Source of the DNA: Bacillota bacterium
GTDB lineage: Bacteria; Bacillota; UBA994
Direction of reading: 5' to 3'
Assembly: GCA_009773495.1 (NCBI GenBank)
Contig: WSXW01000029.1
Span: forward strand, 1-58,640
DNA length: 58,640 nucleotides
A model generated the notes under the pieces. It worked only from the letters and a program-made list of their open reading frames with translations. It ran no database searches and was not told the origin of the DNA. Both the position numbers and the translations under genes were made by a program. Positions 1 through 58,640 of this stretch are shown one piece after another. Each line of letters opens with the position of its first letter. Within the stretch, counting starts at the first letter, position 1.

Positions 1-100
1 AGAGACGCCTATGTCTAGGGTTTAGGGGGTATTTTTTTGCTCTTTTCAGCCAAGTCTCACGCTGCGCGCATGCCACATTATTTCTTTTTCAGAGTAGGAG

Positions 101-1398
101 TTGGCGAACAACGTTAAAAAGAATCGTGATGGGCTTACTTTTGGTTGCTCTATTAGTGCCCTCGTCAATATTGGTGGCCGCGAAAAATAAGACAGAAACT
201 AAGGCAACATATGTACTGGACATTTTCGAGGCTCCAGCGTCCAAGGCGAGCACTAATGTCGCAAGTCTCAAGAAATCTTACGGAGCAAACGTCCTCATGG
301 ACGGGAAGATGTCCATTACTCTTGCTCTTGGCGAAGCTACAGAGGATGGGCAATTGTCGGTAAACGTTTCTGGAGGCGTCATAAACGGTAAAGACTACTT
401 TGCTTTTACAGGTGATGGGGCTCTATGATGTCGACGGTCTACAAGTCCTAATAGGGCCTGTGAGAGCTTACTTTAATGATACCGAATCACCTATGGTTAT
501 GGGTCTACATTATGCACCAGAAAAAAGACAGCTGTTCTTGACCAGTAGTCGGAGCGTTGCTCCGGACGCACCCCCAGAGCGCATCTACTTTGGAACGCTG
601 TTCCCAGAGATAGCACACGCAATGAACTTAAAGTCTGAAAAGGATAAACTCGCAAGAGATGAGAACGCCTTACTTATGGACTCCACATTCTTAGATGTTA
701 TTGCTAGCGATACTATCCTATGGCAGTACAAGGGTATCGCCCATGCTAATATCGGCGCAAGAAGGGTCGTCTCTGTGGCAGGATATGGACAGCAGTATGG
801 GCAGTCCGGCGATTATGATGCAGCTGTAAGGGCGTGGTCTTACACCGATAATGTTAAGGCCATTTATGACGAAAGCTATGAGTGGCCCTGGGGTGATGCC
901 ACAGAGACCATAGATGAAGTAAATGTCGTAACGGCCCGATTGGGACTGCACGCTGGCTACAACTACGGTATGCATTACGGATATGAGGCTTTTCCAAAAG
1001 ACTCAGGACAGACCTATGCCTCCATTTCCATCCCTCTTCCGTATGGCTTTTCAATTGCATTCCCGTTATCTAGTACCTCGGTTAATCGAGTTGATTATAA
1101 TGGAGATGGCTACTGGGAATACATACGTTGGACGATGCAGGGCTCGCAGTCGCCATATGTAACTGACGCCCCGAGCAATAATAACTTTGAGTATGCAACT
1201 AATGGTAACGCTGCTCGCTCCATGGTAAAGTATAATGGGACACCTTCTAGCGCCACGATCAGCATGAGTGCTAACGCTATGCTCACCTACTCAATCCGGA
1301 TTCTGCTCAACAGTTCTGAGTTCAGCAATTTCCCGATAATTGAGTACTACGAACCAGGAAATCCGTCAACAGTCTGGAATACATTAATATCCCGGTAA
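101..1398 (+). pseudogene. Frameshifted gene for a secreted protein of unknown function
   Basis: Two reading frames appear to be halves of one gene. The first (GTG 126 to 428) begins with a hydrophobic signal-like segment (MGLLLVALLVPSSILVAA). The second (in frame from about 400 to 1398) continues with a polar, aromatic-rich extracellular-type sequence of about 325 residues. Removing one G from the GGGG run at 417-420 joins them smoothly (FAFTGDG then LYDVDGLQ). Removing one A from the A5 run at 116-120 would extend the N-terminus to a TTG at 101, just behind a GGAG at 97-100, giving a basic signal-peptide start. Two homopolymer indels could be real decay or sequencing error. I do not recognise the family. 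The 5' flank (1-100) shows nothing recognisable. Confidence 0.55.
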
Positions 1399-1454
1399 GC
1401 ACTGCTCGCCAGTATCAGAAGGAAGCAGGTGCAGCGCCAATATTGATGCCTTGG

Positions 1455-1488
1455 ATTGGAGGCTCTCCCAAATAAGGTAGCCTCCAAT
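1455..1488 (+). terminator. Hairpin after the frameshifted secreted-protein gene
   Basis: Perfect 10-bp arms ATTGGAGGCT (1455-1464) and AGCCTCCAAT (1479-1488) enclose a 14-base loop. It lies between the gene ending at 1398 and the one starting at 1504. The T-run is weak (TCTTTA), so termination is likely but not certain. Confidence 0.5.
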
Positions 1489-1503
1489 TAGGGGTCTTTA
1501 AGT

Positions 1504-2055
1504 ATGCAGACGTTATTCCGCCTAGGAGGACGTGAAATCAAGCTCAAATGGATAGAGAATGTGACCGGGAGGCTTAGAAATGTAATGAATGGTGATAATA
1601 ACCACGGCATCCGCCCAATGCTCATTTCCATTGCCTTGGTCGTGCTAGTCATCCTACTTAGCGTGCTGGTGTTGGCTGAGCTTTCTGCTTTGCGCCACTT
1701 ATGGCAACGTAGGGACATACTGCTTCTGCATACCCTGGAACAGACTGTCTTGGCCTTGGAGTCAGAGACGAACACTGCAACTGAACTGACAAACAGCATC
1801 CGTTGGCTATGGAGTTACACATATGAGATCAATCATTATAACGGATATGGATGGGGGGCGGTTCAGCCCTACAGTGATGAAATATCGTCCTTAATTGGTG
1901 GTGTCTCCCGGGGTACGGTTAATGAAGAGTCACTGTCGCGCCTTCGAAATCACTTGGAGGGTTTATTGTTCCGGTTACGAGATTACAGTCCCGGGAGAGG
2001 CCCTTTCCGGCGAGAGGTCAGAAGGGCCATGCTAGAATACGTCGAGCCGAGGTGA
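1504..2055 (+). CDS. Hypothetical single-pass membrane protein (183 aa)
   Basis: Unknown family. The protein has a basic N-terminus (residues 1-38), one strong transmembrane segment at about residues 39-62 (MLISIALVVLVILLSVLVLA), then a mostly helical soluble part of about 120 residues. The ATG at 1504 follows GGGGTC at 1491-1496, a modest ribosome site; a later in-frame start is possible. The next gene starts four bases after this stop, and its product is also a small protein with one N-terminal membrane anchor, so the pair is probably co-transcribed and may act together at the membrane. Nothing indicates the function. Confidence 0.6.
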   Translation: MQTLFRLGGREIKLKWIENVTGRLRNVMNGDNNHGIRPMLISIALVVLVILLSVLVLAELSALRHLWQRRDILLLHTLEQTVLALESETNTATELTNSIRWLWSYTYEINHYNGYGWGAVQPYSDEISSLIGGVSRGTVNEESLSRLRNHLEGLLFRLRDYSPGRGPFRREVRRAMLEYVEPR

Positions 2056-2059
2056 GAAC

Positions 2060-2527
2060 ATGTGTAGCAAACGATTAAGACATGTCTCTATAATTCTTGC
2101 CATATTGCTCTTGGTAGCCTTGTTCGTAATTAACGCCGAGCTAAGGCTACAACAAGGACATGCGTCTGTTCTCTTTTATAACCTCTCTGCTAACTTCAAT
2201 TGGCTATTGCAATCTCTATCCTCAGACAACCACGTAGATGAGGATCTAGTGGATATAGTATCTAGGCACAGAGCGATCAACCTTGAAGCGGCTGCGGTTT
2301 TGCTCCACCCAGAGCGCCAAGACATCCTCGATGGGCTAGAGCAGATTTGGCCTCATAGTGACGACCTCAACTTGGCCGACAGACAAATGACGGAGATATA
2401 TAAATCTATGAGTCGCCATTCTAAGGGGGCCTATCTGACGCTAAGAGAGTTTGAGGCACTCTGTACATCGCTTATTGAAGAGTATCTCAAGACAAGCCAT
2501 AGACTCATATGTCCTGCAACCCCCTGA
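2060..2527 (+). CDS. Hypothetical small membrane-anchored protein (155 aa)
   Basis: Unknown family. A short basic start (MCSKRLRH) is followed by one transmembrane segment at about residues 9-27 (VSIILAILLLVALFVINA), then about 125 helical, charged residues. The ATG follows GAGGTGAGAAC, and the ribosome site overlaps the end of the upstream gene, so the two form a pair. The stop codon lies inside the left arm of the terminator hairpin at 2516-2549, which marks the end of the transcription unit. Confidence 0.6.
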   Translation: MCSKRLRHVSIILAILLLVALFVINAELRLQQGHASVLFYNLSANFNWLLQSLSSDNHVDEDLVDIVSRHRAINLEAAAVLLHPERQDILDGLEQIWPHSDDLNLADRQMTEIYKSMSRHSKGAYLTLREFEALCTSLIEEYLKTSHRLICPATP

Positions 2528-2549
2528 AGTCTTCACTTCAGGGGGTTGC
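2516..2549 (+). terminator. Perfect 14-bp hairpin overlapping a stop codon
   Basis: Arms GCAACCCCCTGAAG (2516-2529) and CTTCAGGGGGTTGC (2536-2549) are perfectly complementary around a 6-base loop. The TGA of the preceding gene (2525-2527) sits in the left arm. The tail is only moderately T-rich. Confidence 0.7.
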
Positions 2550-2656
2550 TATTCATTGATAGTTCCACAAAGCTATCGCCAAAACCTGTCATTATTCGAC
2601 AAAGGGTTTATAGTTTCCAGGCAGAATGTCTAAACAGGAAAGCCTGGAGGTGTGCC

Positions 2657-2834
2657 CTGCTAGGCAAAAGAATGAGGGACGCGAGAAATGCCCTAGGGCT
2701 TTCTCAGTCTGCACTGGCGGAAGGAACCTGCTCAAGATCCTATATTGCAGGTTTAGAATCGGGTAACATCCGGCCTACTGCAGAAAACTTAAGTTGTTGC
2801 TAGAATTGGCACCCACGCAGATTTGTTCTGAGTG
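2657..2834 (+). pseudogene. Remnant of an XRE/Cro-type HTH regulator
   Basis: The translation around 2657-2800 reads as the N-terminal helix-turn-helix of a SinR/XRE-like regulator (LGKRMRDARNALGLSQ, then SRSYIAGLESG and a PTAENL motif). The frame then hits a stop at 2801-2803. Adding one A near TTAAG (about 2791-2795) continues as KLLLELAP and ends at about 2834. Even when repaired the gene is only about 60 codons, shorter than most full regulators with a second domain. No good start codon is seen except ATG 2672, inside the domain. I call it a decayed regulator fragment. Confidence 0.5.
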
Positions 2835-2872
2835 AGACGAGCCGCCCTACCACGGGGAGCATCGTCTCATTC
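2830..2872 (+). terminator. Hairpin after the HTH remnant
   Basis: GAGTGAGACGA (2830-2840) pairs with TCGTCTCATTC (2862-2872) through 11 base pairs, one of them G-U. CCC/GGG pairing is possible inside the loop. There is no T-run. Confidence 0.4.
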
Positions 2873-2895
2873 TAAGGCGCAGGGAGACTCAACTA

Positions 2896-2929
2896 CTAGA
2901 AAAACGAGGCTACTCGTAAGGGTAGCCTC
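2896..2929 (+). repeat. Hairpin repeat, left of the AAA ATPase gene
   Basis: GAGGCTAC (2906-2913) pairs with GTAGCCTC (2922-2929). The sequence and its flanks closely resemble the hairpin on the other side of the ATPase gene (4382-4431). Both contain ACGAG-R-CTACTCG followed by AGGGTAGCCTC, so the gene is bracketed by two related hairpins. Confidence 0.5.
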
Positions 2930-3003
2930 ACTTCAAAGCAACACATGACCGTGTGTATACGCAAAGTCCGTTAATGTTTTGTTGTAAAAATACAAAAAGT
3001 CCT

Positions 3004-3032
3004 TTGACTTATGTGAATAGGGCGTTATTATA
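3004..3032 (+). promoter_or_regulatory. Possible sigma-A promoter of the AAA ATPase gene
   Basis: TTGACT (3004-3009) lies 17 bases before ATTATA (3027-3032), about 30 bases upstream of the ATPase start. The -35 match is good and the -10 weaker. It is the only plausible promoter between the hairpin at 2929 and the gene. Confidence 0.4.
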
Positions 3033-3064
3033 GGAGTATACTATGTGGCCAGGATGTGATGCGT

Positions 3065-4381
3065 ATGTATAGAAGGGCCTTAGAGGATCTGATCGGGTGG
3101 AAAAACAGTAGGGCTAGAAAACCGATGATTATAAGAGGCGCGAGGCAGGTTGGTAAGACATGGCTCATGCGCGAGTTTGGCCGCACGCAGTATAAGCAAT
3201 ACGCTTACATCAACTTTGACAATAACGAGCGTATGGAGCACTTGTTCAGCGGGAATTTGGATATTAGCCGCATTGTTACTGCTTTACAGATTGAGTCAGG
3301 GGTGAGCATCGACGCTGATAACACTCTTGTCATTTTTGACGAGGTGCAGGAAGTGCCCAATGCACTAACTTCTCTCAAGTACTTCTGCGAGAACGCGCCA
3401 CAGTACCATGTTATCGCAGCGGGGTCGCTGCTAGGGGTAGCGCTACATCCGGGTGCTTCTTTTCCGGTAGGCAAGGTCGATTTTATGGACCTCTACCCCT
3501 TAGATTTTTTGGAATTTATGCGTGCTCTTGGTGAAGAGCGTTTAGTTGATCTTCTTGAGAACATGGATTGGGAAATGATTACTGGGTTCAAAGGTAAATA
3601 TATAGATCTACTTAAGCAGTATTATTATATTGGAGGCATGCCAGAGGCCGTAAAAACCTTTGCAGAAACTCTTGATTACCGCATGGTGCGCCAGGTGCAG
3701 CAACGGCTCCTGATGGCCTATGAGCAGGACTTCTCGAAACACGCTCCACACGAGACAGTGCCGCGTATTCGTATGCTATGGGATTCGATTCCGAGCCAGC
3801 TGGCCAAGGAAAACCGGAAGTTTATCTATGGTCTTATACGTCAGGGCGCTAGAGCTCGTGAATATGAATTGGCGATGGCCTGGCTGTCTGATTGTGGCCT
3901 AGTGCATAAAGTAAGTCGCATTAGCAAACCTGGTATGCCACTGCGTGCCTATCAGGATTTTAATTCATTTAAGCTGTTTGTAGTTGATGTTGGGCTGCTC
4001 TCTGCTATGAGCGGACTTGATGTAAAATCTCTGCTAGAGGGGAATAGAATTTTCGAGGAATTCAAGGGGGCCTTGACCGAGCAGTATGTTCTGCAACAGT
4101 TGACCGCCATAAAAGAAATAGAACCGTTTTACTGGTCTGCCGAAACTGGCTCGGCGGAGCTAGATTTTGTGATTCAGAGCGGGATGCATGTTGTCCCACT
4201 GGAAGTCAAGGCTGAGGAAAATCTGCAGGCAAAAAGCCTAAAAAGCTACTATAATAAATACCGGCCGAAATATACGGTTCGTAGCTCCATGTCTAACTTC
4301 AGGCAGGAAGAGTGGATGGTCAACTTTCCTCTGTACGCTATCAACCAGTTGCCCAAATGGCTTGAGCAGAGGGAGACGTAA
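3065..4381 (+). CDS. AAA_14/DUF4143 family ATPase (438 aa)
   Basis: The protein has the layout of the widespread AAA_14 plus DUF4143 ATPases. Near the N-terminus is a P-loop (RGARQVGKTWL), then a Walker B (LVIFDEVQEVP) and a sensor region (VIAAGSLLGVAL). A C-terminal DUF4143 domain ends with a restriction-endonuclease-like stretch (SAELDFVI, then VPLEVKA). The start is taken at ATG 3065 because CCAGGA at 3049-3054 is well spaced for it and family members begin MYRR; GTG 3056 and ATG 3059 are too close to that site. The biological role of this family is not firmly known. The gene is single, has its own promoter candidate, and is flanked by related hairpins, so it may be a recent insertion. Confidence 0.85.
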   Translation: MYRRALEDLIGWKNSRARKPMIIRGARQVGKTWLMREFGRTQYKQYAYINFDNNERMEHLFSGNLDISRIVTALQIESGVSIDADNTLVIFDEVQEVPNALTSLKYFCENAPQYHVIAAGSLLGVALHPGASFPVGKVDFMDLYPLDFLEFMRALGEERLVDLLENMDWEMITGFKGKYIDLLKQYYYIGGMPEAVKTFAETLDYRMVRQVQQRLLMAYEQDFSKHAPHETVPRIRMLWDSIPSQLAKENRKFIYGLIRQGARAREYELAMAWLSDCGLVHKVSRISKPGMPLRAYQDFNSFKLFVVDVGLLSAMSGLDVKSLLEGNRIFEEFKGALTEQYVLQQLTAIKEIEPFYWSAETGSAELDFVIQSGMHVVPLEVKAEENLQAKSLKSYYNKYRPKYTVRSSMSNFRQEEWMVNFPLYAINQLPKWLEQRET

Positions 4382-4431
4382 CTACAACTAAAACGAGACT
4401 ACTCGCCAGGGTAGCCTCGTTTTAGTTGTAG
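4382..4431 (+). terminator. Long hairpin after the AAA ATPase gene
   Basis: Arms CTACAACTAAAACGAG (4382-4397) and CTCGTTTTAGTTGTAG (4416-4431) are perfectly complementary, and the stem continues with CTAC/GTAG after one mismatch. It lies directly after the stop codon and resembles the hairpin at 2896-2929. The region 4432-4660 holds no gene; it has two copies of TTCCGGCCCTTC about 20 bases apart. Confidence 0.6.
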
Positions 4432-4676
4432 GGGGGTACGGTAACACACAAAATAGCAAAACGCCAACGAGAAATATCTACTCTTCCGGCCCTTCATAAC
4501 ACCTTTCCGGCCCTTCCGTGTATCGGGTTCTTAATCCTACGGGCTGGTTTCTGTGCTTTTTCGTACTTTTCTGCGACTTCTGTGGTTCGTCACTTCCTTA
4601 CCCGTATTTTCTCTTGCAGCTCAGTATATCTCCTCTTGCTAATGCCAATAATTATGGCTAAAGAGGAGGAGATGTT

Positions 4677-5408
4677 ATGCAGAAGGTATTGGCGGGTTTA
4701 ATAATTATTAGCATTACATTGCTTGGTGGTAATCTCTTATATAAAATTACAGGCGAGGGGCAGGGTCTAGATATCTTACAAGAGGCCTTCGCTGCCACCG
4801 ATGCCGCCTTAGTAGAAATGACTATGAACGGTTGGGCTAAAGTTTCAGCTACTAGTATGAATGAAGAACAACTCAAGGCTATAATAAAGGTAGGTTCCCA
4901 GGCAAGTTTTGGCATAATCCCGGCGCACATTTTAGTCAGCTCGGATGACGGCGTTACCATAGCACAAGCCTCATATTCGGCATTGGATTATCTAATTGAC
5001 GTCAGCGCACAATCATTGCCAGGTGAGTCGTACTTAATTGTGACTGTACAGACGAATAATAAAGGTAGGGGTATTGAAGAGGCTGAGCGACAGCTCAAAA
5101 AATTCTTTCAAGCCTCTGGTCTCAAGGTGGAACTAACAACGTGTTTAGTGGGAGTAATTAAAGGGAGGCTATCTTCCCAGCAAGCGTCGGCCTTACTAGG
5201 CCAGATATTGGCTGTTTTGCAGGCTGATATGCAGGAGTCGTTTAGCGATGGGGCTGTTATAAACGTGAGTGCATATAGTAAACGGTTACCCGGTGGAATT
5301 ATGATGGATGGGCGTATGCAAAACGTCTCCATTACTGCACGCTATAATCCAAACGAGGGAAGTACTTACCTATGGCTTGCGTGGCCAACATTTAGTCTTC
5401 CCATCTAG
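4677..5408 (+). CDS. ywmB: YwmB-family TATA-box-binding-fold protein
   Basis: A 243-residue exported or membrane-anchored protein with an N-terminal hydrophobic segment (residues 4-22, VLAGLIIISITLLGGNLL) and a two-lobed body typical of YwmB proteins, including TYLWLAWP near the end. In Bacillus subtilis ywmB lies just upstream of murAA-spoIID-spoIIQ, exactly as here, and this synteny is much of the case for the name. The ATG is preceded by a strong site (AGAGGAGGAGA, 4662-4671). The function of YwmB is not well established; an envelope or sporulation role is only suggested by its neighbours. The next gene starts 60 bases downstream on the preferred start, so co-transcription with murA is likely. 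Confidence 0.8.
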   Translation: MQKVLAGLIIISITLLGGNLLYKITGEGQGLDILQEAFAATDAALVEMTMNGWAKVSATSMNEEQLKAIIKVGSQASFGIIPAHILVSSDDGVTIAQASYSALDYLIDVSAQSLPGESYLIVTVQTNNKGRGIEEAERQLKKFFQASGLKVELTTCLVGVIKGRLSSQQASALLGQILAVLQADMQESFSDGAVINVSAYSKRLPGGIMMDGRMQNVSITARYNPNEGSTYLWLAWPTFSLPI

Positions 5409-5468
5409 ACAAAGCGTTAAATGGACATAATAAGTGTGCGAAATACTTGGTCGGATAGGGGGGGGCAT

Positions 5469-6719
5469 GTGGCAAGTATTTTTGTGCGAGGAGGCAGAAG
5501 GTTAACCGGTAAGGTAGCAGTTAGCGGAGCGAAGAACGCGGTGCTGCCGATTTTAGCAGCAAGCTTGCTGGCAACTCAGGGAAAGACAAAGCTTAGTTTT
5601 ATCCCACATTTGAATGACGTAGTGACAATGCTTGAAGTCTTAGAGCACCTCGGAGTAAAGGTAGACACCCACGGGGACTTCGTAGAGTTGGATGCAAGCG
5701 ATCTAAGGGATGTAGAAGCACCCTATCAATTGGTAACAAGGATGAGGGCCTCTGTCCTGATCATGGGTCCGCTTCTGGGTCGGCTAGGCAGAGCACGAGT
5801 CTCACTTCCGGGAGGCTGTGCCATCGGTACGCGACCGTTAGATTTGCACCTTAAAGGATTTGGTCTATTAGGCGCAGACATCATAGTAGGGCATGGGTTT
5901 ATCGAAGCTAGAGCGGATCGCCTTGTGGGTGCAACTATCTATCTAGACTACCCCAGCGTTGGAGCGACAGAGAACATCATAATGGCGGCTTGCTTTGCAG
6001 AAGGAATTACTACCATTCAAAACGCAGCGGAGGAACCTGAGATTGTTGACTTAGCTTGTTTTATCAACAGCATGGGTGGTAGAGTCGAGGGTGCAGGGAC
6101 AGACACCATACTCATTCACGGAAAAAAACAATTCGATGGGTCAGACTATCGAGTGATACCAGATCGCATTGAGGCCGGGACATACATGGTGGTAGCGGCT
6201 ATCACCGGTGGGGACATTATTCTGGAGAACGTCATACCTGAGCACGTCATCTCATTGACAGCAAAAATGCGGGAGGCTGGGGTGACTGTGCACTGTCTTA
6301 ATGATCGCGTACATGTTATAGGTCCCGAGAAGATCGAGCCGGTGGATGTAAAAACATTACCGTATCCAGGCTTCCCTACCGATTTACAGCCGCAGATGAT
6401 GGCCCTGTTGTTGTTAGCTCGAGGGACTAGCATCATCACCGAGACAGTTTTTGAAAACAGATTTATGCATGTCCCGGAACTGCGGCGCATGGGTGCAAAC
6501 CTTCGTATCGACGGAAGAAGTGCAGTCATTCGGGGGGTGCCTTGTTTATCCGGCGCACCGGTGGCGGCATCAGATCTTAGAGCGGGTGCGGCCTTAATTC
6601 TCGCAGGTCTGGTAGCAGAAGGCACTACTGAGATCCGCGGGGTCTTTCATATCGAGCGTGGCTATGTCGATATTGTTCTCAAATTGCATCAGGTGGGCGC
6701 AGAGATTTGGCGGGAATGA
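5469..6719 (+). CDS. murA: UDP-N-acetylglucosamine 1-carboxyvinyltransferase MurA
   Basis: MurA transfers enolpyruvate from phosphoenolpyruvate to UDP-GlcNAc, the first committed step of peptidoglycan synthesis in the cytoplasm. The substrate-binding SGAKNA motif gives K22 and N23 on the preferred start. The catalytic, fosfomycin-sensitive cysteine is present in LPGGCAIG (C117). I chose GTG 5469, which gives 416 residues (family about 417-420) and follows a G-rich stretch; ATG 5421 would add 16 unusual residues. The paralogue fits the murAA position between ywmB and spoIID. The spoIID reading frame begins 55 bases after the stop. All key residues seen are intact. Confidence 0.93.
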
Positions 6720-6774
6720 CAACCTTCTAATAGTGCCCTTACAGCATATACTAGATATGCTGGGAGGGGTGACC

Positions 6775-7764
6775 TTGCGGGCTTTGCTTCGTTTTGGGGT
6801 ATTCATCGCACTTATACTTGTCATTATTCCTGCACTTATTGTAAGCATCTGGGGGTGGCTAACGCCGCCCCCTTCAATTTTGGACAGCCCTTATGAAGTA
6901 GCAGTATATATTACTAGCACGTCACAGGTTCTAATGATACCGCTAGAGGAGTATGTAGCTGGGGTTGTGGCAGCAGAAATGCCCGCATCGTTCTCGACCG
7001 CTGCTCTTGAAGCCCAAGCGATAGCCGCTAGGACTTACGCCGCGCACCGGGCGAGCAAGTTTGGTGGTGCGGGGTGCAGCCAACATTCGCTGGCAGACAT
7101 TTGTGACGACCCAGCACATTGCCAAGCATTTTTGCCTTTAGAGGCCCTGCAATTAAAATGGGGCCTAGTATCTTTTAATGAGTACCATACACGGATACGC
7201 CGCGCGGTAGAAAGCACAGTCGGACAAATAATCACGCACAGAGGGCAGGTTATAGATCCCATATTCCACTCCACCTGTGGCGGCCAAACGGAAGATGCTA
7301 ATAAAGTGTGGAGCAATTATTTCTCTTACTTAATCAGAGTTGAATGTAACTTCTGCAGTCACTCCAATCGCCTTACAGAAACCAAAACCTTTAGCCATGC
7401 AGATTTTGTGGCTGCCCTGAAAAAGCAGGACAGTACCATATTGGTCACCGCTCAGCAACTCGCTGGAAAGTCTCCCCCCGTAGAAGTAAAAACGCGCAGC
7501 GAAAGCGGCAGAGTTCTAGAGATGATGCTAGGGTCCAAAACCCTAAAGGGGACTGAGTTACGCTCGGCTTTAGGACTGAATTCCACTAATTTTGCGCTCG
7601 AAATCTCTAGTTCCGAAGTGCGAGTGACCACCACAGGGTACGGACATGGGGTTGGGTTGTGCCAGTATGGGGCAGACGGCATGGCTAAGGCTGGTTACGA
7701 CAGTAGGAAAATCCTCCAATATTATTATCAGGGGGTACAAATTACTAGCCTCAGCGGCAGGTAA
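6775..7764 (+). CDS. spoIID: Stage II sporulation protein D (SpoIID), peptidoglycan lytic transglycosylase
   Basis: SpoIID cleaves the glycan strand of peptidoglycan during engulfment of the forespore, acting in the mother-cell membrane with SpoIIM and SpoIIP (family knowledge). The protein has one N-terminal membrane anchor (about residues 5-24) and then the SpoIID core: EEYVAGVVAAEMPASF with the catalytic glutamate at E68, followed by EAQAIAARTYA, the FHSTCGGQTE motif and the C-terminal YGHGVGLCQYGA. The start is set at TTG 6775, five bases after GGGAGGGG (6762-6769); ATG 6757 lies before that site. This gives 329 residues (343 in B. subtilis). In Bacillus the gene is under sigma-E. Confidence 0.93.
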   Translation: MRALLRFGVFIALILVIIPALIVSIWGWLTPPPSILDSPYEVAVYITSTSQVLMIPLEEYVAGVVAAEMPASFSTAALEAQAIAARTYAAHRASKFGGAGCSQHSLADICDDPAHCQAFLPLEALQLKWGLVSFNEYHTRIRRAVESTVGQIITHRGQVIDPIFHSTCGGQTEDANKVWSNYFSYLIRVECNFCSHSNRLTETKTFSHADFVAALKKQDSTILVTAQQLAGKSPPVEVKTRSESGRVLEMMLGSKTLKGTELRSALGLNSTNFALEISSSEVRVTTTGYGHGVGLCQYGADGMAKAGYDSRKILQYYYQGVQITSLSGR

Positions 7765-7843
7765 CGGCTAAGCGCCGTGGGATTTTGTTCTGGCAAGGCT
7801 AATTGAGTGTACAGCGCCTTGTCGAAAAAAACCATCCGTGTTC

Positions 7844-7873
7844 GTATAACAAGGAAAATAATGGGCAACACTT
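7844..7873 (+). promoter_or_regulatory. Candidate sigma-F promoter of spoIIQ
   Basis: GTATA (7844-7848), a 15-base spacer and GGCAACACTT (7864-7873) match the forespore sigma-F consensus as I recall it (GYWTA, then GG-N-R-A-N-A-M-T-W). It lies 21 bases before the spoIIQ start. B. subtilis spoIIQ is a known sigma-F gene, which supports the call. Confidence 0.6.
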
Positions 7874-7894
7874 GTATATGGAGGTGTACGGAAT

Positions 7895-8674
7895 ATGGCA
7901 AGTCGTATACGCGGTTACATGAACAAGCAGCGATTGAGAGCAGTAGTCTACTTCGAGTCTCTAAGCTACAGGATTAATAACATTAAATTCTCCCAGGTCA
8001 TGAAGAGCAGGGGGTTTTTACTCGCGACATACCTCGTAGTGATGTTAGGGCTAGCGGGTTTGTGGTGGTGGAATAGTCCTTATAGGCTTGGCAACAATCC
8101 CATTAATCTTCCGGATTATCCGCCAGTCACTCAAATTCCAACGCCGGGGGTAATTGTGGATGATGAGCCATCTGCAGAAACCACAGGTGGAACACAGGAG
8201 CCGAACTTGCCTGTAGCTGAAAAGCCAGCACCCGAAGAGGAGCCGGCGTTGCCTGTACTGAGTCTAACTACTCCTGTCGACAAGCTGAAGAGACCTGTAG
8301 AAGGGACTATTACCGCACCCTTTGGATTCAAGTGGTCTAACACCTACCAAGACTATCGTTGGCGGCACGGTGTAGGCATCGCTTCTACGCAGGGCACACC
8401 GGTAGTTGCGGCAATAGCCGGAAGAGTATTAAGCGTTGTGGAACAAGACCCGGAGTGGGGATGTAAGGTGATTATTGACCATGGTAACAGCTGGAAATCT
8501 GTCTACGCTAACATTACCAAGGTGTCAGTGAAGGTAGGTCAAAAGATAGCTGAAGGTCAGCAGATCGGCCAAGTCGGGTCAAATCCACCTGCCATGAGCG
8601 CAGATAGCCCGCAGCTGTATTTCGCCCTCTATGAACGTGAAGAATCGGTTGACCCCACCTCGATGTTTAAGTAG
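7895..8674 (+). CDS. spoIIQ: SpoIIQ-like forespore M23-fold protein, probably non-catalytic
   Basis: SpoIIQ sits in the forespore membrane and binds mother-cell SpoIIIAH across the intermembrane space, forming the feeding-tube channel (family knowledge). This 259-residue protein has one transmembrane helix at about residues 44-63, a Pro/Glu-rich linker, and a C-terminal LytM/M23 domain from about 130. The zinc-binding H-x-G-x-D motif reads R157-H-G-V-G161, and the usual histidine of the second motif is N206 (YANI), so peptidase activity is probably lost; B. subtilis SpoIIQ also has a degenerate site. GGAGG at 7879 precedes the ATG. Position after spoIID supports the name. The usual next gene, spoIIID, is displaced by about 29 kb. 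Confidence 0.85.
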   Translation: MASRIRGYMNKQRLRAVVYFESLSYRINNIKFSQVMKSRGFLLATYLVVMLGLAGLWWWNSPYRLGNNPINLPDYPPVTQIPTPGVIVDDEPSAETTGGTQEPNLPVAEKPAPEEEPALPVLSLTTPVDKLKRPVEGTITAPFGFKWSNTYQDYRWRHGVGIASTQGTPVVAAIAGRVLSVVEQDPEWGCKVIIDHGNSWKSVYANITKVSVKVGQKIAEGQQIGQVGSNPPAMSADSPQLYFALYEREESVDPTSMFK

Positions 8675-8830
8675 TACCAAGCCATTGGCGTGGTAGAGAA
8701 AGATTAAAGACAACCTATACAGGTGGCTCTGCATTGAACTGAGCCCTAGATTGTAGACACCCTAAAAGGGCGGGGATTATACTGCTAATAGGCGGTTCCT
8801 GTATTCAACAGGGGCCACTTTTTTTCGCGT
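8675..8830 (+). other. Structured intergenic region downstream of spoIIQ
   Basis: No open reading frame is convincing here. Several hairpins can form: TACCA-GCCA/TGGC-TGGTA just after the spoIIQ stop, GGCTC/GAGCC at about 8725-8745, and the terminator at 8794-8825. GTGGC (8723-8727) can also pair with GCCAC (8814-8818), which would compete with the terminator. This could be a trailer, a small RNA or a switch. I recognise no known RNA family. Confidence 0.3.
8794..8825 (+). terminator. Rho-independent terminator downstream of spoIIQ
   Basis: GGTTCCTGT (8794-8802) pairs with ACAGGGGCC (8808-8816), using two G-U pairs, around a 5-base loop. A run of seven T follows at 8819-8825. Confidence 0.7.
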
Positions 8831-8923
8831 TCACTGGTAGCCCGATGGTTAGAATCTTGCCCCAGCCTAGCGTAACAAAAGCCGGTTGGTTTCGTCCAAT
8901 GACATAGTTAGACAAACATGATA

Positions 8924-8952
8924 TTGCAGGAATATGGTAACTATTGTAGAAT
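8924..8952 (+). promoter_or_regulatory. Candidate promoter of the type I-B cas operon
   Basis: TTGCAG (8924-8929), a 17-base spacer and TAGAAT (8947-8952) form a reasonable sigma-A promoter. Transcription would start near 8959, giving a leader of about 75 bases before cas6. No other good promoter is visible between the terminator at 8825 and cas6. Confidence 0.55.
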
Positions 8953-8961
8953 TAATGCGTA

Positions 8962-9003
8962 GACAACAGGGAGCGGGCAACTAGAGTGGTTGTCCGCTTT
9001 TTT
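8962..9003 (+). terminator. Terminator in the cas leader, possible attenuator
   Basis: AGCGGGCAAC (8972-8981) pairs perfectly with GTTGTCCGCT (8989-8998), followed by six T (8998-9003): a textbook intrinsic terminator only 31 bases before the cas6 start and downstream of the candidate promoter. GACAAC (8962-8967) is complementary to GTTGTC (8989-8994), part of the right arm, so an alternative fold could block the terminator. Confidence 0.6.
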
Positions 9004-9034
9004 ATTGCTGTGACACTACACTTGGAGGTATAAA

Positions 9035-9994
9035 ATGAGCGGCTTTGCAAAACTTAAGCTCGTCAAACTCGACTTCATCATAGCCGCGGGAGAAGCAGGG
9101 TTATCCTTGCCCCGTTACAAAGGTTCTACGTTTCGCGGTGGCTTTGGCTCCACCTTTAAAGAAATTGTCTGCAGTCAGCGCCAGGCACAGTGCGCGGAGT
9201 GCTTGTTATTCCTCTCATGCCCGTACAAGTACATTTTTGAAACAATTCCTCCCGCAAATATTCAGGTGCCCAGTGGCTTTAGCGATGCTCCGCGCCCCTT
9301 TATTTTGCGTCCGCCGCTTGCTGAGAAAACCGATTTCGCACTGTGGGAGAACCTTACCTTCTCACTAATTCTTGCTGGGCGGGGGATAGACTACCTGCCT
9401 TATTTCATCCTTGTTTTTAAAGAATTGGGCGTAAAGGGCTTGGGTAAGGGGCGTCGGCCTTTCTCTTTAGTGAAGGTAGAATCCACCGATTTACATGACG
9501 GCATTCCTAGCCTTGTATATGATGCATCTACCGGGCGCATACAGAACAACTTATCCATAATAACTGGCGAGCAGATTTTAGAAATCCCGCGTCCAGCCAC
9601 GCACAGCCTCTCTTTGGACTTCCTAACTATGACTCGACTCACAAGCGACGAGCGGCAAATGGCTAAACCCTACTTTAATCTTGTTATGCGCGCAGTTTTT
9701 CGTCGACTTACGTCCATGCTGCTGTTTCATCACGACACCATATTAGAGTTGCCTTTTCCAGATCTACTTGAGCAAGCTTCCCATGTGGAATTAGTTGTCG
9801 ATGCTACAGAATGGGCAGATTGGGAGAGGTATTCGAGTCGCCAAGATGCCAAAATGAGCATGGGTGGTATTGTCGGTAAAGCAACCTACCGCGGTGACCT
9901 CACTCCTTTTTATCCTTATCTTAAAGCAGCCGAGTTTTTACACGTCGGCAAAGGCGTGGTGTTTGGGTTGGGGTGGGTGAGAATGGAGGCTTAG
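9035..9994 (+). CDS. cas6: CRISPR pre-crRNA endoribonuclease Cas6
   Basis: Cas6 cuts the CRISPR transcript within each repeat to give crRNAs with an 8-nt 5' handle (here expected ACTGAAAC). The 319-residue protein matches the Cas6 family that begins with RYKGSTFRGGFGSTFK and a Cys-rich CPYKYIFET segment. It ends with the glycine-rich RAMP loop (HVGKGVVFGLGWVRM). It is the first gene of the type I-B operon; GGAGG at 9024-9028 precedes the ATG. It is the only Cas6 in the window, so it probably also supplies crRNA to the type III-B complex encoded after the array. The catalytic residues cannot be assigned with confidence by eye. Confidence 0.88.
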   Translation: MSGFAKLKLVKLDFIIAAGEAGLSLPRYKGSTFRGGFGSTFKEIVCSQRQAQCAECLLFLSCPYKYIFETIPPANIQVPSGFSDAPRPFILRPPLAEKTDFALWENLTFSLILAGRGIDYLPYFILVFKELGVKGLGKGRRPFSLVKVESTDLHDGIPSLVYDASTGRIQNNLSIITGEQILEIPRPATHSLSLDFLTMTRLTSDERQMAKPYFNLVMRAVFRRLTSMLLFHHDTILELPFPDLLEQASHVELVVDATEWADWERYSSRQDAKMSMGGIVGKATYRGDLTPFYPYLKAAEFLHVGKGVVFGLGWVRMEA

Positions 9995-10031
9995 AAAAAC
10001 ACATTTAATCAAAGAGAGGAGGTGAATAACT

Positions 10032-11414
10032 TTGTCGTTTGATCTACTAAGGTATACTGGTCATGTTTTCGTAGATGCTGGCATTGCCGTAGTGGAAACG
10101 CAAATAGGAAAGCCATGTACAGAAATAGATTCGGGCAGTCTAAGATTATTGGAGGAATGGCTACTAGAGCAATATGCGAATCCGCCGATGAGAGCATATC
10201 TTTCGATTCATTTTCCAAACTCCCCGTGGTGTAACTTTAACCCTAAAATACCTGCAGAACGGCGCAGGGCAAACCAGTTAACCCTCCTGCGGGCATATGA
10301 GGCCCCGCTGTTAGAGCCGGCGGCAGCATGTCCATTTTGTGGACGTACGGCGCAGTTTTTGGCCGATAAACAGCACATACCCTTGCTTAGCTCAGCCGCC
10401 TGCCTAGTTACTGCTCCCTATGGTCGTGTGGGCACTCCGGTGTGCGGCTACTGTTTGCTTGCCATACAGTTTTACCCCTTGGGGACTATTAAGGCGACAG
10501 GCAAACCATTAATTTGGTGGACGCCAAATCAGAAGCTGCTCCAACGTTTGACAAGCATACATTTTAAGAAACTACAGCGTATTATTGCGCTAAGGGGAGA
10601 AAAAGTGCAATCCCTAGATTGGCCGCGAAGTCGATTATTGGAATCCGCCAAGCTGGTGGTTGACACTATTGACGACAAGAGGGAGTTTTGTGATTGTATT
10701 GGGTATCATTTTACTAATTACGGATCAGGACCAGATTTTAAGCAGTATTTTTTACCGCATCAGCTCCTAGATTTTTGGTGGGACGTAAAGATGTCTTCTG
10801 CAACGGTGCGCGAGGTACACGCTGGCATTGAGAGAGAAGCTTGGGCGACGCCAAAGCAGAAGAAGCGACCGTTGGAAGAGGACGAGCTTGAAAGCATGTC
10901 GCTGCGCAATAGGTATTATGAATTTCTGAGTGAGGCTTTTATGAGCCCTGACTGGGAAAGAAGAGCTAAGCTGGTTGTTCGTAAGTTCTTCCTACAGACA
11001 AAAAACATATCCCGTAATAGTTTTGATTTGGCCGAACTTTTTTTAAGAAGGGTGAGTGGCATGGAAAAATATCGGTTGGAGGTAATACGTAAGGCTGCAG
11101 ACTCGATCGCCGATTTGGTCCTAGACCATGGAGAAAAACGCTGGCTCACTAATCTTTACATGAAAGAGCTAAGATCGCGAGAATTAATGAACTATTTGCT
11201 GCGTTGCCAAAGACGTCTATGTGATGCCAAGAGACCTTTGGAGTGGGAAAACGTCTTGCAGCTATTGGATGTTTCTTCGGCAGATGAAAACCCGTTAGGA
11301 GACTGGTGGCTGGTAAGAGACTTGCTCCTGATGCGCATACTGGAGAGAGTAGGGCAGACAAATGCACCCTTGGTGAGGGAGTTAGAGGTCATGGAAAAGG
11401 AGGAGGTAGAGTAA
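10032..11414 (+). CDS. cst1: Type I-B Cascade large subunit Cas8b1/Cst1 (CXXC-CXXC)
   Basis: The large subunit of Cascade helps recognise the PAM and recruits Cas3. This 460-residue protein has the paired CXXC zinc site that names the Cst1 (Tneap) family: CPFCG with C100/C103 and CGYC with C138/C141. The remainder is a divergent, mostly helical sequence, as is usual for Cas8. The start is TTG 10032 behind a very strong site (GAGAGGAGGTGA, 10014-10025). It lies between cas6 and cst2, and only one base separates its stop from cst2, so the genes are translationally linked. The assignment rests on the cysteine pairs plus position. Confidence 0.82.
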   Translation: MSFDLLRYTGHVFVDAGIAVVETQIGKPCTEIDSGSLRLLEEWLLEQYANPPMRAYLSIHFPNSPWCNFNPKIPAERRRANQLTLLRAYEAPLLEPAAACPFCGRTAQFLADKQHIPLLSSAACLVTAPYGRVGTPVCGYCLLAIQFYPLGTIKATGKPLIWWTPNQKLLQRLTSIHFKKLQRIIALRGEKVQSLDWPRSRLLESAKLVVDTIDDKREFCDCIGYHFTNYGSGPDFKQYFLPHQLLDFWWDVKMSSATVREVHAGIEREAWATPKQKKRPLEEDELESMSLRNRYYEFLSEAFMSPDWERRAKLVVRKFFLQTKNISRNSFDLAELFLRRVSGMEKYRLEVIRKAADSIADLVLDHGEKRWLTNLYMKELRSRELMNYLLRCQRRLCDAKRPLEWENVLQLLDVSSADENPLGDWWLVRDLLLMRILERVGQTNAPLVRELEVMEKEEVE

Positions 11415-11415
11415 T

Positions 11416-12510
11416 ATGGCACACTTATCAGGACTCTTGTTGATTGATTGTCCAGCTTCTGCCCTCAATAATGCTGGTGCCGTGGAAGATGCTAGGACAG
11501 ATAATACCGTTGCCGTGAAACGCATATCGTCTAAAGCGGGTGTATTCCCTTATGTTTCTGCACAGGCTTTTCGCTATTGGTTACGGAGTATTCTCAGCAA
11601 GATGGATGGATGGACGAGTTCACCAGTATTTAGGGAAGGTAAAATCGCCTATACGGACGCCAACCCCATACAATACGCAGAAGATGATGTATTTGGCTAT
11701 ATGCGTGCGCCATCAGGATCGGCAGAAGCGAAAAAATTACGTGAAGAACAAGGGATAGATAATAAAGCCACTGCCATGCAAGATAAAGTGACCCTCACGA
11801 GGCAATCACCACTTAAAGTTAGCACTTTAGTATCAATTGCTCCACTGCGAGAGGTAACCACAGATTTTGGAGTTATGGCAAGGCAAGAGGGGAATGCAGT
11901 GCCCTTTGAGCATGAATTTTATCGCACCACCTTAAGCGGCCTTTATTCCATGGACCTTGCTATGCTTGGAAGATTCTACAGCGTCAACAGGTCTGGCTTC
12001 AAGCATCTGGACGAAGTGCGCTTAAAGCAGGCTATCGAGTTGAAACTAGCACCTTTCGATGATGGTCGTGCCTATGAACTGCCGTTAGCTGAGCGAAAAA
12101 ACCGCTTAAGTAAGGTTCTTCTCGCGTTAGGCGAGCTGACTGGAGGAGCTAAGCTAGCGATGCACTATACGGACGTAGCTCCAAAACTACTGATTATGGC
12201 TGTAACAAAAGGAGGGAATCACATTTTTTCTACGGCCGTTGGAGCGGATGCCAAAGGGCTTCCTCTAATTAAGCATGATGCTATTAAGGAAATCGCCCGG
12301 GTATACAAGGACGAGATTATAAGTGGTATGTATGTCGGGTTGCCACAGGGGTATCTTGACGAACAACGCGCTGAATTGTCTGCAACCTTAAACGAAATCA
12401 GTAAAGGCGCAGAATATAACAATAGGTGCACTTTCCTCGGCCATCCTCGTGAAGCAATAAAAAAACTGCTGGCGGACTTGGAAACGGAAGCTAGTGTATG
12501 GTTAGCGTAA
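11416..12510 (+). CDS. cst2: Type I-B Cascade backbone subunit Cas7 (Cst2/DevR)
   Basis: Cas7 polymerises along the crRNA spacer to form the backbone of Cascade. The 364-residue protein has the DevR/Cst2 start: GLLLIDCPASALNNAG, then NTVAVKRI and FPYVSAQAFRYWLR, the conserved RNA-binding RAMP region. The ATG is one base after the cst1 stop, with GGAGG inside the end of cst1. The last 13 bases overlap cas5. A full-length family member with no visible defect. Confidence 0.9.
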   Translation: MAHLSGLLLIDCPASALNNAGAVEDARTDNTVAVKRISSKAGVFPYVSAQAFRYWLRSILSKMDGWTSSPVFREGKIAYTDANPIQYAEDDVFGYMRAPSGSAEAKKLREEQGIDNKATAMQDKVTLTRQSPLKVSTLVSIAPLREVTTDFGVMARQEGNAVPFEHEFYRTTLSGLYSMDLAMLGRFYSVNRSGFKHLDEVRLKQAIELKLAPFDDGRAYELPLAERKNRLSKVLLALGELTGGAKLAMHYTDVAPKLLIMAVTKGGNHIFSTAVGADAKGLPLIKHDAIKEIARVYKDEIISGMYVGLPQGYLDEQRAELSATLNEISKGAEYNNRCTFLGHPREAIKKLLADLETEASVWLA

Positions 12511-13277
12511 CAGCCCTCAAAATTACAACCACTGCGCGGACAGCATCGTTCCGCTACCCCCACGTCATGGTTGGCAGATTGCCAACATATGAAATGCCTC
12601 CTCCAGCCACTATTTATGGCCATTTGTGTAGTGTGGTAGGCAAATGGTTTGATCCCACTGGGCTAGAATTTGCTTATATTTTTACGCATCAGGGCATAGG
12701 AGAGGATTTAGAAACAGCGCATGTAGTAGAGGAAGCAGGGAATCGCAGGGGGATCAATGAACTTGGCTTGCCAAAAAACCTCGAGGGCAGCATAAATATA
12801 CAAAGACGGCAGTTTCTGCTGAATGTAGAAATGCATCTTTATGTAAAAGGACCAAGTGAGATGCTAAACCAGCTAAAAATAGGATTTATTTCTCCAGTTT
12901 TTAGCTATATATTGGGACGGAGTCAAGATCTTGCGACTTGTCATTCTGCCATTATGGTAGATCTAGCGGCCGGGCAGCGTTTCTTCTTTTCCGGCACCTT
13001 ATTGCCATGGGAGTTGAGACCATATGTGACGAACGGTGTACCTGTCTTGATGCCGGCCAAGATCGATTATCTTAACTATCGTGAACCAACCTTTGCGCAG
13101 TACGTTCAAATTGGTACGCGCCCGCTTCGGATTGACTTATGCGAGGAAGGTGACGATGTCTTGTCATCACGCCCCTTTGAACAGGCCCTTGTGGACGCGA
13201 ACCATCACCTAGAAGTCAGAGGCGTTACATATTCTCGCGGGTTATGGTTTATGCCTATGCGAGGTGTTGGAAATTGA
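12498..13277 (+). CDS. cas5: Type I-B Cascade subunit Cas5 (Cas5t)
   Basis: Cas5 caps the 5' handle of the crRNA in Cascade. The 259-residue protein carries the Cas5 N-terminal signature: TASFRYPHVMVGRLPTYEMP, then PPATIYGHLCS. The sequence agrees with the Cas5t branch found beside Cst1 and Cst2. ATG 12498 lies inside the end of cst2 (13-base overlap). The gene ends by overlapping the probable cas3 start, so cst2, cas5 and cas3 are tightly coupled. The family's C-terminal region is intact as far as can be seen. Confidence 0.88.
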   Translation: MVSVTALKITTTARTASFRYPHVMVGRLPTYEMPPPATIYGHLCSVVGKWFDPTGLEFAYIFTHQGIGEDLETAHVVEEAGNRRGINELGLPKNLEGSINIQRRQFLLNVEMHLYVKGPSEMLNQLKIGFISPVFSYILGRSQDLATCHSAIMVDLAAGQRFFFSGTLLPWELRPYVTNGVPVLMPAKIDYLNYREPTFAQYVQIGTRPLRIDLCEEGDDVLSSRPFEQALVDANHHLEVRGVTYSRGLWFMPMRGVGN

Positions 13278-15562
13278 GTGACAGCAAGCTATGGTCTAAA
13301 ACCCCGCCGAACCCCGGTGAGCCGGGGTTATCTTTATGCGAGCATACGAGGGATGTCGTTAAGGTGATGGGGGAATTAGTTGATTTGTATCAAAAAGAGT
13401 TATCTTTAATTGCTCCCGGTATTGTACCTTTATTGTTGCAGGCTGCCTTACTCCATGATTTAGGTAAAGCTCACCCACAATTCCAACAGTATCTGAGGGG
13501 TGGTCCTCCATTTAAGCTACGCCATGAGGTGTTGAGTTTAGCAATGGTATCGGCGGAGTTAAGTGTGGAGGAAAAGATTTTGGTCGCAGGAGCCGTAGTG
13601 ACACATCACCGGAATTGGGCTTACTTAATGGGTGAAGGGTCTAGTACAGCTTATTACGCCGACAGAAAGCCGGCATCCGAAATAGGGCCGTTGGTTGAGT
13701 TATGCCAAGGATTAGATTCAGATCTCTTTGCCGAGATCAAACAGATGATAATGAAAATTGCTGAGGAGCAAAGTTTAACTCAAGTAGGCTGGCGGTCTGC
13801 TTACACAAACATGTTAGACGCGGTACATCTTCACTTGCAAGAAATAAGGGCCACCGAGAAGAGGTTAAAGAGTGACGCTTACGTGATGAGTGCAGACCCT
13901 TTTATCAAAAGAGCAATCATTATGAGAGGGTTTCTTATGCAAAGCGATTACTTGGCCAGTGGTGGAGCAAAACGAGTACTCCGTGGTGTATCAAGCTTGC
14001 CGGAGATGGAAAGATTGTTGTTTCCGAAGGTAAATATGTGGGAGCACCAACATAGAGTAGCAGCGTTACCCGCTAATGTTATTCTTATAGCTCCCACTGG
14101 GGCCGGGAAGACTGAAAGCGCTTTGCTCTGGAGTACCGTAGTCAAAGAGCGTCTGCAGCTCGGAGGACGAACTTATTTTTTACTCCCTTATCAAGCAAGT
14201 ATGAACGCCATGACATCTCGTCTGCGCAGAGTTTTCGGCGAGCCATGCGTATCAGTCATTCACGGCAAGAGCCTAATTCGAACTTACCAGAACCCCCTTG
14301 ACGATGGGTATGATATCTCGCAATCTCGCCGCATGGTGCGTGAGAAAGAAGCAATTGCAAGATTAAACGTAGCTCCTATAAGGGTATCTAGCCCACTGCA
14401 GCTTATTAAGGCATTCTTTACCTCCAAGGGGCACGAAGCAATTATTTGTGGGACTCTGGGGGCACAAATAATTTTTGATGAAATCCACGCATATGACTTG
14501 AACATTACTGCAATGGCACTCGCCTGTGCTAAATATCTTGCGGACCATTTTTTAGCCAAGTGCCTATTCATGTCAGCAACCATGCCCACTCACTTGAGAA
14601 GTATTCTTGAGGAGATGTTCGTTATAGAACATGTCATTAGGCCAGAACTACGATGGTTGGCATCGATAGAAAGGCATAAACTCTCGATACTGAGTGAGGA
14701 CTATTTAGAAGCAGCGCCTAGAATTTTACACGCTGCGCAGAGTGGGCTTACTGTTCTAGTTGTGCTTAATCAACCAATGCGGGCTGTAAGGTTATGGGAA
14801 TTTATCCGTAGTCAAGACTATGACGATGTTTTGCTTTTTCATAGTCGTTTTACGGCTGAGGACAGGGTACTAAAGGAACAGCAAGTTGAACCTAAGCCTG
14901 GGCGCATATTAATCGCGACCCAGGTAGTTGAAGTATCTCTAGACATAGATTATGACACGTGTTTTACAGAACTCGCGCCCCTTGAGTCACTTTTACAACG
15001 GTTTGGCAGAGTGAACCGGTACAGCAAGAGGGATCCCGCCGATGTTTTTTTGTTCGCAGAGTTTAACGGAGAGCAGCACAAATATGCACCCTATGATAAG
15101 ACCCATTTGCAGAGTGTGCTAGCTGTTTTAAAGGACTTTCGCAACTCTAGTGCTGACGGGCTGTTGCGCGAAGAAAATCTGCAAGAGCTTCTCGACCTCA
15201 CTTATTCCGCTGAGATGAAAACGGCACTTAAGAAAATCTTAGCTGAAAAAATCGCGCTCTTTGAGAGATTTGTAATTCGCGAGCAGCTGCCTTTAGGAAT
15301 GAGTCCTGCGGCTGACATGGAGGACTTAGAAAGACAGTGGGAGGCGCTTTTTGACGGGCATGAAGTAATTCCCGCGTGCAAAGAGGAGCTAGCGCTTCGT
15401 TGTGATACCGCGTTGGATGTGGTCAAATATCTGGTCCCGCTGTCCTCGCCTATATTTTTTGCTCTAAATAAAGCAGGGCATGTAAGGTATAGCAAAATTT
15501 TAAAAAGTTTTATTGCGGATATGCCGTATGACCAGATTAGCGGGCTAAAAACCTCTCTTTAG
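13274..15562 (+). CDS. cas3: CRISPR helicase-nuclease Cas3 (HD plus SF2)
   Basis: Cas3 is recruited by target-bound Cascade and unwinds and degrades foreign DNA. The 762-residue protein fuses an N-terminal HD nuclease (CEHTRDV; LLHDLGKAH with H61-D62; VTHHRNW) to an SF2 helicase. The helicase has a Walker A (APTGAGKTES, K279), motif II DEIHAYD (D402), motif III MSATMP and motif VI LLQRFGRVNR. The start is TTG 13274, which overlaps the cas5 stop (TTGAGTGA), with GAGG at 13261-13264; upstream in-frame codons lie inside cas5 and give a poor N-terminus. All motifs needed for DNA degradation are present, so interference looks functional. Confidence 0.93.
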   Translation: MSDSKLWSKTPPNPGEPGLSLCEHTRDVVKVMGELVDLYQKELSLIAPGIVPLLLQAALLHDLGKAHPQFQQYLRGGPPFKLRHEVLSLAMVSAELSVEEKILVAGAVVTHHRNWAYLMGEGSSTAYYADRKPASEIGPLVELCQGLDSDLFAEIKQMIMKIAEEQSLTQVGWRSAYTNMLDAVHLHLQEIRATEKRLKSDAYVMSADPFIKRAIIMRGFLMQSDYLASGGAKRVLRGVSSLPEMERLLFPKVNMWEHQHRVAALPANVILIAPTGAGKTESALLWSTVVKERLQLGGRTYFLLPYQASMNAMTSRLRRVFGEPCVSVIHGKSLIRTYQNPLDDGYDISQSRRMVREKEAIARLNVAPIRVSSPLQLIKAFFTSKGHEAIICGTLGAQIIFDEIHAYDLNITAMALACAKYLADHFLAKCLFMSATMPTHLRSILEEMFVIEHVIRPELRWLASIERHKLSILSEDYLEAAPRILHAAQSGLTVLVVLNQPMRAVRLWEFIRSQDYDDVLLFHSRFTAEDRVLKEQQVEPKPGRILIATQVVEVSLDIDYDTCFTELAPLESLLQRFGRVNRYSKRDPADVFLFAEFNGEQHKYAPYDKTHLQSVLAVLKDFRNSSADGLLREENLQELLDLTYSAEMKTALKKILAEKIALFERFVIREQLPLGMSPAADMEDLERQWEALFDGHEVIPACKEELALRCDTALDVVKYLVPLSSPIFFALNKAGHVRYSKILKSFIADMPYDQISGLKTSL

Positions 15563-15622
15563 AGATGGTGTTGGTATATCCTAGATAATTATTCTTAATA
15601 ATTAATTTTGAGGTGAGTGCTA

Positions 15623-16630
15623 ATGGAAATCATCGTCGACAACTTTGGTTCATTTGTCGGCAAGAAAAGCGAACGCCTTGTAGTAAAAAACAAGGATTCA
15701 ATAGTAGTGGAAGAACCATTTTTCAAGATCGAAAGTATTACTTTAGCTTCAGGCGGTATTTCTATTTCAACGGACGCAATAGAGGAATGCATGACTCATG
15801 GTATTCAGATAAACCTGATGTCTCCGAATGGCAAGGTTTACGGTGTGATACACTCCCCTCACGTGAATGCCACTATTGTCACTAGGCGGGCGCAGTTACT
15901 GGCGGCCATGGATAGCAGGGGTATAGAGCTAGTAAAGGCTATTATTTCCGGTAAAGTACATAACCAAATAAACACCCTCAAGTACTTTGCCAAGCATCTT
16001 AAAGAAAACAGGGTAGAACTTCATGAGTTCACCCAAACAGCAGTAAACAAAATGGATAAACATTTGAGTCACATACGCTCTTTGGAGAGTGAATCTCTTG
16101 ATGATTTACGTCCTATAGTTTTTGCTGCTGAAGGGCAAGCAGCGGACACCTATTGGAAGACAGTAGCCGAGATCCTTAAAGGAAAGGTAGAGATACCAGG
16201 CAGAGAGCACCGTGGGGCAACAGACCCATTCAATATGTTTTTGAACTATGGGTATGGTATTTTATATGGGCGCATATGGGGCGCAATTAGCACCGCCGGT
16301 CTTGATCCATATGCAGGATTCCTACATGTGGACCGCTCTGGGAAAGCCAGCATGGTGCTAGATTTCATTGAGGAGTTTCGACAGGCCATAGTTGACCGAG
16401 TGGCGATAGCCTCATTTAGTCGGGGATTCGATATGAAGCAGGAAAACGGACAATTAACAATTGAGACCAGAAGTGAAATTGCCAAGCGTGTGAGCGAAAG
16501 GTTAGATTCTACAGACAGCTACGACGGCAAAAAGTATAAACTCAGCAATATTATTCACGCTCAGTCGCGTAAGCTAGCTTCTTTCTTGAGGGGCGAAGGT
16601 AAATACACGTCTCACATTGCGGGGTGGTAG
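15623..16630 (+). CDS. cas1: CRISPR integrase Cas1
   Basis: Cas1 with Cas2 inserts new spacers at the leader end of the array. The 335-residue protein shows the metal-binding triad of the family: E170 (FAAEGQAADTYW), H235 (GFLHVDRSGK) and E250 in DFIEEFR. ATG 15623 is chosen because GAGGTG (15610-15615) is seven bases upstream; GTG 15617 is too close. The gene is separated from cas3 by 60 bases that include an A/T-rich stretch, so a separate promoter for the adaptation genes is possible. Its stop abuts cas2. Confidence 0.93.
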   Translation: MEIIVDNFGSFVGKKSERLVVKNKDSIVVEEPFFKIESITLASGGISISTDAIEECMTHGIQINLMSPNGKVYGVIHSPHVNATIVTRRAQLLAAMDSRGIELVKAIISGKVHNQINTLKYFAKHLKENRVELHEFTQTAVNKMDKHLSHIRSLESESLDDLRPIVFAAEGQAADTYWKTVAEILKGKVEIPGREHRGATDPFNMFLNYGYGILYGRIWGAISTAGLDPYAGFLHVDRSGKASMVLDFIEEFRQAIVDRVAIASFSRGFDMKQENGQLTIETRSEIAKRVSERLDSTDSYDGKKYKLSNIIHAQSRKLASFLRGEGKYTSHIAGW

Positions 16631-16631
16631 T

Positions 16632-16895
16632 ATGCCAGTGCTTCTCCTTTACGACATCACCGATGATAGGATTCGCCACAAGGTTTCTGAGGCGTGCAAA
16701 GACTATGGTCTAAAACGAGAGCAGTACAGCGCCTTTTCGGGTCAGCTCAACACCAACAAGCGAGAAGAACTGTTTATGAGAGTAAAAAAGCTGCTCGGAC
16801 GCCATGGGGGCAGTATTCATCTCTACAATATTTGCGAAAAAGACTTTCGTTTGCGCCAGACATATAAGGTTGAGGAGCCAAAAGAGGATGATTGA
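16632..16895 (+). CDS. cas2: CRISPR adaptation protein Cas2
   Basis: Cas2 is the dimeric scaffold of the Cas1-Cas2 integrase. The 87-residue protein begins with the ferredoxin-fold strand MPVLLLYDITDDRIR, with the conserved aspartate at D8, and has the usual length. ATG 16632 lies one base after the cas1 stop, with GGGGTGG just upstream inside the cas1 end. The last eight bases overlap cas4. Nothing unusual. Confidence 0.92.
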   Translation: MPVLLLYDITDDRIRHKVSEACKDYGLKREQYSAFSGQLNTNKREELFMRVKKLLGRHGGSIHLYNICEKDFRLRQTYKVEEPKEDD

Positions 16896-17466
16896 GCTTA
16901 AGGTGACGGATATAAAGCAATATTTTTATTGCCCGCGCATCGTTTATTTCTGCTACGTCATGCCAGTGGACAAAAAGGTGAGTTTTAAGATGTCGGCAGG
17001 CACTATCGAACATATTAGGTTCGAGACTTTAGAAAAGAGGCGTAAAGTTATACGCTACGGTTTAGAGCAAGCTGAAAGACGTTTTCGCGTACCGCTCTAT
17101 TCCAAACGGTTAGGTCTGCGCGGGGTACTTGATATGCTCTTAATCAATACACAGGGCGAGATGTTTCCTGTAGAGCATAAAGCAACTATGCAACGCCTTG
17201 GCCTTAACCACAAGTATCAGCTGGCAGCTTACGCCATACTCGTAGAAGATGAATTTTCTACGCAAGTTCGCAGAGGTTTTCTGTATGCCTCTTTAAGCAA
17301 GGAGCTAAGAGAGGTCGAGGTCGATCATTCTATTCGCAGGGCGTTGCAGAGGGTTTTGGTAATCATACGCAACATGATAAGTACACAACGATTACCTAAA
17401 GTTCTGCACGATAAAAGTCGCTGCGGCGATTGTGAATACAGGCTATATTGTTTAGATGTGAGGTGA
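16888..17466 (+). CDS. cas4: CRISPR-associated exonuclease Cas4
   Basis: Cas4 is a RecB-type nuclease that trims pre-spacers and helps select PAM-containing ends. The 192-residue protein has the nuclease core: D82 in GVLDML, E96 and K98 in PVEHK, and QLAAYA. It also has four cysteines for an iron-sulphur cluster (C15; C179, C182, C188). The start is ATG 16888, overlapping cas2 by eight bases; a longer in-frame extension into cas2 lacks family similarity. It is followed four bases later by a second Cas4-family gene, csa1. Confidence 0.9.
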   Translation: MIELKVTDIKQYFYCPRIVYFCYVMPVDKKVSFKMSAGTIEHIRFETLEKRRKVIRYGLEQAERRFRVPLYSKRLGLRGVLDMLLINTQGEMFPVEHKATMQRLGLNHKYQLAAYAILVEDEFSTQVRRGFLYASLSKELREVEVDHSIRRALQRVLVIIRNMISTQRLPKVLHDKSRCGDCEYRLYCLDVR

Positions 17467-17470
17467 AGTA

Positions 17471-18388
17471 ATGTATTTTCTTAACGATGAAGAAAGAAAG
17501 CTATTGCTGCGTAAGTTGTTGCCAAAATCAAGGGCGGAAGCAGCAGTTGCGGATGAACTGCGAGGGTGGAATTGGCACCAGCCGCCACTTGAGCCTCTCT
17601 ATGATTTAAAGCTTGCTGTTTACGAAGTGGCGGGGCAATATTGTTCCAGTGGCAGGGATTTGTTCTTGCGAAAAGTAAGGGGAGCAAAACTCATAGCCAA
17701 TTCAGAAATGCAAGCAGGCAGCCTGCTGCACGAGACTGTGGCGCTTGCGCTAACCAGCGCTAAGAGATTGCTTTACACCTATGGCATCGAGCGCGTGGAC
17801 CAAGTCTTAAAGGATATTGTTCAAGTTCCAAATGCTCTCATTAGTAAGGCTGGCGTAGGCGATCGGCGGGTGTACAATGAAATTTTGGTCAAAGCAGCGT
17901 GGGTGTATGAGTATAATAGCATAGCGTCGCGCCTGCAAAGTTATCTTTCTCGCTTTCCCTACATAAGCGTTGATTCGCTTGTCACCCTTGCTTTGCCTAT
18001 TGTTCTCGAGCAGAGGCTAGACGGCAGTTTTTTAGGGCTGTCTAAAGGAATCAGTACAGACGCTTATGTATTCTCAGAGCCAATGGTTCTCGATATGAAG
18101 CTTGGCTTGCCTCGTCCATTCCACAGGCTGAGTACAACAGGCTACGCTTTGGCCATGGAGTCACTATATGAGTTTCCGGTCAGCCTAGGGTGTACAGTTT
18201 ACGTTGAATACAAGAATAACCGCATCCACGTTAATAAGGACATGTATATTATTAGCGATGAACTTCGGCAGTGGTTTATTGATTCGCGCGATGAACGAAT
18301 GCGTATGGTAGTCGAAGAAATAGATCCCGGAGTGTCAAATAATTGCTATGATACATGCCCGATGAGAACTGCGTGTAAAGGGGTCTAA
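17471..18388 (+). CDS. csa1: Csa1-type Cas4-family protein (second Cas4)
   Basis: The 305-residue protein resembles Csa1, the Cas4-like family usually seen with type I-A adaptation genes: MYFLNDEERKLLLRKLLP, ELRGWNWHQPP, and a cysteine in QYCSSGRD (C58). A C-terminal cluster C292, C296, C302 follows (CYDTCPMRTAC), giving four cysteines for an iron-sulphur cluster. LDMKLG near residue 213 may be part of the nuclease site. The ATG follows GAGGTGAAG. It is the last gene before the leader and is co-oriented with cas4. In Pyrococcus two Cas4 proteins define the two ends of a new spacer, and a similar division of labour is plausible here. Confidence 0.8.
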   Translation: MYFLNDEERKLLLRKLLPKSRAEAAVADELRGWNWHQPPLEPLYDLKLAVYEVAGQYCSSGRDLFLRKVRGAKLIANSEMQAGSLLHETVALALTSAKRLLYTYGIERVDQVLKDIVQVPNALISKAGVGDRRVYNEILVKAAWVYEYNSIASRLQSYLSRFPYISVDSLVTLALPIVLEQRLDGSFLGLSKGISTDAYVFSEPMVLDMKLGLPRPFHRLSTTGYALAMESLYEFPVSLGCTVYVEYKNNRIHVNKDMYIISDELRQWFIDSRDERMRMVVEEIDPGVSNNCYDTCPMRTACKGV

Positions 18389-18390
18389 AC

Positions 18391-18423
18391 ATTGGACTGC
18401 CGCGATTGCCGCGGCAGTCCAAT
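18391..18423 (+). terminator. Terminator hairpin at the end of the cas operon
   Basis: ATTGGACTGCCGCG (18391-18404) and CGCGGCAGTCCAAT (18410-18423) form a perfect 14-bp stem with a 5-base loop, directly after csa1. There is no T-run, so it may instead be an RNA-stabilising or bidirectional structure. Confidence 0.55.
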
Positions 18424-18665
18424 GCCTGTTGATTAACAAGGCTTGCGCGAGGACACTCATGTGGAAATTTGGAAACATATCTATGATCAGCAGGAAAAGC
18501 TGGTGCAGATCGAGAAAGAATATAGAGAAGAATATTGGTGCACTCGAAGGAAGGGCGGGTTTTTGTGCAGAAATGCTTTATTCGGGAGAAACGGTTCTTT
18601 TAGCTATTTGTACAATGCTGCAAACTTAGCTGTAGCAAGGGGTTATTGGCTTCTAATTTAACGGG
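18424..18665 (+). promoter_or_regulatory. CRISPR leader region
   Basis: About 240 bases between the csa1 hairpin and the first repeat, on the side where the repeats are intact, so it must hold the leader and array promoter. The 5' half (18440-18530) translates to a short helical peptide (HVEIWKHIYDQQEKLV) that may be a gene scrap or chance. The last 60 bases are A/T-richer. I could not fix a promoter with confidence. Confidence 0.6.
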
Positions 18666-21664
18666 ATTGCATTCACTACCCCGATGAGTAGGGGACTGAA
18701 ACTACGGCAACGGTAACCTGACCGCATCAAACGGCCCGATTGCATTCACTACCCCGATGAGTAGGGGACTGAAACATCTGCCGGTGCGATAACTAGCATT
18801 GTATTGCTATCAATTGCATTCACTACCCCGATGAGTAGGGACTGAAAATGAACTTCTCGCGGTCAAACCAACCTGGCACAATTGCATTCACTACCCCGAT
18901 GAGTAGGGGACTGAAACTCGAGGGCTGCAGCGAGGGTAGAGATTTGGCCGTCATTGCATTCACTACCCCGATGAGTAGGGGACTGAAACTCCGCAGAAGG
19001 GAAAGCGGAACTAGGCCAGTACCGATTGCATTCACTACCCCGATGAGTAGGGGACTGAAACCAACATACCGGCTTTAGGTGGTTTACCGCGTGGGAATTG
19101 CATTCACTACCCCGATGAGTAGGGGACTGAAACAGCGCAGCATCATCGTCCTGGTCAGCGAACTTGTGCATTGCATTCACTACCCCGATGAGTAGGGGAC
19201 TGAAACCCGCCCATTGCAACACGCCAGCGGCCTCACGTTCGAATTGCATTCACTACCCCGATGAGTAGGGGACTGAAACGGTAGTGATGATACAGTGGGG
19301 CGATCTCGGCGCGATTGCATTCACTACCCCGATGAGTAGGGGACTGAAACGTCGCACTGGCTGCACCTCTTATGCCTGTCGCACTATTGCATTCACTACC
19401 CCGATGAGTAGGGGACTGAAACTGGGTGTTAGTATGCGCTACGTCCGAATGCGTGTTATTGCATTCACTACCCCGATGAGTAGGGGACTGAAACGCCCGG
19501 AATACTCCTTCCCCGTGTACACATTGACCCTATTGCATTCACTACCCCGATGAGTAGGGGACTGAAACCTTAAAAATGAGCGTTCCATAATCGTCTAACA
19601 CCCATTGCATTCACTACCCCGATGAGTAGGGGACTGAAACCTTTTATTAGTTCCTGCATGGTGTCTTCGTGGACAGATTGCATTCACTACCCCGATGAGT
19701 AGGGGACTGAAACCTCTATTTTTTCAGATTCGCGTGCTTCGCGTGCTTCATTGCATTCACTACCCCGATGAGTAGGGGACTGAAACCTCCAACGCGCAAC
19801 ACAGCGCATGAGTAAAAGACATTGCATTCACTACCCCGATGAGTAGGGGACTGAAACCCGGCACGGCCACAGACAGAACGTTTTGCTGCAAGATTGCATT
19901 CACTACCCCGATGAGTAGGGGACTGAAACTGGATAACGAACCATGCCTTGCGCAACGCGTCATAATTGCATTCACTACCCCGATGAGTAGGGGACTGAAA
20001 CTCGCGAGTATACTAGGGTCTTCTAGTAAAGCAGCCACATTGCATTCACTACCCCGATGAGTAGGGGACTGAAACATCCAAACAGTCCGCTGATGGTGTT
20101 TAACCTACCATATTGCATTCACTACCCCGATGAGTAGGGGACTGAAACGTAGCGGTGCTTACTTTGACGTTCTTCAAAACATGATTGCATTCACTACCCC
20201 GATGAGTAGGGGACTGAAACATAAGGACAAGCCAATTAGTGTATAACAGTCGCTAGATTGCATTCACTACCCCGATGAGTAGGGGACTGAAACCTTTAAG
20301 CATGGCCGGGTGAATAAGGTCGTTCTGATTGCATTCACTACCCCGATGAGTAGGGGACTGAAACACGACAGACACAGAATGTTTTAAGTTGGTTAATAAA
20401 TTGCATTCACTACCCCGATGAGTAGGGGACTGAAACATGTCTTTCTTCTTGTATGTGCAAACCCACTCGCATATTGCATTCACTACCCCGATGAGTAGGG
20501 GACTGAAACTATTGTAGCTATCAGGAATCTCGCCACCCCATTCGATTGCATTCACTACCCCGATGAGTAGGGGACTGAAACATAATCATGTTCCCACCAC
20601 CTCTGCAATTAAATTGATTGCATTCACTACCCCGATGAGTAGGGGACTGAAACAGCAAGACCCTCATCTGTTATTGTGACTTCGTCACATTGCATTCACT
20701 ACCCCGATGAGTAGGGGACTGAAACTATCTATATCTACTACCTGCACATCGAGGCAAGGTATTGCATTCACTACCCCGATGAGTAGGGACTGAAACTTCA
20801 TAAACTTTATAAACCGTTCGGCCTGTGGCTGATTGCATTCACTACCCCGATGAGTAGGGGACTGAAACGTTGTCGCCATCTAGGAACTTAGCGGCTTCTT
20901 TTAGAATTGCATTCACTACCCCGATGAGTAGGGGACTGAAACTTTGTTAGCCAAACTACATGCGCACTCATCCCGCTAATTGCATTCACTACCCCGATGA
21001 GTAGGGGACTGAAACACAACATCTTCTCGTAATTTCGTATAGTTTCATATGATTGCATTCACTACCCCGATGAGTAGGGGACTGAAACTGATACGTTCTT
21101 CCAACAAGCTGAAACGCTCTTCCAATTGCATTCACTACCCCGATGAGTAGGGGACTGAAACAGCTGTAATAGCCCCGCGCTCGGTTTTTAGCCACGAATT
21201 GCATTCACTACCCCGATGAGTAGGGGACTGAAACCTAGGACTACACCAGAGTTTTCGAGCAATCCGTTTTTATTGCATTCACTACCCCGATGAGTAGGGG
21301 ACTGAAACGTGTCTAACTGGCCATAACTCGACGAGGTCGTCGTCATTGCATTCACTACCCCGATGAGTAGGGGACTGAAACACGCCGCCAATCTCTCGTT
21401 ATAACTCATCTCTTCAATTGCATTCACTACCCCGATGAGTAGGGGACTGAAACTTTTTAACGTCAGCCGGGATGTTGTCTCGGGCCGCTATTGCATTCAC
21501 TACCCCGATGAGTAGGGGACTGAAACTTAACTATCGTTTCTTGAAGACGTGGGGCAATTGCATTGCATTCACTACCCCGATGAGTAGGGGACTGAAACAC
21601 TTGTGATATGCTATCTCTTCCTCGGTCAGGCACATTGCATTCACTACCCCGATGAGTAGGGGAC
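18666..21664 (+). CRISPR. CRISPR array, 42 repeats of 37 bp, 41 spacers
   Basis: I counted 42 repeat starts, from 18666 to 21634. The repeat begins ATTGCATTCACTACCCCG and ends TAGGGGACTGAAAC. Apart from one 32-base spacer (the third), spacers are about 34-37 bases. The 3' end GAAAC, the terminal degenerate repeat at 21634-21664 (matches for 31 bases, then diverges) and the nearby cas genes all place the leader upstream and transcription on the plus strand. The expected 8-nt crRNA handle is ACTGAAAC. Repeats 3 (18813) and 30 (20761) lack one G of the GGGG, and repeat 3 also loses its last C. CCCC/GGGG can form a small stem. Both flanking systems probably use this array. Confidence 0.98.
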
Positions 21665-21812
21665 CCTACTTGAAGTAAGAAGTTGGAAGTTGGGTGGATA
21701 CCAGGTAGCTGACCCAATAAGTGCGTCATCGGCTGCGCTTAGTCGTTACATTGGCAATTGTATCAATACTCGTGAAACTTGCAGGAACTTGAGTATGCTG
21801 TGTGGAAATAAG

Positions 21813-21862
21813 AATAGCCGCATCACGCATGCCACCAACGAGGCATGTGTGATGCGGCTATT
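21813..21862 (+). terminator. 21-bp inverted repeat between array and type III-B operon
   Basis: 21813-21833 and 21842-21862 are complementary over 21 bases with one G-U pair, around an 8-base loop (ACCAACGA). It begins about 150 bases after the last repeat and ends 41 bases before the CARF gene. The downstream TTTGTATTTG is U-rich. It probably stops the array transcript; it also lies where a leader of the type III-B operon would be. Confidence 0.6.
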
Positions 21863-21903
21863 TGTATTTGAATGCGGTAAATGTATCCGAAAGGGGAAAT
21901 ATC

Positions 21904-23424
21904 ATGAACTGTTTTATTATTAATCTCGGAAATAGCGACATAAATTATGAGTCTCTTACCTCGGAATTACTGGCAGCTAACATAGAGACCGAAAGAAAAG
22001 AAGGGTGGGATTATCGGGCGATTGCAAAATGGATTTCCCAAAATTATGAGACGTCTAGGCATAAAATTGATTTTCCTATTGTTAAGCAGATATTAAAGCA
22101 GGCTACGCGAGACGATCTTGTGATGCTTATTGGGACTGACCAGCATAACAAAATGAGCAAAAGTGATACTTATCCGGCGGGGGAGCTGTTAAAGAAGGTT
22201 TTGCAGGATGGTTTTTGGGACGACAATCGTAATAGAAGTTTTCCTAATGTGACTGTTAGAAAATTGTTATCCCCTGCGAATTTAGACAAAACCTACAAGT
22301 TCTACCTCAATTTGCTGGAGAATGATGCAGATCTTAAAGCCATCAGAGGGCACGTCTATGGGAGTATAACCGGGGGCACTCAGCAAATGAACTCTGCGCT
22401 ATTGATGGTCGGTGTTCAAGTCTATAATGATAGATTTAGCGCCTTATATGTTCCTAAAGAAGAAAATGACAAATCAGGTCAGGTAGAGCAGTTATCCATA
22501 TCTGGCAATTTAGTGCGAAAAACTAAATATGATTTCCTCTTAACAGGGCTTGCTACTGCATTAAACAGGAGAGATTATATTGCGATTGTTGACATTCTTA
22601 ACGATAACAGTGAACTGCTTGCCGCTTTCCCCCAAGCCCCTTGGCGTTATTTAAGAAAATTTGTCACGCTTCTGCAACTGCGGCTGAATTTTGACTTTGG
22701 TTGCGCGGTGCTCGTAGCGGACAAGGTAGGGGCACTCTCTAAGGAAGACGCAGGCGTAAATTGGTATGTGAATAGCGTAAGGAACGAGTTACTTTATCTT
22801 AAGGAAGCGGTTGAAACAGAAGACTACCAGCGTAATGCTAAACAACAATGCCTACTTATTCGTGAGTTATATGCTAATCTCCAGTGGAAACTTGAGCGAA
22901 ACGAGTGGGCTGACGTTTTATCTCGTATCTTCAGGTATCAAGAGGCAGTTCTTTATTATATATGCAGTACAAACGGGGCTCAATTCAGTGTCGGGGGTAA
23001 GGAGGCCAGAAAATTATATTTTGATCCGGCGTGGATCAGTCAGCACCCAGAGATAGGAGGCTATTTGCTAAACAAAAATATCATTGTTGATTGTCCTGTC
23101 AATCGTCACAACCTCTTAGGCGTGGCAAAGTTTTTAGCACAGCAAGCCGAGGCGCGTGATTTTGTAAAGTCAATTGAAAAATGGGAAAAACTTGCAGACT
23201 TGCGTAACAAGTCTGTGGTAGGGCATGGTTTTCGAGGCGTATCAAGTGAACATGTTTTGCATGAAGGGCAATTGGGGACAGTCGATGACTTAATTAAGAA
23301 GCTAATTAAAGAGCAGGAGAAACTGGGTTTCGCACCAGAAAGTCATTATGATGCAGCAAAAAAACACATCGATCGGATTCTGCAAAAGATGCGCAAGGCC
23401 AAACCTCAGGATGCACAGTTATGA
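21904..23424 (+). CDS. CARF-HEPN ribonuclease (Csm6/Csx1-like)
   Basis: Proteins of this type bind cyclic oligoadenylate made by Cas10 through an N-terminal CARF domain and then degrade RNA with a C-terminal HEPN domain. The 506-residue protein begins MNCFIINLGNSD, and has the CARF signature SITGGTQQM at T156-T159. Near the C-terminus is the HEPN motif R434-N435...H441 (LRNKSVVGHG), which fits R-X4-6-H. The start is ATG 21904 after AAAGGGGA; the upstream TTG lies in the hairpin region. It is the first gene of the type III-B operon, 46 bases before cmr1. The family could be Csm6, Csx1 or the TIGR02710 group; the CARF-HEPN call is firmer than the subfamily. Confidence 0.82.
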   Translation: MNCFIINLGNSDINYESLTSELLAANIETERKEGWDYRAIAKWISQNYETSRHKIDFPIVKQILKQATRDDLVMLIGTDQHNKMSKSDTYPAGELLKKVLQDGFWDDNRNRSFPNVTVRKLLSPANLDKTYKFYLNLLENDADLKAIRGHVYGSITGGTQQMNSALLMVGVQVYNDRFSALYVPKEENDKSGQVEQLSISGNLVRKTKYDFLLTGLATALNRRDYIAIVDILNDNSELLAAFPQAPWRYLRKFVTLLQLRLNFDFGCAVLVADKVGALSKEDAGVNWYVNSVRNELLYLKEAVETEDYQRNAKQQCLLIRELYANLQWKLERNEWADVLSRIFRYQEAVLYYICSTNGAQFSVGGKEARKLYFDPAWISQHPEIGGYLLNKNIIVDCPVNRHNLLGVAKFLAQQAEARDFVKSIEKWEKLADLRNKSVVGHGFRGVSSEHVLHEGQLGTVDDLIKKLIKEQEKLGFAPESHYDAAKKHIDRILQKMRKAKPQDAQL

Positions 23425-23470
23425 GTGCTGGTGACAAGAATGAGAATTAGATACGTTTAGGAGGGGTTGG

Positions 23471-24472
23471 ATGTTAAAGATTACATGCCAGCTAGAACTC
23501 GTGACGCCTGCCTTTTGGGCAGGAGCTGATCGGAGCCAAACGGAAATACGGACGCAGAGCATTAAAGGGCTGCTGCGGTTTTGGTGGCGGGCGATACAAC
23601 CGAACGACATAACACTATCGGAATTGGCGCAGCGAGAGGGCGCTGTCTTCGGCGCAGGCGGCGATAAGGCGCGTATCAGCAGTTTCCACCTTAATGCGCT
23701 GAATGAGGGGCATGATACCACAAAAGATAACCTGCCTCGCGTTATGCTGCCCAGAGCTAAAGGACGAGAGATAAGCATCAATATTCTAGAGTACTTAGCG
23801 TATGGGACTTACGAGTGGGAGCAAGGAGGCAACAGATTTATCAGGAGTAGGATTAAAGAGGGCACCAAACTTGAGCTAGAATTTCTCTTTAGAAAGTCAT
23901 CAACATCCAATCATGATGAAGTACTAAAGGCCTTGGAGGCATGGGTGAGTTTTGGCGGTGTTGGCTCGCGCTCTCGCAACGGCTTTGGTTCGCTAGCATT
24001 TGTTGGCCCGGTTAAGGTCAATGGAGTCGAGCGTCAAGCGGTATTATCAAAGAATCTCTTCAAAGACTGGCAGCAAGGCGATTCATGGCCGCAGTACACG
24101 GCTTTTTCAAAGAGTGCTATGCTCTTTGAAACAAAACTCGACTTTAATTCATGGTCTGAGTGCCTCGGCGAGCTGGGTAAGACATATCGTAAGTGCCGAA
24201 TGGACTTAGAGCCCCGCAACATATTTAGGGCTCGCGAGTTTCTTGGGGCTCCGCTTATTGAAGGCAAGGTCCAGCGTTCTCGTTTTGCTCGTAGAGCAAA
24301 GCCGTATTTCCTTCACGTCACTAAGGAGCAGGGGCGTTTTCGAGGACAAATACTGTTTTTGCCGTCAATATTTCACCCGAAAGATCTGGATGTAAGCACT
24401 CCTCTTGCTGTGTATAAAGACTTTAACGCATGTCTGGAACGAACGGGAACCTTGCGAAGGGTAGGTGTCTAA
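23471..24472 (+). CDS. cmr1: Type III-B RAMP protein Cmr1
   Basis: Cmr1 sits at the head of the Cmr complex near the 3' end of the crRNA. The 333-residue protein has the conserved start LELVTPAFWAGAD followed by IRTQSIKGLLRFWWRA, and the internal glycine/arginine-rich RAMP loop GVGSRSRNGFGSL. The ATG follows TAGGAGGGG. The gene overlaps cas10 by eight bases if the GTG at 24465 is used. It looks complete. Confidence 0.92.
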   Translation: MLKITCQLELVTPAFWAGADRSQTEIRTQSIKGLLRFWWRAIQPNDITLSELAQREGAVFGAGGDKARISSFHLNALNEGHDTTKDNLPRVMLPRAKGREISINILEYLAYGTYEWEQGGNRFIRSRIKEGTKLELEFLFRKSSTSNHDEVLKALEAWVSFGGVGSRSRNGFGSLAFVGPVKVNGVERQAVLSKNLFKDWQQGDSWPQYTAFSKSAMLFETKLDFNSWSECLGELGKTYRKCRMDLEPRNIFRAREFLGAPLIEGKVQRSRFARRAKPYFLHVTKEQGRFRGQILFLPSIFHPKDLDVSTPLAVYKDFNACLERTGTLRRVGV

Positions 24473-26318
24473 GGAGATGCGCTTACATTACACCTTAGGC
24501 CCAGTGCAAACCTTTGTCGCTCAAGCGCGCAAAACCCAGGACTTTTGGGCAGGTAGTTTTTTGCTTTCCTGGTTAGCAGGGCAGGCAATCTATGCCGTTC
24601 ATACCCATGGAGGAAAACTAATATTGCCTAGTGTAGTCGATGACCAAAACCGACTGATTGATGATCTGGTTAATGCTATTGATTCAGCAAAACATGGAAA
24701 AATATGGCCAAATGAGCTTCATATGGCATCGCTTCCAAATCGCTTTGCAGCCGATGTTCCTGAGGATTTCGACCCTGCGCTTTGCACCCAGGCGGTGGAA
24801 GAGACTTGGGAAAAACTATCCCAAATTATTTGGGAGCGTTACGTGCGACCGATAGCGTCGATAGGAAAAGATACCGAGGCTATTTGGCGTCGACAGGTAG
24901 GCCATTTTTGGGAGCAAAAATGGGTGATTAGTGATTTGTTCACCGATTTAGATCGTCGCAAGAGTTGGCGCACACATATTGTTCCACCCGAACCAGGCGG
25001 TAAGTGTACGCTCATGGGTTCATTTCAGGAATTGTCAGGCCATACAAGAGGTGTATTGCAGAAGTCATTTTGGGATCTGCTTGCAAGGCAGGTAGAGGGC
25101 TATCTAATCAGGGAAAACGAGCAGCTATGCGCGGTCGCTTTTATTAAGCGTGTTTTGCCCTTGGTGGCCGATGAAGTAATTGGCCGCGTTCCACAACAGT
25201 ATCCTTCAACGCGTTTCTTGGCCGCAATTCCTTGGTTACAGAGCTTGCCGCATACACCAGAGGTTCACAGAGATATAGCCAGCTACGTAGAACTGGTGCA
25301 GAGTTCTTGCTCGGGCTATCGGGGCGACGAGGCTAAGTCTATACCTGTGCTAACGAAGGAACTGTCTTCTGCCTCTCCTGTTAGGACGCTTGCTACATTA
25401 AAGAGCGACTTCTTCGATCGTAGCTCATTTGAGGACAAGGAGTTTTTGGAGCAGCATAAGATTTGTAATCAACGTCAATTGCTTCAGGCGTTAGATAGAG
25501 TGACAGGGCATAAACAAGTAGGAGTTCCCGGTAGATTCTATGCCATGCTTCTCATGGATGGGGATAGAATGGGGGATCATCTAAAAAAACAAGAACCTAG
25601 ATTCATAAGTGCTGCTTTAAGGCGGTTCAACTCTGTGGCCGAGAAGATAGTAGCGGGTTTTTGTGGGGTTACTGTTTATTGCGGGGGCGATGACCTGTTA
25701 GCTCTAGTGCCCCTAGATAGCGCTCTTAATGCAGCGGAAGATGTGAAAAAAGCATTTGGCACTTGTTTTATGGAAGTAGACTTAGCACTAAGGCCTTCAA
25801 TTTCCGCAGCCATAATCTATGCACATGAAGCTACGCCGCTTAAGGCTGTCTACGGGAAAATCCAACAGCTTTTAGACGAAGTGGCAAAAAATACCATCGG
25901 ACGCGACGCAGTAGCGGTGGCGGTTTGGAAAGGAAGCGGAGTAGCGCTGGAGTGGTCTCTTCCTTGGCAGAAATTATATTATGGGCAAGAACATGTAGTT
26001 GACATATTAGTGCAGGAATACCAAAAACAAGTCTTCAATAGTAGCTTCATTTATAACATACAGCAAAGATACATCAAATCCGGAAACTTTAAGATAATGG
26101 AGGATGGTTTCTGGAAAAAAGTGCTGGTAGCTGAATATCAGAAGAATGCTGAGCGCAAGTTGCCTATTGACCAAGTCGAGGCTCTCATAGATCGCCTGAC
26201 GCATGCATGTACTTGCTTTAGGAGAGATGAGAACGGTGCAATTCGCATAATTCCAGATAAATTTAGCATAGAGGGGCTCAAGTATATTAAGTTTTTGGCA
26301 GAAAAGGGGGTGGAGTAA
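24465..26318 (+). CDS. cmr2: Type III-B Cas10 (Cmr2), GGDD intact, no N-terminal HD seen
   Basis: Cas10 is the large subunit of the Cmr complex; its palm domain converts ATP to cyclic oligoadenylates when target RNA is bound. The 617-residue protein starts YTLGPVQTFVAQARKTQDFWAGS (shown in part elsewhere as GPVQ...DFWAGS), typical of Cmr2. It has LMDGDRMGDHL in the first palm region and the catalytic GGDD at residues 407-410. I find no HD nuclease motif at the N-terminus, and the protein is short beside Pyrococcus Cmr2 (871). Single-stranded DNA cleavage is therefore unlikely. GTG 24465 is preceded by GAAGGG; ATG 24477 is an alternative start. It is followed one base later by cmr3. Confidence 0.92.
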   Translation: MSKEMRLHYTLGPVQTFVAQARKTQDFWAGSFLLSWLAGQAIYAVHTHGGKLILPSVVDDQNRLIDDLVNAIDSAKHGKIWPNELHMASLPNRFAADVPEDFDPALCTQAVEETWEKLSQIIWERYVRPIASIGKDTEAIWRRQVGHFWEQKWVISDLFTDLDRRKSWRTHIVPPEPGGKCTLMGSFQELSGHTRGVLQKSFWDLLARQVEGYLIRENEQLCAVAFIKRVLPLVADEVIGRVPQQYPSTRFLAAIPWLQSLPHTPEVHRDIASYVELVQSSCSGYRGDEAKSIPVLTKELSSASPVRTLATLKSDFFDRSSFEDKEFLEQHKICNQRQLLQALDRVTGHKQVGVPGRFYAMLLMDGDRMGDHLKKQEPRFISAALRRFNSVAEKIVAGFCGVTVYCGGDDLLALVPLDSALNAAEDVKKAFGTCFMEVDLALRPSISAAIIYAHEATPLKAVYGKIQQLLDEVAKNTIGRDAVAVAVWKGSGVALEWSLPWQKLYYGQEHVVDILVQEYQKQVFNSSFIYNIQQRYIKSGNFKIMEDGFWKKVLVAEYQKNAERKLPIDQVEALIDRLTHACTCFRRDENGAIRIIPDKFSIEGLKYIKFLAEKGVE

Positions 26319-26319
26319 C

Positions 26320-27411
26320 GTGTGGCATTACTGGGCACTGCGTTTCTTAGACACAACGTTTTTTCGTGAATCAACTCCTTTTCAGGCCGGTGAAAGCGTA
26401 AATCGAGTAATCGGCTCGCGGTTTCCACCCACTATGCAGACGTTACAGGGTGTCCTTCGCTCTAACCTAGCGGCAGGGCAGGGCTGGCATCCTAGGGGGG
26501 TTATTCCTTGGCCCACCACCCTCGGTGACGCGGAACACCTTGGCGAGCTTAAACTACGGGGACCATATTTAGTTCGTGGCAACGAACTCCTATTCACCGC
26601 TCCATATTCCCAAACATACGCGTCTGGCGATAGAGGCACTCAAATGAAACGAGTAGTACCGGGGGCGTCGGTGCGCACAGATTTAGGCTACGTGCGGCTA
26701 CCTGTACTTGATGGAGATGGTAAAGTATACTCCACGGGGAATCCGGCCTATGTGAATCGCTACGGCCTTTACGAAATACTAAACGACCGTTTTCCAAAGT
26801 CAGATCAAATAGTTTTCCCTGAGCAGCTTTGGAGCACAGAGCCTAGGATGGGTATAAAGCGCGATCTAGACACACGTGTAGTGCAGGAAGGCATGCTATA
26901 CAATAGTGCCCATATTCGCCCTAATATTGACCTAGAGCTGGCTGTGTTAGTAAATGGTGTAACACCAGAATGGCTAATGGCCGCTCCACGAGTTACGGCA
27001 GTCGGTGGAGAAGGGAGGCCGGCAGCCATATCTGCCAAAGCGGATTATTCAATAGCAAATATTTTGCCTTCGCCTCCAGATGTTCCTAGGGGAACAGAGG
27101 TAATACAATTTACGGTAAGCCTGCTTACTCCAGGTAGTTTTGCCGATATCAAGCAGGTAGCAGTGAGCGGACCCAAGGAAATGGGAGTAGATTGCATGTG
27201 CGCCTGCTTAGGTAAGGCCGAGTATGTGGGTGGATGGGATTTAGCTAATAACTCCCCCCGTGCCTTAATGCCAATGCTGCCATCTGGAAGCACTTGGTAT
27301 TATGAAACTTCCCAAGAAGTATATGAGCGGGCAGTCAGGCTGCATGGCGAGTGCATCGGGGAAAAGACTACATATGGCTTTGGGCAAATAGTTATTGGAA
27401 GGTGGGGATAA
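26320..27411 (+). CDS. cmr3: Type III-B RAMP protein Cmr3
   Basis: Cmr3 pairs with Cas10 and holds the 5' handle of the crRNA. The 363-residue protein matches the family: DTTFFRESTPFQAGES, then RFPPTMQTLQGVLRS. It ends with KTTYGFGQIVIGRWG, a glycine-rich RAMP loop. The start is GTG 26320, one base after the cas10 stop and behind GGGGGTGGAG, so translation is coupled. No defect is visible. Confidence 0.9.
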   Translation: MWHYWALRFLDTTFFRESTPFQAGESVNRVIGSRFPPTMQTLQGVLRSNLAAGQGWHPRGVIPWPTTLGDAEHLGELKLRGPYLVRGNELLFTAPYSQTYASGDRGTQMKRVVPGASVRTDLGYVRLPVLDGDGKVYSTGNPAYVNRYGLYEILNDRFPKSDQIVFPEQLWSTEPRMGIKRDLDTRVVQEGMLYNSAHIRPNIDLELAVLVNGVTPEWLMAAPRVTAVGGEGRPAAISAKADYSIANILPSPPDVPRGTEVIQFTVSLLTPGSFADIKQVAVSGPKEMGVDCMCACLGKAEYVGGWDLANNSPRALMPMLPSGSTWYYETSQEVYERAVRLHGECIGEKTTYGFGQIVIGRWG

Positions 27412-27414
27412 ATA

Positions 27415-28239
27415 ATGAGCGGAACGATAATTGGTCTCTTGGCTGAGACAAATCTTCATCCAGGAAGTGGCCAAACAGCAGGGGCAATAGACTTACCCGT
27501 AAGTCGTGAGAGCACAACACAATACCCATTTGTTGCCGGATCCAGTATGAAAGGCGCCATGCGGGCCTACTTTCAACAGTGGCGCGCGGAACGAGTGGAC
27601 GAGTTCTTTGGCAAGGATGAGGCAGGAGCGTTAATCATAAGTGACGCTAGGGTGCTTCTCTTGCCGGTCAGGTCTCTTACGGGTCATTATCGCTGGGTAA
27701 CTTGCCCCTATCTATTAGAAAGGTTTCAGCGTGATTTCGCGCTGTGCAGTAGCAAAAAAGCGTCTTTCGAGGTGCCAAAACCGCAAGAGGGTGAGGTTAT
27801 AGTGTGTGAGGGCAAAGACTCTCTTCCGAAGCTTTTTGTCGAGGAGTTTGCGTACACTGTTAAGACCGAAAAACTGGAAGGAGTAATCGCGGCTATTGCT
27901 CCGCTTTTGCACCACGAAAGTATGAGACATAGGCTGGTCGAGGCCTTAACAATTATTGCCGATACTGACTTTAAGTATTTCGCGCAATATGGACTCTGTA
28001 TACGAGCTCGCAATGTTCTAGATGATACGACCAAAACCAGTAAGAACCTGTGGTACGAAGAGAGTATCCCGAGCGATACGCTACTGTATTCTCTGTGCCT
28101 ACCGCGCTTTCCGCTACATAAACAGGTGCAGGAGTTCTTGGAGACGGTGACGAAGCATCCCTACATTCAAATTGGTGGTAATGAAACGGTAGGCCAGGGT
28201 TGGTGCGTCATGCAACCACAGTCCGGGGGCGATATATAA
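27415..28239 (+). CDS. cmr4: Type III-B RNase subunit Cmr4
   Basis: Cmr4 forms the backbone of the Cmr filament and cuts the target RNA at 6-nt intervals. The 274-residue protein has the family start with LHPGSGQTAGAIDLPVSRE. Its aspartate falls at D26, the same position as the catalytic residue of Pyrococcus furiosus Cmr4, so RNA cleavage is probably retained. SSMKGAMR follows, and NETVGQGWC is the glycine-rich loop near the end. It starts three bases after cmr3 and its stop overlaps the cmr5 start (TAATG). Confidence 0.93.
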   Translation: MSGTIIGLLAETNLHPGSGQTAGAIDLPVSRESTTQYPFVAGSSMKGAMRAYFQQWRAERVDEFFGKDEAGALIISDARVLLLPVRSLTGHYRWVTCPYLLERFQRDFALCSSKKASFEVPKPQEGEVIVCEGKDSLPKLFVEEFAYTVKTEKLEGVIAAIAPLLHHESMRHRLVEALTIIADTDFKYFAQYGLCIRARNVLDDTTKTSKNLWYEESIPSDTLLYSLCLPRFPLHKQVQEFLETVTKHPYIQIGGNETVGQGWCVMQPQSGGDI

Positions 28240-28610
28240 TGCCTACTTTCCTGGATCAAGAAAGAGCAGAGCATGCTCTTAAAGTTGTCAAGGGGATGAA
28301 AGGGAATTCGGTTGGAGACAAGTTTGCCAAGTTAACCGCCGGTTTTACAGCGACTTTAATCAGCAACGGCCTAGGGCAGTCTGTTGCAACTTTAAGAGCC
28401 AAGCAGGAACCCCAGTATCTTGCGCTTTACGAGGCTTTGCAGAGTTGGTTGTGTGAGGGGAAACCATTTATGCCTGTGTCTAACAAGGAACTTATTAACC
28501 ACATAGTCACTGCCGATATGAGGACTTACATGCAGGCACAAGCAGAAGCTATAAGTTATGTTGAGTGGCTCAAGAAATTTGCCGCTGCTTACCTTAAAAC
28601 CCCGGATTAA
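28239..28610 (+). CDS. cmr5: Type III-B small subunit Cmr5
   Basis: Cmr5 is the small helical subunit that lines the inner filament of the complex. The 123-residue protein is all-helical by eye and begins MPTFLDQERAEHALKVV, with family features YLALYEALQSWL and EAISYVEWLKKFAAAYL. ATG 28239 shares one base with the cmr4 stop. It was identified by size, helix content, C-terminal motif and its place between cmr4 and cmr6. Confidence 0.88.
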   Translation: MPTFLDQERAEHALKVVKGMKGNSVGDKFAKLTAGFTATLISNGLGQSVATLRAKQEPQYLALYEALQSWLCEGKPFMPVSNKELINHIVTADMRTYMQAQAEAISYVEWLKKFAAAYLKTPD

Positions 28611-28622
28611 GGAGGAGTTTAT

Positions 28623-29741
28623 GTGCCGACGAAAATCCCCATATATAGTGGGTGTGAGGGGTTATACAAAATTGGGATGAAACACCCAAACATCGGTCTT
28701 TATTTTAACAAGTTTTTTGACGGCTGGTCAGACCAATGGCAGATAGAGCTTGGCAGAAAACAAACTTGGCTAAAAAGCATGGCCGATGCCACAGATACGC
28801 GTTCTTCACGTTCCGATTTAGCGCGCTATGCGGCAGTCAGGCTCGCCTCCTTAGTCGGTGATAGGAGAGGAGTGTTACGGTGTTATTCTACTTGCTCACC
28901 GCTCGCACTAGGACTGGGGAACGCACATCCCGTGGAGAACGGGTTTTCTTGGCACCATACTCAGGGGTATCCTTATATCCCAGCTTCTTCTTTAAAGGGG
29001 ATCGTGCGCTCTTTTGCGAATAAGTGGTTGGACACAAACGCCAACATTTCTAGAATTTTTGGCCGCGAGGGGGAAGGTACGGCCTCAGTGGGCAGCGTAG
29101 TATTCTTTGATATCTTGCCTTTGTCGACAGTTGCTTTGCGGGTGGACATCATGACGCCCCATTACGCTGAGTATTATCAAAAAGACAACGTTTGGCCCGG
29201 AGACTGGCAAGACCCACAACCCATACCCTTTCTTACAGTAGCAAAAGGGCAGACATTTGCGGTAGGGTTAGCTCCAAGGCAAATTAATAATGATGAGGAC
29301 CGATTTGACTGTCAACTGGTCCTAGGGTGGCTGGACCAAGCGCTTACATCTATCGGAGCGGGTGCGAAGACTACGGTCGGTTATGGGCGTTTCTTTCGGG
29401 CTGCCAAGGAAGTAAATGCGGAACAACAGATAGAGCAGGAAGTTCATAAACTTAGGGCGCCTAAAGCTGTCGCCCGCACTTTTACTACACCTATTGAAGA
29501 GGAAATGTACAAGGATGGCTACGAGGATAAAGAGGTCTTTATGGTACCGCTGACCAATAAGTGGCTAGGGCGCATGAACGAGACTGCATCTAGCCCCACA
29601 GGACTAGAGATTGCGAATAGGTTATACAATTGGTACAAGAAGTATCGTCCTAAAGAAATAGCCAACCCCAACGATAAGAACAAGAAGAAGCTTGATTCTA
29701 TAACGCACGTGATAACTAGTCATGGGGTTAAACTAACCTAG
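28623..29741 (+). CDS. cmr6: Type III-B RAMP protein Cmr6
   Basis: Cmr6 caps the Cmr backbone next to Cmr1. The 372-residue protein has the typical central part: HPVENGFSWHHTQGYPYIPASSLKGIVRSFA (only key parts: ENGFSWH and PASSLKG), then FGREGEGTASVGSVVFFD and the loop GAGAKTTVGYGRF. GTG 28623 is preceded by AAGGAGGAG (28609-28617); the overlapping ATG at 28621 is out of frame. The C-terminal 90 residues are charged and less conserved. It completes a full cmr1-6 set in canonical order. Confidence 0.9.
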   Translation: MPTKIPIYSGCEGLYKIGMKHPNIGLYFNKFFDGWSDQWQIELGRKQTWLKSMADATDTRSSRSDLARYAAVRLASLVGDRRGVLRCYSTCSPLALGLGNAHPVENGFSWHHTQGYPYIPASSLKGIVRSFANKWLDTNANISRIFGREGEGTASVGSVVFFDILPLSTVALRVDIMTPHYAEYYQKDNVWPGDWQDPQPIPFLTVAKGQTFAVGLAPRQINNDEDRFDCQLVLGWLDQALTSIGAGAKTTVGYGRFFRAAKEVNAEQQIEQEVHKLRAPKAVARTFTTPIEEEMYKDGYEDKEVFMVPLTNKWLGRMNETASSPTGLEIANRLYNWYKKYRPKEIANPNDKNKKKLDSITHVITSHGVKLT

Positions 29742-29789
29742 TGGACATGAATTATTTTACCAAGCCACCTGCTATTTGAGGTGATTCAT

Positions 29790-31844
29790 GTGAAAACTGA
29801 GTACGACCTATTTCTTGATGAAAGCGGAGAGTTTAAAGACCATATCAAGGTAAGGGAGGTCTCTTTAGTGGGGGGCCTCCTCTTCCCGCAGGGTAATTTG
29901 ACTGAGGTCAAAGCCAAACAGTTGCTCAATGAGGCCTACTTCGAAGCGGGGCTAGACTGGAAAGAATCAGTGCATGCCACTGAGACCAAGGTCCTAAGCT
30001 ACAGCAAGTACTGGTACATGATAGAGCTCTTATTGAGAAAAGTGCTTGCTGCTGGCGGCAGGGCGGTGGTTTACGAAAACGTCAATAAAGCTAATATCGT
30101 GAATGCCGATGTTACCTATCTGCATGTTTTATCTGAAGGAATCACGCAAACATTGCAGACATTAACCACAAGTGACGATGAGGTAGTAATAAACATAGTG
30201 GCCAGCCGACGCATGGGCAAGAACGGCACCGAAGAGATGGTGGTGGGGGAATATTTGGACCGTTTGCGGGAACGCCTGCATTTAGAGTGGGTGCGGCGCG
30301 GGAGATATGGTTTACATCGTAAATGGGAGCTGAAGGGTTTCACCATAGGTTCGGCACGCAAAAGTTATTGCCTAATGTTGGCCGATCATGTTTGCCATTC
30401 GTGGTATTGCGTGGCAGAACGCGAAAGAATCAGGCATGCCTATGATCCATATGTGTTCTCGGTTTTGCGAGTGGGGCAGAATGAACTGCTTGATAGCCTC
30501 TTAAACGCGGGGGCGCTCAGCCAAGCCTGTTTTGATTGGCTGGGTGCTACAGCAAACGCAGAAATGGAGCATGGCGATGCGATGAGGTATAGGGCAAAAT
30601 TCACTTTAGAGTATAAATGCCTACCCTACCTGTGGCGTAAGCGTTCCATCCAGCAAACTCTAAGCCTTATTGAAGAGTTTGTTGGTGTAGAGTATATGTT
30701 GGCTTTGGCAGATCGGATGGGGTCTCTATTTTCCGACTTCCTAAGAGAAGTAGTGTTGGCGGAGCCACATCTTTTCACGGAAGAGATATTTAAAGCGGGC
30801 CGCATTAGGTTGTCACTCCATAATCATGCTGGCCGCATCGCTTGTGCCCACCAAGAACTACTTGCGCTCGCTGAGTTGTATCCTCCCATGTTAAGTCGGC
30901 TGGAGAACATGACAGAAGTTTTCGAAGCCATGATTTGCGAAGGCGTTCATTTATGTAATTGTTACGCTTTTGACATTGCCAGTGAAAAGATGGGTCGCCT
31001 GATAGAAGTCCTGCGAGAGCTGGCTCAGTTAGTGCCATGCCTGTTACCGCTTTCTGACGTTACTATAATGTATTCGGATCTTTTGGGTAAGGCATATGGC
31101 ACACGACTACAGGCGCATACGTTTCGTACCCGTACGGACCGCTCGTGCTATAAGTTAGCAGTGCAGGATTCCGAAGAGGCAATTATGCAGTTTCACAACC
31201 CGCAAGACCAAGAGCGCCAATACTTGTATCGGTGTCAACTAGAGTGCGACCAAGGTAACGCCCCTGAGGCGCTTCGCTGGCTCCTCAAGGCTACGCAGAC
31301 GAATACAATAGATGAGCTTGCAGGTTATCTGCAAAACAATGCATCAGTCAGCGCACGCTTTGTTATGGCTAATTACTGCCGCCTAATGGCTCACGCACCT
31401 AGTGAGCTTGCGTGCAGTATGTACGCAGTTTGGGGGGAAAAGCAACTGGATCGGCATCCGACTTTGAACTTAAAGGAGCATCCCGTTGAAATCATCTGTT
31501 GGAAATTAGGCACTTATTTATTAAGGCAGGGGGACATGCCACGCGGAATTAGTTGGCACCAGCGTGCGCTTAAGATCAGCTTGTCTAACCCCGAACAACT
31601 CACTCTAATAACAATAGGGCTGGCAATATTAGCTGAGCAGTGCGCATATGTAATTAGTAATCAAGCCAAGTTTAAGGCCAGCGGCCAGAAGCTTGAGAAA
31701 AGACTAAGTGCACTGTTAGCTACACCGGGATTGCCCGATTCCATGCACTCTTACTTTGCTTCATGGGTAGGTGTAGTGCAACAGCCATGCGCCAAGGCCT
31801 CGGTAGAGGAGTTATTGAAGCTAGCTTGGACGGTACCTTTCTAG
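29790..31844 (+). CDS. DUF3800-like protein with long helical C-terminus, last gene of the cmr operon
   Basis: 684 residues. The N-terminal part (about 5-215) looks like DUF3800, an RNase H-like fold family: YDLFLDESGEF at D6-F15 with D10-E11 in the usual acidic motif, SVHATE at about residue 51, and a late ADH (D199-H200) where the family has a conserved AD. The remaining roughly 465 residues are helical and TPR-like (for example ALRWLLKATQ, ISWHQRALKIS). GTG 29790 is preferred, six bases after GAGGTG; GTG 29781 is an alternative. It is 48 bases after cmr6 on the same strand, so it belongs to the operon. Catalysis is not shown; a nuclease or nucleic-acid-binding effector is an inference. Confidence 0.7.
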   Translation: MKTEYDLFLDESGEFKDHIKVREVSLVGGLLFPQGNLTEVKAKQLLNEAYFEAGLDWKESVHATETKVLSYSKYWYMIELLLRKVLAAGGRAVVYENVNKANIVNADVTYLHVLSEGITQTLQTLTTSDDEVVINIVASRRMGKNGTEEMVVGEYLDRLRERLHLEWVRRGRYGLHRKWELKGFTIGSARKSYCLMLADHVCHSWYCVAERERIRHAYDPYVFSVLRVGQNELLDSLLNAGALSQACFDWLGATANAEMEHGDAMRYRAKFTLEYKCLPYLWRKRSIQQTLSLIEEFVGVEYMLALADRMGSLFSDFLREVVLAEPHLFTEEIFKAGRIRLSLHNHAGRIACAHQELLALAELYPPMLSRLENMTEVFEAMICEGVHLCNCYAFDIASEKMGRLIEVLRELAQLVPCLLPLSDVTIMYSDLLGKAYGTRLQAHTFRTRTDRSCYKLAVQDSEEAIMQFHNPQDQERQYLYRCQLECDQGNAPEALRWLLKATQTNTIDELAGYLQNNASVSARFVMANYCRLMAHAPSELACSMYAVWGEKQLDRHPTLNLKEHPVEIICWKLGTYLLRQGDMPRGISWHQRALKISLSNPEQLTLITIGLAILAEQCAYVISNQAKFKASGQKLEKRLSALLATPGLPDSMHSYFASWVGVVQQPCAKASVEELLKLAWTVPF

Positions 31845-31846
31845 AG

Positions 31847-31942
31847 AATAATGCAAAAATTAGGGTTGTGAGCCTAGTAAACCCAAGCCTATCTGACGAG
31901 AGCAATGGTTTCTTTGAAATTTATCAGAATGAGAGCAAGTAA
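31847..31942 (+). pseudogene. C-terminal scrap of an Ig-like repeat secreted protein
   Basis: Three bases after the stop of the DUF3800-like gene a frame without a start reads NAKIRVVSLVNPSLSDESN and ends at TAA 31942. It matches the end of the Ig-like repeat at 36540-37090 (ARIRVVSLVDSTYSDTSN) and another scrap at 37885-37977; I count 16 of 30 residues identical to the latter. The abrupt start suggests a recombination joint at about 31845, where the type III-B cassette ends. Confidence 0.65.
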
Positions 31943-32036
31943 AGGCCTAGTTGTCGTCTTGCAGAGGAGTATTCAGCAGTTTAGTGAAGACAATATGATA
32001 ACCACAAGATCCAAATCTGCTATACGGAACTGAACG

Positions 32037-32072
32037 AAAGAGAGTTACCATCTTGGCAGCTCTCTTTCTTTT
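32037..32072 (+). terminator. Terminator before the upstream spoIIID copy
   Basis: AAAGAGAGTTACC (32037-32049) pairs with GGCAGCTCTCTTT (32055-32067) with one G-U and one A-C mismatch, followed by CTTTTTC. The right arm is part of the block identical to 38016 onward; the left arm differs from that copy. Confidence 0.6.
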
Positions 32073-32235
32073 TCAGGCATATCCCACTTTCCCGCTCATA
32101 TATATTTATTGAATTAGTGAGCTACGGGGAGGCGGGGGACAGTGAACGACCAGATTGGCAAATATATTGCGGACACAAAGGCTACCGTTCGTGCCGCAGC
32201 CGACCATTTTAACGTGTCCAAGTCCACAGTTCATA
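32054..32235 (+). repeat. Direct repeat, upstream copy (spoIIID region)
   Basis: 32054-32153 is identical to 38016-38115 (100 bases), and 32181-32235 is identical to 38116-38170 (55 bases). The 27 bases 32154-32180 are absent from the other copy. The repeat spans a terminator arm, the spoIIID upstream region, the ribosome site and the first codons. Confidence 0.95.
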
Positions 32236-32264
32236 TGGTAGTATCAAAACGGAGAGGTTTTTAG
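32142..32264 (+). pseudogene. spoIIID: spoIIID, 5' part (C-terminally truncated copy)
   Basis: GTG 32142 with GGAGGCGGGG upstream opens a 40-codon frame. The first 31 residues are the SpoIIID N-terminus, including IGKYIADTK and the helix-turn-helix start (ATVRAAADHFNVSKSTVH). After 32235 the sequence departs from spoIIID and adds MVVSKRRGF before TAG. It therefore has the nine residues missing from the copy at 38104 but lacks the C-terminal 45. SpoIIID is a mother-cell transcription factor acting between sigma-E and sigma-K; this piece alone should not function. Recombination with the downstream copy would complete it. Confidence 0.85.
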
Positions 32265-32357
32265 TTCGCGTGGAGTAGCCTAAAGTAATAGAAAATAGCA
32301 AGAAAGCTACCACAACTTGGTAGCTTTCTTGCTTTACGGCAAATCCCGCCTTGACAG

Positions 32358-33193
32358 TTAGTCATGCCACGGGTCATAATTAACTATATCACTCAACAAA
32401 ACCCATCGACTTAAACCCCCTAGGCCTGATACACGCGCATACTGTCCAGAAGTCTCCTCAATAAATACACTGAGCTCACGAGGCTCGTAGACATGTACTG
32501 ATAAGTCTGGGCCACCAACGGAATCCAATGCATATAGAGGAGCACCAGCTCTCAGTATTCCCCTTCGCGACTTCTCGGGAGAGAAAGGAATGAGCTTGTC
32601 TGTAGGAACCCAGCCAAGGCTACAGCCATATTCATGTGCGACCATTTCGACATAGCTCCATTTGTCATAGGTGGAGAGAACCTGAACAATCTTCCCTTCG
32701 CGCAAGACGTTGTTTACTCCCATTGAATAGGGCAAGGGTTGAAGTGCGGCCGTTGCTGTCACAACCATAGATGTCGGGGTTGTTTGGTGTAGTGTTTTGG
32801 TCGGGTCACTAGACAGGTACCACGTAGGTATCCAGCATAATCATCTAGTACTTTGATTCGGGTTAGCCCATCCATTGACATAACCAAGGCCCACTCCTCC
32901 TGTTTGGCTAAGACCATAACCGGGGTAACTGAATTCGCCGTTGAAGAGACCCTGCTGCCGTTTGTAGGAGCGTGCCCAAAGAATACATTGTCAACAATAA
33001 ACACTATCTGCGGCGAGCTTTCAGCTGTAATTTGCTCTGCATGGACCCAGAAATAGTAAGTGAGTCGGTAGAAACTAGAGTGCAAGGAAGGTCTAATTTC
33101 ACAACATGTGTTTGAAGGGCAAGTGACAGTTAAAGACGTCAGTCGTGATGAAGACTTTATTTCTTGGGCAACTATAGGTGCTAGCAGTATCAT
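32358..33193 (-). pseudogene. Frameshifted SH3b-repeat secreted protein
   Basis: Two minus-strand frames overlap: 33193-32759 (144 codons, hydrophobic start MILLAPIVAQE) and 32768-32358 (136 codons). Adding one A to the AAAA run about 40 bases before the second frame's ATG joins them into one protein of roughly 275 residues. The joined protein carries about three bacterial SH3-like units (for example VLAKQEEWALVMSMDGLTRI, then VLSTYDKWSYVEMV and GWVPTDKL). Such proteins usually bind cell wall. The frameshift may be real or an error. A tryptophan/glycine-rich C-terminus (SRWVLLSDIV) completes the last unit. Confidence 0.55.
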
Positions 33194-33276
33194 CTGGCAT
33201 ATGCAGAGTCTTTTCCCTGACCTACCTATTACCTGGCCGATGAGAAGTGAGAAGGATGCAGGGGCTGGAAATGGGT

Positions 33277-33318
33277 AAGAAAAAAGTTAGGAGGATGGTT
33301 CCTCCTAACTTTTTTCTT
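33277..33318. terminator. Bidirectional terminator, perfect 18-bp palindrome
   Basis: AAGAAAAAAGTTAGGAGG (33277-33294) and CCTCCTAACTTTTTTCTT (33301-33318) pair perfectly around ATGGTT. Runs of A and T in both arms allow termination on either strand. It separates the minus-strand gene 33305-34039 from the SH3b gene downstream of it. Confidence 0.85.
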
Positions 33319-34039
33319 CATTGCCGCTGTTCGGGTGCCAGGCCAGCAGGCTGACTATGAAGAGGATAATCCCTATGCCAAATGTCCAGAGGGAGCCTAG
33401 AATATTTCTTAGCAAGGCGGAATGATAAAGTGGGCCACCGAGAGCGAGCAGTAGATTAAACCACCGCGTCTGGAGCCAGAGTATCAGGCGCAGCCATAGA
33501 ACAGGGTCATTAGCAACTGCAATCTTGCTGCGTCGCAACTTGGTGTAGTATAACCGTGCGAGGGATAAAGCAATGGCATCAGCATTAATAGGGTAGTCGG
33601 TAGGAGAAAACCCCTCGTATGTTTGCCTGACGCGTTCCAGGCTGATTGCCATGGCCTCTGCTGTTTTTTCGTAATTACCACCATACGACAAGAGGAAGTT
33701 CCCTTTCTGTATTACAACCGGGCGGGCTGCTTCCATATGTGTGTTGGCACCGTATGCGGCTTCTTCGGCAGTCTTATAGGTGGCAGTGCGGAATTCATGT
33801 CCGGGCGAGTACACTCGCAGAGCCAAGTCCACTACCTCGATAGCTACTTCTGAGTCTGCGTCTCTCTCCACCAGAGCAGTATCGTGTAGCATAGACAGAA
33901 ATCGGGCTCGTTCAGAGCCGTCAAATAAGAAGCTCCCTTGGCGAATGGTATAGCCAAGACTTGCCCCCACAAACATCATTATCAATCCCAGCACCATGAG
34001 TACGACTAATATTCCTCTCCGCATGGGCATCATCTCCAA
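33305..34039 (-). CDS. Hypothetical membrane protein (244 aa)
   Basis: Unknown family. Three hydrophobic segments: about residues 8-28 (ILVVLMVLGLIMMFVGASLG), 182-203, and a strong one near 213-233 (FGIGIILFIVSLLAW). Between the first and second lies a charged, helical region of about 150 residues, probably extracytoplasmic. Start at the first ATG (34039) or at one of the methionines a few residues on. The stop codon lies inside the right arm of the terminator at 33277-33318. The upstream 150 bases (34040-34197) are A/T-rich and probably hold divergent promoters. Confidence 0.6.
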   Translation of the reverse strand: MEMMPMRRGILVVLMVLGLIMMFVGASLGYTIRQGSFLFDGSERARFLSMLHDTALVERDADSEVAIEVVDLALRVYSPGHEFRTATYKTAEEAAYGANTHMEAARPVVIQKGNFLLSYGGNYEKTAEAMAISLERVRQTYEGFSPTDYPINADAIALSLARLYYTKLRRSKIAVANDPVLWLRLILWLQTRWFNLLLALGGPLYHSALLRNILGSLWTFGIGIILFIVSLLAWHPNSGNEEKS

Positions 34040-34197
34040 TATAATACTGACTACCTATCCCCGTCTTATAATAAAAGTACATTCCTTGACTTTATATTTA
34101 TTGCAAAATATTGCTATAAACTTAGAAGGAATATAAAGCAGAAGAGAGAATAGCATAAATTAGCATAATACATATTATTTGTTAGGAGGGTTAAGTA

Positions 34198-34600
34198 ATG
34201 TTCAGACGTAAATTAATAGCTTGCGTTATATCTAGTTGTGTTGGCTGTTGTTGCAATAACCAGTGACACGAAGGCATATGTGGTGGATCAGTTCCCAACC
34301 ATAGTCGCATATGCCCCAGAGAGTATCCGATTTGAGTTATCTGCTATCGAATGGTTCAGTTGTTAAGCGACAAGTCACACGACCAATCAGCGGTATTCGA
34401 GGGCCTATCCCTAAACGGCAGGGACATTACGCCTCTACTTAAAGAAAAGCCCGATGCGCTGCAAATAAACCAATTTAAGAATGTACCTGGCAGAGCTACA
34501 GCAGTGGAGTGAGATTCGTAGGACAGGCGGGCAGTCTGCACTATCTGGTACGCAAAGTGAACACTACATGCGCGTAGACGAGAGAATCTACCTGAAATGA
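34198..34600 (+). pseudogene. Decayed secreted-protein gene with several frameshifts
   Basis: ATG 34198 follows GGAGGG and opens a signal peptide (MFRRKLIACVIS), but the frame closes within 20 codons. A shift near 34233 continues as LVVLAVVAITSDTKAY, a further shift near 34352 gives QLLSDKSHDQSAVFEGLSLN, and another near 34510 gives EHYMRVDERIYLK, ending at about 34600. At least three indels are needed, so this is a true pseudogene and not a single sequencing error. Family unknown. Confidence 0.65.
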
Positions 34601-34603
34601 AAA

Positions 34604-35164
34604 ATGCAAAAGGCTCACTACTGCGAGTTACAACCGAGGAGTTGGCTGTTCAGGAAGGCGTTACATATCCTATTCGATGTGATCTTCTGGTTAACGGCCC
34701 AGAGTGTTACCGTCACTGTGTTGGTAAACTCTCTACCCGTAGATTCTTCTTGGAGTCCAGCTGAGCTCCATATCCATTCCACTTGGCCCGATCGTACGTT
34801 AACGCTAAACACCATTAGGGACTTGTTTCTGGCACAAGGCTTCAGAATCGTCTACGTCACTGATTATATCGATCCCCTAAAGGCAGCTCCTAACAAATGG
34901 ATATACTATGTCCAGTCGCTCAATCCTTTCGGTGGTGAACTAAGAATGTATCCTGGAGTTGAGATAACCACTAATCGTAACAGTGATACACTCAAACTTA
35001 TCCTAGGACTGGTGTTAATTGTATTTGACATCATCAACTGGGGTAAGGCAGAAGCTCAGCACCCACAGTCGGGTGTTATTAACAAAGGCCAGAGTGTGCT
35101 CCTTGTTTATTGCGGAGCAAGGACTCTCAAGAGCCAAGATCGATGTTTGAGCTGTGGTAAATGA
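34604..35164 (+). pseudogene. Remnant of a PHP-domain metal-dependent hydrolase
   Basis: The first half contains the PHP signature ELHIHSTWPD (residues 54-63), then TIRDLFLAQGFRIVYVTDY and MYPGVEITT. In active PHP proteins the second motif is usually TDH; here it is TDY, so a metal ligand is missing. After about residue 130 the sequence turns into an unrelated hydrophobic stretch and a Cys-containing tail, and the remaining PHP motifs are absent. I read it as a truncated gene, near a broken IS3 element and other pseudogenes. The start is uncertain and the frame could extend a longer lost protein. Confidence 0.55.
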
Positions 35165-35194
35165 TCTAGAGCAACAAAAAAAAGACGGTGCATT

Positions 35195-35320
35195 ATGCTA
35201 CCGTGAAACTCCAAGAGGAGAACGAAATCCTTAAAGAAGCGGCGGCCTACTTCGCGAGAAGCCAGAAGTAAGGTTCGAATTTATTAGGGCACACCGCCAT
35301 GAATACCGGGCCAGATAAAC
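35195..35320 (+). mobile_element. IS3-family transposase scrap
   Basis: Codons from 35203 read VKLQEENEILKEAAAYFARS and stop at 35271, the typical end of an IS3 OrfA (leucine-zipper part). The overlapping frame at 35268 reads VRFEFIRAHRHEYR, the typical start of OrfB, and stops near 35318. Terminal inverted repeats were not found and the element is far from complete. Confidence 0.65.
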
Positions 35321-35412
35321 CACGAAAAACTGCGATACGAAGAGATTCCACGAGTTCTAATTGTCTACTTTATGGGGGACACCGGAAATCATAATTTGGG
35401 AGGTTTTTTGGG

Positions 35413-37092
35413 ATGAAAAGAACGTCAGCGTTGATGCTGCTATGTGTGATGCTCCTAAGTCTATTACAACTTCCATCCCCTGCTAACGGCGCAGAGAAGA
35501 TCATGATAGAGCAGGTAGTTACAGAGTATTTTGGCCTCCGGGAAACGGCAATAAATAGGCGGAAGTTTGCCGAGACCAGAGACAGTACAAGCCATTTAAG
35601 CACGTCCATACTTCGGACTGAGGAAAGAAGAATTACGCACTTAGAAGATATGGCTCTGCGGACGGGTATCCGACTTCTTGACGCGAGATCATCCGTTTCT
35701 ATCATGAATTATTCGAAGATGCAGGATGGCCTTATCAGAGTAAAGGCATACGAATGGACATTTTTCGATTACGAGGAAAATGGGTTTACTGATTTCTTTG
35801 GCATGGGCGTCTGGCATAACTTAGTGCTCAGTACGGAGAAAGGGGCACTCATCGTCATTGATGACATCTATGATGAGGGGCCATTAACTGGGATGTGGGT
35901 CGGTGAGTCCATCAACGTAGAAGAGAGTGATATCTTCTTAGATATTGAATCAGGTTATTCAATCGAGACCCTCATGGTACCAGCAAGCACTGGGGTGAAG
36001 TTTTCACGTAGTGGCGTAGCTACATATGCGGACCAGTGGGTGTTTAATCAAGCTAATAACGGCCTCTGGGAGCAATACTACAACTTAGACGCCTACAAGA
36101 ATTACAACCCCTCTGGTGGTGATTGTGCCAATTATGCTTCACAGAGCCTCTACGAAGGGGGAAAACTACCTTTCGTTCCCTCCGGAACGTATGTCTGGTG
36201 GTATGATAACAAGGGCAAAATTGGCCGCGATTTCACGCACGAGCATACTGCTTCCTCATCTTGGATATCCACTACCGCTCACCGCAATTTTTTCAGTAAT
36301 TACGCCCCTTATGGCGGGGTCCTAGTGAATAACCCTACAAATAGCGACATTATCATAGGTAACCCAGTTTACTACGACTGGACCGGAAACGGTCTTTGGA
36401 ATCATACGACGATATGTGTTGGTACCAATACCGCTGGAACACCTGTAGTAAACTCTCATAATATGGACTACTATCGAGTGAAATGGAATTACGGCGCGGC
36501 AGCGTGTAAGTATAGTACAGTCAAGATCGGAAAGTGGGAAGTATTGAGCCCTAATGGTGGCGAACGATGGAAGAAGGGTACATATCAGACCATCAGATGG
36601 AATGTACTTGATGAAGGGAATGTCTGGATCGAGCTATCCGTGAACGGAGGGTCATCTTGGGAGACTATCTTCTCATCAACCCCCAACGACGGAGAAGAGA
36701 TGTGGCTAGTAAACAGGGTAACAGAAAACGCATTAATTCGAGTCACTTCGCTTTCCCATCCATATGGAAGGGACATTAGCAATAATACCTTTAAGCTTGC
36801 GGACCTCACCGTGACATCTCCAAATGGAGGAGAACAATGGGTTAGAGGATCTACTGAGACCATAACTTGGAGTTCAGTGGGGCTAGGTGGCAATGTTCGG
36901 ATCGACTTATCAACTAATGGTGGAGCAAATTGGCAAACGATAATATCTTCAGCGCCTAACAATGGCATCGCATATTGGGTGGTGAACAGCGTCTCTACTA
37001 CACAAGCGAGAATCCGTGTCGTTAGCTTGGTGGATTCGACATATTCTGATACGAGCAACGCCGGGTTCACGATAACAGAGCCGACAAAATGA
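35413..37092 (+). CDS. Secreted amidase-domain protein with two Ig-like repeats (559 aa)
   Basis: A signal peptide (residues 1-26, LMLLCVMLLSLLQLPSPANG) leads to a linker and a domain of the 'putative amidase' type (Amidase_6). Its conserved parts are YNPSGGDCANYASQSLY at about 234-250, with a likely catalytic Cys, and GLWNHTTICVG with a likely His. Two C-terminal repeats of about 90 residues follow from about residue 376. Each begins SPNGGE.W..G and contains ITW, a V-R/W-I-(E/D)-L-S strand and a final IRV motif, resembling the Kre9/KNH-like Ig fold. The protein probably acts on or in the cell wall. GGAGG at 35399-35403 precedes the ATG. The stop overlaps the next start (ATGA). Confidence 0.75.
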   Translation: MKRTSALMLLCVMLLSLLQLPSPANGAEKIMIEQVVTEYFGLRETAINRRKFAETRDSTSHLSTSILRTEERRITHLEDMALRTGIRLLDARSSVSIMNYSKMQDGLIRVKAYEWTFFDYEENGFTDFFGMGVWHNLVLSTEKGALIVIDDIYDEGPLTGMWVGESINVEESDIFLDIESGYSIETLMVPASTGVKFSRSGVATYADQWVFNQANNGLWEQYYNLDAYKNYNPSGGDCANYASQSLYEGGKLPFVPSGTYVWWYDNKGKIGRDFTHEHTASSSWISTTAHRNFFSNYAPYGGVLVNNPTNSDIIIGNPVYYDWTGNGLWNHTTICVGTNTAGTPVVNSHNMDYYRVKWNYGAAACKYSTVKIGKWEVLSPNGGERWKKGTYQTIRWNVLDEGNVWIELSVNGGSSWETIFSSTPNDGEEMWLVNRVTENALIRVTSLSHPYGRDISNNTFKLADLTVTSPNGGEQWVRGSTETITWSSVGLGGNVRIDLSTNGGANWQTIISSAPNNGIAYWVVNSVSTTQARIRVVSLVDSTYSDTSNAGFTITEPTK

Positions 37093-37727
37093 AACGTCCT
37101 ATCGTTTGCTTACTAATGGCCACATTGATGGTCTGCGGGTGTTCTCCTCCTCCGCGGACTCCCACCGATGCTGCAAAACTGGTCGAGGAAATGGCTGTTC
37201 TTAAGGAATCTCACATGATAGAAATACAGGGGATGCAGCGGCGGATCCTGGATTTGGAAGGACAGATTAGTGCCATGGTTCCTAGGATAGACGAGTTGCT
37301 TCATACTAACGAGGACCTAAGAGCAAGGGCTGAACAACTCACCATGACAAGTGATTCTCTATATCTAAGAACTGCTTCTATGGTAAAATACGTACCAGTA
37401 GAACTGCTTTCCAAGGAGCAGTTACTGTACTTGTTCATAGATGGGCTGCATACTGGAGATGCGTCGGTCATGAACAGAGTTTTCAGTGATCGGTTTCTAT
37501 CATACCTGCCCAATGGCAAATATACATCTATTAAATCTAGCTTTCTTGCTAGTATTCAGGTGTATTCCGGCCTGTTTGGAAATAATGGCAATTTAACGCA
37601 TGTAATTGAGTTTACTGTCTTAAATGAGGATGGGCCTTTTTGGCGAGGCACCCACTCTTTTTTTCCGGTTTTTGTAATGGATGCAGGTCGGCTCAAGATA
37701 GATGCGTTACCTACTTCGCCGCATTGA
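37089..37727 (+). CDS. Hypothetical lipoprotein with coiled coil (212 aa)
   Basis: A lipoprotein signal (MKRPIVCLLMATLMVCGC) is followed by a Pro-rich spacer and a coiled-coil stretch at about residues 27-80 (LKESHMIEIQGMQRRILDLE). A globular C-terminal half of about 115 residues resembles a small SnoaL/NTF2-like fold in style, but I cannot confirm that. The lipobox cysteine is C16 or C18. ATG 37089 overlaps the upstream stop, so it is co-expressed with the amidase-domain protein and probably works with it outside the cell. Confidence 0.65.
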   Translation: MKRPIVCLLMATLMVCGCSPPPRTPTDAAKLVEEMAVLKESHMIEIQGMQRRILDLEGQISAMVPRIDELLHTNEDLRARAEQLTMTSDSLYLRTASMVKYVPVELLSKEQLLYLFIDGLHTGDASVMNRVFSDRFLSYLPNGKYTSIKSSFLASIQVYSGLFGNNGNLTHVIEFTVLNEDGPFWRGTHSFFPVFVMDAGRLKIDALPTSPH

Positions 37728-37777
37728 TTGACGAGTCCTGTTCGGTAAACCCCTAGCAGCGGAATGACCTTTCAACA

Positions 37778-37977
37778 GGGAATGTTAGAGTAGATCTGTT
37801 TAGTGGAAGATCGTGGGTTACAATAATACCGAATACCGCGAATGATGGGTTTGGGAACTGGATAGTTGGTTCTTACTTACCACGAATGCAAAACTCCGGA
37901 TTGTCAACATCGTCGATGCACGTATATATGATGAGAGTAACAGCTTTGTTGAGGTCTACAGGGACGAGAGTAAATAA
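37778..37977 (+). pseudogene. Frameshifted scrap of an Ig-like repeat protein
   Basis: The frame at 37781 reads NVRVDLF and SWVTIIPNTANDGFGNWIV, matching the middle of the Ig-like repeat of the gene at 35413. After a shift near 37870-37882 the sequence continues TNAKLRIVNIVDARIYDESN and ends at TAA 37977. It is the counterpart of the scrap at 31847-31942. Both scraps precede a terminator and a spoIIID copy, so this arrangement existed before the two copies parted. Confidence 0.65.
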
Positions 37978-37999
37978 GCCTCTTATGCAGGCCGATCTG

Positions 38000-38035
38000 A
38001 GAGAACTGCCAAACGTGGCAGCTCTCTTTCTTTTT
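38000..38035 (+). terminator. Terminator before the downstream spoIIID copy
   Basis: AGAGAACTGCC (38000-38010) pairs with GGCAGCTCTCT (38017-38027) with one bulged base, followed by TTCTTTTTC. Confidence 0.65.
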
Positions 38036-38170
38036 CAGGCATATCCCACTTTCCCGCTCATATATATTTATTGAATTAGTGAGCTACGGGGAGGCGGGGG
38101 ACAGTGAACGACCAGGCTACCGTTCGTGCCGCAGCCGACCATTTTAACGTGTCCAAGTCCACAGTTCATA
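38016..38170 (+). repeat. Direct repeat, downstream copy (spoIIID region)
   Basis: Identical to 32054-32153 plus 32181-32235; lacks the 27 bases found between them in the upstream copy. The two copies are in the same orientation, 5.96 kb apart. Confidence 0.95.
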
Positions 38171-38307
38171 AAGATGTTACGGAGAGACTTCGTGCCATAA
38201 ATGCGGGTCTGTTCGAAGAAGTTCAGGACGTGCTGATCTATAATAAGGCTACCCGGCATTTGCGCGGGGGCGATGCTACGCGCCGTAAATACAAGCTAGA
38301 TACTTAG
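38104..38307 (+). CDS. spoIIID: Sporulation regulator SpoIIID, N-terminal 9-residue deletion
   Basis: SpoIIID is a small DNA-binding protein that activates and represses mother-cell genes during sporulation. The 67-residue product keeps the helix-turn-helix (ATVRAAADHFNVSKSTVHKD) and the conserved C-terminal NKATRHLRGGDATRRKYK. It lacks nine residues (IGKYIADTK) present in the upstream copy and in B. subtilis SpoIIID (IGKYIVETK). That segment is the first helix, so function may be weakened or lost. GTG start with GGGGAGGCGGGGG upstream. The gene directly precedes mbl, as in B. subtilis. Whether this copy is active on its own cannot be told from sequence. Confidence 0.85.
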   Translation: MNDQATVRAAADHFNVSKSTVHKDVTERLRAINAGLFEEVQDVLIYNKATRHLRGGDATRRKYKLDT

Positions 38308-38431
38308 TAATATCAATAACAATAGCAGGAGAAACCCATGCCAATGTAGAAACTACCCACTAAGACTAGGGCCCGTAGGGGCCCCAGCTTTTCCACCCGC
38401 AATGGACGAGCTTAGGTAGGGGGTAGGGCAA

Positions 38432-39460
38432 GTGTGTTTTAAGGGCAAGGATATCGGCATTGATCTTGGTACGGCAACGGTGTTGGTCTTCGTCCGCGGC
38501 AAAGGCGTTGTGCTTAACGAGCCTTCCGTGGTCGCTATAGATCGAAACAACGGCAAGACATTGGCCATAGGAGAAGAAGCGCGCCGTATGATAGGTAGGA
38601 CCCCAGGGCATATCACAGCAATTCGTCCTATGAGGGAGGGCGTAATTGCCGACTTTGACATCACAGAGAAGATGCTCAAACACTTTATCCATAAAGTTTG
38701 TGGTGCTAACCCTTTGTTTAAACCAAGGGTGATGATCTGTGTTCCCTCCAGCATAACTAGTGTCGAGCGTAGGGCCGTGGAGGACGCTGCTCGTAACGCT
38801 GGAGCTAAGGAGTGGTACTTGATTGAGGAGCCTGTGGCTGCAGCGCTAGGAGCAGGCATTGATATTACTCAGCCTGAGGGTAGCATGGTTTTAGATATTG
38901 GCGGCGGCACTACCGATGTCGCAGTAATGTCTTTAGGAGGTATTGTTATAAGCGATTCCGTGCGCGTCGGTGGGGATAAGTTCGACGAAGCCATGGTCCG
39001 CTATGTCAAAAAACGCTATAACATGCTCATTGGTGAGCGCACCGCTGAAGATATTAAGATTACCGTGGGCACTGTCTTCCCTAATGGACGCAATGAGTCT
39101 ATGGAGGTTAGGGGTAGAGATCTGGTTTCCGGCCTCCCGTCTTCAGTGATGGTTTCATCCATGGAGTGTTTAGAGGCTTTCGCAGAGCCAACCAACAATA
39201 TCATCGCTCTTGTGCGAACAATTTTGGAGCGTTGTCCACCCGAGCTCTCTTCCGACATTGTTGAAAAAGGCATTATTATGACTGGTGGCGGATCTCTACT
39301 AGATGGGTTAGATAAGCTTATTGCCGAAGTGACCCAAGTTCCCTGTAACTTGGCCGAGGATGCTGTATCATGCGTGGCTCGGGGCACAGGTAGAGCTTTA
39401 GAAAATTTGGACGCGCTGAAAGGTAGCATCGACTATTCTCGGCAGCAGCGAAGGTCGTAA
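38432..39460 (+). CDS. mbl: MreB-like actin homologue Mbl
   Basis: MreB-family proteins form membrane-associated filaments that guide peptidoglycan synthesis along the cell cylinder. The 342-residue protein has the actin-fold phosphate loops DIGIDLGTATV at the N-terminus and LDIGGGTTDVAVMS in the middle, EEPVAAALGAGI, and the adenosine motif MTGGGSLLDGL. GTG 38432 starts the protein (MCFKGKDIGID) with AGGTAGGGGGTAGGG upstream. Its place between spoIIID and fabZ matches B. subtilis mbl, so I prefer Mbl over MreB. A terminator follows. Confidence 0.9.
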   Translation: MCFKGKDIGIDLGTATVLVFVRGKGVVLNEPSVVAIDRNNGKTLAIGEEARRMIGRTPGHITAIRPMREGVIADFDITEKMLKHFIHKVCGANPLFKPRVMICVPSSITSVERRAVEDAARNAGAKEWYLIEEPVAAALGAGIDITQPEGSMVLDIGGGTTDVAVMSLGGIVISDSVRVGGDKFDEAMVRYVKKRYNMLIGERTAEDIKITVGTVFPNGRNESMEVRGRDLVSGLPSSVMVSSMECLEAFAEPTNNIIALVRTILERCPPELSSDIVEKGIIMTGGGSLLDGLDKLIAEVTQVPCNLAEDAVSCVARGTGRALENLDALKGSIDYSRQQRRS

Positions 39461-39470
39461 GTGAACATGT

Positions 39471-39491
39471 GAAAGCGCCATCGGCGCTTTC
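39471..39491 (+). terminator. Terminator after mbl
   Basis: GAAAGCGCC (39471-39479) and GGCGCTTTC (39483-39491) form a perfect stem with a 3-base loop, followed by T-rich TTTACTTTTT. Confidence 0.8.
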
Positions 39492-39550
39492 TTTACTTTT
39501 TGGGTCCTCTGGGCTAATATGAACATAAATACAGACGAGGAGGCGCTCAT

Positions 39551-39982
39551 ATGCTCAATATCGATGAGATCAAGAAGATCATACCTCACCGTTATCCATT
39601 TCTATTGATTGACAAGGTCACTGAGCTTGAGCCTGGCAAGCGCGCAGTCGGCTTTAAGAACGTAACTATGAACGAACCTTTTTTCGCAGGACACTTCCCG
39701 GACTATCCAGTGATGCCAGGGGTGCTCATTATTGAGGCCCTAGCCCAAGTCGGTGCCGTTGCGGTGCTGTCCATGCCCGAATACTCCGGACGATTGGCAT
39801 TTTTTGCGGGCATTGACGGGGTTCGCTTCAAACTCCAAGTTCGACCTGGAGATATTCTGCGCTTAGAGGTTGACTTACTTACCCTGAGAATGGGTATAGG
39901 CAAAGGGGATGCTAAAGCGTATGTGGGAGACGAACTAGCTGTGAGCGGACAACTCACTTTTGCTCTAGGAGCCAAACAATAA
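39551..39982 (+). CDS. fabZ: (3R)-hydroxyacyl-ACP dehydratase FabZ
   Basis: FabZ removes water from beta-hydroxyacyl-ACP in fatty-acid elongation. The 143-residue hot-dog protein has [12 protein letters not shown], the catalytic histidine H48 in [13 protein letters not shown], and the glutamate-containing IIEALAQ helix. GAGGAGG at 39537-39543 precedes the ATG. In Bacillus fabZ also lies downstream of mbl. Only one base separates it from the response regulator gene, so the Pho two-component genes may be co-transcribed with it. Confidence 0.95.
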
Positions 39983-39983
39983 T

Positions 39984-40685
39984 ATGGCTCGAAAAGTGTT
40001 AATCGTTGACGACGAGGAGAACATTCGCTCTAGCTTAAGCTATGCGCTCAAACAAGAGGGCTATAGCGTTTTCTCAGCTGAGACTGGAATAGAGGCCTTG
40101 CGGTTGGCACGTGAGCTTAAACCCGACGTGGTATTGCTAGATCGAATGCTTCCGGGGTTGGATGGTGTTGAAGTGTGCCGCCAGTTGAGGGCCGATAGTG
40201 ATGTACCCATAATTATGGTCACAGCGCGGGACAGTGAAATCGATACGGTTGTCGGTCTAGAGGTTGGGGCAGACGACTATATAACGAAGCCGTTTTCATT
40301 GAGTGTACTGTTGGCGCGCATCAGGGCTATAATGAGGCGCAGCGATGCCCGTAAAGAAAAAGACAGCGGCGACAGCATTGCATATGGACCCTTTACCCTC
40401 TACCCTAGTAAATATGTAGCATTTAAGGAAGAAACAGATATGCATCTTACTCCCAAGTTGTTTGAGATGTTGCTTTTTCTTGTAAAGTCTCCCGGTCGCG
40501 TCTTTACGCGTGACGATCTATTAGAGAGGGTATGGGGCATGGATTATGCCGGAGAAACCCGCACAGTGGATGTGCACATAACTTGGTTGCGCAAGAAAAT
40601 GGAGTTAGATCCGAGTACGCCAGAATACCTGCTCACAGTGCGGGGTGTTGGATACAAGCTCGCAGAAGTGAACCGGCATGCTTAG
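39984..40685 (+). CDS. phoP: OmpR-family response regulator, probably PhoP/PhoB
   Basis: A 233-residue response regulator: receiver domain with the acidic pair DDEE near the start, phospho-acceptor D53 (VVLLDRMLPG), TARDSE and a lysine in TKPFS. A C-terminal winged-helix DNA-binding domain follows (RVFTRDDLLERVWG, then TVDVHITWLRKKM). The kinase gene overlaps by eight bases. The downstream pst-phoU operon has a Pho box, so phosphate-starvation control by this pair is the best inference; WalR-like regulators look similar. Confidence 0.88.
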   Translation: MARKVLIVDDEENIRSSLSYALKQEGYSVFSAETGIEALRLARELKPDVVLLDRMLPGLDGVEVCRQLRADSDVPIIMVTARDSEIDTVVGLEVGADDYITKPFSLSVLLARIRAIMRRSDARKEKDSGDSIAYGPFTLYPSKYVAFKEETDMHLTPKLFEMLLFLVKSPGRVFTRDDLLERVWGMDYAGETRTVDVHITWLRKKMELDPSTPEYLLTVRGVGYKLAEVNRHA

Positions 40686-42432
40686 AACGCTTAAGGGTCA
40701 GCTTCTAGCAACTATTCTATTGTTACTGTCTTTGTCTCTAGGAATTATGGGTCTGTGGTTAGTCTCAGAATTCAGGTCTTTTTATTTTGAGCAAGTAACG
40801 CAAAGTTTGAAGCATCAGACATTATTAACAGAGGTCCTAGTGCGCGATAAAATTACCCAAGGTGACCTAGAGGGGTTAGCTCGCAGTGTAGGTTTAGCAA
40901 CAGGCGCTAGAGCTACTTTCATTGCCCCTGATGGTAGGGTTGTGGGGGAATCAGTTCGTGACGCAGCTACCTTAGACAATCACCGCCATCGGCCTGAAGT
41001 AGCAGAGGCTCTAGAAGGCAGGGTCGGGGTTAACTCACGGTCTAGCTCCACCTTAGGCGTACCAATGCTATATACAGCGGTGCCATTGCGATCGTCGACT
41101 GGCGAAGTGGTTCTTGTGGTACGCTTAGCCCTAGATCTGTCCCAGATCAATCTGGCTTTTGCCCGAATTAGGGTGTTCACACTGACAGGAGGGTTGGTAG
41201 CCCTGCTGGTGGGGTCAGTGCTGGCATTGGGCAATGCTCAAGCTACTAGCGAGCCTTTACAGGAAATGGTTACCGTAGCGAATCGGCTATCCAAGGGAGA
41301 CCTAAGGTCGCGAGCAGCTAAGGTTGGACCTCTCGAGGCGAGACAGTTGGCCACTGCTTTAAACACTATGGCCGAGAACCTAGAGGGAGAGTTCCAACGT
41401 GTGCAGAAAGCATCGGAAAAGCTACAGGCTGTGCTAAGTTCTATGCGCGACGGGGTTGTGCTTATCGACAGCCAGGCCAGTATAGAGCTCGTTAATCGTG
41501 CGGCTGCAGATATGCTCGGTCTACACGTTGATGCTGTGGTGGGGAAACATGAACTCTTGCTGGAGCGATATCCAGATTTATTTAGACTGATCACCCGTGC
41601 CCGCACAGAGAGTAATGCTATTGCAGAACGCATAAGCGTAGGCGGCATTGGCAATCGCCATATCAGAGCTGCAGTGTTGCCCCTAGCGTCTGGCAGGGTG
41701 TTAATTACTCTGCAGGATATAACAGAGGTTTATCGTGCCATAGACATACGCCGTGACTTTGTAGCGAATGTCTCCCACGAGTTGCGCACCCCCCTCACAT
41801 CGCTAGGCCTGATGACAGAGAACTTATTGCGGGGGGCACTTAACGACAAGCCGGTTGCGGAGGATTTTTTGCGACGCATGTCCGGTGAAATTGAGCGCTT
41901 AACAAAGATGGTTCTGGAACTGCTGCAGCTATCTCGTCTGGAGTCCCGAACAGAGTCTTTGTCATTTTCTTCCTTTACGGCTGTGGGTCTGATTAGTGAT
42001 GTTTTAGAAGTGCTACAGGAACTGCTAGATCAGAGAGCCCAAGCAGTAGCTATCGAGGGTGAAGCAGGCTTGTCCATTTACGCCGATCGGTCGAAGCTTA
42101 GACAGGTTCTACTTAACCTACTAGATAACGCCAGCAAGTTTTCGCCTGAAAGAGCAGTTATTGTGGTGGGGCTCAGGCAGCACCGCGACGAAATAGAGAT
42201 ATACGTGCAGGATAACGGCCCGGGTATCCCGCCTGAACAAATTCCGAGAGTTTATGAGAGGTTTTTTAAGGGCTCTTCGAGCCGCGGTGGAGGTACCGGG
42301 CTAGGTTTAGCTATTGTCAAACATATTGTCGAGGCACATAGCGGTTCGGTATATGTGCGTAGCCGCCTAGGCGAAGGCGCTACGTTTGGTTTCTTTTTAC
42401 CTCTAAAGGCCTCCAGAACTGACTCGCTCTAG
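40678..42432 (+). CDS. phoR: Sensor histidine kinase, probably PhoR
   Basis: A 584-residue membrane kinase. It has a first transmembrane helix at about residues 7-29, an extracellular sensor domain of about 130 residues, a second helix near 165-187, then HAMP (ATSEPLQEMVTVANRLSKGDL), a PAS domain, and HisKA with the phospho-accepting H367 (NVSHELRTPLTS). The HATPase domain follows (N box LLNLLDNASKFS, G1 DNGPGIP, G2 GGGTGLGLAI). This architecture is that of PhoR. ATG 40678 lies inside the end of the regulator gene. It ends about 200 bases before pstS. Confidence 0.88.
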   Translation: MLRTLKGQLLATILLLLSLSLGIMGLWLVSEFRSFYFEQVTQSLKHQTLLTEVLVRDKITQGDLEGLARSVGLATGARATFIAPDGRVVGESVRDAATLDNHRHRPEVAEALEGRVGVNSRSSSTLGVPMLYTAVPLRSSTGEVVLVVRLALDLSQINLAFARIRVFTLTGGLVALLVGSVLALGNAQATSEPLQEMVTVANRLSKGDLRSRAAKVGPLEARQLATALNTMAENLEGEFQRVQKASEKLQAVLSSMRDGVVLIDSQASIELVNRAAADMLGLHVDAVVGKHELLLERYPDLFRLITRARTESNAIAERISVGGIGNRHIRAAVLPLASGRVLITLQDITEVYRAIDIRRDFVANVSHELRTPLTSLGLMTENLLRGALNDKPVAEDFLRRMSGEIERLTKMVLELLQLSRLESRTESLSFSSFTAVGLISDVLEVLQELLDQRAQAVAIEGEAGLSIYADRSKLRQVLLNLLDNASKFSPERAVIVVGLRQHRDEIEIYVQDNGPGIPPEQIPRVYERFFKGSSSRGGGTGLGLAIVKHIVEAHSGSVYVRSRLGEGATFGFFLPLKASRTDSL

Positions 42433-42534
42433 TGAGCCAGCCCTAGGCTCTACCACTGAGTAACCTTGATAGAAACGGCGGATAATACTGATACGAGGGA
42501 GGAACAAAAGCGGGTCGTTATTATTCCCGTAGTT

Positions 42535-42573
42535 TTAACATTACTTTAACAATGGTTTTTTATTGTGTTAACG
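42535..42573 (+). promoter_or_regulatory. Pho box upstream of pstS
   Basis: TTAACA at 42535 and 42546, and TTAACG at 42568, are spaced in multiples of 11 bases, with a degenerate TTTTTA at 42557. This matches the Bacillus-type PhoP binding site (TTAACA-like hexamers on one face of the helix). It lies about 60 bases before the pstS start. Confidence 0.8.
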
Positions 42574-42630
42574 GTGCTCCGTTATGATTTTGTTGTGAAC
42601 AACAAAAATAATTTAAGGGGAGGCCGAATA

Positions 42631-43479
42631 GTGAAAAAATTAGTAGTAGTTTTGCTAGTTGCTTTGATGGCAGTGGCTGTAGTCGGTTGTAGGGCAGAGA
42701 AAGCCGTAATAGATATCAACGGCTCAGATACAATGGTAAACATTGGTGCAGCTCTAGCAGAAAACTTTATGAAAACCAACAAGAATATCGAGATAGTAGT
42801 ATCTGGTGGTGGTTCCGGCACAGGAATTGCAGCTCTCATTAATGGCGCCACAAACATCGCTCAATCCTCACGTGCTATGAAACAATCTGAGAAGGATCAA
42901 GCGTCTGCCAAGGGCCTACTAAATGAAATTATCGTCGCGTGGGATGGTCTTGCTGTCACAGTCCACCCCTCGAACCCTGTGCGCGAACTGACCCTTGCGC
43001 AAATCGCTAAGATTTACCGCGGCGAGATAACGAACTGGCAAGAAGTCGGTGGCAACGATGCTAATATCGTTCTGCTCTCTCGTGACACCACCTCTGGTAC
43101 CTACATTTTCTTCAAGGAGTTTGTCGTTCAAGAAAATGGAAAGTTAAAAAGCGCAGAATTTTCCCCAGCAGCTATGATGATGCCCTCTACCGAAGCAATT
43201 GTGCAGGAGTCAGCTCGTAACGTTAACGCCATAGGTTATGTAGGTTTGGGTTATCTTAAGACAGAAATCAAAGCGCTCGGCGTTAAGGTCAACGATGACA
43301 GCGCAGCATCGTCGCCTTCGGTCGCGACCGTACTCGACAAAACTTATAGCCTCGCCCGCCCGCTATACTTCTACACAGTCGGTGAACTTAAGGGCGCAAT
43401 CAAGACTTACGTGGACTACGTTTTAAGTGATAACGGACAAAAGGTAGTTCGTGAGCTAGACTTTGTTCCCATTAGGTAA
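42631..43479 (+). CDS. pstS: Phosphate ABC transporter substrate-binding lipoprotein PstS
   Basis: PstS captures phosphate outside the cell and delivers it to PstCA. The 282-residue product has a lipoprotein signal (MAVAVVGC, C20) and a PBP fold with the phosphate-binding loops NGSDTMVN, SGGGSGTGI, SSRAMKQ and SRDTTSGTY. GTG 42631 is chosen for the AGGGGAGG at 42616-42623 and the canonical signal peptide; the longer frame from 42565 has no export signal at its start. It is the first gene of pstSCAB-phoU and lies under the Pho box. Confidence 0.95.
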   Translation: MKKLVVVLLVALMAVAVVGCRAEKAVIDINGSDTMVNIGAALAENFMKTNKNIEIVVSGGGSGTGIAALINGATNIAQSSRAMKQSEKDQASAKGLLNEIIVAWDGLAVTVHPSNPVRELTLAQIAKIYRGEITNWQEVGGNDANIVLLSRDTTSGTYIFFKEFVVQENGKLKSAEFSPAAMMMPSTEAIVQESARNVNAIGYVGLGYLKTEIKALGVKVNDDSAASSPSVATVLDKTYSLARPLYFYTVGELKGAIKTYVDYVLSDNGQKVVRELDFVPIR

Positions 43480-43495
43480 ATCAGGAGGGTCAGCA

Positions 43496-44359
43496 GTGCC
43501 TACACAACAAAAATTAGTTATTGCAGCAGGCTACACGGTGCTAATCCTTACGGTTGCCATCTTCGTGTTCCTAGCTCATCAATCTTGGCCATTCTTTGCG
43601 GAGCACGCTGATCTTAGCTTTGTGACAGGAGACCGGTGGTTGCCGGTCTCCTTCCCGCCTTCTTTTCAGATTAAAGGCTTTTTGGTCAGTACCTTGCTCA
43701 TAACTGGGGTAGCTGTATTATTGGGCTGTCCCCTTGGAGTAATTTCGGCAATTAGCTTGGCTGAATTGCTACCTAGGCAGGTCGGCCTAGTGGTGCGATC
43801 ACTCTTTGAAATAACCGCAGGTATTCCTTCGGTTGTTTTTGGTTTCTTAGGCTTACGTATAGTAGCCCCCTATGTAGCTCGAGTCTTTGGCCTGCAGACG
43901 GGGTTAACAGGGTTTAGTGCTGGCGTTGTGCTCAGCGTGATGATCCTGCCGACTCTCGTCAGTCTGGCAGAAGAGGCTCTACGTGCAGTGCCGCGTGAAT
44001 ATGCCCAAGCTTCGTATGCCTTAGGCGCGACACGCTGGCAAACAATTTGGCGTGTAATAGTTCCCTCGGCGCGCGGCGGTATCGCTGCGGCCATTCTCTT
44101 GGCAATAGGACGCGCTATAGGCGAAACTATGACGGTTCTTATGGTGGCAGGAGGCAGGTTAACAACTCCGGGGAGTATTTTTGACCCGATGCGTACACTC
44201 ACAGCACTTATCGCTTCTGAGGTAAAAAACGCGGCTCGCAATAGTGCCCAGTATCATGCACTGTTTGCGGCGGGTTTAGTATTGTTTGTAATCACCTTTG
44301 CAGTCAATGCCCTAGCAGCCGCTGTTATTGTAGGGGGGAAAGGTAGGCGGTCCTCATGA
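43496..44359 (+). CDS. pstC: Phosphate ABC transporter permease PstC
   Basis: One of two membrane channel subunits of the high-affinity phosphate importer. The 287-residue protein shows about six transmembrane segments and the permease-ATPase contact loop with ALGATRWQTIWRVIVPSA. GTG 43496 follows AGGAGGG (43483-43489); the frame from 43463 has no ribosome site. ATGA overlaps with pstA at the end. Confidence 0.93.
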   Translation: MPTQQKLVIAAGYTVLILTVAIFVFLAHQSWPFFAEHADLSFVTGDRWLPVSFPPSFQIKGFLVSTLLITGVAVLLGCPLGVISAISLAELLPRQVGLVVRSLFEITAGIPSVVFGFLGLRIVAPYVARVFGLQTGLTGFSAGVVLSVMILPTLVSLAEEALRAVPREYAQASYALGATRWQTIWRVIVPSARGGIAAAILLAIGRAIGETMTVLMVAGGRLTTPGSIFDPMRTLTALIASEVKNAARNSAQYHALFAAGLVLFVITFAVNALAAAVIVGGKGRRSS

Positions 44360-45195
44360 AAACGTCATATTCGCTACAAGAATATCTTTGCCTAAGCCTC
44401 TTGGCGTTGGCAATTGTGCCTCCTTTGGCTGCTGTAATTTACATCTTCGTACGAGCGGCAGGTGGAATATCGGTGCAGTTTTTGACGACAATGCCCCAGC
44501 AACGAGGCATTTCCGGAGGGATTCTTCCGGCGATCATGGGTACCATTTGGCTAATGGTGGGTACGGCAATGGCGGTGCTTCCCATTGGAGTAGGGGCAGG
44601 TATTTACTTGGCGGAGTTCGCTCCGAATAATAGATTTACCAGGCTATTAGAGATGGCACTCATTAACCTCTCTGGTGTACCGTCTGTAGTGTTTGGCCTC
44701 TTTGGCTATGCGCTATTTGTAGTTATATTAGGCTTTGGCTCTTCGCTGTTGTCGGCATCGCTTACACTGGCTGCCCTGACCTTGCCTCTAGTTGTAACGG
44801 CTACAAGGCAGGCACTCAACGTAGTGCCGCGTTCATTTCGCGATGCGTCTCTCGCCTTAGGGGCAACCAAATGGCAGTCGGTATCTACCGTAATTTTGCC
44901 CTGTGCCAAAGGAGGTATCCTAACAGGTACACTCCTCGGCCTCTCACGGGCGGCTGGCGAAACAGCGCCTATACTAATTACGGGCGTAGCCTTTTACTTG
45001 CCAAGTCTGCCCCGCTCATTTCTTAGTCGCTTTATGGCCCTGCCGTACCATTTATTTATCACTGCTACCCAAGTGCCAGGCATGCCGCAGGAGCGAGTGT
45101 GGGCAACGGCAGGAGTGTTGTTGTTTTTGATTCTTACCATGCAGGTGGGAGCAACTTTTTGGCGTGAGAAAGAGAGGATGCTAAAGAAATGGTAG
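44356..45195 (+). CDS. pstA: Phosphate ABC transporter permease PstA
   Basis: Second permease subunit, 279 residues, about six transmembrane helices and the coupling-loop motif [20 protein letters not shown]. The ATG overlaps the pstC stop (ATGA) and the last seven bases overlap pstB, so the three proteins are made in balance. No defect is seen. Confidence 0.93.
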
Positions 45196-45956
45196 GCAAG
45201 ACAGAGGCGAGAGTAGAGCTCCAAGGAGTGTCTATTTACTACAATAAGCTACAAGTTATCAAGAACGTCAGTCTGACCTTGCCTAGCAAGGAGATAACAG
45301 CAATTATTGGCCCGTCAGGGTCAGGAAAATCTACGCTATTGCGTGCTATAAATCGCATGAACGACCACATCCAAGGCATGCGCATAGAAGGACTGGTTTC
45401 CATGGATGGTCAGAATATTTATGGTGAGAAAGTGGATGTTGTGGCGCTCCGCCGCCGCATCGGTATGGTATTTCAACGCCCTAACCCTTTCCCCAAGAGC
45501 ATTTATGATAACGTGACTTATGGGCCTAAGCTGCATGGCAAAATAAGTAAGACGGAGCTCGACGTTTTAGTAGAAAAGTCCCTGCGCCAAGCGGCGCTAT
45601 GGGATGAGGTAAAAGATCGCCTAAATTCATCTGGCTTAGATCTCTCCGGTGGTCAACAGCAACGCCTCTGCATCGCCCGTTCCTTAGCGGTAGAGCCTCA
45701 AATATTATTGATGGATGAACCTGCCTCAGCGCTGGACCCTGCCGCTACGGCCAAGATCGAGGACCTGATGCTTAAGCTTAAGCAAGACCTGACAGTAGTT
45801 ATTGTCACTCACAACATGCAGCAGGCTGCGCGGGTATCTGATAAAACTGCTTTTCTCCTAAGTGGGGAGCTTGTGGAGTTTGATGTTACCAAAAAACTAT
45901 TTACCGCACCCCGAGATAAGCGGACTGACGACTACATCAGCGGGAAAATGGGTTAA
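45189..45956 (+). CDS. pstB: Phosphate ABC transporter ATP-binding protein PstB
   Basis: The ATPase that drives phosphate uptake, 255 residues. Walker [10 protein letters not shown] (K47), Q loop with [15 protein letters not shown] (the PstB hallmark), ABC signature [16 protein letters not shown], Walker [14 protein letters not shown] and the switch histidine in VTHNMQQA are all present. ATG 45189 lies inside the pstA end. phoU follows 14 bases later. Confidence 0.96.
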
Positions 45957-45970
45957 AGGAGGATGTATTA

Positions 45971-46633
45971 ATGTTGCGCCAAAGTTTTCAAAAAGAACTA
46001 GCCGAACTTCATGCCAAGCTTTTAGCTATGGGGGGGCGCATCGAACTAATGATGGGGCTAGCCCTAGAAGCCCTGCGCAATGGCAACGAAGCGGCTGCAG
46101 CAGAGGTAGAGCAAATGGAAATTGTCATTGATGAGATGGCCAAGGACGTAGATGCGCAAGCAGTGGAGCTTATTGCTAAACAGCAACCGGTAGGACAAGA
46201 CTTACGCCTCATTATCGGTTGCATGCGCTTAGCAATAGATATGGAGCGCATCGCAGATATTTCTGTTAACATTGTTGAGCAAGCCCGCTTGTTGACCCAC
46301 CCTCTAATTAAGCCCTTGGTAGATATACCTAAGATGATTGACGTTGCAGCTGGTATGGTTCAAGATGCACTCAATGCGCTAGTTAACTCGGATAGTGAGT
46401 TAGCAAAAGATGTTTGGGCTCGCGATGATATAGTCGATGACCTGTGTGAAAGAATAGTGGTGGAGCTCAGAAACATGATGACGGCCAACGGTGAGGTGGT
46501 ACCTAGGGCTCTGCCCCTCTTGATTGTGGCTATCCAGATTGAGCGTATTGCAGACCATGCTACCAATCTGGCTGAGGTGGTAATATATATAGCCACAGGT
46601 GCCCGCTACGATGAGCAGGTTAGAACGAGTTGA
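45971..46633 (+). CDS. phoU: Phosphate signalling protein PhoU
   Basis: PhoU links the Pst transporter to PhoR and shuts off the Pho response when phosphate is plentiful (family knowledge). The 220-residue all-helical protein has the two tandem three-helix bundles with the acidic motifs E-R-I-A-D (DMERIADISVN and QIERIADHATNLAE) that bind metal. AAAGGAGGATG precedes the ATG. It is the last gene of the pst operon and is followed by a terminator. Confidence 0.94.
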   Translation: MLRQSFQKELAELHAKLLAMGGRIELMMGLALEALRNGNEAAAAEVEQMEIVIDEMAKDVDAQAVELIAKQQPVGQDLRLIIGCMRLAIDMERIADISVNIVEQARLLTHPLIKPLVDIPKMIDVAAGMVQDALNALVNSDSELAKDVWARDDIVDDLCERIVVELRNMMTANGEVVPRALPLLIVAIQIERIADHATNLAEVVIYIATGARYDEQVRTS

Positions 46634-46680
46634 CAGCAGCTGTACCCCACCCGCTTAAGGGCAGAGGGGTGAAATATAGC

Positions 46681-46713
46681 AAAGGGGCTGTTGCAGTAAC
46701 AGCCCCTTTTAGC
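46681..46713. terminator. Bidirectional terminator between phoU and the yeiH-like gene
   Basis: AAAGGGGCTGTT (46681-46692) pairs perfectly with AACAGCCCCTTT (46698-46709), with T and A runs on both sides. It serves both the plus-strand pst operon and the converging minus-strand gene. Confidence 0.88.
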
Positions 46714-46774
46714 GTGGTCGTGCTAGGCTATAGACGAGGGCGAAGCGCCTCGGTTTCCTCCTCGAATTCATCAA

Positions 46775-47770
46775 CTACAAGACGCGAATAATCATAATGC
46801 TCACTAGAGAGATGAAAACTGATCCAATTAAGCCGACAGCAAAAGGTTTAAAACCAACTCGCGCAAAAGCCTTAACATCTACCCCCATACCAATGGCTGC
46901 CATAGCAATAGTAAGTACAAAGGCGCTAAGCGAAGTTAATCCTGGAACTTGTGCTGGCGGAATTATCCCTTGCGTGGTTAAGATACTGATGATCAAGAAA
47001 CCCACAACGAAGAGGGGGAAGGCTACCTTGGCGTTGTTCCTACCCTTGCGGCTCTGCCGCAAGCCAATGAAAAGTACCGCAGGTGCTAGCATTGCTACGC
47101 GACCTAACTTAACTAAGACCGCTAAATCAGAAGCCTCTCCCCCGGCTACTGCTGCGGCAGCCACTACATGTGCAACTTCATGTAGCGTACTTCCAACCCA
47201 AGTGCCATAAAAAGCGGGGGATAGAGACATAGCGTTGTAGATATAAGAATAGATGATAGTCCCTAGCGTACCTAACGAAGCAATGACCGCAATGGCAAGA
47301 GCAGTCTCTTCTTCGGTAGCCTCAACTACTGGGGCTGTAGCGGCAACAGCCGCTGCACCGCAAATACCGGTGCCTGCCGCGATCAGTGTTGTTAGACGGG
47401 GGGGTAGCTTAAAGATTCTACCAAGACCTGCAAAGAGGGCGAGTGCCGCAAAAACTACCACTGCATCTAGGAGCAGCACGTAGGGGCCAAGTTGCATCAC
47501 CTTACCAAAGTGTAGTCTGGCTCCCATCAGCATGATGGCACCACGTAAGAGCCAGCGCGAAGAAAAAACAGTGCCTGGCTTTAGTGGCGCAGGCAGTCCA
47601 ATGATAACCCTCAGCAATACGCCAATTAGGATGGCAATAATCATAGGGCCGAGTATCTTCAGCCCCGGTAGTGACGCTAGCTGTCTCGAACCCAAGGCAA
47701 TAACAAATGCGGTTGCGATGCCGGGTAATATGACATGTGGTCGGCTAAGTTGTTTAAATAAGTCCTGCAT
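46775..47770 (-). CDS. YeiH-family putative membrane exporter
   Basis: A 331-residue protein with about ten transmembrane segments, matching the YeiH family (conserved hypothetical 698, often annotated as a sulphate exporter). Family parts visible are LRGAIMLMGARLHFG, AAGTGICGAAAVAATAPV, GTWVGSTLHEVAHVVAAA and a C-terminal IGMGVDVKAFARVG. The start is ATG 47770 because GGTGGAG lies just upstream on the minus strand; GTG 47779 overlaps that site. The true substrate is not certain. It is single and converges with the pst operon. Confidence 0.85.
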   Translation of the reverse strand: MQDLFKQLSRPHVILPGIATAFVIALGSRQLASLPGLKILGPMIIAILIGVLLRVIIGLPAPLKPGTVFSSRWLLRGAIMLMGARLHFGKVMQLGPYVLLLDAVVVFAALALFAGLGRIFKLPPRLTTLIAAGTGICGAAAVAATAPVVEATEEETALAIAVIASLGTLGTIIYSYIYNAMSLSPAFYGTWVGSTLHEVAHVVAAAAVAGGEASDLAVLVKLGRVAMLAPAVLFIGLRQSRKGRNNAKVAFPLFVVGFLIISILTTQGIIPPAQVPGLTSLSAFVLTIAMAAIGMGVDVKAFARVGFKPFAVGLIGSVFISLVSIMIIRVL

Positions 47771-47874
47771 AATCTCCACCCTTACCCCTGTTCATTTACT
47801 AATCCAGTATAGCAAAATACCAGCAGGGTTTTATGTTTTCAATAGCGAAAAATAAAGATTAGGAGGTGACAGGA

Positions 47875-48504
47875 GTGCCCTATATAGTTGGAGTCGCCGG
47901 CGGAACAGGTTCTGGTAAATCGACTCTGGCAGAACGGATGGTCACGAGTTTTGAGGGGCAGGCCTTACTAATACGTCATGACCATTATTACCGCGATCAG
48001 GCGCACCTAAGGCTAGCAGAGCGCGCGAAGACTAATTACGATCATCCCCATGCGTTTGAGGATGACCTTTTGATTACCCATCTTGATTTGTTGCGTCATG
48101 GCGAATCGGTTTGGGGTCCCCTGTATGACTTTGCGACTCACACTCGCCAGTCTGCTCAGCAGCTGCTTGAACCTCGGGAATTGATCGTGGTTGAGGGGAT
48201 ACTGACTTTACACAGCCCGGAATTGCGCCGGAGTTACGACCTTAAGGTTTTTGTAGATACAGATGCAGATATCCGTATTTTGCGGCGGTTAACGAGAGAT
48301 ATGGCTGAGCGCGGGAGGTCCATGGAATCAGTTGTGGAGCAATACCTTGGAACTGTAAAACCAATGCACGAGCAGTTTGTGGAGCCTAGCAAACGGTATG
48401 CTGATGTCATAATACCCGAAGGCGGTTTAAATAATGCTGCCCTAGCTTTGATCGTCGCACGCCTAAGGCATGCGCTACAGGCCAGTGTAACTAGTCAAGA
48501 GTAG
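47875..48504 (+). CDS. udk: Uridine kinase
   Basis: Phosphorylates uridine and cytidine in pyrimidine salvage. The 209-residue protein has the P-loop GVAGGTGSGKST (K15), HDHYYRDQAHL, the nucleoside-binding NYDHPHAFEDDLL and EGILTLHSPELR, and RRLTRDMAERGRS. GTG 47875 is preferred because AGGAGGTG (47861-47868) is six bases upstream and the length fits the family; GTG 47866 is inside that site. tdk follows 64 bases later, so two salvage kinases are adjacent. Confidence 0.93.
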   Translation: MPYIVGVAGGTGSGKSTLAERMVTSFEGQALLIRHDHYYRDQAHLRLAERAKTNYDHPHAFEDDLLITHLDLLRHGESVWGPLYDFATHTRQSAQQLLEPRELIVVEGILTLHSPELRRSYDLKVFVDTDADIRILRRLTRDMAERGRSMESVVEQYLGTVKPMHEQFVEPSKRYADVIIPEGGLNNAALALIVARLRHALQASVTSQE

Positions 48505-48568
48505 ATAACACCGATAAATACAGACCTGCAATGCACCATAGCAGGCCGTAATTGTGGAGGCAAGATCG

Positions 48569-49132
48569 ATGGCAGGATATTTAGAAGTTATTTGTGGGGG
48601 CATGTACAGCGGAAAATCTAGTGAGCTTATTCGGCGGATTACCAGAGCAAAGTATGCCCGCAGGCAAGTGCAACTCTTTAAGCCGGCACTAGATGGAAGG
48701 TATCATGCCACAAAAATAGTGGCGCATGATAGTCGCAACTACGAAGCGCACGCCGTTGCGCATGTAGAGGAAATCTTAAAAGAAGTATTGCCCGATACGG
48801 ACATAGTAGCTATAGACGAAATACAATTTTTTGCCCCTGACGCTACGATTGCAGTTGTATCTGAGCTATTGGCACAAGGCAGGAAAGTAATTGTGGCGGG
48901 CCTAGACATGGATTTCGCAGGCCGCCCGTTTGGAGCAATCCCTTACCTCTTAGCTACCGCAGACGAGATTGATAAGATTCGAGCTATATGCATTAAATGT
49001 GGCAAGAAAGCATATGTGAGCCAGCGGCTTGTGGATGGCTGCCCGGCATCGATAGATGACCCTCAGATTAAGGTGGGTGGCATTGAGTCCTATGAGGCCC
49101 GATGTCGTGAGTGCTGGGAGCTTAAAAAGTGA
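48569..49132 (+). CDS. tdk: Thymidine kinase (type II)
   Basis: Phosphorylates thymidine with ATP. The 187-residue protein has the P-loop CGGMYSGKSSEL (K16), Walker B/catalytic DEIQFF, the lasso region with AGLDMDFAGRPFG, and four zinc cysteines (CIKCGK and CRECW). ATG 48569 is eight bases after GGAGG. The last four bases overlap an in-frame GTG of the next frame, but the next gene probably starts later. Confidence 0.95.
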   Translation: MAGYLEVICGGMYSGKSSELIRRITRAKYARRQVQLFKPALDGRYHATKIVAHDSRNYEAHAVAHVEEILKEVLPDTDIVAIDEIQFFAPDATIAVVSELLAQGRKVIVAGLDMDFAGRPFGAIPYLLATADEIDKIRAICIKCGKKAYVSQRLVDGCPASIDDPQIKVGGIESYEARCRECWELKK

Positions 49133-49173
49133 GCCTGAAATTAAACATCGAGCAAAAGAAGGAGGCGGAAGCG

Positions 49174-50475
49174 ATGGACATAAACGAACTAAAAACAAAA
49201 GTATGTGCGGCAATAGACCTGCGCAGGGGTGAGATAATAGCCATTGGGGACTACTTATTCAAGAACCCAGAGCTTGGGTACAAGGAAGTGCTAGCAGCGC
49301 GCTTAGTGGCAGACAAGTTTAGGGAACTCGGTCTCTCCCCCCGCGAGGAAATAGCGGTTACAGGTGTGGTAGCAGAGGTAAAGGGTAAGAGCAGCAAAGT
49401 ACGCTTGAGTATCATGGGTGAGCTAGATGCAGTGGTTTGCCCCGAGCATCCCCATGCCGATAAGAATACGGGAGCAGCCCATTCATGTGGTCATAACGCC
49501 CAGATAGCAGGAATGCTCGGTGCGGCCATGGGACTAATACATTCAGGGGCAATAGAGCATTTAGACGGAGACATTGTACTGATGGGCGTGCCTGCTGAAG
49601 AGTATGTAGAAATAGAGTATCGTCAGAAATTGCGTGAAGAAGGCAAGATCTCTTTTCTCGGTGGTAAGCAGGAGTTTCTGGTCTTAGGTGAACTTGACGG
49701 AATAGATTTATGTATGATGTTTCATACCAGTACCGGTCAAGAGCAGAAAATTGCCGTGGGTGGTAGCAGTAATGGGTTTGTGGGCAAATTGATCAAGTAT
49801 AAAGGTAAAGAAGCTCACGCGGGTGGAGCCCCTCATGCAGGGGTTAATGCCCTCAATGCAGCGATGTTGGGAATGATGGGCATACATGCGCAGCGCGAGA
49901 CTTTCCGCGACGAAGACCACATTCGGGTGCACCCCATTATAACCAAGGGCGGTGATTTAGTTAACATTATTCCAGCCGATGTCCGCATGGAGACATATGT
50001 ACGGGGTGCAAAAATTGAGCCGATTATGGATGCCAGCAAAAAAGTGGACCGCGCCTTGCAGGCGGGAGCGATGGCTATGGGTGCTGACGTGGAGATAATT
50101 CAGTTGCCAGGCTATTTGCCACGAATTAATGAGGACATTATGAGTGGTCTCTTCCGGGAAAATGCAGTGGAGCTCCTCGGAGCTCAGTATGTAGGCGATA
50201 GCGGTCACGGTTCTGGTTCCAGTGACATTGGTGACGTAAGTCATATCATGCCAACTGTTCATCCATATGTTGGGGGGGCTACCGGACGGGGCCACGCGCA
50301 AGATTTTATGATAACTGATCAGGAGTTGGCCTATATAGTGCCGGCTAAGGCGATGGCCATGACTGCAGTCGACCTGCTTTTTGATGGCGCTGCTAACGCT
50401 CTTAAGGCCAAGGAGAACTTTTCCGCTCCCTATACCAGGGACAGTTATCTCAAGATGTGGAAGGAGCTTATTTAA
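49174..50475 (+). CDS. M20-family amidohydrolase/peptidase
   Basis: A zinc-dependent hydrolase of the M20 family, 433 residues, related to amino-acid N-acyl hydrolases and aminobenzoyl-glutamate hydrolases. The motifs GELDAV and AHSCGHNAQIAGMLGA (metal ligands), VPAEEY (catalytic glutamate) and KEAHAGGAPHAGVNALNA (dimer domain) are present. A final conserved histidine lies in GRGHAQDF. ATG 49174 is preceded by AAGGAGGCGG; the frame from 49129 adds 15 residues without a ribosome site. The substrate is unknown. Confidence 0.85.
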   Translation: MDINELKTKVCAAIDLRRGEIIAIGDYLFKNPELGYKEVLAARLVADKFRELGLSPREEIAVTGVVAEVKGKSSKVRLSIMGELDAVVCPEHPHADKNTGAAHSCGHNAQIAGMLGAAMGLIHSGAIEHLDGDIVLMGVPAEEYVEIEYRQKLREEGKISFLGGKQEFLVLGELDGIDLCMMFHTSTGQEQKIAVGGSSNGFVGKLIKYKGKEAHAGGAPHAGVNALNAAMLGMMGIHAQRETFRDEDHIRVHPIITKGGDLVNIIPADVRMETYVRGAKIEPIMDASKKVDRALQAGAMAMGADVEIIQLPGYLPRINEDIMSGLFRENAVELLGAQYVGDSGHGSGSSDIGDVSHIMPTVHPYVGGATGRGHAQDFMITDQELAYIVPAKAMAMTAVDLLFDGAANALKAKENFSAPYTRDSYLKMWKELI

Positions 50476-50554
50476 TAAGGATAGAATAAGGGCTTTAGGC
50501 AACACTTTTAGGCAGAGGCTTCGTCAGGATATCTTGTATGCAAGGAGGGGTATT

Positions 50555-51403
50555 ATGTTAGTGAAGATTGTTGTAGATAGCGCTTTAAATATTCCGGAGG
50601 CCCTACTGCACGAGCTAGGGATTACCGTTATTCCAGTATGTGTGGCTATTGATAATCGGACTTATCGGGAGGGGATGGATGTAAGCAGGAGTGAATTAGT
50701 TCAATTGATTGCCAGTGCCAAAAAAACATCAACATCACAACCTGCGCCCGGGGAATTTCTTGCTGTATACGACCAGCTCCAAGGTGATATAATTTCTATC
50801 CATGTAACTGCCAAAGCCAGTGGCACTTGCCAGACGGCTCAAATTGCTGCTGATATGTCTAAGCTAGCTACTGTCAGGGTACTAGACAGTGCTAGTGCCT
50901 CTTTTGGGGGTGGGTGGTTAGCTATAGCCGCGGCACTGGCGTCCAAACGCGGGTTGTCGCTAGGCGAGATAGAAGCACTAGTAGAAGAGGCCAAGGGGGA
51001 GAGTGCCATGTTTTTGTCTGTCCCCACCCTTAAGTATTTGGAAAAGAGCGGTCGAGTAAATTTTGCCAAAGCAGTCATCGCCTCGCTCTTATCCGTGAAG
51101 CCGGTGATGCACTTTAATGAAGGCATAGTAGAAGTTATCTCGAGGGCTCGTAGCATGCAAGGTGCAGTTAAAGAAATGGTCAACCTCTTGGTTGAGAGAT
51201 ACGGGCATGAGCCGTTAGCCGTAGCAGTCATGCACGCCGAGGACGTGGAACTGGGGCTGCAATTACAGGAAGCCTTACGCCAAACTCTGAACGTGGGCTA
51301 TGAAGTCTTGACTGATCTAGCGGCTTCATTAGTGGTACACGGAGGCCCTGGTTCTATAGCAGTAGCAGTTTTGCCACTCCGTTTTCTAAAAGGATTAGCT
51401 TAG
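50555..51403 (+). CDS. DegV-family fatty-acid-binding protein
   Basis: DegV (FakB-like) proteins bind a fatty acid and present it to the kinase FakA. The 282-residue protein shows VDSALNIP at the start, EGMDVSRSEL, the conserved TSQPAPGEF loop, HVTAKASGTCQTA and VLDSASASFG. Near the C-terminus HGGPGSIAVAV stands where the family usually has H-x-GPG. The ATG follows AAGGAGGGG (50542-50550). The stop codon overlaps the terminator stem. Confidence 0.9.
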   Translation: MLVKIVVDSALNIPEALLHELGITVIPVCVAIDNRTYREGMDVSRSELVQLIASAKKTSTSQPAPGEFLAVYDQLQGDIISIHVTAKASGTCQTAQIAADMSKLATVRVLDSASASFGGGWLAIAAALASKRGLSLGEIEALVEEAKGESAMFLSVPTLKYLEKSGRVNFAKAVIASLLSVKPVMHFNEGIVEVISRARSMQGAVKEMVNLLVERYGHEPLAVAVMHAEDVELGLQLQEALRQTLNVGYEVLTDLAASLVVHGGPGSIAVAVLPLRFLKGLA

Positions 51404-51425
51404 CCGCGCAAGCGGCTTTTTCTTT
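51402..51425 (+). terminator. Terminator after the degV gene
   Basis: AGCCGC (51402-51407) and GCGGCT (51412-51417) form a stem with a GCAA tetraloop, followed by TTTTTCTTTT. The stop TAG is part of the structure. Confidence 0.85.
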
Positions 51426-51476
51426 TGCTAAACTTTCCAGCATCATGCTACAATAAGGGGCATAGAGGTGAGAGTA

Positions 51477-52301
51477 ATGGTAGACCAAATTAAAATCGCT
51501 CTGGGCAAAGCCCATGGCACCCTTCGTAATAACCTAGTGGTTCTGTGGTTCCCTGCTCTGTTTAATACTGCAGCAGCGGTATTCATAATGTTGGCTGTAG
51601 TACTTGTTCTGTTGCCAGTTGTGCCCGAGTTATTGACATCCCCCGACATTGTCAGCTTGAGCCCGGAGCTCCTGAGCGCGGCTTCCGGACGCCTCTTATT
51701 ACTTTTGGGGCTATGTATCCCTGTGCTAGCAGTGGCCAACGCCGGTGCTATTTTTATGCAGGCGCGAGCTGCGAAAGGCGAGCAAGTAGATACCGCGCAT
51801 TTCTTCCTTGGTGTCAGGACCATTGGGGTGCGGATCTTAGTAGGAAGCCTTGTTGTGTGGGGGTGCTATGCGCTCATTTTTGTTCTCAGCATGCTTGTAT
51901 TCGCTCAAGGTATAACCAAAATACTGCTTGAGTATGGAGTGGATAGCATCCCTTCACCCGAAGTAATGTCTGAACTCTTGTTGCGCTCCAGGCCTCTTTC
52001 AATTGTGGGGGCGCTGCTACTATCCTTAATTAGCCTAATTTTTAGTATGTGGGCACGCGTGGTGGCTATCCGTGAATTAGGCCTCAGGCAGGCTTTTGCT
52101 TGCAGTGTGAAGTTTGTGCAACGTAATTTTTTTGTGGTCACAGCGGTATTATTACTGACTTGGCTACTAACTACCTCCACTCAGCCACTGGTAGAGAGAC
52201 TACCCCTAGGGGGTTTAATGGTTGTTGTTTTTTTCTATATCGTGCGCGTTTACATGAGCATTATCTTGATGCATTTCTATATTGATAAAACGGGTAAGTA
52301 A
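51477..52301 (+). CDS. Hypothetical six-helix membrane protein (274 aa)
   Basis: Unknown family; it resembles the DUF975/YciC-like membrane proteins in style but I cannot confirm that. About six transmembrane segments: residues 22-51, 68-90, 112-135, 175-200, 215-232 and 240-262. Short charged loops lie between, and the soluble N-terminus is MVDQIKIALGKAHGTLRNN. ATG 51477 is six bases after AGAGGTGA; GTG 51468 is in that site. It is single, with the SAM riboswitch of metK downstream. Confidence 0.65.
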   Translation: MVDQIKIALGKAHGTLRNNLVVLWFPALFNTAAAVFIMLAVVLVLLPVVPELLTSPDIVSLSPELLSAASGRLLLLLGLCIPVLAVANAGAIFMQARAAKGEQVDTAHFFLGVRTIGVRILVGSLVVWGCYALIFVLSMLVFAQGITKILLEYGVDSIPSPEVMSELLLRSRPLSIVGALLLSLISLIFSMWARVVAIRELGLRQAFACSVKFVQRNFFVVTAVLLLTWLLTTSTQPLVERLPLGGLMVVVFFYIVRVYMSIILMHFYIDKTGK

Positions 52302-52388
52302 TCTGATGGCTGCAATAGTACGCTTATTTGTGGATGGAATTTCTGCGAGTATTGACTCTAGGTAGGGGATAATCTACTATAGTATTGA

Positions 52389-52487
52389 CTCATCAAGAGT
52401 GGCTGAGGGACAGGCCCTATGAAGCCCGGCAACCGGCGTGTTAACGCTATGGTGCTAATTCCTGCAGAGAAATCTCTGGAAGATGAG
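52389..52487 (+). promoter_or_regulatory. SAM-I (S-box) riboswitch controlling metK
   Basis: The aptamer has the S-box core: P1 arms CTCATC (52389-52394) and GATGAG (52482-52487), the AAGAGTGGCTGAGGGA segment, GGCCCTATGAAGCCCGGCAACC, and the GGTGCTAATTCC strand. Downstream, GAGAGGCG and CGCTTCCTC (about 52486-52518) can form the expression-platform hairpin before TTCTTTT. High S-adenosylmethionine should stop metK transcription (family knowledge). Confidence 0.95.
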
Positions 52488-52559
52488 AGGCGTGGCTTTA
52501 TCTTAGTCGCTTCCTCTTCTTTTGGAGGAGGTGATTTTTTGTTGGGGAGGTAAAATACT

Positions 52560-53750
52560 GTGATAAATCAAAGGTATTTCTTTACATCTGAATCTGTCAC
52601 GGAAGGGCATCCGGATAAAATAGCGGATCAGGTATCAGATGCCATACTTGACGCAATTCTCACTCAGGATCCTCTGGCTCGTGTTGCCTGTGAGACGGCT
52701 GTAACCACAGGGCTTGTTCTAGTCATGGGTGAGATAACTACCACGTGCTATGTAGATATACCAAAAGTAGTGCGTCAAACCATTAGGGACATTGGCTATA
52801 CTCGCGCCAAGTACGGATTTGATGCCGAAACCTGTGCAGTAATCACATCTATCAATGAGCAATCGCCTGACATCGCCCAAGGGGTTAACACTGCGCTAGA
52901 ACAGCGTGAAGGGAATGAGCAGGACGAGGCCTCACGCATTGGCGCGGGTGATCAAGGTATGATGTTTGGTTTTGCTTGCACTGAAACAGCCGATTACATG
53001 CCCCTTCCCATAAGCTTGTCCCACGCATTGGCGCGCCGTCTAGCGGAGGTGCGCAAAAAGCGCATTATACCCTACCTTAGGCCAGATGGAAAAACTCAAG
53101 TGACAGTAGAGTATGAAGGCTTTACGCCGGTTAGGGTAGATACGGTTGTTCTGTCTGCGCAACATAAGTCTGAAGTGAGTCTAAGTACGATTCGTGACGA
53201 CGTCATAGCCAAAGTCATCAACCATTGCATTCCAGCCCACTTAATGGACGAGCATACCAAGATACTAATTAATCCTACAGGTAGGTTCGTAGTGGGAGGC
53301 CCCCAGGGCGATACCGGACTCACAGGGCGGAAAATAATCGTAGATACTTACGGCGGCGCTGCCCGCCATGGCGGCGGCGCCTTTTCGGGCAAGGACTCCA
53401 CCAAGGTTGACCGCTCTGCTGCCTATGCTGCTCGCCACGTGGCCAAGAATATTGTGGCTGCTGGTCTGGCCGAGCGGTGTGAAATTCAGCTGGCATATGC
53501 TATTGGTGTAGCCCGCCCAGTGTCCATCATGGTTGATGCTTTTGGTACGGGCCAACTACCCCATGAGCGTCTGGCTGAGATTGTCACTAAGCATTTTGAC
53601 CTTAGGCCTGCCGCAATTCTGAGGGACTTGGGATTGCGCGCTCCAATGTATAAACAGGTTGCGGCTTACGGGCATTTTGGTCGCCCAGACCTAGATTTGC
53701 CTTGGGAACGTTTAGATAAAGTAGAAGCTTTAAAACAATACTTAGATTAA
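52560..53750 (+). CDS. metK: S-adenosylmethionine synthetase
   Basis: Makes S-adenosylmethionine from methionine and ATP. The 396-residue protein has [27 protein letters not shown], and the P-loop-like [22 protein letters not shown] 52560 with GGGGAGG (52544-52550) starts the canonical N-terminus. Full-length, with all motifs intact. The S-box riboswitch upstream provides feedback. Confidence 0.97.
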
Positions 53751-53799
53751 CCAAGGCCTCCCTCCGTGCATAAAATGTTGCAAGGAGGTGGAACGTCTT

Positions 53800-54153
53800 A
53801 TGTGGGCCGTCTTAGTGGTTTTGTATGTACTAGCTTTGTTATGGAGTCTATATAAACTGAGCCTTCACCCCGAAGAATCGCAGGTAATATGTTTAGACTT
53901 TGGGGATGCCACAGACTTAGTAGAGCCCACTCTGCGGCAGCTGGCACGAGAAGTGGAGCGCTATAGTATTTATGACCTTAGCGTATACCTGCAGGCTAAT
54001 GAGGAAGAGGCAAGAAGCATTGCCCTGAGGCTAAGCGGACAGGTTCCCATGAACCTGTATATCGGCAGTCATCCAGAGTATGACGTAATTAACATAGGTG
54101 AGAGTACCCGCAGAGAGAATACTAACATAACCAGCGAAAAGGTACCGAGCTAA
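53800..54153 (+). CDS. Hypothetical membrane-anchored protein (117 aa)
   Basis: Unknown family. One transmembrane segment at residues 2-20 (WAVLVVLYVLALLWSLY), then about 95 residues of mixed alpha/beta soluble sequence (FGDATDLVEPTLRQLAREVE, and NLYIGSHPEYDVINIG). ATG 53800 is nine bases after AGGAGGTGG; an in-frame GTG at 53788 overlaps the site. The stop codon lies in the loop of the following terminator. Confidence 0.6.
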   Translation: MWAVLVVLYVLALLWSLYKLSLHPEESQVICLDFGDATDLVEPTLRQLAREVERYSIYDLSVYLQANEEEARSIALRLSGQVPMNLYIGSHPEYDVINIGESTRRENTNITSEKVPS

Positions 54154-54168
54154 CCTTCGGTGCCTTTT
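54137..54168 (+). terminator. Terminator before recD2
   Basis: AAAAGGTACCGA (54137-54148) pairs with TCGGTGCCTTTT (54157-54168), with one G-U pair. The TAA of the preceding gene (54151-54153) lies in the loop. Confidence 0.8.
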
Positions 54169-54226
54169 CATATCACGGGAAGGGAAAACTAACTTCGTTG
54201 TCAAATAGAGTATCGAGGTGTTGTCG

Positions 54227-56398
54227 TTGGATATACTAAGAGGAACAGTAGAGAGGCTGGTTTTTCGCAAGGCCGACAGTCCCTACACTGTGCTGCGGTT
54301 TCGTACACGAGACCAGCAGCTTGTAACTGTGGTGGGGAGCTTTACTAGCATTATGCCGGGCCAAGTATTAGAGCTCAGTGGAGAGTATACTCAGCACGCT
54401 CAGTATGGCCGTCAATTTGCGGCCAAATCCTATGAGGAAAAAGTTCCGAACGACGTTATAGGAATCGAGAAATACCTTGGTTCTGGGTTAATAAAGGGGA
54501 TCGGGCCTGGAACAGCCCGTAAGATAGTAGCTCATTTCGGGGCTGATACCTTGCGGATACTAGATGAAGCTCCAGAACGCCTTCCTGAAGTGCCCGGTAT
54601 CGGAGACGCGAAGGCTAAGCTTATTTGTGCATCTCAGGCAGAGCAGAAACAAGTGCGCGGAGTAATGGTTTTCTTGCAAGGTCATGGCATTTCGCCAGGC
54701 TACGCGACGCGCATATATCGGACTTACGGCGCAGAGTGTGAAGAACAGATTAGGCGTAATCCCTATCAAGTCGCAGATAACGTACATGGTATAGGCTTTA
54801 AAACTGCGGATAAGCTGGCCAGAGAACTAGGGATAGAAGTAAATGACCCTCGTCGGGTTGCAGCAGGCATCCGTTACTTACTAAGGGAGGCTGAAGACCA
54901 GGGGCATTGTTACCTTCCCTTGCTAACCCTTGAAGAAAAGGCGGAGGAATCTCTGCAAGTTTCAAAGCAATTGGTGCCTCGAGTAGTAGATGCATTAGTG
55001 AACGGGCGTAGCTTAGTTAGAGTAACTGTTGGCGAGGAGTGTAGGATCTACCGAGCTGAGATATATTTTGCTGAACGGGCAGTGGCTTCAAAATTGCGTG
55101 AATTGTCGCGCGTGCAGCTCGAGATTGCAGCAGACAGTATAGACTTTGTTGCATTTGAAGCAGTAGGCGGCCTTAAGTTGGCGGAGGAACAAAAACAGGC
55201 TGTAGCTGTAGCCTTACACCATGGAATCGCGGTAATAACAGGTGGGCCTGGTACCGGTAAGACAACCTTAGTGCGAGCTCTGTTGCATGTATGCCAAGAA
55301 CGGAGCATGACCGTCTACTTGGCTGCGCCTACTGGAAGAGCAGCCAAACGGCTCAGCGAGTCTACCGGCCAAGAAGCCAAGACATTGCATCGTTTACTGG
55401 AGTTCACAGTCGCTGGTGGAGCCGCAACTTTTGCCCGTAATGAGGAATCACCCTTAAAGTGTGATATGCTGGTATTAGACGAGGCCTCGATGATCGACTT
55501 GAGTTTGATGAACAGCCTGCTAAAGGCAGTTCCTCTAGGTTGTCATATAGTGCTCGTGGGTGATATTGATCAGTTGCCCCCAGTTGGGGCGGGCAATGTA
55601 TTGCGCGACATCATTTCCTCTGGTCTTGTGCCGGCGGTACGTTTGCAGACCATCTTTCGGCAAGCGCAGCAAAGCTTAATTGTGTACAATGCGCATCGTA
55701 TTAACAGAGGAGAATTCCCATATTTGGCGACACGCGGCAGAGATTTTCAGTTTATTCAGTTAGAAACGGCCGAAGGCATTCTCGACAGCGTTGCAAACTT
55801 AGTAGTCAATGACTTACCCAAACTATTTAGGTATCATCCCATCGCCGATATCCAAGTCCTTTCACCTATGCGCAAAACACTAACGGGTGTCGACAACTTA
55901 AATTTAGTACTGCAGCAGCGGCTTAATCCTGCGGCAGGGAGTAAGCCAGAGGTCAGGCTTAGCACCCGGTCTTTGCGCCTTGGCGATAAAGTGATGCAAA
56001 TTAGGAATAACTACACCAAGTTGGTTTTCAACGGAGATATCGGCCGGATATCTGCGATTGATCAGGAAGATGGTTTGGTTAGGGTTCTATATGCCGATCT
56101 ACAAGGCCATCGTCAAGTCGACTACGAGCTCACTGAGCTAGATGATTTGAGCCTCGCCTACGCGGTCTCTGTGCATAAGAGTCAGGGCAGTGAATACAAG
56201 GCGGTTGTCCTACCCTTTTCCACACAGCATTACCTGATGTTGCAGCGTAATCTCCTCTACACCGCTATTACCCGCGCTCGCGAATTTGTGGTCGTGGTGG
56301 GTAGCAAGAAGGCTGTGGCAATAGCGGTGGGTAATAACCGCACGGAAGAACGCTATACCGGGTTAACAGATTTGATGCAACAAGGCTGGCTACAGTAA
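54227..56398 (+). CDS. recD2: RecD2-family 5'-3' DNA helicase
   Basis: RecD2 is a RecBC-independent SF1B helicase implicated in DNA repair and replication-fork processing. The 723-residue protein has an N-terminal OB-like part, helix-hairpin-helix repeats (GLIKGIGPGTARKIV, EVPGIGDAKAK, VHGIGFKTADKLA), and helicase motifs: Walker A GGPGTGKTTL (K345), TGRAAKRLSE, DEASMIDL, and the C-terminal VHKSQGSEYKAV and YTAITRAREFVVVVG. TTG 54227 is chosen (six bases after GAGGTG, 54215-54220); GTG 54218 and TTG 54221 are alternatives. It overlaps comF by one base. Confidence 0.93.
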   Translation: MDILRGTVERLVFRKADSPYTVLRFRTRDQQLVTVVGSFTSIMPGQVLELSGEYTQHAQYGRQFAAKSYEEKVPNDVIGIEKYLGSGLIKGIGPGTARKIVAHFGADTLRILDEAPERLPEVPGIGDAKAKLICASQAEQKQVRGVMVFLQGHGISPGYATRIYRTYGAECEEQIRRNPYQVADNVHGIGFKTADKLARELGIEVNDPRRVAAGIRYLLREAEDQGHCYLPLLTLEEKAEESLQVSKQLVPRVVDALVNGRSLVRVTVGEECRIYRAEIYFAERAVASKLRELSRVQLEIAADSIDFVAFEAVGGLKLAEEQKQAVAVALHHGIAVITGGPGTGKTTLVRALLHVCQERSMTVYLAAPTGRAAKRLSESTGQEAKTLHRLLEFTVAGGAATFARNEESPLKCDMLVLDEASMIDLSLMNSLLKAVPLGCHIVLVGDIDQLPPVGAGNVLRDIISSGLVPAVRLQTIFRQAQQSLIVYNAHRINRGEFPYLATRGRDFQFIQLETAEGILDSVANLVVNDLPKLFRYHPIADIQVLSPMRKTLTGVDNLNLVLQQRLNPAAGSKPEVRLSTRSLRLGDKVMQIRNNYTKLVFNGDIGRISAIDQEDGLVRVLYADLQGHRQVDYELTELDDLSLAYAVSVHKSQGSEYKAVVLPFSTQHYLMLQRNLLYTAITRAREFVVVVGSKKAVAIAVGNNRTEERYTGLTDLMQQGWLQ

Positions 56399-57048
56399 TG
56401 CTACTAGAGGCCGCCCTGCGATTCTTGTTTCCTGACCCTGCCAAGTGCTTTTTATGTGGCGCCCCTGTAGCGCTAAGCCCGCTGTGCACTGCCTGTGCGT
56501 CTAGCTTTCGAGCTGGCCGCAGCACCATGCAGCCTAAAATCGAATTCGTTAATCGCGTTTTTGCACTGGCTCCTTATCGTGGGGAAGTGCGCAAGAAGTT
56601 GCATGCTCTTAAATACTGGGACAGGCCTGCCTTTGCCAGGAGCTTTGCCCAGGCAGTATGCGACCTAGTTATTCTCACCGAGAGATACGACCTAGTTACC
56701 GCCATCCCCATGCATAGGCGAAGGTTTATTCAGAGAGGATATAACCAAGCGGAACTATTAGCGAGGGAGATAGCGGCTCGACAACGTACGCCATTCCGAC
56801 AGGTTCTTAAGCGAGTGCAGGACACTCGCCCCCAGCATCTGTTGGGAAGAATGGCGCGGCAAGAAAACCTTGCCCATGCCTTGGCTCTGACTGCTAGAGT
56901 AGAGGGCCTGAGAGTACTTCTCGTCGATGACATACTCACGACTGGCAGTACGTTAAGTGCAGCAGCTAGCTTGCTCGTAACCTCCAAGGTCAAACATGTG
57001 GACGCTTTAGTTGTGGCTGTGTCTCTAGCCGATTCCGCCGGTCAGTAA
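56398..57048 (+). CDS. comF: ComF-family phosphoribosyltransferase-like protein
   Basis: ComF proteins take part in DNA uptake in competent bacteria; in others the role is unclear. The 216-residue protein has an N-terminal zinc finger (CFLCGAPVALSPLCTAC), then ALKYWDRPAFARS, the RGYNQAELLA segment and the PRPP-binding loop VLLVDDILTTGSTL. ATG 56398 shares one base with the recD2 stop (TAATG). No other competence gene is visible, so function in transformation is unproven. Confidence 0.9.
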   Translation: MLLEAALRFLFPDPAKCFLCGAPVALSPLCTACASSFRAGRSTMQPKIEFVNRVFALAPYRGEVRKKLHALKYWDRPAFARSFAQAVCDLVILTERYDLVTAIPMHRRRFIQRGYNQAELLAREIAARQRTPFRQVLKRVQDTRPQHLLGRMARQENLAHALALTARVEGLRVLLVDDILTTGSTLSAAASLLVTSKVKHVDALVVAVSLADSAGQ

Positions 57049-57071
57049 TGCATTTTTAGGAGGGTCTTTTT

Positions 57072-57275
57072 TTGAAGCAACAAGGTAAGGTAAAATGGTT
57101 TAATCAGCAGAAAGGCTTTGGATTCATCACTACTGAGGACGGTCAGGATGTGTTTGTTCACTTTTCCGGTATTATCGGTGAGGGATTCAAGTCTCTCGAC
57201 GATGGTCAGGATGTTGAATTCGAAGTAGTAGACGGGCCACGTGGTCCTCAAGCAACAAATGTAGCCAGACGTTAG
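57072..57275 (+). CDS. Cold-shock domain protein
   Basis: A 67-residue single cold-shock domain that binds single-stranded RNA or DNA. RNP1 (KGFGFIT) and RNP2 (VFVHFS) are intact, and the start [12 protein letters not shown] is typical of CspA/CspB. TTG 57072 follows TTTAGGAGGGTC. A possible hairpin with GAGC/GCTC and TTTT lies just after the gene at about 57285-57310. It is between comF and hpf. Confidence 0.93.
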
Positions 57276-57379
57276 GGGATGGGGCGAGCCGAATTCGGCC
57301 GCTCTTTTCTATGTAAGCAGGATTTTTCTGATGATTTGGCGAATAGATTAATTACACAGGTACGAAAGGGGATGAGCGG

Positions 57380-57904
57380 ATGCAGATTAGCGTGAGGGGA
57401 AAGAATGTCGATGTGACCGATGCTCTGCGAGACTATGTCTTTAAGAAGTTGAAGAGGCTTGACCGCTACTTCGACGGTGCAGGAGACGGGCAAGTTACCT
57501 TGAGCGTGGAAAGAGATCAGCATCGCGTCGAGGTAACGATAATTGTTAATGGCCTCCTCCTAAGGGGAGAAGAACTCAGCCCTGACATGTATGCCTCCAT
57601 CGACCTAGTAACCGACAAGCTAGAGAAGCAAGTCGATCGCTATCGCACTAAGATTGCCCGCCGTTTGCGCTCCACAGTTCCACAACATACAATCGCGGTG
57701 GATGCGCCCGGCGAAGACGATGAACCGCAGATTGTACGCACCAAGCGCTTCCCAATGAAGCCCATGAACATTGAAGAGGCTGTCCTGCAAATGAATCTCC
57801 TCGGTCATGACTTCTTTGTGTTCAACAACTCCGATACCGAACTGGTGAACGTAGTCTACAAGCGCAAAGACGGGAACTTCGGCCTGATTGAACCGCAGCT
57901 CTAG
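57380..57904 (+). CDS. hpf: Ribosome hibernation-promoting factor (long form)
   Basis: Long HPF joins 70S ribosomes into inactive 100S dimers in stationary phase. The 174-residue protein has the N-terminal ribosome-binding domain (MQISVRGKNVDVTDALRDYV, then KLKRLDRYF), a linker, and the C-terminal dimerisation domain from about residue 120 (VRTKRFPMKPMNIEEAVLQM, then GHDFFVFNNSDTE). Length fits long HPF. ATG 57380 follows GGGGATGAGCG. A strong terminator follows. Confidence 0.95.
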   Translation: MQISVRGKNVDVTDALRDYVFKKLKRLDRYFDGAGDGQVTLSVERDQHRVEVTIIVNGLLLRGEELSPDMYASIDLVTDKLEKQVDRYRTKIARRLRSTVPQHTIAVDAPGEDDEPQIVRTKRFPMKPMNIEEAVLQMNLLGHDFFVFNNSDTELVNVVYKRKDGNFGLIEPQL

Positions 57905-57913
57905 CAGTTAGGG

Positions 57914-57947
57914 GAGCCGACTCACATAGTGAGCCGGCTCTTTTTTT
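57914..57947 (+). terminator. Terminator after hpf
   Basis: GAGCCGACTCA (57914-57924) pairs with TGAGCCGGCTC (57930-57940) with one A-C mismatch, followed by seven T. Confidence 0.9.
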
Positions 57948-58507
57948 GGTGCGCCCGGCATGGGCGCGACCCCATCTCCACCTGTCGACCTTTTCCGACA
58001 CCGCTTTTGTTGATTATATGAAGAAATTGTTAAAATATTGAGCTTTTTATTTTTCTAAATTGTTCTACACTTATCTTGCAGCCAATCCGTGACAGGATAG
58101 AAGAGGAAGTAGGTTTTGTGAAGCGAGAGGAACACCAAAGGAAGAACGGGAGACCACAGTCGTTGAGTTTCTTCCAAACTAGATAGCATAATTCCTTTGC
58201 TCCACTTACATTACAGAAACTTCATCGCTACTACGGGTCATTCCTCCCCTATACTTCGCATCGGTACTCTCATCCTTGTGGTTGCCGCCACTTGGATTTC
58301 TCCCTTGACATCGAAGTCGTAGGCTCCCTGTACAAAGCAAGAGGCTCGCTGACTGTCCGTTCAGCGGGCCTCTTGCTTTCGACATCATTCGACACAGTTG
58401 TCGAAAGATTGTATTTGCTCTTTTTTCTCTTGTCATTTACACTTTCTATAACGGCCTGCTTGGACACGAAACGGCAGAAATAGGCAGGCTACAAGGGAGG
58501 AAGGCAT
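57948..58507 (+). other. Intergenic region with a hairpin, no clear gene
   Basis: 560 bases without a convincing gene. A short frame (GTG 58119, about 20 codons) follows AGGAAGTAGG but has no recognisable product. A strong hairpin lies at 58334-58379: AAAGCAAGAGGC (58334-58345) with GCCTCTTGCTTT (58368-58379), and CGCTGA/TCAGCG inside, with T's after it. It could be a terminator or a riboregulator. Confidence 0.5.
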
Positions 58508-58640
58508 GTGAAAAACAAGAAGGACGGCCCCATCCAACTCCGGAAGCGAAGTGCGCTTCTGCTGCTGCTCATGCTCTTAATGGTCAGTGCACTCGTAACC
58601 CATACTGTGGCAGCAAACCCCGGCCAAAGCAGTCAGGCCC
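58508..58640 (+). CDS. Start of a secreted protein, cut by the window end
   Basis: GTG 58508 with GGAGGAAGG (58497-58504) opens a frame of 44 codons that runs off the window. The product begins with a basic segment (MKNKKDGPIQLRKRS) and a hydrophobic signal core (ALLLLLMLLMVSALV), ending in a likely cleavage site after TVAA. The mature part is not seen, so the function is unknown. Confidence 0.75.
   Translation, partial: MKNKKDGPIQLRKRSALLLLLMLLMVSALVTHTVAANPGQSSQA

Follow-up and report, generated by a model that had tools for sequence, protein, structure and literature searches.

A Rho-independent terminator directly upstream of cas6 in a type I-B-like cas operon of a Bacillota bacterium, most readily read as fixed rather than switching

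The window analysed here is a 58,640-nucleotide stretch of a Bacillota bacterium (contig WSXW01000029.1), in which a type I-B-like cas operon lies on the forward strand at 9035-18388. The operon contains cas6, a putative cas8, cas7/cst2, cas5, cas3, cas1, cas2, cas4 and csa1, and is followed by an array of 37-bp CRISPR repeats. Its opening gene, cas6 (9035-9994, +), was identified with Pfam and NCBIfam models and is preceded by a GGAGG ribosome-binding site at 9024-9028 (+). The second gene (10032-11414, +; 460 amino acids) matched no Pfam or NCBIfam model and is likely to be a divergent Cas8, a name given by position only. Cas4 (PF01930) and Csa1 (PF06023, a protein otherwise named for type I-A) are both encoded at 16804-18388 (+). 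The Cas6 of this operon was the only one found in the genome, and a second Cas1 is encoded on another contig (C53). On the far side of the array, a very stable hairpin (21817-21858, +; 17 pairs, -34.3 kcal/mol) lies about 220 nt past the last CRISPR repeat and is possibly the array terminator. The gene 3′ of the array (21862-23424, +) matched the CARF protein Csm6 only weakly, at 25.8 bits where 150 are needed.

The nearest gene upstream of the cas operon encodes a spoIIQ-like M23 peptidase (7895-8674, +; Peptidase_M23, 5e-23; SpoIIQ model NF053738, 4e-13, under the cut-off of that model), which itself stands downstream of spoIID (6658-7764; TIGR02870, 5e-96). The 360 nt that separate the spoIIQ-like gene from cas6 contain two intrinsic terminators on the forward strand. 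The first (8791-8825, +), a hairpin of -14.3 kcal/mol followed by a T run, serves the spoIIQ-like gene. The second, at 8972-9003 (+), lies about 150 nt further on and is the subject of this analysis.

The hairpin at 8972-9003 is formed by a stem of 12 pairs (8972-8983 with 8987-8998) closed by a GAG loop at 8984-8986, and runs directly into the T tract TTTTTTATT, which begins at 8998 and supplies six T at 8998-9003. Its stability was calculated as about -17 to -18 kcal/mol (-17.1 for the stem alone). It is one of the strongest terminators between genes in the window, and a 77-nt leader containing it folded at -25.4 kcal/mol (z = -3.4). Judged by its sequence, it is a real intrinsic (Rho-independent) terminator, combining a stable G+C-rich hairpin with an immediate U tract. 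A reading made earlier from the sequence alone had placed a perfect terminator here, 31 bases ahead of cas6. The place was right, as 31 nt separate position 9003 from the cas6 ATG at 9035. Two of the pairs are G-U wobbles (G8977-U8993 and U8982-G8988), however, and the stem is therefore not quite perfect. No open reading frame of at least 20 amino acids ends at the hairpin on the forward strand. The leader has no second copy in the genome and no plasmid match, and an origin from a repeat unit or mobile element was rejected on these grounds. A search of viral contigs with the terminator core pattern gave seven raw pattern matches.

To assess how unusual this placement is, we used a background sample of 455 kb, made up of the window and 20 further stretches of the genome (396 kb). 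By a single rule, 38 strong intergenic terminators were found in this sample, and 14 of them have a gene in the same direction beginning no more than 120 nt downstream, according to gene calls that are crude. Seven of these 14 come within 40 nt after a called gene. Inspection of the sequences placed one other after a small SASP-like gene and one after a sigma-factor gene; a further one resembles an operator palindrome at a promoter, and two have weaker hairpins and lie 70 and 100 nt past a gene. Throughout the sample, a strong hairpin with a gene close downstream and no gene ending at it was found only at 8972-9003 and at 52506, the latter being the terminator of a SAM riboswitch on the same contig. 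This riboswitch (RF00162, 91.8 bits; 52387-52535, +), which served as our positive control, has its terminator at a distance of 24 nt from the gene that follows. As nothing else in 455 kb is comparable, the placement of the 8972-9003 hairpin is unusual and resembles that of a leader terminator.

Whether the hairpin lies inside the cas transcript depends on where that transcript starts, and three promoter-like pairs were considered, all on the forward strand. P1 (TAGACA-18-TATGGT, 8909-8938; 9 of 12 consensus matches) and P2 (TTGCAG-17-TAGAAT, 8924-8952; 8 of 12, as 3 + 5) would start transcription upstream of the hairpin, at about 8945 and 8959 respectively. P3 (TAGACA-16-TAGAGT, 8960-8987; 9 of 12) would start it at about 8994. 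All three scores are within chance. Pairs scoring at least 8 occur 3.6 times per kb on the same strand of the window, and about 69% of shuffled leaders had a best pair that reached this score; P2, which was the pair originally put forward as the promoter, is thus at chance level. Four leader RNAs are known in the genome, namely SAM, FMN and molybdenum-cofactor riboswitches and a T-box leader, and the best promoter-like pair before each of them has a 17-nt spacer and a score of 9. Three of these pairs, those of the SAM, FMN and T-box leaders, contain TTG. P2 likewise has TTG and a 17-nt spacer, and by this likeness it may be regarded as a fair candidate. Downstream of the hairpin, a sigma-70 promoter would not fit into the interval 9004-9034 before the ribosome-binding site; the best overlapping pair scored 7 of 12 in this search, which covered sigma-70 promoters only.

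The likeliest reading of these observations is that the cas operon is bounded on its 5′ side by an ordinary intrinsic terminator that is fixed and does not switch. More specifically, we favour a fixed brake within the cas leader that involves no RNA switch, to which we assign a probability of about 0.45. The cas transcript would start just upstream of the hairpin, at about 8945-8960, and most polymerases would stop at about 9003, releasing a short RNA of some 45-60 nt, so that cas6 would be reached only by those that read through. The strength of the hairpin and its six T, the rarity of such a placement in the 455-kb sample, the lack of a reading frame of 20 or more amino acids ending at it on the forward strand, the prior termination of the spoIIQ-like gene at 8791-8825, the lack of room for a later sigma-70 promoter and the likeness of P2 to the pairs before known leader RNAs all argue for such a brake. 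Against it, no promoter rises above chance, and a start from P3 would fall inside the hairpin.

This last point leads to a different arrangement. Here the hairpin stops transcripts arriving from upstream, which may have run on past the sporulation genes or may be a short RNA, and the 5′ end of the cas mRNA lies at the hairpin or within it. With P3, for example, that end would be at about 8994, in the right arm; such an mRNA would lack the hairpin, which would then be a mere boundary. P3 scores higher than P2 (9 against 8 of 12), and most of the terminators that stand shortly before a gene in this genome do no more than close off something further upstream. On the other hand, transcripts of the spoIIQ-like gene already meet a terminator 150 nt earlier. 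P3 is itself within chance, its spacer is 16 nt, and it has no TTG, unlike the probable promoters of three leader RNAs known in this genome. We consider a boundary of this kind quite possible, if somewhat doubtful.

The sequence-only reading had proposed instead that the terminator is one of two exclusive folds, in which GACAAC (8962-8967, +) pairs with GTTGTC (8989-8994) in the right arm and so frees transcription into the operon. The two hexamers are indeed exact complements, and occur at such a spacing only once in the genome. Of the 99 intergenic terminators of the genome, however, 5 have a 6-nt stretch complementary to their right arm in the 20 nt upstream and 10 in the 40 nt upstream, and 2.9% of leader shuffles held one, so that such a complement is at chance level here. 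A fold forced through the GACAAC pairing reached -8.2 kcal/mol, against -20.9 kcal/mol for the terminator, and is thus weaker by about 12.7 kcal/mol. When folding of the growing transcript was followed, the GACAAC pairing was not the best fold at any length. In riboswitches, an antiterminator usually occupies the left arm while the right arm is still to be transcribed. The proposed pairing needs the right arm, which is made last and is met first by the adjacent left arm. No antiterminator of comparable stability that would form ahead of the terminator was found. A two-state RNA switch of the kind described is accordingly very unlikely, and we give scarcely any credence to a release of transcription by GACAAC. 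What stands of the proposed attenuator is a terminator between the end of the spoIIQ-like gene and cas6 that does not belong to the spoIIQ-like gene and has a leader-like position; the GACAAC mechanism does not stand.

Attenuation by a translating ribosome was considered for two short reading frames, 8934-8984 (MVTIVELMRRQQGAGN) and 8955-8984 (MRRQQGAGN). Both contain Arg-Arg-Gln-Gln and have their stop codon in the left arm, so that they end inside the hairpin. They have no ribosome-binding site, however, comparable frames were found at 16 of 62 terminators, and the start codon would lie upstream of the transcript if P2 were used. A leader-peptide attenuator is therefore hardly tenable, and was rejected for want of a ribosome-binding site and because such frames are common.

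Small RNAs encoded at cas loci (CreRs) have been reported to limit cas expression, in type I-B systems among others (PMC13131331). A putative degenerate CRISPR repeat at 8827-8852, in which GCGTTCACTGGTAGCCCGATGGTTAG is similar to the 5′ part of the array repeat, might by analogy give rise to a short guide RNA acting as a repressor of the cas promoter. Its repeat-likeness score was reached in about 5% of shuffles, though, and was surpassed elsewhere in the window. The 8-nt handle ACTGAAAC is missing, seed matches are at the level of shuffles, and matches of the array spacers to the leader do not exceed chance. The absence of a handle, together with seeds and spacers at chance level, therefore disfavours a CreR, which we regard as extremely improbable, and a CRISPR-repeat origin of the leader was rejected for the same reasons.

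It is also conceivable that the terminator is a regulated attenuator of the type I-B cas leader, opened by a protein, by an RNA acting in trans or by a ligand-binding element not recognised here, for example on infection. In its placement the hairpin resembles the terminator of the SAM riboswitch on this contig, and the genome employs leader RNAs of several kinds. In addition, a transcript starting near 8828 would contain TGGTAGCCCG, near 8835-8844, as a possible partner for the left arm (-13.3 kcal/mol); 9.6% of shuffles equal this pairing, which is within chance. Against regulation, no Rfam family exceeded its threshold in the leader (the best, the L20 leader, gave 20.1 bits where 58.7 are needed), and only the SAM riboswitch at 52387 passed. 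The 143 nt upstream of the hairpin are no more structured than shuffles (z = +1.2), which also counts against a leader brake, although the test is a weak one, as the aptamer region of the SAM riboswitch itself gives z = -0.3. Leaders starting at P1 or P2 would have just 12-27 nt or so before the hairpin, and neither a conserved leader or aptamer nor any conservation among Cas6 relatives was found. We consider a regulated attenuator unlikely.

The comparison with relatives was made at a distance: the nearest Cas6 relatives are 46-49% identical, and the class is represented by only 15 genomes. Two overlapping sets of leaders of Cas6 relatives were scanned, 64 from genome contigs and 31 from whole genomes. 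Eight of the 64 have a hairpin and T run within 260 nt, but none has one as near to cas6 as here, and the set of 31 agrees; most of the scanned leaders have no terminator within 260-330 nt. Cas6 relatives were not found in viral contigs, and a Cas6 of this kind is absent from relatives of the same family. In the three relatives with the closest spoIIQ-like gene, the sequence downstream of that gene is different. Conservation of the hairpin and of its proposed partner thus finds no support among distant relatives, and the leader brake gains none from it; because near relatives are lacking, this is a lack of evidence rather than evidence of absence.

One family of relatives (f30: L005, L057, L058 and L059, with the closely similar L128) has a recurrent hairpin of the GGCAGGAGGAATTCTCCTGCC type with a T run, some 80-330 nt upstream of cas6. 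It is flanked by TGTCGAA upstream and TTCGACA downstream, which could pair across the hairpin, and its sequence is unrelated to that of the 8972-9003 hairpin. An exact 13-mer, GGCAGGAGGAATT, occurs (counting both strands) at two places in each of four f30 genomes. It is possible that the f30 leader is a structured cas leader of independent origin.

Among known systems, the SAM riboswitch leader is like the cas leader in having a strong intrinsic terminator 24-35 nt before a gene and far from the previous one. It differs in that the cas leader has no recognised aptamer or antiterminator, its alternative pairing engaging the wrong arm and being far too weak. Our limited full-text literature search for attenuation of cas operons found only work on the CRISPR array leader of Pseudomonas aeruginosa, where the small RNA PhrS acts against Rho-dependent termination and the cas operon is unaffected (PMC6700203). 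In both cases a terminator upstream of CRISPR functions is able to limit transcription, but termination is Rho-dependent and at the array leader in that system, whereas here it is intrinsic and before cas6. CreRs (PMC13131331) are set apart by their repeat handle and their guide match to the promoter, neither of which is present here. The hairpin and T run, with no sign of a switch, are also those of a simple intergenic terminator, from which 8972-9003 differs in its position: the upstream gene has its terminator 150 nt earlier, and 31 nt separate the hairpin and T run from the gene that follows.

If the hairpin is only a boundary, it is ordinary. If it lies within the cas mRNA, as we favour, the level of cas expression would be set by how often polymerase reads through an intrinsic terminator, a layer of control that our limited search did not find for cas operons. 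Were the terminator in fact a regulated attenuator, premature termination would hold down the CRISPR defence genes of this bacterium until a signal raised their expression.
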